Assembly (NCBI GenBank): GCA_945827525.1
Contig: CALZPA010000002.1
Coordinates: forward strand, 1-41,414
Origin: an uncultured Lentisphaeria bacterium
Lineage (GTDB): Bacteria > Verrucomicrobiota > Lentisphaeria > Oligosphaerales > Oligosphaeraceae
Direction of reading: 5' to 3'
Length of the DNA: 41,414 nt
Shown piece after piece: positions 1 through 41,414 of this stretch. The first letter of the stretch is position 1. Each line of letters begins with the position of its first letter. The notes below the pieces were generated by a model. That model was not told where the DNA came from and made no database searches. It worked only from the letters and a program-made list of their open reading frames with translations. The position numbers and the translations under genes are program-made.

Positions 1-12
1 GCCGTCGGTACA

Positions 13-90
13 TCCCGCGCTTCCGCGCGGAGAACTTCCAGCCCAGTGGCGGGGAGGCTCCCGCGCTTCCGCGCGGAGAACTTCCAGCCC
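13..90. repeat. Two exact 32-bp direct repeats
   Basis: Positions 13-44 and 59-90 are identical. Each copy contains a 6-bp inverted repeat, CCGCGC-ttcc-GCGCGG, followed by GAGAACTTCCAGCCC. The start-to-start distance is 46 bp and the second copy ends 5 bp before the stop codon of the Na/Pi cotransporter gene. The repeat may continue to the left of the window. There is no T-run next to the hairpins, so they are not classical terminators, though they lie where transcription from the minus-strand gene would end. Confidence 0.85.
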
Positions 91-95
91 CATCA

Positions 96-2624
96 TTAGC
101 GTGCGGCGGCGGGGAAGACGATGTGGTAGTCGGACATTTCGCGGGCGCGTTCGCAGACGTTGGTGAGATGGGCGACGATGCGCTCGATATTGGCCAGGAC
201 CTCGACGAAGACGACGCCCTTCTGGACGGTGCAGTCCTGGTTGCGGAGGCGCGTCTCGTGGTTGCTCTCGAAGCGAGAGGCCATGGCCTTGACGGTCTGG
301 GCACTCGTGAGGACCTCGTCGTACATGTGATGGTCATTGGTGGCCATGGCGGTGAGGAGCTTCTCGCTGAGGTCCTCAATGCCATGACGGATTTCCTCAA
401 GCTCGTCGACGGCGCCCTTGGAGAGACAGGCGTCGGCGCCGTCGGGCATCTGGTCGATGAGCCGGAAGATGTTCATGGAGCGGTCGCCAATGCGCTCGAC
501 GTCGTTGACGCAGTGCATGAACATGGGGATGGCGTCGGACTGGTTCTCGGTGAGGTGGCGTCGGGTGAGCTGGACGAGGTAGTCGATGATGTCGTGCTGT
601 GCGCCGTCGATTTTGGCCTCGCGGGCGTCGAAGTCGTCCTTTTCGGTTGCGTCGTTGGCCATGAATGCCTTCATGGCGTCGAGGGTGAGGCTGACGGCGG
701 CGGCGGTCATGGTACCGAGGGCGATGACGACCTGTCCGAGGGCGGCGGATGGGGTGTTGAGGAGGTGTGACTCGAGGAAGCAGAGTGGTCTGTCGGCGAC
801 GAGGTCGTCCTGCCGTTCGGGCATGAGCCAGACGGAGAGCTTGGCGACGACGCCGGTGAGTGGGATGAAGAGGGCGACGTTGGCGAGGTTGAAGAGCGTG
901 TGTGCGTTGGCGAGGTGTCGTCCGATGTTCTCGTGGTGCTGTCCGAAGACGCTGCCGGAGGTGAGCTGGTTGATGAGTTCGAGGAAGCAGGGGTGTCCGT
1001 TCCAGTTGATGTAGAAGAGCGGGATCATGATGATGACGCCCATGATCTTGAAGACGGAGGCGGCCATGGCGACCTGCTTGGCCTTGCGGCTGGCGCCGAG
1101 GGCGGCGAGGTGTCCGGTGATGGTGGTGCCGATGTTGTCTCCGAGGATGAGCGGGACGGCGGTGTAGAAGTTGAGGAGTCCGGCCTCGGCGAGTGCGATG
1201 GTCATGCCGACGGTGGCGGAGCTGCTCTGGACGATGACGGTGAGGACGGTTCCGACGAGGATGGTTCCGAGGATGGCGCCGAAGGGCATGGTGCCGTTGA
1301 CGGGGGCGCAGTCGAAGGTGCGGAAGAAGGCCATGAAGCCTGGGAAGTCGGCGAGGACCTTCATTTCGGAGGACATGAGCATCATGCCGTAGAAGAGGAG
1401 TCCGAAGCCGAGGAGGGTGCTGCCGATGCCGCGCCAGAGGCTCTTGGAGGAGACCATGAGGATGAGGACGCCGAGGCAGACGGTGGGGAGGGCGAGGCCG
1501 TCGAGCTTGAGGGAGACCATCTGTCCGGTGATGGTGGTTCCGATGGCGGCGCCGTAGATGATGCCGATGGACTGCATGAGGTTGAGCAGTTGGGCGTTGA
1601 CGAAGCCGACGACCATGACGGTGGTGGCGCTGCTGGACTGGATGATGGAGGTGACAACGACGCCGGCGAGGACGGCCTTGAGCCGGGTGCCGGCGAAGAG
1701 CTGGAGGAGTGACTTGAGTCGTTCGCCGGCGATCTGCTGGAGGCCCTTGCTCATCATGGTCATGCCGAAGATGAAGATGGCCAGTCCTCCGAGGAGTCCG
1801 ATGGCGATGCCCCAGCGGCTGAGGGAGAGGACTCGGACGGGGACGCCGCGGCTGCGGAGGAGGGGGCAGGGCTGGGCGGCGGCGCTGTTCTGGTACTGGT
1901 AGCCGTCTCCGACCTCGACGATGAAGGTGGTGGCGCCGGTGTAGCCGTCGGCAGTGGTGACGTTGAAGCGGACGTCGCCGTTCTTGTCGGAGAGGGTCTG
2001 GGTGACGTCGAGCCGTGCCTTCTTGCCGCTGGTCTGCTTGATGTAGACGGGGATGCCCTGGAGGGGGATGAGCTTGTCGCCGTCGGCCTGGCGGAGGGAG
2101 ACGACGATGGGGTCGTCGAGGGAGTCGCCGGCCATGACCTCCTGTCCGCCGCCGCGAATCTCGACGCCGGCGACGGCATGGACGAGGACGGGCTTGACGT
2201 CGGGGAAGTCGGGGCAGGAGACGCGGAAGTACTGGTCTCCGAAGTCGCGTCCGAGCCAGAGGCTGCAGCGGAAGGTGCCGGCGGCGTCGGTGCGGCCCTC
2301 GGCGGGCTCGGCGATGGAGCTGAAGTCGGAGGCGCGGAGCGTCTCGACCTTGACGGCGACGTTCTGTGCGGGGCTGACGGAGGTGCCGCCGAGCCGTCCG
2401 GTGCGCTTGGGGCCGGAGACCTCGATGACGAGGGGCTCCGGAAGTTCGCTGTTGGGGAAGCCGCACTGGCCGTTGCCGGAGCGGACGACGAGTCTGGCTG
2501 CGGTGCGTTCGGGCTGCTGTCCGCAGCCGCAGAGGAGGAGCAGCAGGGTCAGGCAGAGGAGCAGCGGGTGGAGGGTGGGGTGCGCGTGCGGGTGCTGCCG
2601 GGAAGCCGTGTCGTTCTTCATCAT
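96..2624 (-). CDS. Na+/phosphate cotransporter family protein with N-terminal extracytoplasmic extension
   Basis: This 842-residue protein belongs to the Na/Pi-cotransporter (NptA/PF02690) family, which imports inorganic phosphate with sodium across the inner membrane. The two family repeats are clear: QSSSAT at about 329-334 and again at 466-471, with GTTITG segments after each. The C-terminal ~200 residues are helical and PhoU-like, as in the long bacterial members. The unusual part is the first ~265 residues: a hydrophobic leader ending in a lipobox-like LCGC (Cys34), then a soluble beta-rich region resembling Ig-like or carboxypeptidase-regulatory domains before the first membrane segment near 271. 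Most NptA homologues start directly with the membrane domain. Start codons at 2624 and 2621 are equivalent; no strong ribosome site is visible. It lies 126 bp downstream of cysK on the same strand. Confidence 0.9.
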   Translation of the reverse strand: MMKNDTASRQHPHAHPTLHPLLLCLTLLLLLCGCGQQPERTAARLVVRSGNGQCGFPNSELPEPLVIEVSGPKRTGRLGGTSVSPAQNVAVKVETLRASDFSSIAEPAEGRTDAAGTFRCSLWLGRDFGDQYFRVSCPDFPDVKPVLVHAVAGVEIRGGGQEVMAGDSLDDPIVVSLRQADGDKLIPLQGIPVYIKQTSGKKARLDVTQTLSDKNGDVRFNVTTADGYTGATTFIVEVGDGYQYQNSAAAQPCPLLRSRGVPVRVLSLSRWGIAIGLLGGLAIFIFGMTMMSKGLQQIAGERLKSLLQLFAGTRLKAVLAGVVVTSIIQSSSATTVMVVGFVNAQLLNLMQSIGIIYGAAIGTTITGQMVSLKLDGLALPTVCLGVLILMVSSKSLWRGIGSTLLGFGLLFYGMMLMSSEMKVLADFPGFMAFFRTFDCAPVNGTMPFGAILGTILVGTVLTVIVQSSSATVGMTIALAEAGLLNFYTAVPLILGDNIGTTITGHLAALGASRKAKQVAMAASVFKIMGVIIMIPLFYINWNGHPCFLELINQLTSGSVFGQHHENIGRHLANAHTLFNLANVALFIPLTGVVAKLSVWLMPERQDDLVADRPLCFLESHLLNTPSAALGQVVIALGTMTAAAVSLTLDAMKAFMANDATEKDDFDAREAKIDGAQHDIIDYLVQLTRRHLTENQSDAIPMFMHCVNDVERIGDRSMNIFRLIDQMPDGADACLSKGAVDELEEIRHGIEDLSEKLLTAMATNDHHMYDEVLTSAQTVKAMASRFESNHETRLRNQDCTVQKGVVFVEVLANIERIVAHLTNVCERAREMSDYHIVFPAAAR

Positions 2625-2750
2625 GGTCTCTGGGGGTTCTGTTGATGGGAGGACTGACGGGGGGGAGACGGGGCCGCCTGTGCTGCCGGCGGGGCTGTCT
2701 CTCCGTCCGGCTGCTGGCGTATGTGCGGGGTGCCTCGTGTGGGCGGAGGG

Positions 2751-3680
2751 TCAGGAGAAGAGCGGTGTGGAGTAGTATCGGTCGAAGGAGTCGGGCAGGA
2801 CGGTGAGGACGGTCTTGCCGGGGCCGAGGCGTCTGGCGAGTCGTCGGGCGCAGGCGACGTTGGTGCCGGAGGAGATGCCGACACCGAGGCCTTCGCGGAG
2901 GGCGAGCTGACGTGCGGTGTCGAGGGCCTCGTCGTCGGTGATGATCATGGTGTCGGAGAGGAGTGCGGTGTCGAGGTTCTGGGGGATGAAGCCGTCGCCG
3001 ATGCCCTGTTGCCAATGGGAGCCGATGGCGCCGCCGGCGAGGACGGCGGCGTTCTCGGGTTCGGCGGCGACGAGGAGCAGCTCGGGGAAGCGTGCGCGGA
3101 GGGCCTTTCCGATGCCGGAGAGGGTGCCGCCGGTGCCGAAGCCGGCGCAGAAGGCGTCGACGGTCTCGCCCTCGAGCTGGGCCAGGATTTCGGCAGCGGT
3201 TCGGTCGTGGTGGACGGCGGGGTTGCTGGGGTTGACGAACTGCTGTGGGACGAAGGAGCCTGGGATGTCGGCGGCGAGTTCGCTGGCCTTGGCGAGGCAT
3301 CCCTGGATGCACTCGCCGATGTTGCCGTGGTCGGGCACGAGGACGACCTCGGCGCCGTAGAGTCGGAGGATGTTGCGGCGTTCGGTGCTGACGGAGTCGG
3401 GCATGACGATGATGCAGCGGTATCCGCGGACGGCGCAGACGAGAGCCAGGCCGATGCCCTGGTTTCCGCTGGTCGGCTCGATGATGACGGCGTTGGGGCC
3501 GATGCGTCCGTCGCGCTCGGCGTCCTCGATCATGTTGAGGGCGGTGCGCGTCTTGATGGAGCCGCCGACGTTGACGCTCTCGACCTTGACGAGGATGCGC
3601 GCCTCATCGGGTGCGGTGAGTCGCTGGAGCTGGACCAGCGGGGTGTGGCCGACGGCCTGGAGGATGGTTTGGCAGATCAT
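2751..3680 (-). CDS. cysK: Cysteine synthase (O-acetylserine sulfhydrylase) family, PLP-dependent
   Basis: The 309-residue protein has the usual CysK length. It would form L-cysteine from O-acetylserine and sulfide in the cytoplasm. Visible signatures are the PLP lysine segment GGSIKTR near residue 40, the substrate loop TSGNQG (TSGNTG in most CysK) near 70, and the phosphate-binding loop GTGGTLSG near 175. The T-to-Q change in the substrate loop leaves room for a related beta-replacing enzyme, such as a cystathionine beta-synthase-like or O-phosphoserine-using enzyme. The gene starts 37 bp after the stop of the RNase G/E gene and is probably the last gene of an fmt-rng-cysK transcript. Confidence 0.88.
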   Translation of the reverse strand: MICQTILQAVGHTPLVQLQRLTAPDEARILVKVESVNVGGSIKTRTALNMIEDAERDGRIGPNAVIIEPTSGNQGIGLALVCAVRGYRCIIVMPDSVSTERRNILRLYGAEVVLVPDHGNIGECIQGCLAKASELAADIPGSFVPQQFVNPSNPAVHHDRTAAEILAQLEGETVDAFCAGFGTGGTLSGIGKALRARFPELLLVAAEPENAAVLAGGAIGSHWQQGIGDGFIPQNLDTALLSDTMIITDDEALDTARQLALREGLGVGISSGTNVACARRLARRLGPGKTVLTVLPDSFDRYYSTPLFS

Positions 3681-3717
3681 GCTCTGGGGTGGTCGTGGGT
3701 GGGCGGTGCGGTGTCGG

Positions 3718-5424
3718 TCAGGAGATCTCCATGCCGGAGGCGCCGTCGAGGATGTGGAATTCCTCGATGTGGAGGGAGTTGTCGTGGACGAAGGTGAGGT
3801 GGATGCCGTAGGTGGCCTCGATGGTCTGGAACGCCTTGGTGTCCTCGTTGCGGAGCCGTTCGAGGATGCGCGGGTGTGCGACGACCTTGGCCTGGTATCC
3901 GGGCTTGATGAGCTGGTTGTTGCGGCGCTTGGCGAAGATCTCGTTGAGCTTTCGCTGGATGTCGACGCTCATGGAGATGGCGTTCTTGACGAGTCCGCGT
4001 CCCTTGCAGTAGGGGCAGTTGTCGTAGATGGTGCTTTCGACGCTCTCGTTCTCGCGCTGTCGGGTCATCTCGAGGAGTCCGAGCTGGGAGATGGGTGTGG
4101 TGCGGATGCGGGCGTGGTCGGCGGCGAGGTGTTCGCGGAGGGTCTTGTAGACGAGCTGCTGGTCTTTCTTGGAGGCCATGTCGATGAGGTCGAGGACGAC
4201 GAGTCCGCCGATGTTGCGGAGTCGGAGCTGCCGAGCGATTTCGGCGACGGCCTCGAGGTTGGTGTTGAGGATGGTCTCGGGCTGGTCTTTGCCGGAGCGG
4301 TTCTTGCCGGTGTTGACGTCGATGGCGATGAGGGCCTCGGTCTCGTCGATGCAGATGTAGCCGCCGGAGGGGAGTGCGACCTTGCGGTTGAAGATGGAGT
4401 CGAGCTGCTGGGTGAGGCCGAATTTCTGGAAGATGGGGGTTGGGTGCTGGTAGAGCTTGACCTTGATGGAGTCCTGGAGCTTGTAGAGCTCGAGGAGCTT
4501 GACGGCCATGTCGTAGGTGGCCTTGGAGTCGGTGACGATCTCGTCGACGTCCTGGGTCATGCAGTCGCGGATGGTTCGTTCGGCGAGGTCGGGCTCCTGG
4601 TAGACGCAGACGGGCGCCTTGGCGTGGGCGGCCTTCTCCTCGGCCTTCCGCCAACTGTCGAGGAGGATGTCGAGGTCGCGCTGGAAGTGCTCGGTCTTGC
4701 AGCCCTCGCCGACGGTGCGGCAGATGACGCCCGTGTCGGGCGGGAGCTGGAGCGTCCTGACCAGCTGGCGGAGTCGGTCGCGCTCGGCCTTCTCCTCGAC
4801 GCGGCGCGAGATGCCGATGTGGGAGACTCCCGGAAGCAGGACGAGGAAGCGTCCCGGCAGGGAGATGTTGGCGGTGACGCGCGCGCCCTTGGTCATGATG
4901 GGTCCCTTGACGACCTGGACGAGGATTTCCTGGTCGGGCTGGAAGAGGTTCTGGATTTCCTCGGGGGTGAACTTGGCGTGTCCGTGGCGGTCGCGTCCGC
5001 CGCGTCCGCGGTGTGCGGCGAGGATGCGCTGGCGCTCGAGCTCCTCGGGGGTCTTGGCGGCGGCGCTCTGCTGTGCGGTGAGCTGTATCATGCGGGCGAA
5101 GAAGCCCTTGCGGGGCGGCGCGGAGGGCGCGGTGTCGGCGGGCGCGAGGTAGGCGAGGTCCTCGTCCTCTTCGCGCTCGTCGTCCTCGAGGTCCTGGACG
5201 GCGGGTATCATGTCCTCGTAGTGGAGGAAGGCGTTCTTGCCGCAGCCGATGTCGACGAACGCCGCCTGGAGGGACGGCTCCAGGTTCTTGATTTTGCCTT
5301 TGAAGATGGACCCCACGAGGCGGTCACGGGTGGTGCGTTCGATGAAGAAGTCCTGCAGCACGTTGTCCTGAATGACGGCGACGCGGGTCTGCAGCTCTTC
5401 GGAGTTGATGAGTATCTGCTTCAT
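3718..5424 (-). CDS. rng: Ribonuclease E/G family endoribonuclease
   Basis: This 568-residue protein is an RNase G/E catalytic half without the long C-terminal scaffold of E. coli RNase E. It should cleave single-stranded AU-rich RNA and 5S/16S rRNA precursors. The S1 domain begins near residue 36 (VGSIFKGKI) and is interrupted by an acidic, then Arg/Gly-rich insertion at about 75-150. The catalytic metal-binding Asp residues are seen in AIDVNTGK (Asp369) and VVLDLIDM (Asp412/415). The zinc-link CPYC is at 470-473. The ATG overlaps the fmt stop codon in an ATGA (5421-5424), so the two genes are translationally coupled. Confidence 0.95.
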   Translation of the reverse strand: MKQILINSEELQTRVAVIQDNVLQDFFIERTTRDRLVGSIFKGKIKNLEPSLQAAFVDIGCGKNAFLHYEDMIPAVQDLEDDEREEDEDLAYLAPADTAPSAPPRKGFFARMIQLTAQQSAAAKTPEELERQRILAAHRGRGGRDRHGHAKFTPEEIQNLFQPDQEILVQVVKGPIMTKGARVTANISLPGRFLVLLPGVSHIGISRRVEEKAERDRLRQLVRTLQLPPDTGVICRTVGEGCKTEHFQRDLDILLDSWRKAEEKAAHAKAPVCVYQEPDLAERTIRDCMTQDVDEIVTDSKATYDMAVKLLELYKLQDSIKVKLYQHPTPIFQKFGLTQQLDSIFNRKVALPSGGYICIDETEALIAIDVNTGKNRSGKDQPETILNTNLEAVAEIARQLRLRNIGGLVVLDLIDMASKKDQQLVYKTLREHLAADHARIRTTPISQLGLLEMTRQRENESVESTIYDNCPYCKGRGLVKNAISMSVDIQRKLNEIFAKRRNNQLIKPGYQAKVVAHPRILERLRNEDTKAFQTIEATYGIHLTFVHDNSLHIEEFHILDGASGMEIS

Positions 5425-6416
5425 GCTTCCACTGGATAATTGCTGAAAATGGTGCCTGCGGGCAGGGGGTTGCCACGCAGAAAATCGTTGATGGCCATAG
5501 CCTTGCGTCCTTCGGGGACGACACGCTTCAGGCGGAGTGCGCCTTCAGCGCAGGCGATGACGATGCCCTGGCGGTCCTGGGACAGGAACGTCCCGGGCAC
5601 GGCGTTGGGCGAAGGGGAGTCGATGGCCTCGGCCTGGATGAGCTGGAGCCTCTTGGAGGTTTTGCCGTCAGGCGACGGTGCGGCCATGTAGACGGTGGGC
5701 CAGGGGGTGTAGGCGCGGATGCGGCGTTCGATGACGTCGGCGGGGAGGTTCCAGTCGATGGCGCCGTCGGCCTTGGCGATCTTGCTGGCGTAGGTGCTGC
5801 GGTCGCTGTCCTGGGGGATGGCCGCGAGTCGTCCGGCGGCGACGTCGAGGAGGGTGTCGACGATGGCGTCGGCGGCGCGCTGGGCGAGCTTGTCCTCGAG
5901 GGAGGGTGTGGTGTCGTTGGGGGCGATGTCGACGGGGAGCTGTCGGTAGACGGGGCCGGTGTCGCAGCCCTTGTCCATGCGCATGAAGGAGACGCCGGTC
6001 TGGTGGCAGCCGTCGAGGATGGCCTGGGCGATGGGGGAGGCGCCGCGGTGGAGGGGGAGCAAGGAGGCATGGACGTTGAAGCAGCCGTGCCGGGGGATGT
6101 CGAGGACGCGCTGGGGCAGGATCTGCCCGAAGGAGGCGACGATGAGGAAGTCGAGGTCGAGCGCCTGGAGCCTGGCGATGAGCTCCTCGTCCGTGCGGAG
6201 GCGGACGACCTGGTCGACGTCGCGTCCGCGGGCGCGTGCCAGCTCGGAGACGGGGGTTGGGATGAGCAGCTTGTTGCGTCCGCCGCGCTTGTCCGGCTGC
6301 GAGCCGATGCCCAGGAGGTTGATGCGGCGGTCGTCAAGCAGGGTCTCCAGCACAGGCCGGCCAAGACGGCCCGAGGAGAGGTAGTAAACGCGGAGCGGGG
6401 AAGATGGTTCGGACAT
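5421..6416 (-). CDS. fmt: Methionyl-tRNA formyltransferase
   Basis: The 331-residue enzyme formylates initiator Met-tRNA using 10-formyltetrahydrofolate. The catalytic segment is present as FNVHASLLP-LHRGASP (Asn and His of the formyl-transfer site), preceded by FGQILP. The later TGVSFMRMD-KGCDTGP loop corresponds to the catalytic-Asp region. The C-terminal OB-like domain is of normal length. It is the first gene of a likely operon with rng and cysK, behind a good promoter at 6573-6601 and a leader of about 150 nt. No clear ribosome site precedes the chosen ATG. Confidence 0.95.
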   Translation of the reverse strand: MSEPSSPLRVYYLSSGRLGRPVLETLLDDRRINLLGIGSQPDKRGGRNKLLIPTPVSELARARGRDVDQVVRLRTDEELIARLQALDLDFLIVASFGQILPQRVLDIPRHGCFNVHASLLPLHRGASPIAQAILDGCHQTGVSFMRMDKGCDTGPVYRQLPVDIAPNDTTPSLEDKLAQRAADAIVDTLLDVAAGRLAAIPQDSDRSTYASKIAKADGAIDWNLPADVIERRIRAYTPWPTVYMAAPSPDGKTSKRLQLIQAEAIDSPSPNAVPGTFLSQDRQGIVIACAEGALRLKRVVPEGRKAMAINDFLRGNPLPAGTIFSNYPVEA

Positions 6417-6522
6417 CTAGAGTGGGTGGTTGCGGTGAATGGGCGCCCGACGTCGACCGGCGGGACAGGCGGAACACGGACGCGGCGGCGCGGTGGGAAG
6501 GCGCGTCCGGCCAAGACGGTGG

Positions 6523-6561
6523 CCGGATGGCCGGGCACGTGGTGGGTGGACGGCCATCCGG
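6523..6561 (-). other. Stem-loop in the fmt leader
   Basis: A perfect 10-bp inverted repeat, CCGGATGGCC (6523-6532) and GGCCATCCGG (6552-6561), sits just downstream of the predicted fmt transcription start. The RNA would begin almost directly with this stem-loop. It could stabilise the transcript or be bound by a regulator. No T-run follows. Confidence 0.55.
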
Positions 6562-6572
6562 AGACGGCTAGA

Positions 6573-6601
6573 AATATAATGCGGCCGAACCGCTATGGCA
6601 A
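6573..6601 (-). promoter_or_regulatory. Sigma-70-type promoter for fmt-rng-cysK
   Basis: On the minus strand TTGCCA (6596-6601) and TATATT (6573-6578) are separated by exactly 17 bp. The start point would lie near 6566, giving a ~150-nt leader. There is no other gene between it and fmt. Confidence 0.7.
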
Positions 6602-6640
6602 GACGGGCCGGCCGCAAAATGCCCGTCGGGACGGAGGCGG

Positions 6641-6675
6641 AAAAAAGGCCGTAACCTTTTGCGGCTACGGCCTTT
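6641..6675 (-). terminator. Rho-independent terminator of the tRNA(CAU) gene
   Basis: On the minus strand AAAGGCCGTA (from 6675) pairs perfectly with TACGGCCTTT (to 6644), enclosing a 12-nt loop, and the stem runs straight into a T-run ending at 6641. It begins 5 bp after the encoded CCA of the tRNA gene. Confidence 0.9.
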
Positions 6676-6679
6676 GAAA

Positions 6680-6754
6680 TGGTACCGGGCATAGGGATCG
6701 GACCTATGACACGCGGATTATGATTCCGCTGCTCTACCACTGAGCTAGCCCGGC
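6680..6754 (-). tRNA. tRNA with anticodon CAU (elongator Met or lysidine-type Ile)
   Basis: A complete 75-nt cloverleaf with encoded CCA can be folded: acceptor GCCGGGC/GCCCGGT, D arm GCTC-AGTGGTA-GAGC, anticodon arm GCGGA-ATCATAA-TCCGC, and T arm ATAGG-TCCGATC-CCTAT. The anticodon is CAT. It lacks the three G-C pairs of initiator tRNA, so it is either elongator tRNA-Met or the tRNA-Ile whose C34 becomes lysidine; the sequence alone does not decide. Two oddities are a G1-T72 wobble at the acceptor end and C instead of T at position 55 of the T loop. It is flanked by its own promoter and terminator. Confidence 0.93.
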
Positions 6755-6769
6755 GTTGTCAATGCTCTT

Positions 6770-6798
6770 ACTTTATCCCCGCTCCGTGGCTTTTGCAA
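6770..6798 (-). promoter_or_regulatory. Promoter of the tRNA(CAU) gene
   Basis: On the minus strand TTGCAA (6793-6798) and TAAAGT (6770-6775) are 17 bp apart. Transcription would start near 6763, about 9 bp before the tRNA 5' end. Confidence 0.7.
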
Positions 6799-6835
6799 GT
6801 CGGCGGTGAGATTTTTTTTGCGGTTGTGTGGGGGG

Positions 6836-7411
6836 TCAGCGCCAGTCGACGAGCTGTTGGAGGGTGAGCTTGGGCACATGGAGGGTGTCGTGGTCGTCGA
6901 GGTAGTACTGGACGGCCTTGGGGTCGTCGGTGTCCTCCTGCACGGGATGCTCGGCCGGATGGCCGATGGCGACGACGAAGAGGACGTCGGACTCCGGCGG
7001 CAGCTGGAGGAGGGCCTGGATGTCGGCGCGGCGGATGGCGCCGAGCCAGCAGCAGCCGAGCCCGCGCTCGGTGGCCGCCAGCTGGATGGACTGGATGGCC
7101 GCGCCCGCGTCCGCGTAGGCGAGGGTGGTCGCGGGCGCCGGCGCGGTGACGACGATGAACGCGGTCGGTGCCGAGACGCCCCAGACGGGGGAGCGTCTGG
7201 GGCGCACGAGGGCACCGTAGGCGGTGAGCGCGAAGAGTCGCTCCGCCAGGGCGGGCTCGGTGACGACGGTGTAGCGCAGCCGCTGCTGGTTGCCGGCGCA
7301 GGAGGTCACCCGCGCCGCCTCCAGGAGGGCGGTCAGGTCTTCGCGACGGACGGGGAGCTGCTGGAAGAGGCGGATGGTGCGGCGGGCGTTCAGGGCTTCG
7401 GTGATGGTCAT
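6836..7411 (-). CDS. Nitroreductase family FMN oxidoreductase
   Basis: This 191-residue protein has the fold pattern of small nitroreductases: an N-terminal ALNARRTIRLF segment (FMN phosphate-binding Arg), a central AGNQQ segment, and a C-terminal LGCCWLGAIR followed by VVAIGHPAE. Members bind FMN and use NAD(P)H to reduce quinones, nitro compounds or flavins; the real substrate cannot be told. Its ATG lies 28 bp after the stop of the AraC-type regulator, on the same strand, so the two are probably co-transcribed. Length is on the short side but normal for the family. Confidence 0.88.
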   Translation of the reverse strand: MTITEALNARRTIRLFQQLPVRREDLTALLEAARVTSCAGNQQRLRYTVVTEPALAERLFALTAYGALVRPRRSPVWGVSAPTAFIVVTAPAPATTLAYADAGAAIQSIQLAATERGLGCCWLGAIRRADIQALLQLPPESDVLFVVAIGHPAEHPVQEDTDDPKAVQYYLDDHDTLHVPKLTLQQLVDWR

Positions 7412-7439
7412 GGGAGGCTGCTGTGGGGCTGGGGGTTGT

Positions 7440-8231
7440 TCACATGCGGATGAAGGAGTCGTCGGGACGGTTCCTCATGTCCAGGCGGAACTGCTGCGGG
7501 GTGCAGTGGTGGAGCTTGTGGAAGAGCCGGGTGAAGTAGTTGCAGTCGGGGTACCCGCTGTCGCGGGCGACCTCCTTGACGGAGAGGGAGGGGTTGAGGA
7601 GGAGCTCGCGTGCGTGGGCCATGCGCAGGTTCTGGACATGGCGCTGGGGGGTGCAGTGGAACTGCTGGTCGAAGAGTCGCCGCAGGTGGGTGCGGCTGAC
7701 GCCGGCGAGATGCGCCAGCGAGGCGATGTCGAAGTCCTGCGTCAGATGCTCGTCCAGGTACTTGAGGGTGCGGATGAGGGCGGGGTGCATGTCGCTGCGC
7801 TCGCTCTCGCGCTGCTCGTGGCGCTGGATGGCGGTGATGAGCGGGGGGAGATAGAGGCAGCAGAGCTTGTAGTGGCCGCCCTCGCTCATGGCGCAGAGGT
7901 CCTGAAAGAGGTGGATGCACCAGTCCTGGGGCTCGAAGGAGATGAGTCGCGCGGTGTCGTCGAACTGGGCGGCGTGGTCGATGAGGACGATGAAGGAGTT
8001 GAGGAGGTCGTCGGAGAGGGGGTTCTGGTCGTGGGGCGTCTCGGCTGGGACGACGAGGAGCTGGCTGGCGGAGACGGTCCAGCGGATGTCAGGCATGGTG
8101 ATGACGCAGGAGCCGCGTGTGACGAGGATGAGCTCGGTGCCGGGGTGGCTGTGGAAGCCGACCTGGCCGCGTACCTTGTCCTTGGCGGCCTGCGAGAAGA
8201 TGGGTGGCTGGGGAGTCTGCTGGAGTTCCAT
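7440..8231 (-). CDS. AraC-family transcriptional regulator with cupin-type sensor domain
   Basis: The 263-residue protein has an N-terminal cupin-like sensor (VGFHSHPGTELILVTRG near residue 30) and a C-terminal double helix-turn-helix of the AraC type (DIASLAHLAGVSRTHLRRLF, then EVARDSGYPDCNYFTRLFHK). Such regulators usually sense a sugar and activate nearby genes. It is transcribed away from a pseudopilin and a large secreted glycosidase across a 255-bp AT-rich region with inverted repeats. Control of that pair is therefore the best guess; the inducer is unknown. Confidence 0.9.
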   Translation of the reverse strand: MELQQTPQPPIFSQAAKDKVRGQVGFHSHPGTELILVTRGSCVITMPDIRWTVSASQLLVVPAETPHDQNPLSDDLLNSFIVLIDHAAQFDDTARLISFEPQDWCIHLFQDLCAMSEGGHYKLCCLYLPPLITAIQRHEQRESERSDMHPALIRTLKYLDEHLTQDFDIASLAHLAGVSRTHLRRLFDQQFHCTPQRHVQNLRMAHARELLLNPSLSVKEVARDSGYPDCNYFTRLFHKLHHCTPQQFRLDMRNRPDDSFIRM

Positions 8232-8271
8232 GGTCTGAAGCCCCTGGGGTGGTGTGTTCGTCCGATAAATA

Positions 8272-8323
8272 TAGCACCATGTTTCTTTTGTGCTAGTTTA
8301 TGGTTCTATTCTTAAGTCATAAA
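8272..8323. promoter_or_regulatory. Inverted repeats, possible regulator sites
   Basis: Two short inverted repeats lie in the AT-rich divergent region between araC-like and pilin genes: TAGCAC (8272-8277) with GTGCTA (8290-8295), and TTTATG (8297-8302) with CATAAA (8318-8323). They sit directly upstream of the predicted pilin promoter. They could be binding sites for the adjacent AraC-type protein, but that is inference. Confidence 0.35.
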
Positions 8324-8326
8324 CTA

Positions 8327-8354
8327 TTGAGAACAAATGGTATGAAGGTATATT
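8327..8354 (+). promoter_or_regulatory. Promoter for pseudopilin-glycosidase pair
   Basis: TTGAGA (8327-8332) and TATATT (8349-8354) are separated by 16 bp. The start would be near 8361, leaving a ~125-nt leader before the pilin ATG at 8487. The leader contains the strong hairpin at 8396-8423. Confidence 0.6.
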
Positions 8355-8395
8355 AAACTCGTTTCAGGGCGATTTCTGACCAAAGGAAGTCGCCT

Positions 8396-8423
8396 GATGG
8401 AAGACCGCCGGTGGTCTTCCATC
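8396..8423 (+). other. 11-bp perfect stem-loop in the pilin leader
   Basis: GATGGAAGACC (8396-8406) and GGTCTTCCATC (8413-8423) form a perfect stem with a 6-nt loop GCCGGT, 63 bp before the pilin start codon. No T-run follows, so it is more likely an RNA stabiliser, pause or protein-binding element than a terminator. Confidence 0.6.
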
Positions 8424-8486
8424 GAGCATTCCGCCCGTTTGGGCGCTTGTCGCGGGAAGCCAATGTTAGCAAAGGAGTATTGCAGG

Positions 8487-9164
8487 ATGAAAGGCAGGAC
8501 ATTTACCTTGATTGAGTTGCTCGTGGTGATAGCCATCATCGCGATACTGGCTGCGATGCTGCTGCCGGCGCTGTCGAAGGCGCGGGAGAAGGCGCGGTCC
8601 ATCAGTTGCGTGAGCAATGTGAAGCAGCAGACGCTGGGCATCACCATGTATGGGAACGACAATGAGGACTGGCTGCCCCGCACGGGCGGCACCGATGGCG
8701 CGAACACGCCGTGGGCGCTGTGGTCGGGCGTGGACGGCGGCTTCGTCGGCCTGGGGCTGGTGGTGAACTACATCGAGGGCTCGACCGGCCAGTATCTGGA
8801 GAGCGTCCAGGGGGACAAGCGTCCCAAGGTCTTCAAGTGCCCGTGCGGCTCGCGCACGACGGAGGGCTGGACGAACAGCGGCGGCCTGCGCGTGGACTAT
8901 GTGTATGTGCGCGACAGCGGCACGGCGGGCTGCCGGTCGTGGAACTGGCCGCCTCTGGGCAAGCGCCTCGGGCAGCTGTCGAAGGAGATTGTGGTCTTCT
9001 GCGACGGCGGCAGCTCCATCATGTGGTGGCCGGAGAGCACTGCCACGCACGGCAACTACGCCAGCCCGTTCGGTCACGCCGACGGCTCGGTGAACATCAT
9101 CCGCTCCGCCCAGTACAACAAGAAGAGCGGCAGTGGCGCGCTGACGATGGTCGACGGGCTGTGA
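8487..9164 (+). CDS. Type IV pilin-like / type II secretion pseudopilin (prepilin N-terminal domain)
   Basis: The 225-residue protein starts with [12 protein letters not shown], the hydrophobic class III prepilin signal with the conserved Glu at mature position 5. A conserved [10 protein letters not shown] helix and a ~190-residue variable globular part follow. Near the end it has FGHADGS, the local version of the H-x-DG motif seen in the other paralogues. The residue before the Phe is Thr, not the Gly expected by PilD-type peptidases. I chose ATG 8487 because AAGGAG lies 9 nt upstream; an upstream in-frame ATG at 8397 falls in the leader hairpin. The glycosidase gene starts 46 bp downstream, so the two are probably co-transcribed. 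Its exact role is unknown. Confidence 0.88.
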
Positions 9165-9210
9165 GGCGGGAGACCGCGAGGGCAGGTAGAAGAGTAGAGG
9201 AGTGCAAGGC

Positions 9211-12200
9211 ATGAAGGGCATCTGTCGGCTGATGTGGGCCATGGCGCTGGTATGTGCGCTGTGTGCATCTGGCATTGAGGTGAGTCTGAGTGGCGGAGGC
9301 GGGCTGTCGCTGCCGGACGGGCCGGTGTGGCGGGTGTCGCTGGTGGACCGGAGCTGGGTGGTGCACCGTCAGGGCGAGGGCGACGGGAAGACGTTTGTGG
9401 AGGAGCCTGGCGGCTCGGACGCGCGGCGCGCGTTCCGGTTCGACATGCCTGGCTTTGCGCGTGGCCGGTACGAGGCGCGTCTGGAGCGTGCGAAGGAGGG
9501 GCAGCGCTATGCGGTCACGGTGAGCCTGGACGAGCCGGCGTCGTTCGCCAGCCTGGGGCTGGATGCGTCGTTCCCGGTGGAGCGGTGGCACGGCACGGTG
9601 CTGCAGGCGGGCGGCACGTCCATCGTGCTGCCTCGCGAGGCCGACCCGAGGGGGACGCTGTTCGACGGCCAGGTGTCCGGTCTGACGTTCAGCGGACGCC
9701 AGGCGCGCTATGTGCTGACGGGGCCCTTTCAGCTCTTTGTGCAGGACAACCGCAAGTTCGGCGGCAAGGACTATCTGGTGCGCCTGCGCCTGAAGCCCGG
9801 CTATGGCCAGCTGAGCGAGGCGTCTCTGGCGGTGACGGTTCAGACCGTGGAGCTGCGCGGCGTGCCCGTGGAGCTGCGCGGCGTCGCCAACATGGGCTTT
9901 GCCGACGAGACGGACAACGATGGCCAGGGTGGCTGGACGGATCAGGGGCATGAGAACGATCTGCGGATGCTCAAGCCCGGCGTACAGGTGCTGGGCGGCA
10001 TCCGCTTCGACATCATCGCGCCGGAGGCGAATGGCGGACGCAGTTGCGTCATGCTCTGCGGCGGAAATGTCCGGCGTTTCCCGCGCTCGGTGGAGGTGCC
10101 GGTGGCGGACGAGGTCCGGGGCGGCTGCCTCTATTTGCTGCACGCGCTGGCCTGGCCGGGGCCGCAGTTCGTCGGCGTCGTCACGGTGACGTATGCGGAC
10201 GGGACGGAGGAACGCCATGAGTGCCGCTGGATGCGCGAGGTGGACAACTGGTGGAGTCCCAAGACGCACGAGAACGGCGACGTGGTGTGGACGGGCGAGA
10301 ACGGGCAGGCGTTCGTCGGGCTGTACGCGACGGGGCTGCCGCTGCGGTCGCAGGCGATACGCCGGATACGGCTGGAGGCTCAGGGGAACACGGTCTGGGG
10401 CGTGGTGGCGATGTCGGTGCTGCCGCAGGCCGTTCCGCGCGTCAAGGCGGACAAGTACTATGTGGTGGCGGGCGAGGAGTTCCAGCCGATGCCGTACCAC
10501 CATGAGATTGAGCCGGGCTCGGTGCTGGACTTCTCGGCGCTGCTGGACGCGCCGGCGGGCAGGCACGGCCCCGTGGTCTGCCGCAACGGTCAACTGGAGT
10601 TCCGCGACGTGCCGGGGCAGCCCGTCCGCCTCTATGGCACCAATCTGTCGGGGACGGCGAACTACCTGAGCCACGAGTGGGCGACGGCGTTCGCCGAGCG
10701 CGCCGCCCGCATGGGCTTCAACCTGATACGCCTCCACCACCACGACAACGACCTCGGCAACCATGGCAAGGACTGGTGGACGTTCAACCAGACGCGCCAG
10801 GATCAGCTCGACTTCCTCATCGCCGAGCTGAAGCGGCGCGGCATCTACATCACCACCGACCTGTTCGTCTCCCGGGCCATTCCCCCGGGCGCCATCCCCG
10901 AGCATCCCGGCAAGGGCCATCTCCGCAAATTCGACGAGTTCAAGGCGATGGTCTACATCCTCGACTCCGCCTACCGCGAGTGGCAGCGCTTCAGCCGCGA
11001 ATTCCTCACCCACGTCAATCCCTACACGGGGCTGGCCCTCAAGGACGACCCCGTGCTGGCCTCGCTGAACCTGGTCAACGAGGGCAACATCGACCGCCAA
11101 TGGCAGGCCACCGACTTCAGCAAGTCACTCTACCTGAAGGCCTATGACGCCTGGCGCACGGAGCGCGGCCTGGCCGAGCCCGACGACGAGGCCGCACGCC
11201 GCCGCCAGTTCTCCCGCTTCCTCGCCGACACCTACGCGCGCCGCTACGCCCAGATGCGAGAGTTTGTGCGCGGGCTGGGCGTCCAGGTGCCGCTCTCCGA
11301 CCAGAACATGCTGGACTCGCCCCTGCTCTCCGTGATGCGCTCGCACCTCGACTACGTCGACAACCACACCTACTGGGACGGCCCCTTCGGGACATATCTG
11401 GTGCCGTCGGGGCTGGGGCAGCGCTCGGCCATCTGCGAGCAGTCGTCGGTGCTGAACGACATGTTCCTGTCGCGTCAGTTTGGGAAGCCGTTCAGCGTCT
11501 CGGAGTTTGACTTCTGCAAGCCGAGCCGCTACCGTGCGGAGGGGCCGCTGCTGCTGGCCAGCTACGGCGGCCTGCAGGGCTGGAGCGCGCTGTGCCAGTT
11601 CGCCTACGGTCATTGGGACGCGCCCGTCATGCGCCAGATCGCCGGCAACCACTTCGACATTGGCAGCGACTGCGTCAAGTCGCTCTCCCACCGTCTGGCG
11701 GCGGCGCTTTTCCTGCGCGGCGAAGTCCGTCCCCTCGGGACGAGCCTGGCGGCCGTGGTGGACGCGGACGGCGAGCTGGACAGTGCCCAGCACCATGCCG
11801 GCGCGTTCATGCGCCTGGGGCGTCTGGCGCGGGTCGGCACCATCGTGACGCACGGCCAGCCGGCCGAACTGCCGCCCCGGACGCTCGCCGTCCTGGACGT
11901 CACGGGACGGCTCAAGGCCGCCGACTACGCCGTTCCCGTGCTGACCGAGGCGGAGGTGCCCGCGTTCGTCCGGCGTCAGTTCGGCGAGGGGCCGGAGCAG
12001 GGCGTCTGGAACGCGCCGGGCGGACAGGTGTTCTTCGACGCGAAGGCGCACCAGTTCAAGGTCGTGACGCCCTCCATCGAGGCGTTCGCGCTGGCCGAGG
12101 GCTCAGCGGACGCGGGCGCGTTCGCTCGGGTGGAGACTGTCCAGGGGCGGGCGGTGGTGGCCATCGTGTCCCACGACGGCCGTCCGCTGGCGGAGTCGCG

Positions 12201-12489
12201 CCGGATGCTGGTGCTGCACCTGACGGACACGCTGCCGCTGCTGGCACGGTTCAGCAGCCGCGAGCGCAAGCTGTGGGAGACGTGGGGCAAGCGGGAGACG
12301 ATGGCCGAGCGCGGCGTCGTGCGGCTGACGCTGCCTCGCGGACGCTACCGTCTGCGCGCGTTGGACACGGCCGGTCGCCCCATCGGGGACGTTCCTGTCG
12401 CGCCGGACGGCGTGGCGCAGCTCTCCGTCATCAACGCCTTCGGGCAGACCATGCAGTATGAGCTGACATTGGAACCGTCACTAAAGTGA
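9211..12489 (+). CDS. Large secreted clan GH-A glycoside hydrolase (GH5-like)
   Basis: This ~1092-residue protein begins with a signal peptide (MWAMALVCALCASG). The first ~450 residues are beta-rich, then a TIM-barrel glycosidase domain starts near residue 465 (YGTNLSGTANYL) with RMGFNLIRLHHHDND. The likely acid/base is Glu624 in NLVNEGN and the nucleophile Glu765 in SVSEFDF, the pattern of clan GH-A (GH5 and relatives). The C-terminal 250 residues are again beta-rich. It should act outside the cytoplasm on a plant or host glycan; the linkage cannot be predicted. ATG 9211 has AGAGGAG 8 nt upstream, preferred over a GTG at 9202. Its stop codon is embedded in the first of a set of palindromic repeats. 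Confidence 0.85.
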   Translation: MKGICRLMWAMALVCALCASGIEVSLSGGGGLSLPDGPVWRVSLVDRSWVVHRQGEGDGKTFVEEPGGSDARRAFRFDMPGFARGRYEARLERAKEGQRYAVTVSLDEPASFASLGLDASFPVERWHGTVLQAGGTSIVLPREADPRGTLFDGQVSGLTFSGRQARYVLTGPFQLFVQDNRKFGGKDYLVRLRLKPGYGQLSEASLAVTVQTVELRGVPVELRGVANMGFADETDNDGQGGWTDQGHENDLRMLKPGVQVLGGIRFDIIAPEANGGRSCVMLCGGNVRRFPRSVEVPVADEVRGGCLYLLHALAWPGPQFVGVVTVTYADGTEERHECRWMREVDNWWSPKTHENGDVVWTGENGQAFVGLYATGLPLRSQAIRRIRLEAQGNTVWGVVAMSVLPQAVPRVKADKYYVVAGEEFQPMPYHHEIEPGSVLDFSALLDAPAGRHGPVVCRNGQLEFRDVPGQPVRLYGTNLSGTANYLSHEWATAFAERAARMGFNLIRLHHHDNDLGNHGKDWWTFNQTRQDQLDFLIAELKRRGIYITTDLFVSRAIPPGAIPEHPGKGHLRKFDEFKAMVYILDSAYREWQRFSREFLTHVNPYTGLALKDDPVLASLNLVNEGNIDRQWQATDFSKSLYLKAYDAWRTERGLAEPDDEAARRRQFSRFLADTYARRYAQMREFVRGLGVQVPLSDQNMLDSPLLSVMRSHLDYVDNHTYWDGPFGTYLVPSGLGQRSAICEQSSVLNDMFLSRQFGKPFSVSEFDFCKPSRYRAEGPLLLASYGGLQGWSALCQFAYGHWDAPVMRQIAGNHFDIGSDCVKSLSHRLAAALFLRGEVRPLGTSLAAVVDADGELDSAQHHAGAFMRLGRLARVGTIVTHGQPAELPPRTLAVLDVTGRLKAADYAVPVLTEAEVPAFVRRQFGEGPEQGVWNAPGGQVFFDAKAHQFKVVTPSIEAFALAEGSADAGAFARVETVQGRAVVAIVSHDGRPLAESRRMLVLHLTDTLPLLARFSSRERKLWETWGKRETMAERGVVRLTLPRGRYRLRALDTAGRPIGDVPVAPDGVAQLSVINAFGQTMQYELTLEPSLK

Positions 12490-12590
12490 CGGCACAGGAC
12501 AAGGCAAGACCGTCACTAAAGTGACGTCACAGACAGGGTAAGGCCGTCACTAAAGTGACGTCACAGGACAAGTGACGGCACAGGACAAGT
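12476..12590. repeat. Three tandem palindromic repeats (~34-bp period) between convergent genes
   Basis: The 16-bp palindrome CGTCACT-AA-AGTGACG occurs at 12476-12491, 12511-12526 and 12545-12560, at spacings of 35 and 34 bp, with similar linkers (CACAG-GACAAG). A truncated fourth copy (AGTGACGGCACAGGACAAG) starts at 12571. The first palindrome contains the stop codon of the glycosidase and the array ends at the stop of the convergent AAA ATPase gene. Copies 2 and 3 also create GTGACGTCAC. No T-run follows any copy. Confidence 0.9.
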
Positions 12591-14071
12591 CACCGTCTGG
12601 CGGTCTTGCCGTACTTGGAGGCGGGGGTGGCGCGGGAGAAGGCCCAGGAGCGGATGGCCTTGATCTGGGTCTCCATGGTGTCGGAGAGTGGGACGATGCG
12701 TCCGATGACGTTCTCGAGGTCGCGCTGGTTGAAGGGTCTCTTGTCGAAGAAGGCCTCGGTTCTCGCGGAGATGACGGCCTGTTCGATTTCGGCGCCGTTC
12801 CAGCCTTCGGTCATGATCTGGAGCATCTTGAAGTCGAAGTCGTCGGGGTTGGCCTGGTTTCGGAGGAGGTGGATGCGCATGATGTCGTTTCGCTCCTCCT
12901 TGGAGGGGAGGTCGCAGAAGAAGACCTCGTCGAAGCGGCCCTTGCGGAGGATTTCGGCGGGGAGGGCGGTGATTTTGTTGGCGGTTGCGGCGATGAAGAT
13001 GAGCGGCGGCTTCTCCTGCATCCAGGTGAGGAAGGAGGAGAAGATGTGGGGGGAGATGCGCTGTCCGGAGTCGTCGAGTCCGAGTGCGTTCTCGATTTCG
13101 TCGATCCAGAGGACGGCGGGCGCGACGGACTCGATGGTCTTGAGCGCGCGGTGGAACGCCTCCTCGGGGGAGCCGTACATGCCGGAGAAGACGAGGTTCA
13201 TGTCGAGTCGGAACATGGGGATGTTCCAGAGGGAGGAGATGGTCTTGACGGCGAGCGACTTGCCGCAGCCGGAGACGCCCATGATGAGGAGCCCCTTGGG
13301 GACGGGCACGCCGGCCTCGGCGGCCTCGCGCGAGAACAGATGCTGGCGCTTCACCAGCCAGTTCTTCAGGTTGTCCAGGCCGCCCAGGCCGCTGATCTTC
13401 CACTTCGGCGGCGAGAACTCCAGGAAGCCGGTCTTCTTGACGACGTTCTTCTTCTCGTCGAAGATCTCGTCCATGAACTGCTCGGCGGTGGCGTCGGGGA
13501 GTCGGCAGGCGCGCGAGAGGACGTAGGCGATTTCGTTCTCGGTGAGTCCCTTGAGGGCCATGGTGACGTCGCCGAGGAGTCCGTCGGGGATGGCGTAGTC
13601 GCCGTGCTCCTGGAGCTGTCGGTCGATGATGGCGGCGATTTCCCTCTCGTCGGGCGGCGGCACCTCGAGGAAGTAGATTTCCTTCTTGAGGGTTTCGGGC
13701 ATCCGGTTGTCGGGACAGAGGATGATGATGGTTCGTCCGGGCGAGCCGGCGGCGGCGCTGTAGGCCTCTCGGAGGGCTCGGACGACACCGGGGCGGTCGA
13801 GGTAGGGGGCGAGGTCGCAGAGGACGGTGACGTCGAACTGTCCGTCGGGCACCTCGCGCGCGGCGGCGGCGACGATGGCCTGCTCGGGGTCCAGGAGGGA
13901 GCGGTCGCCATCGAGTCCCTGGAGGCAGGACCAGGTGTGGACGGGGGCGCTGAGGGGGGCGGCGATGTCGCGGACGGTGCGGAGGATGCGCTGCTCCTCG
14001 GGCGAGAGGACATAGACGAGGGGCGTCTGGCCGGTGATGGCGTTTTCGAGCTGTTGCTGCAGGGAGGGCAT
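12590..14071 (-). CDS. AAA family ATPase, Ycf46-like
   Basis: The 493-residue protein has an N-terminal domain of ~220 residues and a C-terminal AAA module: Walker A GVSGCGKS (265-272), Walker B LWIDEIEN (Asp324, Glu325), and a sensor/arginine-finger region after RKGRFDEVFF. This layout matches the Ycf46/stress-related AAA family of cyanobacteria, chloroplasts and many bacteria, which has no firmly established substrate. I take the ATG at 14071 (MPSLQQQ); extending to 14155 adds 28 low-complexity residues and would start only ~14 nt after the predicted transcription start. No partner gene is seen on the same strand. Confidence 0.85.
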   Translation of the reverse strand: MPSLQQQLENAITGQTPLVYVLSPEEQRILRTVRDIAAPLSAPVHTWSCLQGLDGDRSLLDPEQAIVAAAAREVPDGQFDVTVLCDLAPYLDRPGVVRALREAYSAAAGSPGRTIIILCPDNRMPETLKKEIYFLEVPPPDEREIAAIIDRQLQEHGDYAIPDGLLGDVTMALKGLTENEIAYVLSRACRLPDATAEQFMDEIFDEKKNVVKKTGFLEFSPPKWKISGLGGLDNLKNWLVKRQHLFSREAAEAGVPVPKGLLIMGVSGCGKSLAVKTISSLWNIPMFRLDMNLVFSGMYGSPEEAFHRALKTIESVAPAVLWIDEIENALGLDDSGQRISPHIFSSFLTWMQEKPPLIFIAATANKITALPAEILRKGRFDEVFFCDLPSKEERNDIMRIHLLRNQANPDDFDFKMLQIMTEGWNGAEIEQAVISARTEAFFDKRPFNQRDLENVIGRIVPLSDTMETQIKAIRSWAFSRATPASKYGKTARR

Positions 14072-14160
14072 GGTCGATGCTTTTCTGTGCGTGGTGGGTT
14101 GATGTTTGGGCGTGGTGGTGGTATGGTTAACCGCCGTCCGTGCGCCGCAGTCCATGAGGC

Positions 14161-14203
14161 ATACGTTTGGGACGTATCATAGCTGGCGGCGGCGTTTTTG
14201 CAA
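14161..14203 (-). promoter_or_regulatory. Promoter with overlapping palindrome for the AAA ATPase gene
   Basis: On the minus strand TTGCAA (14198-14203) and TATGAT (14176-14181) are 16 bp apart. A perfect inverted repeat, ATACGT (14161-14166)-ttggg-ACGTAT (14172-14177), covers the predicted start point and touches the -10 box. This is the usual position of a repressor site. Confidence 0.6.
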
Positions 14204-14250
14204 GTGGGCGGGTGTCAAGTCAGAGCAGTTTTGGAGCAGTCAGGAGACGA

Positions 14251-15378
14251 ATGAGCACGTATCGAGTGGGTCTGGTCGGCTTTGGGTACATTGGTAAGGT
14301 CCATGCGTTTGCGCACCGCAATCTGCCGTTCTTCTTCGGCAGCCTGCCCTTCTCGACGCAACTGGTGCGCGTCTGCACGGGCCATGCGGACAGCGCCCGC
14401 GCCGCCGGCGAATTCCTGGGCGTGGAGGGCGTCACCGACTTCCGCGCCGTCACGGAGGCGCCCGACATCGACGTCGTCCACATCTGCACGCCCAACAACC
14501 TCCACCGCGAGGCCCTGCTCAGCGCCATGGCGCACGGCAAGCACATCTACTGCGACAAGCCCCTGACCGCCACCCTTGAGGAGGCCGAGGAGATAGCCGC
14601 CGCGCTCCCCGGCTACCATGGCATCGCCCAGATGACCTTCCAGACGCGCTTCCTGCCCGCCACCCAGCGCGCCCGGCAGCTCATCCGCGAGGGCTTCCTC
14701 GGCCGTCCCCTCCAGTTCCGCTGCTCCTTCATGCACTCCGGCAACATCGACCAGCAGGCGCCGCGCAAGTGGCGCTTCGCCGCCGAGGCGGGCGGCGGCG
14801 TCCTCGCCGACCTCGGCTCCCATGCCCTCGACCTGCTCACCGACTGGCTCGGCCCCGTCCGGCGCGTCACCGCCCTCCACCAGCTCGCCGTCGGCGAGCG
14901 GCGTGACCCGTCCGGCTCCGGCGCCATGCTCCCCGTCGACGTCGAGGACGCCTCCTACGCCCTGCTGGAGCTCGCCAACGGCGCCTGCGGCACCCTCGAG
15001 GCGACCAAGCTCGCCACCGGCGCCGAGGACGAGCTCCGGCTCGAGGTCCACGGCGACCGCGGCGCCATCCGCTTCAACCTCATGGACCCGCATCATCTCG
15101 AGGTCTACGACGCCACCGCGCCGGCCTCGCCCCAGGGCGGGCTGCGCGGCTGGACGCGCCTCGACACCGGACAGCGCTACGACCCGCCCGCCTGCTTCCC
15201 CGCGCCCAAGTCCGCCATCGGCTGGCTCCGCGCCCACGTCCAGTGCCTCTACCACTTCATGGCCTGCGTCGACCAGGGCATTCCCGCCGAGCCGGGACTT
15301 GACCAGGGACTCGCCATCCAGCGCGTCATGGCCGCCATCCGCGACTCCGCCCATGACGGGCAGTGGCGCAGCCTCTGA
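14251..15378 (+). CDS. Gfo/Idh/MocA family oxidoreductase
   Basis: The 375-residue protein has an N-terminal Rossmann fold (VGFGYIGKVHA) and the family motif CDKPLT near residue 110 with the conserved Lys. A later GSHALDLL carries the conserved His region of the catalytic domain. Members oxidise or reduce sugars, inositols and related compounds with NAD(P); substrate specificity cannot be read from sequence. ATG 14251 follows an AGGAGA ribosome site at very short spacing; the frame is open for 28 codons further upstream but without support. It is a single-gene unit ended by a strong terminator. Confidence 0.9.
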   Translation: MSTYRVGLVGFGYIGKVHAFAHRNLPFFFGSLPFSTQLVRVCTGHADSARAAGEFLGVEGVTDFRAVTEAPDIDVVHICTPNNLHREALLSAMAHGKHIYCDKPLTATLEEAEEIAAALPGYHGIAQMTFQTRFLPATQRARQLIREGFLGRPLQFRCSFMHSGNIDQQAPRKWRFAAEAGGGVLADLGSHALDLLTDWLGPVRRVTALHQLAVGERRDPSGSGAMLPVDVEDASYALLELANGACGTLEATKLATGAEDELRLEVHGDRGAIRFNLMDPHHLEVYDATAPASPQGGLRGWTRLDTGQRYDPPACFPAPKSAIGWLRAHVQCLYHFMACVDQGIPAEPGLDQGLAIQRVMAAIRDSAHDGQWRSL

Positions 15379-15394
15379 GGCTCCGCGGAGGCGC

Positions 15395-15435
15395 GCCGGG
15401 GGCCGACCCGAAAGGGCCGGCCCCCGGCTTTTTTT
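15395..15435 (+). terminator. Rho-independent terminator after the oxidoreductase
   Basis: GCCGGGGGCC pairs with GGCCCCCGGC around a GACCC-GAAA-GGG inner hairpin, followed by seven T residues (15429-15435). It lies 16 bp past the stop codon and separates the gene from the convergent peroxiredoxin gene. Confidence 0.92.
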
Positions 15436-15458
15436 GTGTATGTGTCCCGGAGGGGGCG

Positions 15459-15908
15459 TCAGAGCAGGGCGAGGACGTCGGCGGCGTTGGTGTCCGGCTT
15501 GACCTTGGGCATGACGGCGGCGATGCGTCCCTGCTCGTCGATGAGGAAGGTGGTGCGCACGACGCCCATGGAGACCTTCCCGTAGAGCTTCTTCTCCTGC
15601 CAGACGCCGTAGGCGCGGATGGCCGTCAGCTCCGGGTCGGACAGCAGCGTGAAGGGCAGCGCCTGCCTCTCGGCGAATTTGGCGTGGGAGGCGACGCTGT
15701 CCTTGCTGACGCCGATGACGGCGACGCCGCGCCGGCTGAATTCGTCGAACTGCGCGGCGAAGGCGCAGGCCTGGCGGGTGCAGCCCGGCGTGCTGTCCTT
15801 GGGGTAGAAGTAGAGGACGACGCGCTGTCCGCGGAAGTCGGACAGGGTGACGGGGTTGCCGTGCTGGTCGTTGAGGGTGAAATCCGGTGCGGTGCTGCCG
15901 ATGTCCAT
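15459..15908 (-). CDS. bcp: Peroxiredoxin, BCP/PrxQ type (thiol peroxidase)
   Basis: The 149-residue protein is a PrxQ/BCP peroxiredoxin that reduces hydrogen and organic peroxides using thioredoxin. The active site is DSTPGCTRQAC with the peroxidatic Cys in PGCT and a second Cys five residues later, the BCP arrangement for an intramolecular disulfide. TLNDQHGNPVTLSDFRG and GVSKDS are further family landmarks. Length is normal. It is transcribed away from the tandem pseudopilin pair and toward the oxidoreductase terminator. CAGGAGA lies 13 nt upstream of the ATG. Confidence 0.93.
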   Translation of the reverse strand: MDIGSTAPDFTLNDQHGNPVTLSDFRGQRVVLYFYPKDSTPGCTRQACAFAAQFDEFSRRGVAVIGVSKDSVASHAKFAERQALPFTLLSDPELTAIRAYGVWQEKKLYGKVSMGVVRTTFLIDEQGRIAAVMPKVKPDTNAADVLALL

Positions 15909-16049
15909 GGTTCTGGTCTGTCTCCTGTCTGCTGGTCTCTGGCTGTGGCGGCGAGGGGCCGCCGCCTCCCTTTAGTATAGCCGTGCCCGCCGCTCTGTCC
16001 AGATACGCGAACGCAAAACGTCCCGTGTTATTGTGCCGTCCGGTCAACA

Positions 16050-16109
16050 AAAAATTCATTTATTCGCTCAAAATGAATTTTTAGAAATTCATTAAATTGG
16101 TCACAATAT
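16050..16109 (+). promoter_or_regulatory. AT-rich stem-loop and possible promoter upstream of a pilin gene
   Basis: In this AT-rich patch AAAAATTCATTT (16050-16061) and AAATGAATTTTT (16071-16082) form a perfect 12-bp inverted repeat with a 9-nt loop. Directly after it TTAGAA (16081-16086) and CAATAT (16104-16109) are 17 bp apart and could be a weak promoter for the pilin at 16197. The repeat could be an operator, or a terminator-like barrier for stray transcripts. Confidence 0.4.
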
Positions 16110-16196
16110 TGTCAGAAAGGTGTCGTTTACTGGGTGTCGCGACGAGGAATAGGCTAGGAAAGGCGAGGCCGGAAGCCATGCAAGGAGTTTCCAAGA

Positions 16197-16889
16197 ATGA
16201 ATAAGAGAATGAAAAGATTTACCCTGATTGAGTTGCTTGTTGTGATAGCGATTATTGCGATTCTGGCGGCGATGCTGTTGCCGGCGCTGTCGAAGGCGCG
16301 GGAGAAGGCGCGCGCGATCTCGTGTGTGAGCAACAGCAAGCAGGTGGGGCTGGCGCTGGCGATGTACCTGCAGGACTACGAGGATGCGTTTCCTGGCGTG
16401 AACTACCTGGCGGCGAGCGGGACGGACTGGTCGACCAGCGCGGCGACGTTCCGTACCATGCTCAACATGTATGTGGGCGACAGAAAGGTGTGGCTCTGCC
16501 CCTCGGACTCGAATTCCACCTGGTATGACAACAGCTATCTGACCATGACGACCGGCAGCGTGGACGACGCCAAGCTCAACGTCTCGTATGCCGCCAACTA
16601 CTACCTGTCGACCGGCTACACGCTGTCCTCCATCCAGTATCCGTCGCAGCTCGTCTACTCCACCGACCAGGTCGCCTCCACGGAGCGCTTCGTCAACAGC
16701 AACGCCACGACCACCAAGACGCAGCTTGGTCAGGACGGCACCAACCTGATGCGCCACCAGGAGCAGCCCAGCCTCGTCTTCGTCGATGGCCATGTCCAGG
16801 CCGTCAGGGCCATTCAGGCCTACCAGAACACCCTCTCAACCTCCTCCTCGGACGACCGCAAGATGTGGAACCCCGCCATCACCGATTAG
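16197..16889 (+). CDS. Pseudopilin, first of a tandem pair
   Basis: The 230-residue protein begins [14 protein letters not shown] with Arg rather than Gly before the Phe. It carries the shared [17 protein letters not shown] block and ends in a [14 protein letters not shown] motif. Its globular part closely resembles that of the next gene: both have GDRKVWLCP, a [17 protein letters not shown] stretch, YPSQLV and a final DRKMWNP-type end. This points to a local tandem duplication. AAGGAG lies 9 nt before the ATG. The expected location is the inner membrane or a surface pseudopilus; function is unknown. Confidence 0.87.
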
Positions 16890-16925
16890 CCTTTTCGCTT
16901 CCCTCGCGTTTTTTCCCTTCCGCCC

Positions 16926-16954
16926 TTGTGACGAAAGGGAAAAATTGGTATAAT
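16926..16954 (+). promoter_or_regulatory. Consensus-like sigma-70 promoter for the second pilin
   Basis: TTGTGA (16926-16931) and a perfect TATAAT (16949-16954) are separated by 17 bp. The start would be near 16961, giving a ~50-nt leader to the ATG at 17014. The second gene of the tandem pair therefore has its own promoter. Confidence 0.8.
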
Positions 16955-17013
16955 ATGCAGGCAGATGTGCTTTCGGTTCCCATGTGACAAGATCCCAACC
17001 AGGAGGATAGAAG

Positions 17014-17697
17014 ATGAGCAGACGGCGTTTTACCCTGATTGAGCTTCTCGTGGTCATCGCGATCATCGCAATCCTGGCGGCGATGCTGCTGCCGGCGCTG
17101 TCGAAGGCGCGGGAGAAGGCCCGCACCATCAGCTGCGTCAGCGGCTGCAAGCAGATTGGGCTCGCCCTGACGATGTATGTGCAGGACTACGGCGACATGT
17201 TCCCGCCGCTCAACGGCCTGCACGCCAGCGGCTCCGGCTGGGAGGCCAAGGCCTGCACCTTCCGCACCGTCCTCAACGCCTATGTCGGCGACCGCAAGGT
17301 CTGGCTCTGCCCGGCCGACACCAACTCCTCCTCCTACGACAACCTCAGTCTTGTCATGGTCTCCGGCAGCGTGGATGACGCCAAGCTCAACGTCTCCTAC
17401 GCCGCCAACTACTACGTCCACGGCGACACGCCCGTCTCCCTCAATGTCGTCAGATACCCGTCCCAGCTCGTCTTCAGCGCCGACCAGGTCGACAGCAACT
17501 ACCGATGCATCAACTCGAACGCCGACACGACGAAGCGCCAGTTGGGACAGGGAACGGTTCCCATGCGCCACAATGAGATGGCCACCATGGTCTTCATGGA
17601 CGGCCATGCGGAGTCCGTCAAGGCCCTGAAGGCGTACCAGTGCACCCTGTCAACCTCCTCCACCGAGGACCGCCGCATGTGGAACCCCAATCTCTGA
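17014..17697 (+). CDS. Pseudopilin, second of a tandem pair
   Basis: The 227-residue protein starts [12 protein letters not shown] (Arg before the Phe, Glu5 present) and ends in [14 protein letters not shown] and a DRRMWNP tail. It is a close paralogue of the preceding gene along its whole length. A strong AGGAGG sits 7 nt before the ATG. It has its own good promoter, and a hairpin on the other strand (17725-17772) follows. The variable central region would be exposed outside the membrane if the protein is assembled like other pseudopilins. Confidence 0.88.
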
Positions 17698-17724
17698 GGG
17701 GCCATTGAGGAAGTCCGCAAAACA

Positions 17725-17772
17725 CAAAAAAACACTCGGAAGGGAGTCGGAGCAGTCTCTTTTCCGAGTGTT
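17725..17772 (-). terminator. Terminator of the Septu-like operon
   Basis: On the minus strand AACACTCGGAA pairs with TTCCGAGTGTT (arms at 17762-17772 and 17731-17741), followed by a run of T residues. The 20-nt loop can form a further small hairpin. It lies 26 bp beyond the stop of the HNH gene and may also block read-through from the plus-strand pilin. Confidence 0.8.
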
Positions 17773-17797
17773 CTGTATGTATGAGTGTTCCGGAGGT

Positions 17798-18421
17798 TCA
17801 GTGGTCGAGAAAGACGCTTCTGATGGCGGAGATGTATTCGGGAGGTTCTGAATCAGGCGAGAGGCACTGTTGCAGAAAGAGGCTGAAGTCCTCGTCGGAG
17901 AGGTTCGGGTCAAGAAAAGTGTCTAGCGCAGCCTGGCGGCGGGCCACCAGCTTGGGGATATCGAGGTTGAGGTGGGCGATGGTTTCCCTTGCGGCCTGGT
18001 CATGTGCGTCTGCGGGGTGGATGTGTCCGTCTCCGGTGAAACGGAAACGCGAGGCGCAGTCGGGACTGAGAGGCGAGATGAGCAGTGTTTCGTCGAACCA
18101 GTTTCCCTTGGCGTTGCCGCAGTGGCAGGGGGCTCCCTTGCGGAGATTGCTCTGGCAGGAGCACAGTAGGTTCTGGAAGTCCAGTGAGAGTTCAGGATAG
18201 GATGCCTGGGGACGGAAGTGCTCGATGTGCGAGTCATTGTCTCTGAGCCTGCTTTCGCAGTAGCAGCAGAGCCCCTGCTGGTCTTTCATCAGTAGCCGCT
18301 TCAGCTCGCGTTTGACGTGCGAGGGCATATTTGCATAGGCGGGCTGCCAGTCTGGGGAGGCCATGGACTTCCAGTCGGCAAGCGCTTGCGGTTCCTGTGC
18401 TGACTTGTGGATGTGTCTCAT
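17798..18421 (-). CDS. ptuB: HNH nuclease, TIGR02646-like (Septu PtuB)
   Basis: The 207-residue protein has the TIGR02646-type HNH arrangement: CCYC at 52-55, then HIEHFRP (His65, His68), YPELSLDFQNLLCSC near 75-89, and a second Cys pair CHC at 99-101 before GNAKGNWFDE. This is the usual form of PtuB, the nuclease of the Septu anti-phage system. Its ATG overlaps the stop of the ATPase gene in an ATGA (18418-18421). PtuB is thought to cut DNA when released or directed by its ATPase partner. The same nuclease also occurs with retrons of the Ec78 type, but no reverse transcriptase is present here. Confidence 0.85.
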   Translation of the reverse strand: MRHIHKSAQEPQALADWKSMASPDWQPAYANMPSHVKRELKRLLMKDQQGLCCYCESRLRDNDSHIEHFRPQASYPELSLDFQNLLCSCQSNLRKGAPCHCGNAKGNWFDETLLISPLSPDCASRFRFTGDGHIHPADAHDQAARETIAHLNLDIPKLVARRQAALDTFLDPNLSDEDFSLFLQQCLSPDSEPPEYISAIRSVFLDH

Positions 18422-19662
18422 CGCCCGATCAGCTCCTTGCGTCGGATGAGTGTTTCCGCCTGAGTGAGTTCGGGGCCGGTGAAGCCGCGGTTTCGGAGTG
18501 CCGCGATGTCCTTTTGAGCCTGTTCGAGCTGGTGGTTTCCGATGTTCTGGAAGATGTTTAGGAGTGCTTGTGCCACCTCGTCAGGGTGTGTGGTCTGCAG
18601 GCCCATGAGGTCTTCGAGGATGCGTGTGCTGTTTTGTCCGTAGGCCTCCGAGGGTCTTTGCACGGCGAGTTCCTGTCCATCGTCGCTCAGCATGAAGAGG
18701 TTGGCGGGCTGGAGCTGATTGAGGACAAGGGGGGAATGGGTGGTGATGAAGAACTGGCAGTTGGGGAAGGTGTCCAGCAGGCGGGGAAGGATCATCCGCT
18801 GCCATTCGGGGTGCAGGTGCAGGTCGAGCTCGTCAATGAGGACGACGCCATGTCTGTGGAGGGGGTTGCCAGTCTGTCTGCCGTTGGCCATGGCGAGTCG
18901 TCGGGCGAGGTCTCCGATGAGTGCGAGCAGGCACTTTTCGCCATCGGAGAGCTGGTCGATGCGCAGGGTTCTGTCTGCCTTGGTGATTTCCATGCGGAGG
19001 GGTTCGCGGCGGACGGTGAGTCTGGCGTAGCCGGGCAGGATGCTTTCGACGGCCTGTCTGACGGCCTCCAGTTGTGCATCCGGGTCGGAGCCGGTGCCGT
19101 GGCGCAGGTTTTCGTTCTCGATGTCCTCGCGCTGGCGGAACCATTCGAAGAAGGTCCTGAAGTTGGCTGCGCTGGAGAGGGCGCTCTCGTAGGTGTTGAG
19201 GGGGCTGAAGTCGTGTTGTGTGCGGATGCGGAGGGGGATGTCGACCACGGCTCGCTGCACGGGGTAGTAGGCGAGGACGGGTACGGTTTCCTGCATCCTG
19301 CGGCTCAGTTCGGTGGCTTCGGCGAGGTTGGTTCTGGTGATGGGGTCGGGTGTGCCTGCACGGCGTTTGGCGAGTGTCCAGGTATAGCTGGCCGTGTCTG
19401 CCTTGGCCGTCAGGCTGATGGTCGCATGGCTGGCGCCGTTGCGGATGTCGAGGCGGGTGAGGTTTCGGCCTGTTCCTGTGGTCGAGCGGAGGCGTGCGGG
19501 CAACCAGGAGAGGAGGAGAGCCAATGCGTCAAGGACGGTGGTCTTTCCCGAGCCGTTCACGCCAAAGAAGACATTTGCGCGCGCATCGAAGGACAGGTCT
19601 CCGGAAAAGCGGATCTGTCTGGCACAGCGGAAATTCTCCAGGGTCAGTTGGGTGATGCGCAT
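18418..19662 (-). CDS. ptuA: AAA ATPase, OLD/RecF-like (Septu PtuA)
   Basis: The 414-residue ATPase has an SMC/RecF-type N terminus (MRITQLTLENFRCAR), Walker A GVNGSGKT (34-41), an ABC-like signature LSDGEKCLLAL and a Walker B VVLIDELDLHLHP followed by ITTHSP. No TOPRIM domain follows. Together with the overlapping HNH gene this is the Septu two-gene unit, in which the ATPase is proposed to sense infection and the nuclease to act. Codon choice and GC look less extreme than in the flanking genes, which would fit horizontal acquisition. AACGAGGA lies upstream of the ATG. Confidence 0.85.
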   Translation of the reverse strand: MRITQLTLENFRCARQIRFSGDLSFDARANVFFGVNGSGKTTVLDALALLLSWLPARLRSTTGTGRNLTRLDIRNGASHATISLTAKADTASYTWTLAKRRAGTPDPITRTNLAEATELSRRMQETVPVLAYYPVQRAVVDIPLRIRTQHDFSPLNTYESALSSAANFRTFFEWFRQREDIENENLRHGTGSDPDAQLEAVRQAVESILPGYARLTVRREPLRMEITKADRTLRIDQLSDGEKCLLALIGDLARRLAMANGRQTGNPLHRHGVVLIDELDLHLHPEWQRMILPRLLDTFPNCQFFITTHSPLVLNQLQPANLFMLSDDGQELAVQRPSEAYGQNSTRILEDLMGLQTTHPDEVAQALLNIFQNIGNHQLEQAQKDIAALRNRGFTGPELTQAETLIRRKELIGR

Positions 19663-19703
19663 GGGTGGATGTCCTCGTTGGCGGGAAATGGTTGTTTTGG
19701 CAT

Positions 19704-19740
19704 GGGGGTATCGGCTGGTCAGAGAGCAGCTGATGCCCCC
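19704..19740. other. 14-bp stem-loop between glycosidase and ptuA
   Basis: GGGGGTATCGGCTG (19704-19717) pairs with CAGCTGATGCCCCC (19727-19740). On plus-strand RNA the two mismatched positions become G-U wobbles, giving a full 14-bp stem; on minus-strand RNA they are mismatches. It lies 13 bp beyond the stop of the minus-strand glycosidase and 41 bp before ptuA. It may end or shield transcripts entering the Septu genes; no T-run is seen. Confidence 0.5.
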
Positions 19741-19753
19741 GTATGTCTCTGCC

Positions 19754-21484
19754 TCACATCAGCTTGAGAATGCGTGTCTCACCGGCCTGGAGGGTGAGGG
19801 TGAGGGTGTCGGAGACGGGGAGGTCGGCGGCGGCGGGGAGGAGCGGGCGGATGGCGCGCGGCTCGGGAAGCGTGATGCGCTTCGTGCCGGCCGTGTGGGC
19901 GTGGATGGCGAGGAGGGTGTCGCTGGCGTAGATGACGTCGTCGGAGTCTGTCCAGAGGTGGACGCCGGCGCGGCGGTAGAAGTCGCGGAGGGTGTCGGTG
20001 TTGAGGGAGGTGTGGGTGGTGGCGTCGAGGCAGAGGGTGGGGAGTTGCCACTGGCGGCAGCGTTCGAGGGCCTGGTCGAGTGCGGGGGTGTGGGCGGGCG
20101 CGAGGAAGACGAAGGCGCGGTAGCGTCCCTGGATGGCCTCGAAGTCGGCGACGTCGTAGATGTCGTAGGGTGCGCCGGCGAGTCCGAGTGGCGTTCGTCC
20201 GTGGTAGCAGATGGTCATGGCGAGTGGCTGGGTGTCGGGGGTGAGTTCGGCGTAGGCGTTCTCGTCGAGGATGACGGCGACCTGGGAGCGGCTGGAGCGT
20301 CGGCGGTCGTCGAGGTGCTGCTGTGCGAGGAGGAGGAGGTCACGCATTTCCTGCATGAGTTCTGGGGAGTCGAACCAGCCGCCCCACATGTCGAACCACC
20401 AGGAGTTGTAGCCGTGGGTGAGCTGGCGGGCGATGTTCTGGCGCAGGACCCAGCGGCTGAGGTCGGGTGTCTGGGGGCCTTGCCAGAGCGGGTAGTGGTA
20501 GGTGTTGGGCTCGATGCTGTTGGGGCGGCACTCGTCGGCGAAGCGTGTGAGGTGTGTGCGGGTGTCGAGTTCGGCGAAGTAGGCCTTGTCGTGGAGCTTG
20601 ACGGAGTCGAGGACGGTCATGGCTGGCCAGTCGAGGCCTGGGGCGCGCGTGTTCATGTAGGAGATGGGGGAGCAGAGGAAGTCGAGGTCGGGGCAGTCGA
20701 GCAGGCGCATGAGGGCGTGGTGCCCGGACTGCCACCAGGGCGTCTCGAGGGTGTAGCCGTAGAAGCTGCCGACGGCGAGTCGCCGGCCCGTCTCGCGCTT
20801 GACGACGGCGGCGAGGTCGGCGATGGTGTCGGCGACCTGGCGGCTGAGGAAGCGTCGGAACGCGGGGATGTCGTCGGGGTTGCCGCCCTCCTCTTGGAAG
20901 CGTCTTCTGGCGGCGGGGCCGACGCTGCCGGCCTGGTCGAAGGCGAACCACTCCTCGGTGTTGCCGCAGGCGATCTGGTACCCGCAGATGCTGTCGCGCC
21001 AGGGCTGCGCCTCGACGTGGGCGATGAGGCGGTGGAGCCATTCGGCGGCCTGCTGGCGGTAGATGAGCGAGGCGAAGGAGAGTCGTCGGCGCTCGGGGTG
21101 CTGGCGGCAGCCGGCGTCGTTGCACTCGTCGGGGTTCTCGTCCTCCCACCAGGCGGGCGGCGACATGTTGACGCGCGGGAAGATCATGGCCTCGGGGCAG
21201 GCCGCCAGGATGTCGGCGACGGACTGGTCGAAGGTGCTGTAGTCCTCCTGTCCCCGGACGCTGAAGATACCGGGCGAGAGCGGATGGAAGTAGGTGGTCT
21301 CGTTGATGGTCTGGTCGCCGAAGAAAGTGGCGAAGGTGAAGAGGCGGTATCCGGCCTCGGCGAAGTCGCGGTAGTGGTTGCGCTCCTCGAAGTAGGTGAT
21401 GTAGGCCAGCCCGGGAAGTGGCTTCCCGTTGACGAACAGCGTGGGCGCCTCGCCGTGGCGGGCGACGTGGGAGGTGACGGTCAT
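19754..21484 (-). CDS. Putative glycoside hydrolase, clan GH-A / GH42-like
   Basis: The 576-residue protein has TIM-barrel glycosidase features but no signal peptide, so it probably acts in the cytoplasm. Landmarks are AYITYFEERNHYRDFAEAGY at the start of the barrel, a candidate acid/base Glu177 or 178 in ACGNTEEW, and a candidate nucleophile Glu305 in AYFAELDTR. The pattern resembles GH42/GH35-like beta-galactosidases, with a C-terminal ~170-residue part like the GH42 trimerisation and beta domains. The exact family is uncertain. It starts 24 bp after the MurC-like gene and is probably the last gene of the hisA-led unit. Confidence 0.7.
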   Translation of the reverse strand: MTVTSHVARHGEAPTLFVNGKPLPGLAYITYFEERNHYRDFAEAGYRLFTFATFFGDQTINETTYFHPLSPGIFSVRGQEDYSTFDQSVADILAACPEAMIFPRVNMSPPAWWEDENPDECNDAGCRQHPERRRLSFASLIYRQQAAEWLHRLIAHVEAQPWRDSICGYQIACGNTEEWFAFDQAGSVGPAARRRFQEEGGNPDDIPAFRRFLSRQVADTIADLAAVVKRETGRRLAVGSFYGYTLETPWWQSGHHALMRLLDCPDLDFLCSPISYMNTRAPGLDWPAMTVLDSVKLHDKAYFAELDTRTHLTRFADECRPNSIEPNTYHYPLWQGPQTPDLSRWVLRQNIARQLTHGYNSWWFDMWGGWFDSPELMQEMRDLLLLAQQHLDDRRRSSRSQVAVILDENAYAELTPDTQPLAMTICYHGRTPLGLAGAPYDIYDVADFEAIQGRYRAFVFLAPAHTPALDQALERCRQWQLPTLCLDATTHTSLNTDTLRDFYRRAGVHLWTDSDDVIYASDTLLAIHAHTAGTKRITLPEPRAIRPLLPAAADLPVSDTLTLTLQAGETRILKLM

Positions 21485-21508
21485 GGCGGTGGTTCCTGGG
21501 AGGTGGGT

Positions 21509-22927
21509 TCAGTTCGAGGCGAGCTGAGCGGACCAGTCGCGCAGCGACGGGTCGCGTGCGCCCATGACGATGACGCAGGACGGGTGCGCCTGCGCCGCGA
21601 TGGCGCGGGTGGCCGCCTCGCGGGACAGCGCGACGGCGTTCAGGCCGCCGTCGCGGAGCTCGGCGGCCACCTCGTCCGAGGTGGGCGAGAAGGTCGCCGT
21701 GCCGCCGGCGTAGTAGACGGGAAGGAGAATCAGCGTGTCCGCCGCCGTCAGCGAGGCGGACAGCGACTCGCGCAGTTGGGCGCGGAAATTCCGCAGGGCG
21801 GAGAAGCCGTGGGGCTGGAAGACCGCGGTCAGCGGCGAGCCGAAGCGTTCGCGCGCGGTGGCCAGGGCGGCGGCGATCTTCTCCGGGTTGTGCGCGTAGT
21901 CGTTGATGACGGGGGTGCCGTCCGTACGGCTTCCCATCTGCTCGAAGCGCTGCCGGACGCCCCGGAAGGCGGCGATGGCCTCGCGTAGGCGCTCCGGCGT
22001 CTGCGCCTGCGGTAGCTTGAGCAGGCGGAGGAGGGCGAGGACGGCGCAGGCGTTGAGGGCGGAGTGGCGTCCGGACTGGGTGGTGTGGAAGCCCTCGCCG
22101 CAGGGGGGCGCGTCGAAGCGGATGCCGTTGGGGGAGGCGGCGTAGCCGAGGGGCGCGAGGACGTCAGGCGCGGGCTCTGGCCCGAAGGTCGCCAGCGGGA
22201 CGCCGCAGCCGTCGGCCAGGCCTGCGAGCTCGTCCAGGCAGGCGATGCCCTCGCGGCAGTGCCGCAGGAAGGTCGCGAAGACCTGCCGCAGCTCGTCCTG
22301 GCTGTAGTGGTCGTTGCCCACGTTGAGGAGGACGCCGTAGTGCGGCGTGAACTGGACCAGGCTCTTGTCGCTCTCGTCGACCTCGACGACGGCGAAGCGC
22401 GCGGCGGGGTCGGCGAGGAAGTTGCCGGGGAAGTCGGGCGTCTCGGCGGCGAGGTCATAGCCGCCGTTGACGAGGATGACCGGCTCGCCCAGGGCGCGCA
22501 GCGCCGCCGCCAGCCAGCCGGTCACGGAGGTCTTGCCGCACGAGCCCGCGACGGCGATCTGGCGGGTTCCTGTCCGGTCCAGCGCCTGAGCCAGGGCTCG
22601 GGCGCGGTGGATGACGGGCGTGTCGGGCGAGGCCGCCTTCAGGTCGGGGTTGCCCGGCTCGACGGCGTTCGAGATGACCAGTGCGTCAGGGCGCTCGGCG
22701 CGGACGCCGGAGCCGTCCTGTGGATGGAGCCGGATGCCCTGGCGGCGCAGACGCTCGTAGAGGTGCGCCTTGGAGGGGTCGTCGAGGCCGCGGTCGGAGC
22801 CGGCGACGTCATAGCCGAGATGGACGAGGAGCTGGGCGAGGGCGGAGACGCCGATGCCGCCGATGCCGACGCAGAAGAGTCGTGCGGGGGGCGGCGGCAG
22901 ACTGGGCTGCTGGGGGATGGTTTCCAT
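21509..22927 (-). CDS. MurC/Mpl-like Mur ligase
   Basis: The 472-residue protein has the three Mur ligase domains: an N-terminal Rossmann GIGGIGVSALA, the central ATP site GSCGKTS at 128-134 with Lys132, DESDKS and NVGNDH, and a C-terminal DYAHNPEKI followed by VFQPHGFSALRNF. The closest match is UDP-MurNAc:L-alanine ligase (MurC) or the murein-peptide ligase Mpl. The P-loop differs from the GTHGKT(T) usual in both, and the overall sequence looks divergent. It sits between an oxidoreductase and a glycosidase rather than in a cell-wall cluster, so it may not be the essential MurC. Confidence 0.75.
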   Translation of the reverse strand: METIPQQPSLPPPPARLFCVGIGGIGVSALAQLLVHLGYDVAGSDRGLDDPSKAHLYERLRRQGIRLHPQDGSGVRAERPDALVISNAVEPGNPDLKAASPDTPVIHRARALAQALDRTGTRQIAVAGSCGKTSVTGWLAAALRALGEPVILVNGGYDLAAETPDFPGNFLADPAARFAVVEVDESDKSLVQFTPHYGVLLNVGNDHYSQDELRQVFATFLRHCREGIACLDELAGLADGCGVPLATFGPEPAPDVLAPLGYAASPNGIRFDAPPCGEGFHTTQSGRHSALNACAVLALLRLLKLPQAQTPERLREAIAAFRGVRQRFEQMGSRTDGTPVINDYAHNPEKIAAALATARERFGSPLTAVFQPHGFSALRNFRAQLRESLSASLTAADTLILLPVYYAGGTATFSPTSDEVAAELRDGGLNAVALSREAATRAIAAQAHPSCVIVMGARDPSLRDWSAQLASN

Positions 22928-22948
22928 GGCGTGGTGTCTCCGTCCCGT

Positions 22949-24151
22949 TCAGAGCGTCCAGGGGGCGCGGTAGGGACGGACGAGCATGGCGTTGGCCTCG
23001 TCGTCGTTGACGAAGCGTTCGGCGGCGGGGTCCCACTGGAGGTGTCGTCCGAGTCTCATGGCGATGTTGGCGAGGTGGCAGCAGGTGGCGGAGCGGTGTC
23101 CGACCTCGGCGGGGCAGACGCAGGGCTTGCGTGAGCGGATGCAGTCGAGGAAGTTCTGCTGGTGGTTGGCGGAGACGTAGAGATGGACGTCGGAGGGCTT
23201 GAGTTCGGTCTGGGCGAGTTCGGGCGGGTTGGTGATGAGTCCGCCGGCGGTGTTCTGGTCCTGTGCGGCGCCGGCGCGCTTGACCTCGAGGTCGCCCTTC
23301 TCGCCGTGGAAGACGATTTTGCTGTCGCCGGTGACGCAGCGGACTTCGGTGCCGCAGGCGTAGCGGAGGTGGAAGTCGACCTTGGTGGCGGTGGTGAAGA
23401 GGCCCGAGGTGGGGAATTCGCCCTGTCCCCAGGCCTCGACGGGGCCGGCGTCGTCCATGCCGAGGGCCCACTGGACGATGTCGAGATGGTGTGCGCCGAA
23501 GTTGGTCACCTGTCCGCCGGAGTAGTCGAGGAGGAAGCGGAACTGGTAGTGGCAGCGCTGGACATGGTAGGGGACGGCGGGCGCCGGCCCCAGCCACAGG
23601 TCGTAGTCGAAGCCCTCCGGGACCGGCATCGGCTCCCAGGTCGGCTCGCAGAACTTGTTGTTCGGCGGAATCTCCACCTCAATCCAGGAGACCTTGCCCA
23701 GATAGCCGTTGCGGACCAGCTCGGCCGCGCGGCGGAACTGCGGCGCCGAGCGCTGCTGCGAGCCCGTCTGGAAGACGACGCCCGTCTCGGCGACCACCTC
23801 GCAGAGGCGGCGGCCCTCGGCGACGAACAGCGTCAGCGGCTTCTCGCAGTAGATGTCCTTGCCGCAGCGCGCCGCGTCGATGGCGATGGCCGTGTGCCAG
23901 TGGTCGGGGACGGTGATGACCACGGCGTCCACGCCCTCCCAGCGGTTCAGGTCGCGGAAGTCGTGGAATGTGCGGATGCGGCGGCCGTCGCCGTAGTGCT
24001 CCTCGACCAGGCGGCGTGCCTTGGCCAGGTTGCCGTCGTCCACGTCGCACAGCGCGGTGACGACGCAGTCGCGGTCGAGCGCGAAGAAGGACTTGAGGTT
24101 GTACGTGCCCTGATTGGCGGTGCCGATGAAGCCGAGACGGATTTTCTGCAT
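22949..24151 (-). CDS. Gfo/Idh/MocA family oxidoreductase
   Basis: The 400-residue protein starts with a Rossmann fold (IRLGFIGTANQG), has CEKPLTLFV with the conserved Lys near residue 110 and GAHHLDIVQWALG in the C-terminal domain. The form with WIEVEIPPN and LWLGPAP is typical of PVC-group members of this family. Substrate unknown, probably a sugar derivative. I use the ATG at 24151 (MQKIRLGF) instead of the upstream one that adds 14 residues. It is 21 bp from the MurC-like gene and 67 bp from hisA, all on the minus strand. Confidence 0.9.
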   Translation of the reverse strand: MQKIRLGFIGTANQGTYNLKSFFALDRDCVVTALCDVDDGNLAKARRLVEEHYGDGRRIRTFHDFRDLNRWEGVDAVVITVPDHWHTAIAIDAARCGKDIYCEKPLTLFVAEGRRLCEVVAETGVVFQTGSQQRSAPQFRRAAELVRNGYLGKVSWIEVEIPPNNKFCEPTWEPMPVPEGFDYDLWLGPAPAVPYHVQRCHYQFRFLLDYSGGQVTNFGAHHLDIVQWALGMDDAGPVEAWGQGEFPTSGLFTTATKVDFHLRYACGTEVRCVTGDSKIVFHGEKGDLEVKRAGAAQDQNTAGGLITNPPELAQTELKPSDVHLYVSANHQQNFLDCIRSRKPCVCPAEVGHRSATCCHLANIAMRLGRHLQWDPAAERFVNDDEANAMLVRPYRAPWTL

Positions 24152-24218
24152 GGCGGTGACTGGTTTTCTTGGGGGTGACAGTTCAGGGGGCAAGTGGGGG
24201 AAAAAGGAGGGCGGGCTG

Positions 24219-24998
24219 TCAGGGCTGGCGTCGCTGGCGGTCGAATTCGACGAGTTCGCGGTAGGCGATGCCCGTGCCGCCGAAGAGGTCGAGTGCGGAG
24301 CCGACCGTGACGTCGACGCGACCCTGGCCCAGGCGCTCCAGCAGCAGGACGTCCTCCATGGAGCGGGCGCCGCCCGCGTAGGTCACGGGCAGCGGGCAGT
24401 CCGAGGCCAGCAGCTCGGCCAGCACCGGGTCGATGCCGCGCTGCAGGCCCTCCACGTCCACCGCGTGAACCAGAAACTCGGAGCAGAATTCCGCTAGCTG
24501 ACGGAACGTGTCGGGACCCAGCGGGGACGGGCAGACGGACTGCCAGCGGTTGTACGCGACGTGGTAGCGGTCCTGGACGCGCCGGCAGGAGAGGTCCAGC
24601 ACCAGCCGCTCCGGGGGCACGGCGCGCGACAGCTCGCGCAGGCGCTGGAACGAGAGGCCGTCGCTGTCGAAGATGTAGGAGGTGACGATGACCTTGGCGG
24701 CGCCTTTGGCCAGCCAGTCGTGGGCGTTGAGCGGGCTGATGCCGCCGCCGACCTGAAGCAGCCCCGGATGCGCGGAGAGCGCCTCCTCCGCCGCCGCCTC
24801 GTTGCCTGGGCCGAGCATGATGACGTGCCCGCCCTCCAGGCCGTCGCGCCAGTAGAGGTCGGCGTAGTGCGCGGGCGGCAGTTCCGCCACGAAGTTGGTG
24901 GCGGGGGCGGAGCCGCCGCCGGGGACGTCGCGGAGCGTCCCGCCGACGATTTGCTTGACTTTGCCGTCGTGGAGGTCAATGCAGGGCCTGAAGCGCAT
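24219..24998 (-). CDS. hisA: HisA, ProFAR isomerase (eukaryotic-like type)
   Basis: The 259-residue (beta-alpha)8 protein begins MRFRPCIDLHDGKVKQ, with the catalytic Asp of the first strand, and has GGGISPLNAHDWL, LVLDLSCR and VTYAGGARSMEDV, where the second phosphate site lies. It resembles the HIS6-type HisA known from eukaryotes and some bacteria. The reaction is the fourth step of histidine biosynthesis, isomerising ProFAR to PRFAR. No other his gene is visible nearby. It is the first gene of a four-gene minus-strand run. The start at 24998 gives the normal family N terminus; a longer frame to 25202 has no support. Confidence 0.85.
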   Translation of the reverse strand: MRFRPCIDLHDGKVKQIVGGTLRDVPGGGSAPATNFVAELPPAHYADLYWRDGLEGGHVIMLGPGNEAAAEEALSAHPGLLQVGGGISPLNAHDWLAKGAAKVIVTSYIFDSDGLSFQRLRELSRAVPPERLVLDLSCRRVQDRYHVAYNRWQSVCPSPLGPDTFRQLAEFCSEFLVHAVDVEGLQRGIDPVLAELLASDCPLPVTYAGGARSMEDVLLLERLGQGRVDVTVGSALDLFGGTGIAYRELVEFDRQRRQP

Positions 24999-25046
24999 GG
25001 CTGAACTCACTTGCTGGGGGATTGGGAGGGGAAAGGGGCCTGGGCC

Positions 25047-25094
25047 GTGTCCAGGGGGGTTCTCTAATATAGCATGGTTGCCGTGCCTGGACAC
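25047..25094 (-). promoter_or_regulatory. Extended -10 promoter flanked by a 9-bp inverted repeat, upstream of hisA
   Basis: On the minus strand TGC-TATATT (-10 at 25066-25071) is a good extended -10 element without a clear -35. It is bracketed by GTGTCCAGG (25047-25055) and CCTGGACAC (25086-25094), perfect inverted 9-mers separated by 30 bp. Such spacing would suit a dimeric regulator or a large RNA/DNA loop around the promoter. Confidence 0.45.
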
Positions 25095-25151
25095 CGGGAC
25101 GCCGCCATTTTCTCGCCGGAAGCCCCTGACGGAAAAAAACGGTGGCCGCGC

Positions 25152-25179
25152 TTGCTTTCCGCGCAGGATGTGGTATGGT
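25152..25179 (+). promoter_or_regulatory. Probable promoter of the tRNA-Ser gene
   Basis: TTGCTT (25152-25157) and TATGGT (25174-25179) are 16 bp apart, with the tRNA starting 35 bp further on. The match is fair rather than strong. Confidence 0.5.
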
Positions 25180-25214
25180 AAGGCCTTGTCATGCCCAAAC
25201 ATTCAGTTCGACGC

Positions 25215-25303
25215 GGAGAGATGCCGGAGTGGTCGAACGGGACGGTCTCGAAAACCGTTATAGGCTTTGCCTATCCAGGGTTCGAATCCCTGTCTCTCCG
25301 CCA
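25215..25303 (+). tRNA. tRNA-Ser (anticodon CGA)
   Basis: The 89-nt gene folds as a class II tRNA: acceptor GGAGAGA/TCTCTCC, anticodon arm ACGGT-CTCGAAA-ACCGT with anticodon CGA, a long variable arm TAGGC-TTT-GCCTA, and a standard T arm CAGGG-TTCGAAT-CCCTG. G73 and the CCA end are encoded. It reads the UCG serine codon and is followed directly by a terminator. Confidence 0.97.
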
Positions 25304-25309
25304 TGCTTC

Positions 25310-25342
25310 CCTCGGAAACGTCGCCGTTGCCGAGGTTTTTTT
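25310..25342 (+). terminator. Rho-independent terminator of tRNA-Ser
   Basis: CCTCGG (25310-25315) pairs with CCGAGG (25330-25335), with inner AACG/CGTT pairing, and is followed by seven T residues. It starts 7 bp after the tRNA 3' end. Confidence 0.92.
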
Positions 25343-25512
25343 GTATCGGCTGGGATGTCGAAGGCGAGTGAGTGGTTGGGCAATGACGATGCCTTTTTTC
25401 TCGTGTTGTGTTCGTCGTCGTGGAATCGATTGAGTCGCTGGCGAATAGTGGAGTTGATGCTTCCTGGCTGTCGGTACGGAAAAGAAAGAGCGAAAACGGA
25501 AAGGAGAGAACC

Positions 25513-26247
25513 ATGACTCGTCTGGTGGTGAGGTTTACCTTGATTGAGCTTCTGGTTGTCATTGCCATCATCGCGATCCTGGCGGCGATGCTGCTGCCGG
25601 CGCTGTCGAAGGCGCGTGAGAAGGCGCGGGCGATTTCGTGCGTGTCGAACATGAAGCAGCTGTCGCTGGCGCTGAACATGTACACGGGCGACAGCAATGG
25701 GCAGTTGCCGTGCGCGTACGGCAACACGGGAAGCAGCAAGGGCGCATGGCATCAGGCCATCTACGGCAATGTGGGCGACACCAAGGTCTTCCGCTGCCCG
25801 AGCGTGACGGGGACGCTGACGGTCTGGCATACGGACAGCGCCGTGAAGCCGTCCGTGATACCGGTGTCGTATCTGTGCCACAGCGGCGGCAACATGTCGG
25901 ACTTCTGCGGGGACGGCTGCACGAAGCTGCCCATGAACGTGAACAGCTCGCTGAACGTCTCGGCGATTGCGGCCAGCTCGTCCCTGATTCTCATCGCCGA
26001 GAACAGCAACCGCATCAATCCGGCGCTGTGGAGCACCACGGGCGGCGACGCGGCCACGAACAATGTGAACTGGTCGCTGGTGAGCCATGGCGGACGCACC
26101 AACTTCGGCTTTGCCGATGGCCATGTCGAGCCGCTGAAGCCGCATGGGACCTACGGCTCCGTCAACCGGTGGTGCCCGGCGGGCAGCTCCAAGAACGGCG
26201 CGAAGCTGGTCGCGATGATGACCGAGGCCAACGGCTACATGAAGTGA
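25513..26247 (+). CDS. Pseudopilin (prepilin N-terminal domain)
   Basis: The 244-residue protein starts [14 protein letters not shown], with Arg before the Phe, then the common [17 protein letters not shown] block. The globular part differs from the tandem pair, but it ends with the [14 protein letters not shown] motif. AAGGAGAG lies just upstream of the ATG, which is preferred over an upstream in-frame ATG at 25408. It lies alone between the tRNA-Ser terminator and a convergent IrrE-like gene. No clear promoter is visible in the 170 bp before it. Confidence 0.87.
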
Positions 26248-26249
26248 GG

Positions 26250-26264
26250 CCGTCCGGCGGACGG
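26250..26264 (+). other. Short hairpin after the pilin gene
   Basis: CCGTCC-GGC-GGACGG directly follows the pilin stop codon. It has no T-run; it may slow transcription between two convergent genes, or be insignificant. Confidence 0.35.
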
Positions 26265-26295
26265 TGCGCGGCGGGCTGGATGTCGGAGCGCTGCC

Positions 26296-27555
26296 TCAGG
26301 CGATGCTGGCGAGATGGTGGTTTTCCATCTGATGCCGGATGACGAATTCGCTCGTGTCGAACTGCTCGGCGAGGTCGGCGATGTCCTCCTCGCCAAGTAC
26401 CGTCCTGCCCTTCAATGACCGCTGAAGCTCGGAGGCGGGTGCCACGAGTTCGGCGGCGAAGGCGCGGGTGTATTTCTGGCTGTTCGCGTTGACACGCGTC
26501 ACCAAGTTGAGCTGATGGTCCGAATGGCGGAGAAATTCGCCCAGCAGACGCCCCTGCAAAAACGACTTTGCGGGAGCGGAGGTGAGGAAGGCTGGGGTCT
26601 GGTGATGATGGACCAGGGCGTTGCAGAATTCACAGGGGATGGCCGTGTGGCGCGTCAGGTCATCCACTAAGCCTCGAAGGGTCCGGAGAGCGCTCTGGGA
26701 GGGGCAGAAGTTGGCGCGCAGCCAGCGGGCGTCCTCATAGCCTTGGGTCCAGGGACGGTTTGGGGAGGTCGGTGGCAATGAGGCTCTGATGTCCCGGAGC
26801 CGCTGGGCGGCGCGGCAGGATGACGCGGGGGTGTGCTGTTGTTCCTGAAGCCATGAGCCGAAGGCGAGTAGCTCTTCGGGGGAGGCGGCATGGAAGAGGT
26901 CGGCCATGTCCAGACTGCCGGAGAGTGTCTCGTCTGCCTGGATGATGCGGTTGGCGGTTTCAGTGTCGACACAGTAGGGATCCAGTCCCAGTTGGGCGCA
27001 GGCGATGCAGAAAGAGCGTTCCTCCGGATCCTGGCTGGAGGCGCAGATGGCCTGCCAGTCCTGTTGCAGGGGCGTGTCATGGAGGCCGCAGACTGCGAGG
27101 CGGTCCACGACGAGCCGGATGAAGGCAGCCAATGTCTCCATGACGAGTGAGAAGTCCAGAGTGGCGTTGCCTTGGCTGGTGAGGGCACGGGCACCCTGAT
27201 TGATGGAGCGCGGGTGCCATTGGAGTCGGAAGACATCCTGTTCCGGAAGGAGAGTCAGATCCGGGAGGAGATATCCCTCTCCGGCGAACATCAGATTGTG
27301 CCGTTCCTGATACTCCTGTGGCTGACGCAGCGCATTGCACTCATAGAGCAGTCGCCACCAGTTGCCGGCCAGCCATTCGGCCAGCGGATACAGTGGCAGG
27401 CAGAGCGAGTCCGAGACGCTACGAATCGAGGGAGTGTTCAGGGAGCTGACGATATGGTCATTGACGATGATGGTGAGCAGGGTGTTGGTCACCGCCAGCT
27501 CCTTGGGGGCGCCGCCCTCAAACCAGTCATGGGCTCTCAGCTCGAATGCGGTCAT
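26296..27555 (-). CDS. ImmA/IrrE-like protein without an HExxH motif
   Basis: The 419-residue protein resembles, in its last ~120 residues, the ImmA/IrrE family: RAFAAELVAPASELQ, then IADLAEQFDTSEFVIRHQMENH. Family members are often zinc peptidases that cut repressors. Here no HExxH occurs anywhere; the equivalent upstream stretch reads GRLLGEFLRHSDHQ, so catalysis is doubtful. The N-terminal half has LPLYPLAEWLAGNWWRLLYE, a pattern I associate with a longer subgroup. Base and codon use look less GC-biased than in the neighbours, which suggests acquisition. I use ATG 27555, with AAAGGA 8 nt upstream; the longer frame to 27756 begins with low-complexity residues. Function unknown, possibly regulatory or defence-related. 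Confidence 0.65.
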   Translation of the reverse strand: MTAFELRAHDWFEGGAPKELAVTNTLLTIIVNDHIVSSLNTPSIRSVSDSLCLPLYPLAEWLAGNWWRLLYECNALRQPQEYQERHNLMFAGEGYLLPDLTLLPEQDVFRLQWHPRSINQGARALTSQGNATLDFSLVMETLAAFIRLVVDRLAVCGLHDTPLQQDWQAICASSQDPEERSFCIACAQLGLDPYCVDTETANRIIQADETLSGSLDMADLFHAASPEELLAFGSWLQEQQHTPASSCRAAQRLRDIRASLPPTSPNRPWTQGYEDARWLRANFCPSQSALRTLRGLVDDLTRHTAIPCEFCNALVHHHQTPAFLTSAPAKSFLQGRLLGEFLRHSDHQLNLVTRVNANSQKYTRAFAAELVAPASELQRSLKGRTVLGEEDIADLAEQFDTSEFVIRHQMENHHLASIA

Positions 27556-27595
27556 GGCCTCAGTCCTTTGATGGTGATAGGTTCCTGGACGGGAT

Positions 27596-27642
27596 AGCCC
27601 TCTAGGGCTCATTGCCCCATAGGTTCCATAGGTCCATGGGGC
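27596..27642. other. Two adjacent hairpins downstream of the serine hydrolase gene
   Basis: AGCCCT-ct-AGGGCT (27596-27609) and GCCCCAT (27614-27620) with ATGGGGC (27636-27642) lie between the serine hydrolase stop and the IrrE-like gene. Neither has a T-run, so terminator activity is uncertain. Confidence 0.4.
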
Positions 27643-27643
27643 T

Positions 27644-28642
27644 TTACGGCTGGAGGAGGAGGTCGATGACGCGGAGGCGTCCGTGGTAGGCCTCCGTCCA
27701 GTCGCCGAGGCGTGAGGTGAGGACCGCCGCCGCCTTCCCGAGCGAGGGATCCACACAGATGGTCTGTCCCGTCCAGCCAGAGTGGATCAGGCAGTTGGGG
27801 GAGAGCGTATGGGGCTGCTTGGCCGGCGTCATGTCCCAGCCAAAGGAGCGGCGGACGCCCGTGTCCAGCGTCACGCCACAGGTGGAGAGCAGGTCGTAGT
27901 AGGCGGACGGGAACAGGCGGCGATGCGCCAGGTCGTCCAGGAAGCGCAGGGAGTCGTCGATGGTGGAGAAGTCGCTGCCGCTGCCCAGCGGCTCGTTGCA
28001 GTCGAAGCAGACGAAGTCGTTGTGGGAGCCGGCGGGACGGCGGTCAAACCAGTGTTCGACCTCGTCGGGGCCGAAGCCGGGGGCCGTCCATTGGGTGCGG
28101 GTCATGCCCAGCGGACGCCAGAGGCGCTCGCGGGCGAAGTCCTCGAGGCGGCGTCCGGAGACGGCCTCGACGATGAGTCCGAGGAGGATGAAGTTGCCGC
28201 AGGAGTACTCGAAGGCGGTGTGGCGCGGGCGGACGGGCATGAAGCGCATGATGCGTCGGCGGAGCTCGTCGTAGGAGTTGGCGCGGTAGGGCTTGTCGTT
28301 GCTGAAGCCGCTGACGTGCATGGCGAGGTCGCGGACGGTGATGTCGCAGTCGTGGCCGAGCTGGTGTTCAGGGAGGTAGCGGGTGAAGGGTGCGTCGGGG
28401 TCGAGGAGTCCGTCGCAGACGAGGAGGGCGAGGCAGGAGGCGGTGAAGGTCTTGCCGGTCGAGGCCATGTCGAAGCGTGAGCGGACGGTCATGGGGGCGG
28501 GCGAGGGGAGGAGGCGCTGCTGTCCGCAGGCGACGGGCGGGGTGCCGTCGTTGGTCATGAAGACGCCGCCGAGGATGAGTCCGGCGTCGACCTGTCGCTG
28601 GAGTTCTGCGGTCGCCAGGGCGAGGTTCTTCTCTGAGGGCAT
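27644..28642 (-). CDS. Serine hydrolase, beta-lactamase (class C/PBP-like) fold
   Basis: The 332-residue protein belongs to the beta-lactamase family PF00144, which includes esterases and D-aminopeptidases. The SxxK nucleophile motif is STGK (Ser61, Lys64). The second motif, usually YSN, reads YSC here (Tyr146), and the third is HSG near residue 292. No signal peptide is visible, so it probably works in the cytoplasm, unlike true beta-lactamases. I choose ATG 28642 because AAGGAG lies 7 nt upstream; the alternative at 28669 adds nine residues. It lies 66 bp after the MtaD-like gene and may be the last gene of that operon. Confidence 0.82.
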   Translation of the reverse strand: MPSEKNLALATAELQRQVDAGLILGGVFMTNDGTPPVACGQQRLLPSPAPMTVRSRFDMASTGKTFTASCLALLVCDGLLDPDAPFTRYLPEHQLGHDCDITVRDLAMHVSGFSNDKPYRANSYDELRRRIMRFMPVRPRHTAFEYSCGNFILLGLIVEAVSGRRLEDFARERLWRPLGMTRTQWTAPGFGPDEVEHWFDRRPAGSHNDFVCFDCNEPLGSGSDFSTIDDSLRFLDDLAHRRLFPSAYYDLLSTCGVTLDTGVRRSFGWDMTPAKQPHTLSPNCLIHSGWTGQTICVDPSLGKAAAVLTSRLGDWTEAYHGRLRVIDLLLQP

Positions 28643-28708
28643 TTTGGGCTCCTTATCTTGTCTGTTCACAGAGGGTCACGGAAGGCCTGTGTGGGTGTGA
28701 GTGGTGTG

Positions 28709-29968
28709 TCAAGGTCTGCGCCAGTTGTGGAGGAGGACTTGGACGTGGTCGAGGATGTCGTCCTCGGCGGGGACGTGTCGGTTGAGCATGAGGATGCGTC
28801 CGTCGCAGATGAGGGTGTGGACGCAGGCGGAGTCGCAGGCGTAGACGAGATTGGCCTTCCAGTCGTGTTCGGCGAGCATCTGTGGGGTTCGGGTGTTGAT
28901 GAGCATGATGTCGGCGAGTCTGCCGGGCTCAATGACGCCGGCGTCGATGCCGAAGGCGGCGGCGCCGTTGGCGGTGGCGCAGGTGAGGACGTCGGCGGCG
29001 CCGGCGGCGGTGGGGTCGTTGGCCTGGTGTCGGGCGTTGAAGACGGCGGTCTTCATGTCGTCGAACATGGAGAGCGAGTCGTTGGAGGCGCAGCCGTCGG
29101 TGCCGATGGTGATGCGGCAGCCGTGTGCGAGGGTGTCGCGGAAGCGGAAGGAGCCGGAGTTGAGCTTGAAGTTGGAGCAGGCGTTGTGTGAGAGCCAGAC
29201 GCCGCGCTGTGCGAGGGTGTCGATGTCCTGGTCGGTGAGGTGGATGGCGTGCGCGGCGATGGTCTGGTCGGTGAGGACGCCGAGGGAGTCGAGGTACTGG
29301 GTGGGCGTGAGGCCGTGGTGGAGGCGTCGGCAGTCGTCGACCTCCTGCTGGGTTTCGGCGAGGTGGAGGTGGATGCGGTAGCCCTCGGCGACGGAGCGCT
29401 CGGCGACCTCGCGGAAGGCGGGTTCGGAGACGGTGTAGACGGCGTGGGGGGCGAGGGTGAACTGGATGCGGTCGGAGAAGGAGTCTCGGGCGGCGAGGAG
29501 GTCTCGGGTGTCCTGCTCGTTGGCGGCCTTGACCTGCTCGTTGATGTCGAGGTACTGCATGCCGACGGCGGCTCTCATGCCCATCTCGTCGCAGGCTCTG
29601 GCGTTGACGACGGGTCGGAAGTACATGTCGTTGAGGAAGACGGTTCCGGACTTGATCATCTCGAGGCAGGCGAGCTTGGTTCCCCAGTGGATGAGTTCTG
29701 GGGTGAGGGTGGCCTCGGCGGGCCAGATGTGGTTGTTGAGCCAGTCGAAGAGCTGGAGCTTGTCGGCCATGCCACGGAGGAGGGTCATGGCGGCGTGGGT
29801 GTGGGTGTTGTAGAAGGGCGGGCAGGCGAGGAGTCCGGTGCCGTCGAGGGTCTGGTCGAAGGTCTGGTCGGCGGGAATGTCGCCGATGGCGTCGATGCGG
29901 TTGCCGCGGATGGCGATGCTGGTGATGCGGTCGTCGAGGCGGACATTCTGGATGAGCAGGCTGGACAT
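28709..29968 (-). CDS. mtaD: Amidohydrolase, MTA/SAH deaminase (MtaD-like)
   Basis: The 419-residue protein has the metal-binding HTH of the amidohydrolase superfamily (NTHTHAAM, His56/His58), followed by TLLRGMADKLQLFDWLNNHIWP, which is typical of 5-methylthioadenosine/S-adenosylhomocysteine deaminases. Further metal ligands lie in HLHLAET, in the HAIHLTD region and in GTDGCASND. The enzyme would convert SAH to S-inosylhomocysteine and MTA to methylthioinosine. Substrate range is inferred, since related guanine or cytosine deaminases share these motifs. It lies in a run with metK, a PfkB kinase and ahcY, which supports an SAH-related role. Confidence 0.83.
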   Translation of the reverse strand: MSSLLIQNVRLDDRITSIAIRGNRIDAIGDIPADQTFDQTLDGTGLLACPPFYNTHTHAAMTLLRGMADKLQLFDWLNNHIWPAEATLTPELIHWGTKLACLEMIKSGTVFLNDMYFRPVVNARACDEMGMRAAVGMQYLDINEQVKAANEQDTRDLLAARDSFSDRIQFTLAPHAVYTVSEPAFREVAERSVAEGYRIHLHLAETQQEVDDCRRLHHGLTPTQYLDSLGVLTDQTIAAHAIHLTDQDIDTLAQRGVWLSHNACSNFKLNSGSFRFRDTLAHGCRITIGTDGCASNDSLSMFDDMKTAVFNARHQANDPTAAGAADVLTCATANGAAAFGIDAGVIEPGRLADIMLINTRTPQMLAEHDWKANLVYACDSACVHTLICDGRILMLNRHVPAEDDILDHVQVLLHNWRRP

Positions 29969-29984
29969 GTCGGGAAGGGCGTGT

Positions 29985-30009
29985 GGGGGTGTGGGTGTGG
30001 GTGTGTGGG
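29985..30009 (+). other. Possible G-quadruplex motif
   Basis: Four G-tracts of at least three G are separated by TGT, TGT and TGTGT between the AhcY-like and MtaD-like genes. They lie on the plus strand, the template for these minus-strand genes, so the mRNA would be C-rich. A DNA quadruplex could slow polymerase. Confidence 0.4.
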
Positions 30010-30025
30010 AGGCGGCGGCAGGAGG

Positions 30026-31108
30026 TCAGTGGGTGGCTTCGTCGGCGAGCCAGGCGTCGAGCATGTCGGCGATGAGTCCATGCTGGCGGACGTCTCGCCA
30101 GATGTCCTGTTCGAGGGCTTCCGGGGCGCGGCTGAGTCCGTTGGGGAAGTCCTGGGGCCGTGCGGCGAGGGTGGCGGCGGCGAGGTTGCTCAAGGCCATG
30201 GTGGGGTCGATGTAGCGGAGGAGTGTCGGCTCGGGCAGGCAGAAGTTGAGCGGTCGCTTGGCGTTGAGGACACGCGCGTCCGGCAGGTCGGGTCCCCATT
30301 CGTCCTCGACGCCCATGTTGGCGACGAGCTGGGTGCCCTGCCGGAGGGCGTCGAGGACGCATGTCATGGAGGCCAGGGCGCCGGCTCTGCCGGTGGCGGA
30401 GACGACGCACCAGGCGTGGGCGACGGCGGCCAGGACGGCGGGCTCGTCATGGAGGTCGACGAGTCGGACGCCTGGTCGTGGGCGGATGCGGGCGGTGTCG
30501 TCGACGGCGGTGACGTGGGAGCCGAGCCGCGCGGCGTGGAAGGCGATGCCGGAGCCGACCTTGCCGCAGCCGAAGACGACGAGTCGCCGACCGGCGGGGG
30601 AGCCGAGTCCGAGGTGTGAGAGGGCGCGGACGAAGCCGTCGCCGGTGCCGAGTCCGGTCTCGATGGTCTTGGTTCGGCTGTCGTCAACGAGGATGACGGG
30701 GCGGTCGGCGTGCTGGAAGTGCCAGGCGCCGGAGCGGGTGAGTTCGACGAAGCCCAGGCGCGGACGGAGATGGGCGTGTGCGCCGGCGCAGTCGAGGATG
30801 AGGTCGAAGGCGTCAGGCTGGCTGCAGTTGTGGGTGTGGGGGATATGGCAGGCGTCGAGGATGGGGAGGATGGCGGGGTCGTGGGGGATGGCGTCGGAGG
30901 TGGCGACGGTGAGGGTGGCGCCGGCCCGGAGGAGGGCGAGGTGCTTGACGAGCGTGTTGCGGAAGAGGGGCGTGGCGTCGAGGATGGCGCGTCCGCGGAG
31001 GGGGCGAAGCGCCTCGGGATGCTCGATGAGTCGCTGGAGGGCGGGATGCTCGGCGGGGGTGTAGGATTGCGCCAGGAGCGTCTGCAGCAGGTCGGTGTCG
31101 GGTTTCAT
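30026..31108 (-). CDS. AhcY-like NAD-binding protein lacking the catalytic segment
   Basis: The 360-residue protein looks like a shortened S-adenosylhomocysteine hydrolase. It keeps the NAD-binding fold (VVFGCGKVGSGIAFHAA, 178-192) and the segment around Glu150 (KTIETGLGTGDG) that aligns with EETTTGV of true AhcY. The stretch that carries the catalytic Lys and Asp in AhcY ([11 protein letters not shown]) is absent: the segment runs straight from HLGLGSPAGRR to the NAD fold. NIGHFD of AhcY reads NMGVED here. So it is unlikely to hydrolyse SAH by the usual mechanism. It may act on a related nucleoside (for example S-inosylhomocysteine) or be regulatory. ATG 31108 is preferred to 31150, which would overlap the upstream gene. 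Confidence 0.7.
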   Translation of the reverse strand: MKPDTDLLQTLLAQSYTPAEHPALQRLIEHPEALRPLRGRAILDATPLFRNTLVKHLALLRAGATLTVATSDAIPHDPAILPILDACHIPHTHNCSQPDAFDLILDCAGAHAHLRPRLGFVELTRSGAWHFQHADRPVILVDDSRTKTIETGLGTGDGFVRALSHLGLGSPAGRRLVVFGCGKVGSGIAFHAARLGSHVTAVDDTARIRPRPGVRLVDLHDEPAVLAAVAHAWCVVSATGRAGALASMTCVLDALRQGTQLVANMGVEDEWGPDLPDARVLNAKRPLNFCLPEPTLLRYIDPTMALSNLAAATLAARPQDFPNGLSRAPEALEQDIWRDVRQHGLIADMLDAWLADEATH

Positions 31109-31121
31109 GGTGTCGTCGTCA

Positions 31122-32306
31122 TCAGGCGGGGAAGAGCTGTCGGCGGACAAGGGCGAGCGCGGCGGCGTCGAAGCGCGCTTCGACGAGCTGTCGCGCCTGC
31201 TGTCGTCGCTGTTGGCGCTGTTCGGGGTGTGCGGCGGCGTCGGCGATGGCGTCGGCGAGGGTTTCTGGGGTGAGGGTGTGGAGTGGCCAGCCGGTGGTGG
31301 GCGTGACGGCCTCGGCGATGGAGCCGACCTGTGAGGCGATGACGGGCAGTCCGGCGGCCATGGCTTCGAGGATGACGTTGGGGATGCCGTCGCGGTCGCC
31401 GTCTGGGGTGACGACGCTGGGGGCGCAGAGGCAGGTCATGTCGGGCATGAGGGCGCGGATGGCGGCGGCGTCGAGGACGCCGCGCCAGGAGAGCCGGTCG
31501 GACAGTCCCAGCTCGTCGGCCAGGCGCTTGAGGGGGGCTTCGAGGGGGCCGTCGCCGACGAGTGTCAGGCGTGGCGAGAGTCCGCGCCGGACGAGGAGGT
31601 CGAGGGCGCGCAGGAGGATGTCGAGGCCCTTCTTGGGGACGAGTCGTCCGACGAAGAGGAGATTGGGTGCGGTGGGGTCGTCGTCGGCTCCGGGGAGGGT
31701 TTCGGCGTAGCGCCAGTGGTCGAGGTTGACGCCATGGTAGAGGAGGTGGAGTCGTCCCTGGAGTTCGGGCATTCGGGCGAGGCAGGCGTCGAAGGCGGCC
31801 TGGTTGCAGGCGGTGACGAAGCGCGCGCCGGCGAAGATGGCGCGCGGGTCGTACTTGGCGGCGTGGACGTCGAAGGCGTGGATGCCGACGGAGAAGGAGA
31901 GTCCGTGGCGTCGTGCGACGTGTGCGGCGAGGAGCGCGGCGAGGTCGGCGAATTCGGCGTGGAGGTGTCCGAAGCCGTGGGCGAGCACGTGCTGTTCGAG
32001 AGCCTGGAGGAGGGACCGGTGGGTGTGGAGGGAGAGTGCGGTGCGGAGGGTGGCGGGGAGGAGCCGCTTGAGCGCGTCGGCGAGGCGTCCGCGCCTTGCG
32101 TGGGAGCCGGTGGCGGCGCCGGATGCCGTGTCGGGCGAGAGGATGGTGGCCTGTGGCCAGCCCGGCTGGAGGTCGCAGTCGCCGGGATAGAGTGCGGCGG
32201 CCTTGACGTCCAGTCCGGTGCGCTGGAGAAAGGAGAGGTCCTGGCGCAGGAATGTCTCGCTCCAGCGGGGATAGGCCGTGAAGAGGAAGAGGCATTGGGT
32301 GGCCAT
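31122..32306 (-). CDS. Glycosyltransferase, GT4 family
   Basis: The 394-residue protein has a GT-B fold of the GT4 type: an N-terminal TAYPRWSETFLRQDL, GVNLDHWRYAE in the middle, LLFVGRLVPKKGLDILLRA, and the EX7E-like donor segment GIPNVILEAMAAGLPVIAS with SIAEAV. It transfers a sugar from an NDP-sugar to a lipid or polysaccharide acceptor, probably at the cytoplasmic face of the membrane. It is placed between ahcY and the AhcY-like gene with gaps of 39 and 13 bp, so it is likely co-transcribed with SAM-cycle genes although its activity has no evident link. Confidence 0.9.
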   Translation of the reverse strand: MATQCLFLFTAYPRWSETFLRQDLSFLQRTGLDVKAAALYPGDCDLQPGWPQATILSPDTASGAATGSHARRGRLADALKRLLPATLRTALSLHTHRSLLQALEQHVLAHGFGHLHAEFADLAALLAAHVARRHGLSFSVGIHAFDVHAAKYDPRAIFAGARFVTACNQAAFDACLARMPELQGRLHLLYHGVNLDHWRYAETLPGADDDPTAPNLLFVGRLVPKKGLDILLRALDLLVRRGLSPRLTLVGDGPLEAPLKRLADELGLSDRLSWRGVLDAAAIRALMPDMTCLCAPSVVTPDGDRDGIPNVILEAMAAGLPVIASQVGSIAEAVTPTTGWPLHTLTPETLADAIADAAAHPEQRQQRRQQARQLVEARFDAAALALVRRQLFPA

Positions 32307-32345
32307 GGGCGTCTCCTGTCGGGCGGTTGGTGGTGGCGGTCTGCC

Positions 32346-33761
32346 TCAGTAGCGGTAGAGGTCGGCCTTGTAGGGGCCTTCGACGGGGACGCCGAGGTAG
32401 TCGGCCTGCTTCTGGGTGAGGGTGCTGAGGTGGACGCCGAGCTGTTCGAGGTGGAGCCGTGCGACTTCCTCGTCGAGCTTCTTGTCGAGGAGGTAGACGC
32501 CGGTGGCGAGTGTTTCGGAGGCGAGCTTGATCTGGGCGAGGACCTGGTTGGTGAAGGAGCAGGACATGACGAAGGCGGGGTGTCCGGTGGCGCAGCCGAG
32601 GTTGACGAGTCGTCCGTCGGCGAGGAGGATGATGGAGTGTCCGTCGGGGAAGGTGTACTTGTCGACCTGTGGCTTGATGGGCGTCTTGACGATGCCGGGG
32701 ACGGCCTTGAGCTGGGCGACCTGGATTTCGTCGTCGAAGTGACCGATGTTGCAGACGATGGCGTGGTCCTTCATGCGGGCCATGTCGTCGGCGGAGATGA
32801 TGTCGCAGTTGCCGGTGCAGGTGACGTAGATGTCGCCGTAGGGGAGAGCCTCCTGGAGGGTGACGACCTCGAGTCCGGCCATGGCGGCCTGGAGGGCGCA
32901 GATGGGGTCGACCTCGGTGACGAGGACGCGGGCGCCGAAGCCGCGCAGGGACTGGACGCAGCCCTTGCCGACGTCGCCGTAGCCGCAGACGACGCAGACC
33001 TTGCCGGCGACCATGACGTCGGTGGCGCGCTTGATGCCGTCGACGAGCGACTCGCGGCAGCCGTAGAGGTTGTCGAATTTGGATTTGGTGACGGAGTCGT
33101 TGACGTTGATGGCGGGGACGAGGAGCTTGCCGGCGGCGTGGCGCTGGTAGAGTCTCATGACGCCGGTGGTGGTCTCCTCGGAGACGCCCTTCCAGTCGGC
33201 GACGGTGCGGGTCCACTTCTGCGGGTCCTCGGCGAGGGTTCGGCGGATGAGGGCGACGAGTTCGCGCTCGTCGTCGGAGGCGTCTGGCGGGCAGGTGAGG
33301 GAGTCGGGATGGTGTTCGGCCTCAAAGCCCTTGTGGATGAGGAGGGTGATGTCGCCGCCGTCATCGACGACGAGGGTGGGTCCCTTGCCTCCGGGGAAGG
33401 AGAGGGCCTGTCGGGTGCACTCCCAGTAGTCGGCGGCTGTCTCGCCCTTCCAGGCGAAGACGGGGACGCCACGGGCGGCGACGGCGGCGGCGGCGGAGTC
33501 GCGGGTGGAGAAGATGTTGCAGGAGCACCAGCGGACGTCGGCGCCGAGCTCGACGAGCGTCTCGATGAGGATGGCGGTCTCGGTGGTCATGTGGAGGCTG
33601 CCGGAGATGCGCTGTCCCCGAAGAGGCTTGAGCGGGCCGTACTTGCGGCGGCAGGCCATCAGCCCCGGCATCTCCTTCTCCTCCATCTCGATTTCACGGC
33701 GTCCCAGGTCGGCCAGGGAGGGGTCGGCCAGCCAACTGTGCTCGGTCTTGACAATGCTCAT
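32346..33761 (-). CDS. ahcY: S-adenosylhomocysteine hydrolase
   Basis: The 471-residue enzyme hydrolyses SAH to homocysteine and adenosine using tightly bound NAD. All key segments are intact: [10 protein letters not shown] near 54-63, VDDGGDIT (Asp137), EETTTGV near 195-201, [11 protein letters not shown] (Lys226 and Asp230 being catalytic), and the NAD loop GYGDVGKG at 260-267. NIGHFDDEI follows, and the C terminus [12 protein letters not shown]-type ends in a Tyr-rich PYKADLYRY tail. Length is normal for the bacterial form. It lies 31 bp after the kinase gene in the metK operon. Confidence 0.97.
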
Positions 33762-33792
33762 GGTTCTTGGGGTGATTGGTTGGTAGGTAGGT

Positions 33793-34809
33793 TTATGGTT
33801 GGTGGGTGGGCGTTGGGTTCAGCTCGTCGCGGAGGCGTTGCCAGACGGGGGCGGGGAGGGCGGTTCCGACGACCTGGACGACCTCGGCGGCGACGCGGGC
33901 GCCGAAGCGTCCGGCCTCCGCGAGGGAGTGTCCGGCGAGGAGGGAGGCGAGGAAGCCGGCCGCCCAGAAGTCGCCGGCGCCTGTCGTGTCGCGTGGCGTC
34001 TCGACGGCGAACGCCGGGATGTGCAGGTGCGTCGCGTCCCCCCGGCGCTGCAGCAGGCAGCCGTGGCGTCCCAGCTTGACGGCGGCGAGGTCGCAGCATT
34101 CCAGGAAGGCGCGCAGGGCGTCCGTGGGGCGGTCGCTGCCGGCGAAGGCGGCGGCCTCCAGCTCGTTGGCGAAGACGAGGGAGACATGGTGGGTGAGGAC
34201 CTCGCGCAGCTCGTCGTGGTAGGCGGTGACGACCTCGGGGGCGTTGCAGTCGAGGCAGACGGTGAGTCCGGCGTCGTGGGCCTTGCGGGCGAGGTCGGCG
34301 GCGATGCCCTGCTGCCGGAAGGCATAGCCTTCGAGGAGGAAGTGGGAGAAGCCCTGGAAGTCGGCGGGCCGGAAGGTGTCGGTGTCGACGTCGAGGTTGG
34401 CGCCGAGGTTGGTGCGCATGGTACGTTCGGCGTCCGGTGTGATGAGGGAGAGGACGGTGCCGGTGGGGTGTCCGGGCGCGGCCAGACGGCAGTGCGCGTC
34501 GCTGACGCCGTCGTGGCGGAGGCTCTGGCGGTAGAGGTGACCGCGCGGGTCGTCTCCGGTGACGGCGAGCATGGCGGCGCGTCCGCCGAGGCGGGCGAAG
34601 GCGGCGAGGGTGTTGCGGGCGGCGCCGCCGGGGAGGGTGACGGGCGGGTTGGGGAGTCGGCGGAGGAGGGCGTCCATGTCGTCGGGGGAGACGAGCTGTG
34701 TGCCGCCCTTGTCGCCGGGGACGGAGCGCAGGAAGCCCTCGTCGACGTCGGCGAGGACATCGACGAGGGCGGAGCCGAAGCCGAGGAGACTCGGTGTGTG
34801 GGGAGGCAT
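33793..34809 (-). CDS. PfkB-family carbohydrate kinase, probable adenosine kinase
   Basis: The 338-residue kinase has the PfkB N-terminal signature [17 protein letters not shown] and the C-terminal [11 protein letters not shown], containing the catalytic Asp. Ribokinase, fructokinase and adenosine kinase all have this fold. Placement 12 bp after metK and 31 bp before ahcY argues for adenosine kinase, which would drain the adenosine released from SAH and pull the AhcY reaction forward. The specificity is inference from context. Confidence 0.85.
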
Positions 34810-34821
34810 CGTGTGTGTGGC

Positions 34822-36018
34822 CTAGAGCTGGAACGCCTGGCGGAGCGCGTCGGCCTTGTCGGTGCGTTCCCAGGGGAAGTCGGGATTGCCGAAGTGTCCC
34901 TGCTGTGCGGTCTGGCGGTAGGACCAGCCCTGCGGTCGCTTGAGCTGCAGGTGCTCGATGATTTGGGCGGGACGGAAGTCGAAGATGTCGCCGTTGGCGA
35001 CGGCGGCGGCGATGCGCTCGTCCTCTACCTTGCCGGTGCCGAAGGTGTTGACGTTGATGGAGAGGGGCTCGGGGCGTCCGATGGCGTAGGCGACCTGGAG
35101 TTCGCAGCAGTCGGCGAGTCCGGCGGCGACGATGTTCTTGACGGCGTAGCGGGCCATGTAGGCGGCGGAGCGGTCGACCTTGGAGGGGTCTTTGCCGGAG
35201 AAGGCGCCGCCGCCGTGTCGTCCCATGCCGCCGTAGGTGTCGACGATGATCTTGCGTCCGGTGACGCCGGTGTCTCCGGCGGGGCCGCCGATGACGAACT
35301 GGCCGGTGGGGTTGATGAAGTAGCGGGTCGTGGTGGTCAGGAGGTGCTCGGGGATGATTTCGGCGACGACCTGTCTGGTGAGGGCCTCGAGCTGGGCGCG
35401 GTCGTAGTCCGTGGCGTGCTGGTGGGAGAGGACGACGGTCTGGAGGGCGACGGGCTTGCCGTTCTCGTAGCTGAAGGTGAGCTGGACTTTGGCGTCGGGC
35501 TTGAGGAAGCGCCGTTCGGGCGGGAGCTTCTGGAGCTCGTGGCGGATTTCGGTGAAGCGCTGGAGGATGAGCCGCGAGTAGTGGATGGGCGCGGGCATGA
35601 AGGCGTCGGTCTCGCTGCAGGCGAAGCCGAACATCATGCCCTGGTCGCCGGCGCCCTGCTCGTGGGTCTCGGAGGTGCTGGCGGTGACGCCCAGCGAGAT
35701 GTCCGGCGACTGGCTGTGGAGGGCGACGAGGATCTGCGCGGACTCGGCGGAGAAGCCGAGGCTGGGGTCGTCGTAGCCGATGTCGGCGACGACCTGCTTG
35801 GCGATGCCTGCGAAGTCGACCTTGGCGCGGGTGGTTATTTCGCCGGCGAGGACGATGAGGTTGGTGGTGGTGAGGACTTCGCAGGCGACCCGGGACTCGG
35901 GGTCCTGCTGGAGGCAGGCGTCGAGGATGGCGTCCGCGATTTGGTCGGAGACCTTGTCGGGATGGCCCTCGGAGACGCACTCGGAGGTGAAGACATGGGG
36001 GGCTTTGAGCGTTGACAT
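34822..36018 (-). CDS. metK: S-adenosylmethionine synthetase
   Basis: The 398-residue enzyme makes SAM from methionine and ATP. Markers are SEGHPDKVSDQIADA with the catalytic His, the signature GAGDQGMMFGFA near residue 120, and the P-loop-like GGGAFSGKDPSKVDRS near 265. I chose ATG 36018, which gives the standard N terminus, has AAAGGAAG upstream, and leaves a long leader; the frame is open to 36177 but that part is not conserved in type. It is the first gene of the minus-strand run metK - kinase - ahcY - GT4 - AhcY-like - MtaD-like. Confidence 0.97.
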   Translation of the reverse strand: MSTLKAPHVFTSECVSEGHPDKVSDQIADAILDACLQQDPESRVACEVLTTTNLIVLAGEITTRAKVDFAGIAKQVVADIGYDDPSLGFSAESAQILVALHSQSPDISLGVTASTSETHEQGAGDQGMMFGFACSETDAFMPAPIHYSRLILQRFTEIRHELQKLPPERRFLKPDAKVQLTFSYENGKPVALQTVVLSHQHATDYDRAQLEALTRQVVAEIIPEHLLTTTTRYFINPTGQFVIGGPAGDTGVTGRKIIVDTYGGMGRHGGGAFSGKDPSKVDRSAAYMARYAVKNIVAAGLADCCELQVAYAIGRPEPLSINVNTFGTGKVEDERIAAAVANGDIFDFRPAQIIEHLQLKRPQGWSYRQTAQQGHFGNPDFPWERTDKADALRQAFQL

Positions 36019-36334
36019 GATGGGACTGCTTCCTTTGGGTGGGGCGGCTGTCAGGGACGCAGCGGAGGCTTCCCGTGGCGCGTGTCGCACACGGGGGCTG
36101 TCTGCTGCGCTGTCCTGTCGTCGTCCCTGGCTACTCGATTTACATGGGATGTCATAATCAATGCCCACAAAACGCACCGTCGGCCGCGGTTGCGGGAGGC
36201 GCGTTTCGCGAGTATAGGGGGACTTTCCCTCCGGCGTTCGGAAGGAAAGGCAGGATGGACGAGGGGATAGATAGGTGGTTGGGGTGTCGCGTTGGACAGG
36301 AGCGCGGGGCGTCGGTTCCGGCGCCGCGGCGTGT
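36019..36334 (-). promoter_or_regulatory. metK leader with nested stem-loop and candidate -10 box
   Basis: No gene is seen in this 316-bp gap. A -10-like TATACT lies on the minus strand at 36211-36216 without a clear -35, giving a leader of ~185 nt. In that leader CAGGGACG and CGTCCCTG (36122-36129 and 36052-36059) can pair, enclosing a second short stem (CAGCG/CGCTG) and an apical hairpin CCCGTG...CACGGG (36090-36095 and 36072-36077). The sequence does not match the SAM-I, SAM-II, SAM-III or SAH riboswitch motifs that I know. Confidence 0.45.
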
Positions 36335-38419
36335 TCAGCGCGGGAAGAAGCGGTAGGTCTTGGGCATCTCGCCGGTGATGAGGTAGTAGATGGCGCCGGC
36401 GATCATGAAGACGAGGGCGCCGGCGATGTCGGCGGAGATGACGCCGAAGCAGAGCGGCTTGAGCTGCTGGACCATGCGGTTGCCTCCGAACTTGAGCACG
36501 AGCTTCTTGAGGAGCCAGCCGCCGAGGAGGGCGTTGGAGAAGACGCAGAGCGGGAAGGAGGCCCAGATGAGGAACATGCAGGGATGGAGCGGCCACCAGC
36601 GCGTGCGGAGCCGTAGGACGGCGAAGACGAGGACGCCGACGAAGCCCATGCCGAAGGCCCAGAGGAAGCCGTCGACGGGGCGGATGCTGCAGATGCGCTC
36701 CCAGCCGGAGAGGGCCTCGGACTGGGCGAGCTGGTTGGTGGCGCTGAGCTGGAGGACGGTGGGGTCGGCGGCGCGGAAGGGCAGGGTGGGGGTTCGGTAG
36801 TAGGACCACCAGCTGTTCTTGGGGGTTCCGAAGTCGTAGCAGGCGATGATGACGACGACGAGGGCGACGAGGATGCCGAGGGCGTAGGTGAGCGCGGAGG
36901 CGGTGGTCATCCTGGTGGTGCTGCCCTTGGTGGTGTCGGCGAGCTTGAGGCCGTTGGTGAGGTAGGCCATGAGGCACTGGCTCTGGTCCATGCAGAGGAT
37001 GCTGCAGAGGAAGGCGGAGGTGACGATGGCGGTGGGGCCGATGGCGTAGCCGCCGAAGAGGGCCATGATGGAGCCGAACGGGAGCCAGCCGGGCTGGATG
37101 AAGAACAGTCCGGTCTCGGCGCTCAGTCGCGCGACGCCGAAGAAGCTGACGAGCATCAGCAGGATGGTCAGGATGGCGACGGGCCAGGTGAGGCCGAGGC
37201 GGACGGCCAGCAGGCAGAGCGCGACTGTCGAGATGAGGAAGAGGCGCATGGCCGTGACGGCGCCCGGGCCGGGCCTGTCCACTGACTCCATGCCGCGGCG
37301 CGACGGCAGGAAGAAGGCGCGGCGGAGAAGGTTGAGGTAGTAGAAGCGGCCGGTGTAGAGGATCATCAGGGTGAGGGCGATGTAGGCACCGGTGCGGTTC
37401 CAGCCCTGCCAGCCGCCGATGTCATAGTCGGTCGAGAGGTCGAAGCCGTAGCCGACGACGGTGCAGCAGAAGATGGCCCAGAGTATCTGCGAGACGCCCA
37501 GCGTGAAGGAGATTTCGGCGGAGAGCAGGAAGCCGAAGGCGGTGACGAGGGGGAAGATCTCCAGCTTCATGAGGCCGTAGGCCCACGGGTTGCGTCGCAT
37601 GGAGGGGATGACGTTGTAGAACGCGCCCAGCGAATGGTACGTCTTGACGGGGATGATCTCCTCGGGGAACCAGGCGTAGAGGCCGTTGTCCAGGCGCATC
37701 AGGAAGACCATGATGAAGCCTGTCCAGAACAGCTTGCTGCGGAGGAGGGCGTTGAAGGCGTGGCCGGGCTCCTGGTCGATGAGGGCGGCGGTGAAGCTGG
37801 CCAGCGGGTACTGCAGGTGCTCGTGGTCGGCCCACTGCTTGTGGACGACGAGCGACAGCGAGGCCATGGCGACGACCGTCAGCATGATGAGCGGCAGCCA
37901 GGTGCGCAGGGCAGGCAGCCAGGAGCGCCAGGGCACCAGCCCGAACTCGCGGCGCAGCCATTCGGCGGTCGAGTCGGGCGGCGTCAGCGACTTGTCCGAG
38001 CCGATGTGGAAGCGGTTGACCACGAGGTCCGGGTTGTCGTTGACGACCAGGGAGTCCTTGGGGAAGTAGTCGAGCATGTGGCGCGTCTGCCAGCCGGGCG
38101 AGATGCTGTACCAGTGGTGCGGCATGACCACATTCTGCGCGAAGTGCTCCATCAGCGCGCGTCCCGGAATGCCCGAGGCCGCGCCCGCCAGCACGACGAT
38201 GAGGGCCAGCTCGGCCGGGCGCAGCGGCAGCCTGGGGCTCAGGCGGTGCAGCAGCGGGTTGAGCAGCATCACCGTCAGCAGCAGCGCCCCGATGACCACA
38301 ATGGGCAGCAGGTGGCCGTTGCTGAAGCTCTCCAGGTTTAGGATGCAGTCGTTGATGTAGCCGAAGCCACTGATGAACAGCACGCAGACGATGGCGATGA
38401 TGAGCGCTCGTAGGGTCAT
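36335..38419 (-). CDS. Polytopic membrane protein, DUF6785-like
   Basis: The 694-residue protein has roughly a dozen or more hydrophobic segments, beginning with MTLRALIIAIVCVLFISGF, and is almost certainly in the inner membrane. Between the second and third groups lies a hydrophilic loop at about residues 100-180 with HHWYSISPGWQ and YFPKDSLVV. A conserved-looking FFGVARLSAETGLFFIQPGW is in the second half. I recognise it as the DUF6785 type of PVC-group membrane protein (distantly OPT-transporter-like), with no known substrate. ATG 38419 is chosen; the longer frame adds 25 non-hydrophobic residues. Neighbours are a ROK kinase and metK. Confidence 0.7.
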   Translation of the reverse strand: MTLRALIIAIVCVLFISGFGYINDCILNLESFSNGHLLPIVVIGALLLTVMLLNPLLHRLSPRLPLRPAELALIVVLAGAASGIPGRALMEHFAQNVVMPHHWYSISPGWQTRHMLDYFPKDSLVVNDNPDLVVNRFHIGSDKSLTPPDSTAEWLRREFGLVPWRSWLPALRTWLPLIMLTVVAMASLSLVVHKQWADHEHLQYPLASFTAALIDQEPGHAFNALLRSKLFWTGFIMVFLMRLDNGLYAWFPEEIIPVKTYHSLGAFYNVIPSMRRNPWAYGLMKLEIFPLVTAFGFLLSAEISFTLGVSQILWAIFCCTVVGYGFDLSTDYDIGGWQGWNRTGAYIALTLMILYTGRFYYLNLLRRAFFLPSRRGMESVDRPGPGAVTAMRLFLISTVALCLLAVRLGLTWPVAILTILLMLVSFFGVARLSAETGLFFIQPGWLPFGSIMALFGGYAIGPTAIVTSAFLCSILCMDQSQCLMAYLTNGLKLADTTKGSTTRMTTASALTYALGILVALVVVIIACYDFGTPKNSWWSYYRTPTLPFRAADPTVLQLSATNQLAQSEALSGWERICSIRPVDGFLWAFGMGFVGVLVFAVLRLRTRWWPLHPCMFLIWASFPLCVFSNALLGGWLLKKLVLKFGGNRMVQQLKPLCFGVISADIAGALVFMIAGAIYYLITGEMPKTYRFFPR

Positions 38420-38474
38420 GGCAACCGGGCAGACGTTGGGCGTGGGGATGAAGGGGGGAAGGGGGGAAGGCGAC

Positions 38475-38516
38475 GTCAGCCAGCCTCGGGGCACCGTGCG
38501 CCCCGGGCTGGCTGAC
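38475..38516. other. GC-rich hairpin downstream of the ROK kinase gene
   Basis: GTCAGCCAGC (38475-38484) pairs perfectly with GCTGGCTGAC (38507-38516), enclosing a GGGGC/GCCCC inner pairing. It sits 64 bp past the ROK stop. No T-run, so it may be a transcript-stabilising or intrinsic pause element. Confidence 0.45.
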
Positions 38517-38580
38517 CGACTGCCGGAGGTCGTCCGGTCAGCCGGCTCGTTCGTCTTGGGAACGGATGCTGGTGTGCGCG

Positions 38581-39582
38581 TCAGGCGAAGGGGTTCCAGC
38601 GGCCGGTCTCATAGAGTCCGTTGAGGGCGACGGAGGCGCCGGCGAGTTCGCCGATCTTGAGTCCGAGGCCGGAGACGCAGACGGTGCAGGAGTCGCGGAA
38701 TTCCTTCCAGGCGAACATGGGGAGGTACTTCTTGACGGGCTCCATGAGGAAGTCGCCGGCGTAGAAGGCGGCGGTTCCGAGGACAATCATCTCGGGGTTG
38801 AAGGAGACCATGCAGATGCCGATGCCCTGGGCGAGGCGGTAGCAGATCTCGTCCCACATCTTGACGGCGAGCGGAATGCCGGCCTTGGCGCCCTCGCGGA
38901 CGGCCTGGAAGGTGAGGTTCTCGAGCTTGCCGTCGACGCCGGGGAGCCTGAACATGGCGTGGTCGGGGCGGTTGCGGAGCATGTCCTGGAGGCGCATCGC
39001 GACGGAGCGTCCGCCGCAGTAGGCCTCGAGGCAGCCGAGCTGGCCGCAGCCGCAGATGGGGCCGTTGGGGTCGAGGACGATGTGGCCGAGCTCGCCGGCG
39101 ATGCCGGTGTGTCCGGCGAGGAGCTTGCCGCCGCAGACGATGCCGCCGCCGACGCCGGTGGACATGGTGAGGTAGATGACGTCCTTCTTGCCCTTGGCGC
39201 AGCCGAAGAACCACTCGGCGAGGACGCCGGCGTTGGCGTCGTTGTCGAGGAAGACGGGCATTTCGAGTCCGCGCTTGAGGTCGTCGCGGATGGGGACGTC
39301 GTTCCAGCCCATGTTGGGCGACTTCATGATGCGTCCGCCCTCCATGTCGAGGGGGCCGGGGGCGCAGATGCCGCAGCCCTTGAGGTCTTCCTTCTTCAGG
39401 CCGGCCTTGTCGATGAGTTCGTTGGCAAGGTAGATGATCTGCGGCAGGACGGCCTCGTAGGAGGTGTCGGCGCCGGATTTGACGCGGTCGCTGGCCAGCA
39501 CGTTGCCTTCGGAGTCCGCGATGCAGACGGCGATCTTGGTGCCGCCGATGTCAATGCCCAGAACTTTGTAGGAGTCGCTCAT
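38581..39582 (-). CDS. ROK family sugar kinase (glucokinase-like)
   Basis: The 333-residue kinase starts with the phosphate-1 loop GIDIGGTKIAV, has DNDANAGVLAEWFFG with the catalytic Asp, MSTGVGGGIV (phosphate-2) and the ROK zinc motif CGCGQLGCLEA. HTGIAGELGH precedes it. There is no N-terminal DNA-binding domain, so it is a kinase and not a NagC-type repressor. Glucose is the commonest substrate for this type, but other hexoses or N-acetylhexosamines are possible. AAGGA lies 13 nt before the ATG. Confidence 0.9.
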   Translation of the reverse strand: MSDSYKVLGIDIGGTKIAVCIADSEGNVLASDRVKSGADTSYEAVLPQIIYLANELIDKAGLKKEDLKGCGICAPGPLDMEGGRIMKSPNMGWNDVPIRDDLKRGLEMPVFLDNDANAGVLAEWFFGCAKGKKDVIYLTMSTGVGGGIVCGGKLLAGHTGIAGELGHIVLDPNGPICGCGQLGCLEAYCGGRSVAMRLQDMLRNRPDHAMFRLPGVDGKLENLTFQAVREGAKAGIPLAVKMWDEICYRLAQGIGICMVSFNPEMIVLGTAAFYAGDFLMEPVKKYLPMFAWKEFRDSCTVCVSGLGLKIGELAGASVALNGLYETGRWNPFA

Positions 39583-39664
39583 GATTGGGAATGGTCCTTC
39601 AATGGTGCGTTGGTTGGAGGTGGGTTTGGGTGGTGGTGGTGGTGGGAGGTGGCGTCAGGCCGGC

Positions 39665-40228
39665 TCAGATGGCCATGAGCTCCTTCTCCTTGGCCTCGAG
39701 GGCCTTGTTGATGGCCTCGATCATCTTGTCGGTGCGCTTCTGGATGTCGTCGGTGTCCTTCTTCATGTCGTCCTCGGTGATCTCCGAGTTCTTCTGCGCC
39801 TTCTTGATGATGTCGTTGGCGTTGCGGCGGACGTTGCGGACTTCGACGCGGGCGTCCTCGGCGCGCTTGCGGACGAGCTTGGTGAGGTCCTTGCGGCGCT
39901 CCTCGGAGAGTTCGGGGATGGGGAGGCGGATGACGCGGCCGTCGGAGACGGGCGAGATGCCGAGCGAGGAGGCGCGGATGGCCTTCTCGATGCCCTTGAT
40001 GGCCTGCTGGTCCCAGGGCTGGATGACGAGGAGCCGGGGCTCGGGGGCGGTGATGGCGGCGATGTCCTTGAGGCGGGTCTGGGCGCCGTAGTACTCGACC
40101 ATGAGGCCCTCGACGAGTCCGGGGGCGGCCTTGCCGGTGCGGATGGTGGAGAATTCGTGGTTCATGCTCTCGAGGGCCTTGTCCATGGCCTTCTGGGAAT
40201 CTTCGACGATGGTGTCAACCTGTGGCAT
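39665..40228 (-). CDS. frr: Ribosome recycling factor
   Basis: The 187-residue protein has standard RRF length and splits the post-termination ribosome together with EF-G. Landmarks are STIRTGKAAPGLVEGLMVEYYGAQTRL early on, then LLVIQPWDQQAIKGIEKAI, ISPVSDGRVIRLPIPELSEERRKDL, and a C-terminal charged helix. AAGGAG lies 9 nt upstream of the ATG. It follows pyrH by 77 bp, the usual gene order; the gap includes a short (GATA)n run. Confidence 0.97.
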   Translation of the reverse strand: MPQVDTIVEDSQKAMDKALESMNHEFSTIRTGKAAPGLVEGLMVEYYGAQTRLKDIAAITAPEPRLLVIQPWDQQAIKGIEKAIRASSLGISPVSDGRVIRLPIPELSEERRKDLTKLVRKRAEDARVEVRNVRRNANDIIKKAQKNSEITEDDMKKDTDDIQKRTDKMIEAINKALEAKEKELMAI

Positions 40229-40305
40229 TGTTCGGACTCCTTGAGTTGGTGGTGGGGTGATGATAGATAGATAGATAAAAGAACAGATAGGGGAGGTGCG
40301 GGTCT

Positions 40306-41022
40306 TCAGCGGTCGGTGACGAGGGTGGCGGCGGAGAAGTCGCCGTCCATGATGCTGCCGAGGACGCCGGGGACGCCGAAGCGGAAGACGACGATGGGGA
40401 GGCTGTTGTCCTGGCAGAGGGAGAAGGCGGTGGAGTCCATGACCTTGAGGCGGTCGGCGAGGGCCTTGGCAAAGGTGAGGGTCTCGTAGCGGTGGGCGTT
40501 GGGGTTGCGGACGGGGTCGTCGTCGTAGATGCCGTCGACCTTGGTGCCCTTGAACACCGCGTCGGCGCCGATTTCGCAGGCGCGGAGGGCGGCGGTCGTG
40601 TCGGTCGTGAAGTAGGGGTGCCCGGTGCCGGCGGCGAAGAGGACGACGGTGCCCGCCTCGAGCAGCCGGACGGCCTCGCGCTGGTCGAACGGATGGAGGA
40701 CGCCCTGGATGGCGAACGCGGACTGGATCTCGGCCCTGACGCCGATGGCCTCGAGGGCGTCACGCATGGCGAGGGCGTTCATGGCGGTGGCGAGCATGCC
40801 CATGGAGTCGGCGGTGGTCCGGTCCATGCCCTTGCGGGAGCCGGCCAGTCCGCGGAAGAGGTTGCCGGCGCCGATGATGATGGCGACCTGGACGCCCTTG
40901 TCCACCGCCTCCCTGATGCGCTCGGCGACCTGTCCGGTCGCCTCCGGGTCAATGCCCCCGCCCTGGGGGCCCTTGAGCAGCTCGCCGCTCAGCTTCAGGA
41001 GGATGCGATGGAATCTTGGCAT
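40306..41022 (-). CDS. pyrH: UMP kinase
   Basis: The 238-residue enzyme phosphorylates UMP to UDP. It has the bacterial hexameric UMP-kinase pattern: ILLKLSGELL-KG at the N terminus, IIGAGNLFRG, DRTTADSMGMLATAMNALAM, and GTGHPYFTTDTTAALRACEIGADA. The C terminus VFRFGVPGVLG is normal. It is followed by frr on the same strand. No strong ribosome site is visible before the ATG at 41022. Confidence 0.97.
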   Translation of the reverse strand: MPRFHRILLKLSGELLKGPQGGGIDPEATGQVAERIREAVDKGVQVAIIIGAGNLFRGLAGSRKGMDRTTADSMGMLATAMNALAMRDALEAIGVRAEIQSAFAIQGVLHPFDQREAVRLLEAGTVVLFAAGTGHPYFTTDTTAALRACEIGADAVFKGTKVDGIYDDDPVRNPNAHRYETLTFAKALADRLKVMDSTAFSLCQDNSLPIVVFRFGVPGVLGSIMDGDFSAATLVTDR

Positions 41023-41312
41023 AACTGGCTGTCCGTCTTTCGGTTATGGGGTAATGTCCAGGGCGCCCGCACGCCCCGCGACAGGGTGACTCAAGCGTAA
41101 TATAAGCCCACAACGCCAAATGCCTAGACGCCCCGCGCATAAATTCAGGTGAAAACGACCTGAAAAAAAACACCATGCCGACGACAAAAAACGGCCCGTC
41201 CTGCGAATATACTATTGTGGGATGCGGTCTGCCCGCATCCTGCCTGAGACGGACAGGCGGCCGACGGGCCGGCCGGCTTCGGCGTGGCCCTGTGCCGCAC
41301 AAACGACCACGG
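41023..41312. other. Non-coding region with two inverted repeats upstream of pyrH
   Basis: No gene is supported here. TTCAGGT-gaaaacg-ACCTGAA (41144-41164) is a perfect 7-bp inverted repeat inside A-rich sequence, operator-like. GGATGCGG-TCTGC-CCGCATCC (41220-41240) is an 8-bp stem. A TATATT on the minus strand at 41099-41104 could be the pyrH -10 box, but I see no matching -35. Confidence 0.5.
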
Positions 41313-41414
41313 GCTTCTAGGGCTTCTGGGGCTTCTAGAGATTCTAGAGCTTCTAGAGATTCTAGAGCTTCTAGAGATTCTAGAGATTCTAGAGATTCTA
41401 GAGATTCTAGAGAT
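41313..41414. repeat. 9-bp minisatellite running off the window end
   Basis: Eleven complete units of the type GATTCTAGA / GCTTCTAGA follow each other from 41313, and a twelfth is cut by the window edge. The first two units are degenerate (GCTTCTAGG, GCTTCTGGG) and the last ones identical, so homogenisation increases to the right. Every regular unit contains TCTAGA. One plus-strand frame is open through it (Leu-Glu-Ile repeats), but no supported start precedes it. Confidence 0.9.

Follow-up and report, generated by a model that had tools for sequence, protein, structure and literature searches.

Non-hydrolase paralogues of SAH hydrolase (AhcY) exist, namely those of the AHCYL/IRBIT type, and NAD-dependent redox-neutral glycosidases are known in the families GH4 and GH109, which proceed by C3 oxidation, C1 elimination, hydration and reduction. 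In SAH hydrolase itself, Lys186 takes the proton of the 3'-OH and Asp131 that of C4', while His55 supplies a proton to the departing homocysteine (PMC13406329, Lupinus numbering) and also bonds the 5'-OH (PMC7765604). The roles of this lysine and of Asn346, a nicotinamide contact, have been described (PMC13406329, PMC7765604), as have those of the HxTxQ(E)xT motif (PMC10978960, PMC7765604). The enzyme additionally splits the N-glycosidic bond of 2'-deoxyadenosine; this reaction runs via a 3'-keto intermediate and stalls at the NADH stage (PMC6063907). 5'-Deoxyadenosine is toxic and, like methylthioadenosine, is made by radical-SAM and polyamine-making cells (PMC8102628, PMC6079011). Here we describe an AhcY-like protein, AhcL, encoded in the window, by which we mean the whole 41,414-nucleotide stretch of DNA analysed, from an uncultured Lentisphaeria bacterium.

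Locus and operon

We found that the ahcL open reading frame is intact over its 360 codons; a start at the in-frame TTG at 31150 instead would make it run into the upstream gene. As the earlier note on this DNA had stated, the gene lies directly upstream of that of an MtaD-like deaminase; we measured the gap as 57 bp (Table 1). The deaminase carries the metal-ligand motifs HTH, HLHLAE, AAHAIH and GTDG and matches PF01979 (2.8e-62) and the MTA/SAH deaminase 4f0r (2.7e-65). Both genes belong to a tight co-directional run, metK-adoK-ahcY-GT4-ahcL-mtaD, which, the glycosyltransferase aside, is an operon of the SAM cycle and its by-products. The GT4 gene was not seen beside ahcL in the loci of relatives, and no pathway link was visible there. 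Three other loci have an HD-domain gene immediately upstream of ahcL (L012:7418-7996, L014:2795-3382 and L017:7421-8008, with the domain checked in L012 only). Neither the GT4 nor the HD-domain gene is a conserved neighbour, and both were rejected as conserved partners of ahcL.

Table 1. Features of the ahcL locus in the window; residue numbers are those of AhcL
Feature	Coordinates	Strand	Description
metK	34822..36018	-	SAM synthetase; opens the co-directional run
PfkB-family kinase	33793..34809	-	Probably an adenosine kinase; closest in the PDB to 3ubo (adenosine kinase), 3e-37
ahcY	32346..33761	-	Canonical SAH hydrolase, 471 aa
GT4 glycosyltransferase	31122..32306	-	Between ahcY and ahcL
ahcL	30026..31108	-	SAH-hydrolase-superfamily protein, 360 aa; start ATG 31108
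PLFRNT, residues 47-52	30953..30970	-	Occupies the position of AhcY HxTxQ(E)xT
Lys/Glu segment PVILVDDSRTKTIETGLGTG, residues 137-156	30641..30700	-	Lys147 = human K186, Glu150 = D190
NAD-binding loop GCGKVGSG, residues 180-187	30548..30571	-	70/70 in the family
NMGVED, residues 264-269	30302..30319	-	Corresponds to AhcY NIGHFD; His-Phe molecular gate absent
mtaD	28709..29968	-	Amidohydrolase-superfamily nucleoside deaminase, MTA/SAH/5'-deoxyadenosine type

Homology and active site of AhcL

In a single-sequence search AhcL shows weak similarity to AhcY. A family profile built from 20 relatives and searched against the PDB sequences found the Pyrococcus SAH hydrolase (E = 6.6e-19), and an HMM-HMM comparison of AhcL with AhcY gave a probability of 99.5% (E = 5e-22). 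The earlier note had called for a structure prediction and for a profile search of the AdoHcyase families. The AlphaFold model reached a pLDDT of 95.6, and its best PDB structure matches were all SAH hydrolases, with TM scores mostly of 0.70-0.75; the profile search left AhcL below the curated threshold of TIGR00936 (26 bits, cut-off 497.6) and gave no match to PF05221, the AhcY domain. AhcL is homologous to AhcY across its whole length, beyond chance, and by the tested defining features it lies outside AhcY proper, with the same fold. It represents a separate conserved family and not a degenerate copy.

Next, we compared residue conservation between 70 distinct AhcL sequences and 19 AhcY sequences of the same phylum, in which the AhcY catalytic residues are intact; the AhcL pocket was read from alignments alone. 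The catalytic His55, present in 19/19 AhcY sequences, is Pro47 in 70/70 AhcL sequences, the base-binding Gln/Glu59 is Asn51 in 70/70, and Asp131 (19/19 in AhcY) is Cys107 in 68/70. Likewise invariant in all 70 are D106, E122, L123 (at Glu156), T124, D142 (Asn181), K147 (Lys186), E150 (Asp190), T151 (Asn191), T155 (Cys195), E270, N288 (Asn346) and P294 with T295 (Gly352-His353), together with the NAD loop. The preservation of this loop had been recognised in the earlier note, as had the change of NIGHFD to NMGVED; across the family, the positions of the His-Phe gate hold Val/Ile/Ala/Leu267 and mostly Glu268. Beyond what was noted before, AhcL has also lost the C-terminal Lys/Tyr tail of AhcY and the residues His55, Asp131, Glu156 and His353.

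Three alignments agree on the register of the Lys/Glu segment against the AhcY Lys186 segment: AhcL is one residue shorter there, and past this deletion Glu150 falls at Asp190. The earlier note had taken the catalytic Lys/Asp segment to be missing, adding that a Lys and Asp placed there by a shifted loop would speak against this. That view was wrong: DDSRTK-TIET is a diverged form of the segment, with K147 in register with K186 and with Glu150 at the Asp190 position. For the Lys, this is the outcome that the earlier note had itself named as contrary to its view. Judged by its residues, AhcL has retained the 3'-oxidation machinery and lost the C4'/C5' machinery, and as this pattern is fixed across the family it points to a different reaction and not to decay. 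A degenerate pseudo-enzyme was rejected, given the invariant active-site residues over the 70 relatives. The proposal of the earlier note that AhcL is an inert regulator of the SAM cycle, binding NAD or SAH, also seems very improbable to us. It would fit the absence of several AhcY catalytic residues and has a precedent in the AHCYL/IRBIT-type paralogues, but Lys186, the acidic residue at 190 and a distinct polar set unlike that of AhcY are invariant, and AhcL is present without AhcY in families f33 and f45 and exchanges one for one with an enzyme (see below).

Distribution and link to MtaD

We detected AhcL in 77 of the 388 sampled Verrucomicrobiota genomes, which are mostly MAGs and include Akkermansia; two of the 77 are weak matches. 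Outside the phylum it was seen in one Bacteroidales MAG only, convergent with MtaD (L018:7977-10308), where transfer and mis-binning are both possible. No relatives of AhcL were found in the viral contigs and plasmids searched, on which ground a mobile or phage gene was rejected. The family is without a Pfam or NCBIfam model, its members are named, if at all, adenosylhomocysteinase or dehydrogenase, and no description of it was found in the open-access literature. AhcL is thus a real and conserved family of Verrucomicrobiota that is apparently undescribed.

The gene lies immediately upstream of mtaD, sometimes overlapping it, in most Lentisphaeria-like genomes and in f33 and f45. Across families f14 and f15, MtaD is present in 43/43 genomes with AhcL versus 7/36 without it. 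Akkermansia has a distant MtaD, whose gene is for the most part not linked to ahcL. One genome without MtaD (G370) has ahcL divergent from, and adjoining, an adenosine-deaminase-family gene, that is, one of a different deaminase family. A longer AhcL of 508 aa, with approximately 150 extra N-terminal residues (L060:6984-8510), is also encoded divergently from an adenosine-deaminase-family gene. A position of AhcL directly after MtaD in the pathway is well supported; the suggestion of the earlier note that it handles a deaminated nucleoside gains support from the adjacency to and co-occurrence with MtaD, and from the alternation with an inosine-type PNP described below.

Nearly all AhcL genomes outside f33 and f45 carry AhcY too, whereas f33 and f45 are without it. 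In genus g90 of f33 (G072, G081, G096, G099, G116, G131, G203, G298 and G342) AhcL-MtaD occurs with apparently no AhcY, and most of these genomes have MtnN and PNP as well. A role of AhcL as the AhcY replacement in f33 and f45 was rejected, since f33 has MtnN and AhcL stands beside AhcY elsewhere.

Exchange with PNP and co-loss with HPRT

Our survey of nucleoside-cleaving proteins covered PNP_UDP_1 and PF01156. In f14 and f15, PNP_UDP_1 proteins are present in 1/43 genomes with AhcL versus 34/36 without it (Fisher 8e-19, uncorrected for phylogeny). Among genomes with MtaD but no AhcL, those tested (G003, G190, G221 and G304) have an inosine/guanosine PNP according to NCBIfam, and among genomes with neither MtaD nor AhcL, G074 has an MTA phosphorylase and G089 an MtnN-like nucleosidase. 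The PF01156 nucleoside hydrolase shows no correlation with AhcL and was rejected as an alternative partner.

The exchange can be followed within genera. At the same site in genus g39, the AhcL species have murF-murE-ahcL-mtaD, whereas G221, G291 and G403 have murF-murE-mtaD, with PF01048 proteins elsewhere in the genome. Three further g39 genomes (G077, G121 and G409) are without AhcY, AhcL and MtaD and carry a PNP_UDP_1 protein that is MtnN-like in appearance. Genus g8, which belongs to the family of the window genome, displays the same swap with strong PF01048 matches (G024, G026 and G028 versus G007 and G017). The window genome has a divergent protein as its sole PNP homologue (97.6 bits, cut-off 218; L089:3258-4334, G000:C84), whose PNP motifs look altered; judging from its sequence, it may be what is left of the displaced enzyme. 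The MtaD tree has, on its strong branches, at least four changes of state for AhcL, and every supported pair differing in PNP goes opposite to AhcL, with 0-2 informative pairs; phylogeny-aware sign tests of AhcL versus PNP gave no significance, as the independent supported pairs are too few. Exceptions are f33, G182 and G059, which have both AhcL and PNP-superfamily proteins.

In Akkermansia, PNP_UDP_1 was found in 0/23 genomes and IU_nuc_hydro (PF01156) in none of the 10 genomes tested. HPRT is present in 7/7 AhcL-positive versus 1/6 AhcL-negative genomes tested, and the Akkermansia tree contains three independent AhcL losses; HPRT was lost as well in two of them, and no case runs in the opposite direction. 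In the third (G333), MtaD is nearly identical to that of an AhcL-positive genome, and the absence of AhcL may be an assembly gap. The genomes with loss of both AhcL and HPRT are G063, G123, G147, G156 and G320, on two independent branches. By the TIGR01203 model, HPRT is also absent from f33, which keeps AhcL-MtaD with MtnN and PNP. If the product of AhcL were hypoxanthine, co-loss with HPRT would be expected; if it were inosine, HPRT would be irrelevant.

This bears on an alternative that we regard as unlikely, in which AhcL keeps the AhcY-type C5' chemistry on a deaminated substrate, with Cys107 in place of Asp131, and yields inosine with methanethiol from methylthioinosine or inosine with homocysteine from S-inosylhomocysteine. 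The archaeal DadD and S-inosylhomocysteine hydrolase are a known pair of deaminase and AhcY homologue (PMC10978960), the residues for 3'-oxidation are kept, the Cys could act as a base, and the adenosine-type PfkB kinase of the operon could salvage the nucleoside product. However, an inosine product would not explain the replacement of PNP or the co-loss with HPRT, the proline at His55 and the missing His-Phe gate are features of the whole family, the HxExK of enzymes preferring S-inosylhomocysteine is PxFxN in AhcL, and AhcY is usually present alongside. For the last reason and the absent gate, S-inosylhomocysteine, which the earlier note had put forward, is the less likely substrate. MtaD may point the same way: the positions of TM0936 Arg136/Arg148, which we take to be the binders of the SAH carboxylate, are non-Arg in the window protein, but apparently also in 4f0r, an annotated MTA/SAH deaminase.

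Proposed reaction

Taking together the retained 3'-oxidation residues, the lost C4'/C5' residues, the linkage to MtaD, the alternation with PNP, the co-loss with HPRT and the precedent of 2'-deoxyadenosine cleavage by SAH hydrolase, we tentatively propose, with somewhat less than even confidence, that AhcL works with NAD to oxidise C3' of the nucleosides made by MtaD and to eliminate hypoxanthine from them, thereby replacing PNP; we infer the substrate, the bond broken and the regeneration of the cofactor. MtaD would deaminate 5'-deoxyadenosine and/or methylthioadenosine, and possibly adenosine, to the inosine form, so that the candidate substrates of AhcL would be 5'-deoxyinosine, methylthioinosine or inosine, the likeliest being those without a 5'-OH. 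K147 and E150, with bound NAD+, would oxidise C3' of the nucleoside, the 3'-keto sugar would lose hypoxanthine at C1', and the sugar would then be hydrated and reduced by the same NADH, which would restore the starting cofactor. The hypoxanthine would pass to HPRT, and AhcL would do the work of purine nucleoside phosphorylase with no need of phosphate. This proposal is weakened by f33, G182 and G059, which keep both AhcL and PNP_UDP_1, by the absence of HPRT from f33 by the TIGR01203 model, by the distant and largely unlinked MtaD of Akkermansia and by the small number of phylogenetically independent contrasts; additionally, no dedicated base for the C2'-H was identified in AhcL, which counts against it.

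Another possibility, to which we give fairly little weight, is that AhcL acts downstream of MtaD in an NAD-dependent manner with a different outcome, as a 3'-epimerase, as a lyase that leaves an unsaturated sugar, or as a 3'-dehydrogenase with a keto-nucleoside as its product. C3' oxidation alone is what the retained residues directly predict, and the conserved D142, C107, R125, E270 and T295 set AhcL apart from every characterised AhcY, but by itself such a reaction leaves the exchange with a base-releasing enzyme and the co-loss of HPRT unexplained.

Returning to hypoxanthine elimination, AhcL could, as a bolder and more doubtful suggestion, be a new activity, a phosphate-independent NAD-dependent purine nucleosidase evolved from the abortive cleavage by SAH hydrolase, which in Akkermansia and Lentisphaeria-type bacteria displaced PNP where by-products of radical-SAM and polyamine metabolism are cleared. 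Many of these bacteria are without the usual nucleosidases and phosphorylases, and AhcL-MtaD would be their missing route. If true, the route is present in gut bacteria including Akkermansia, and its chemistry is one used by no described nucleosidase found in the open-access literature.

Comparison with known systems

AhcL has in common with AhcY/AHCY (EC 3.3.1.1; TIGR00936, PF05221 and PF00670) the full-length fold, the NAD loop and the Lys186 and Asn346 positions, and in the window their genes share an operon. Their identity is about 20%, however: AhcL has replacements at H55, D131, E156, N191, C195, H301-F302 and H353 and in the C-terminal Lys/Tyr tail, and the long insert of bacterial AhcY is missing from it. 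The methanogen S-inosyl-L-homocysteine hydrolase (MJ1388 type, EC 3.13.1.9) with DadD likewise pairs an AhcY homologue with an MTA/SAH/5'-deoxyadenosine deaminase, and a hypoxanthine-containing substrate is likely common to both systems; the methanogen enzyme has the catalytic His and HxExK (PMC10978960) and acts at C5', whereas in AhcL the motif is PxFxN and the gate is missing. In the pathway, purine nucleoside phosphorylase I (TIGR01700) and methylthioinosine phosphorylase occupy the same inferred place, after a deaminase and releasing hypoxanthine, but have an unrelated fold and use phosphate rather than NAD. Finally, the mechanism proposed for AhcL would be alike to that of GH4 and GH109, which are different families acting on carbohydrate substrates.
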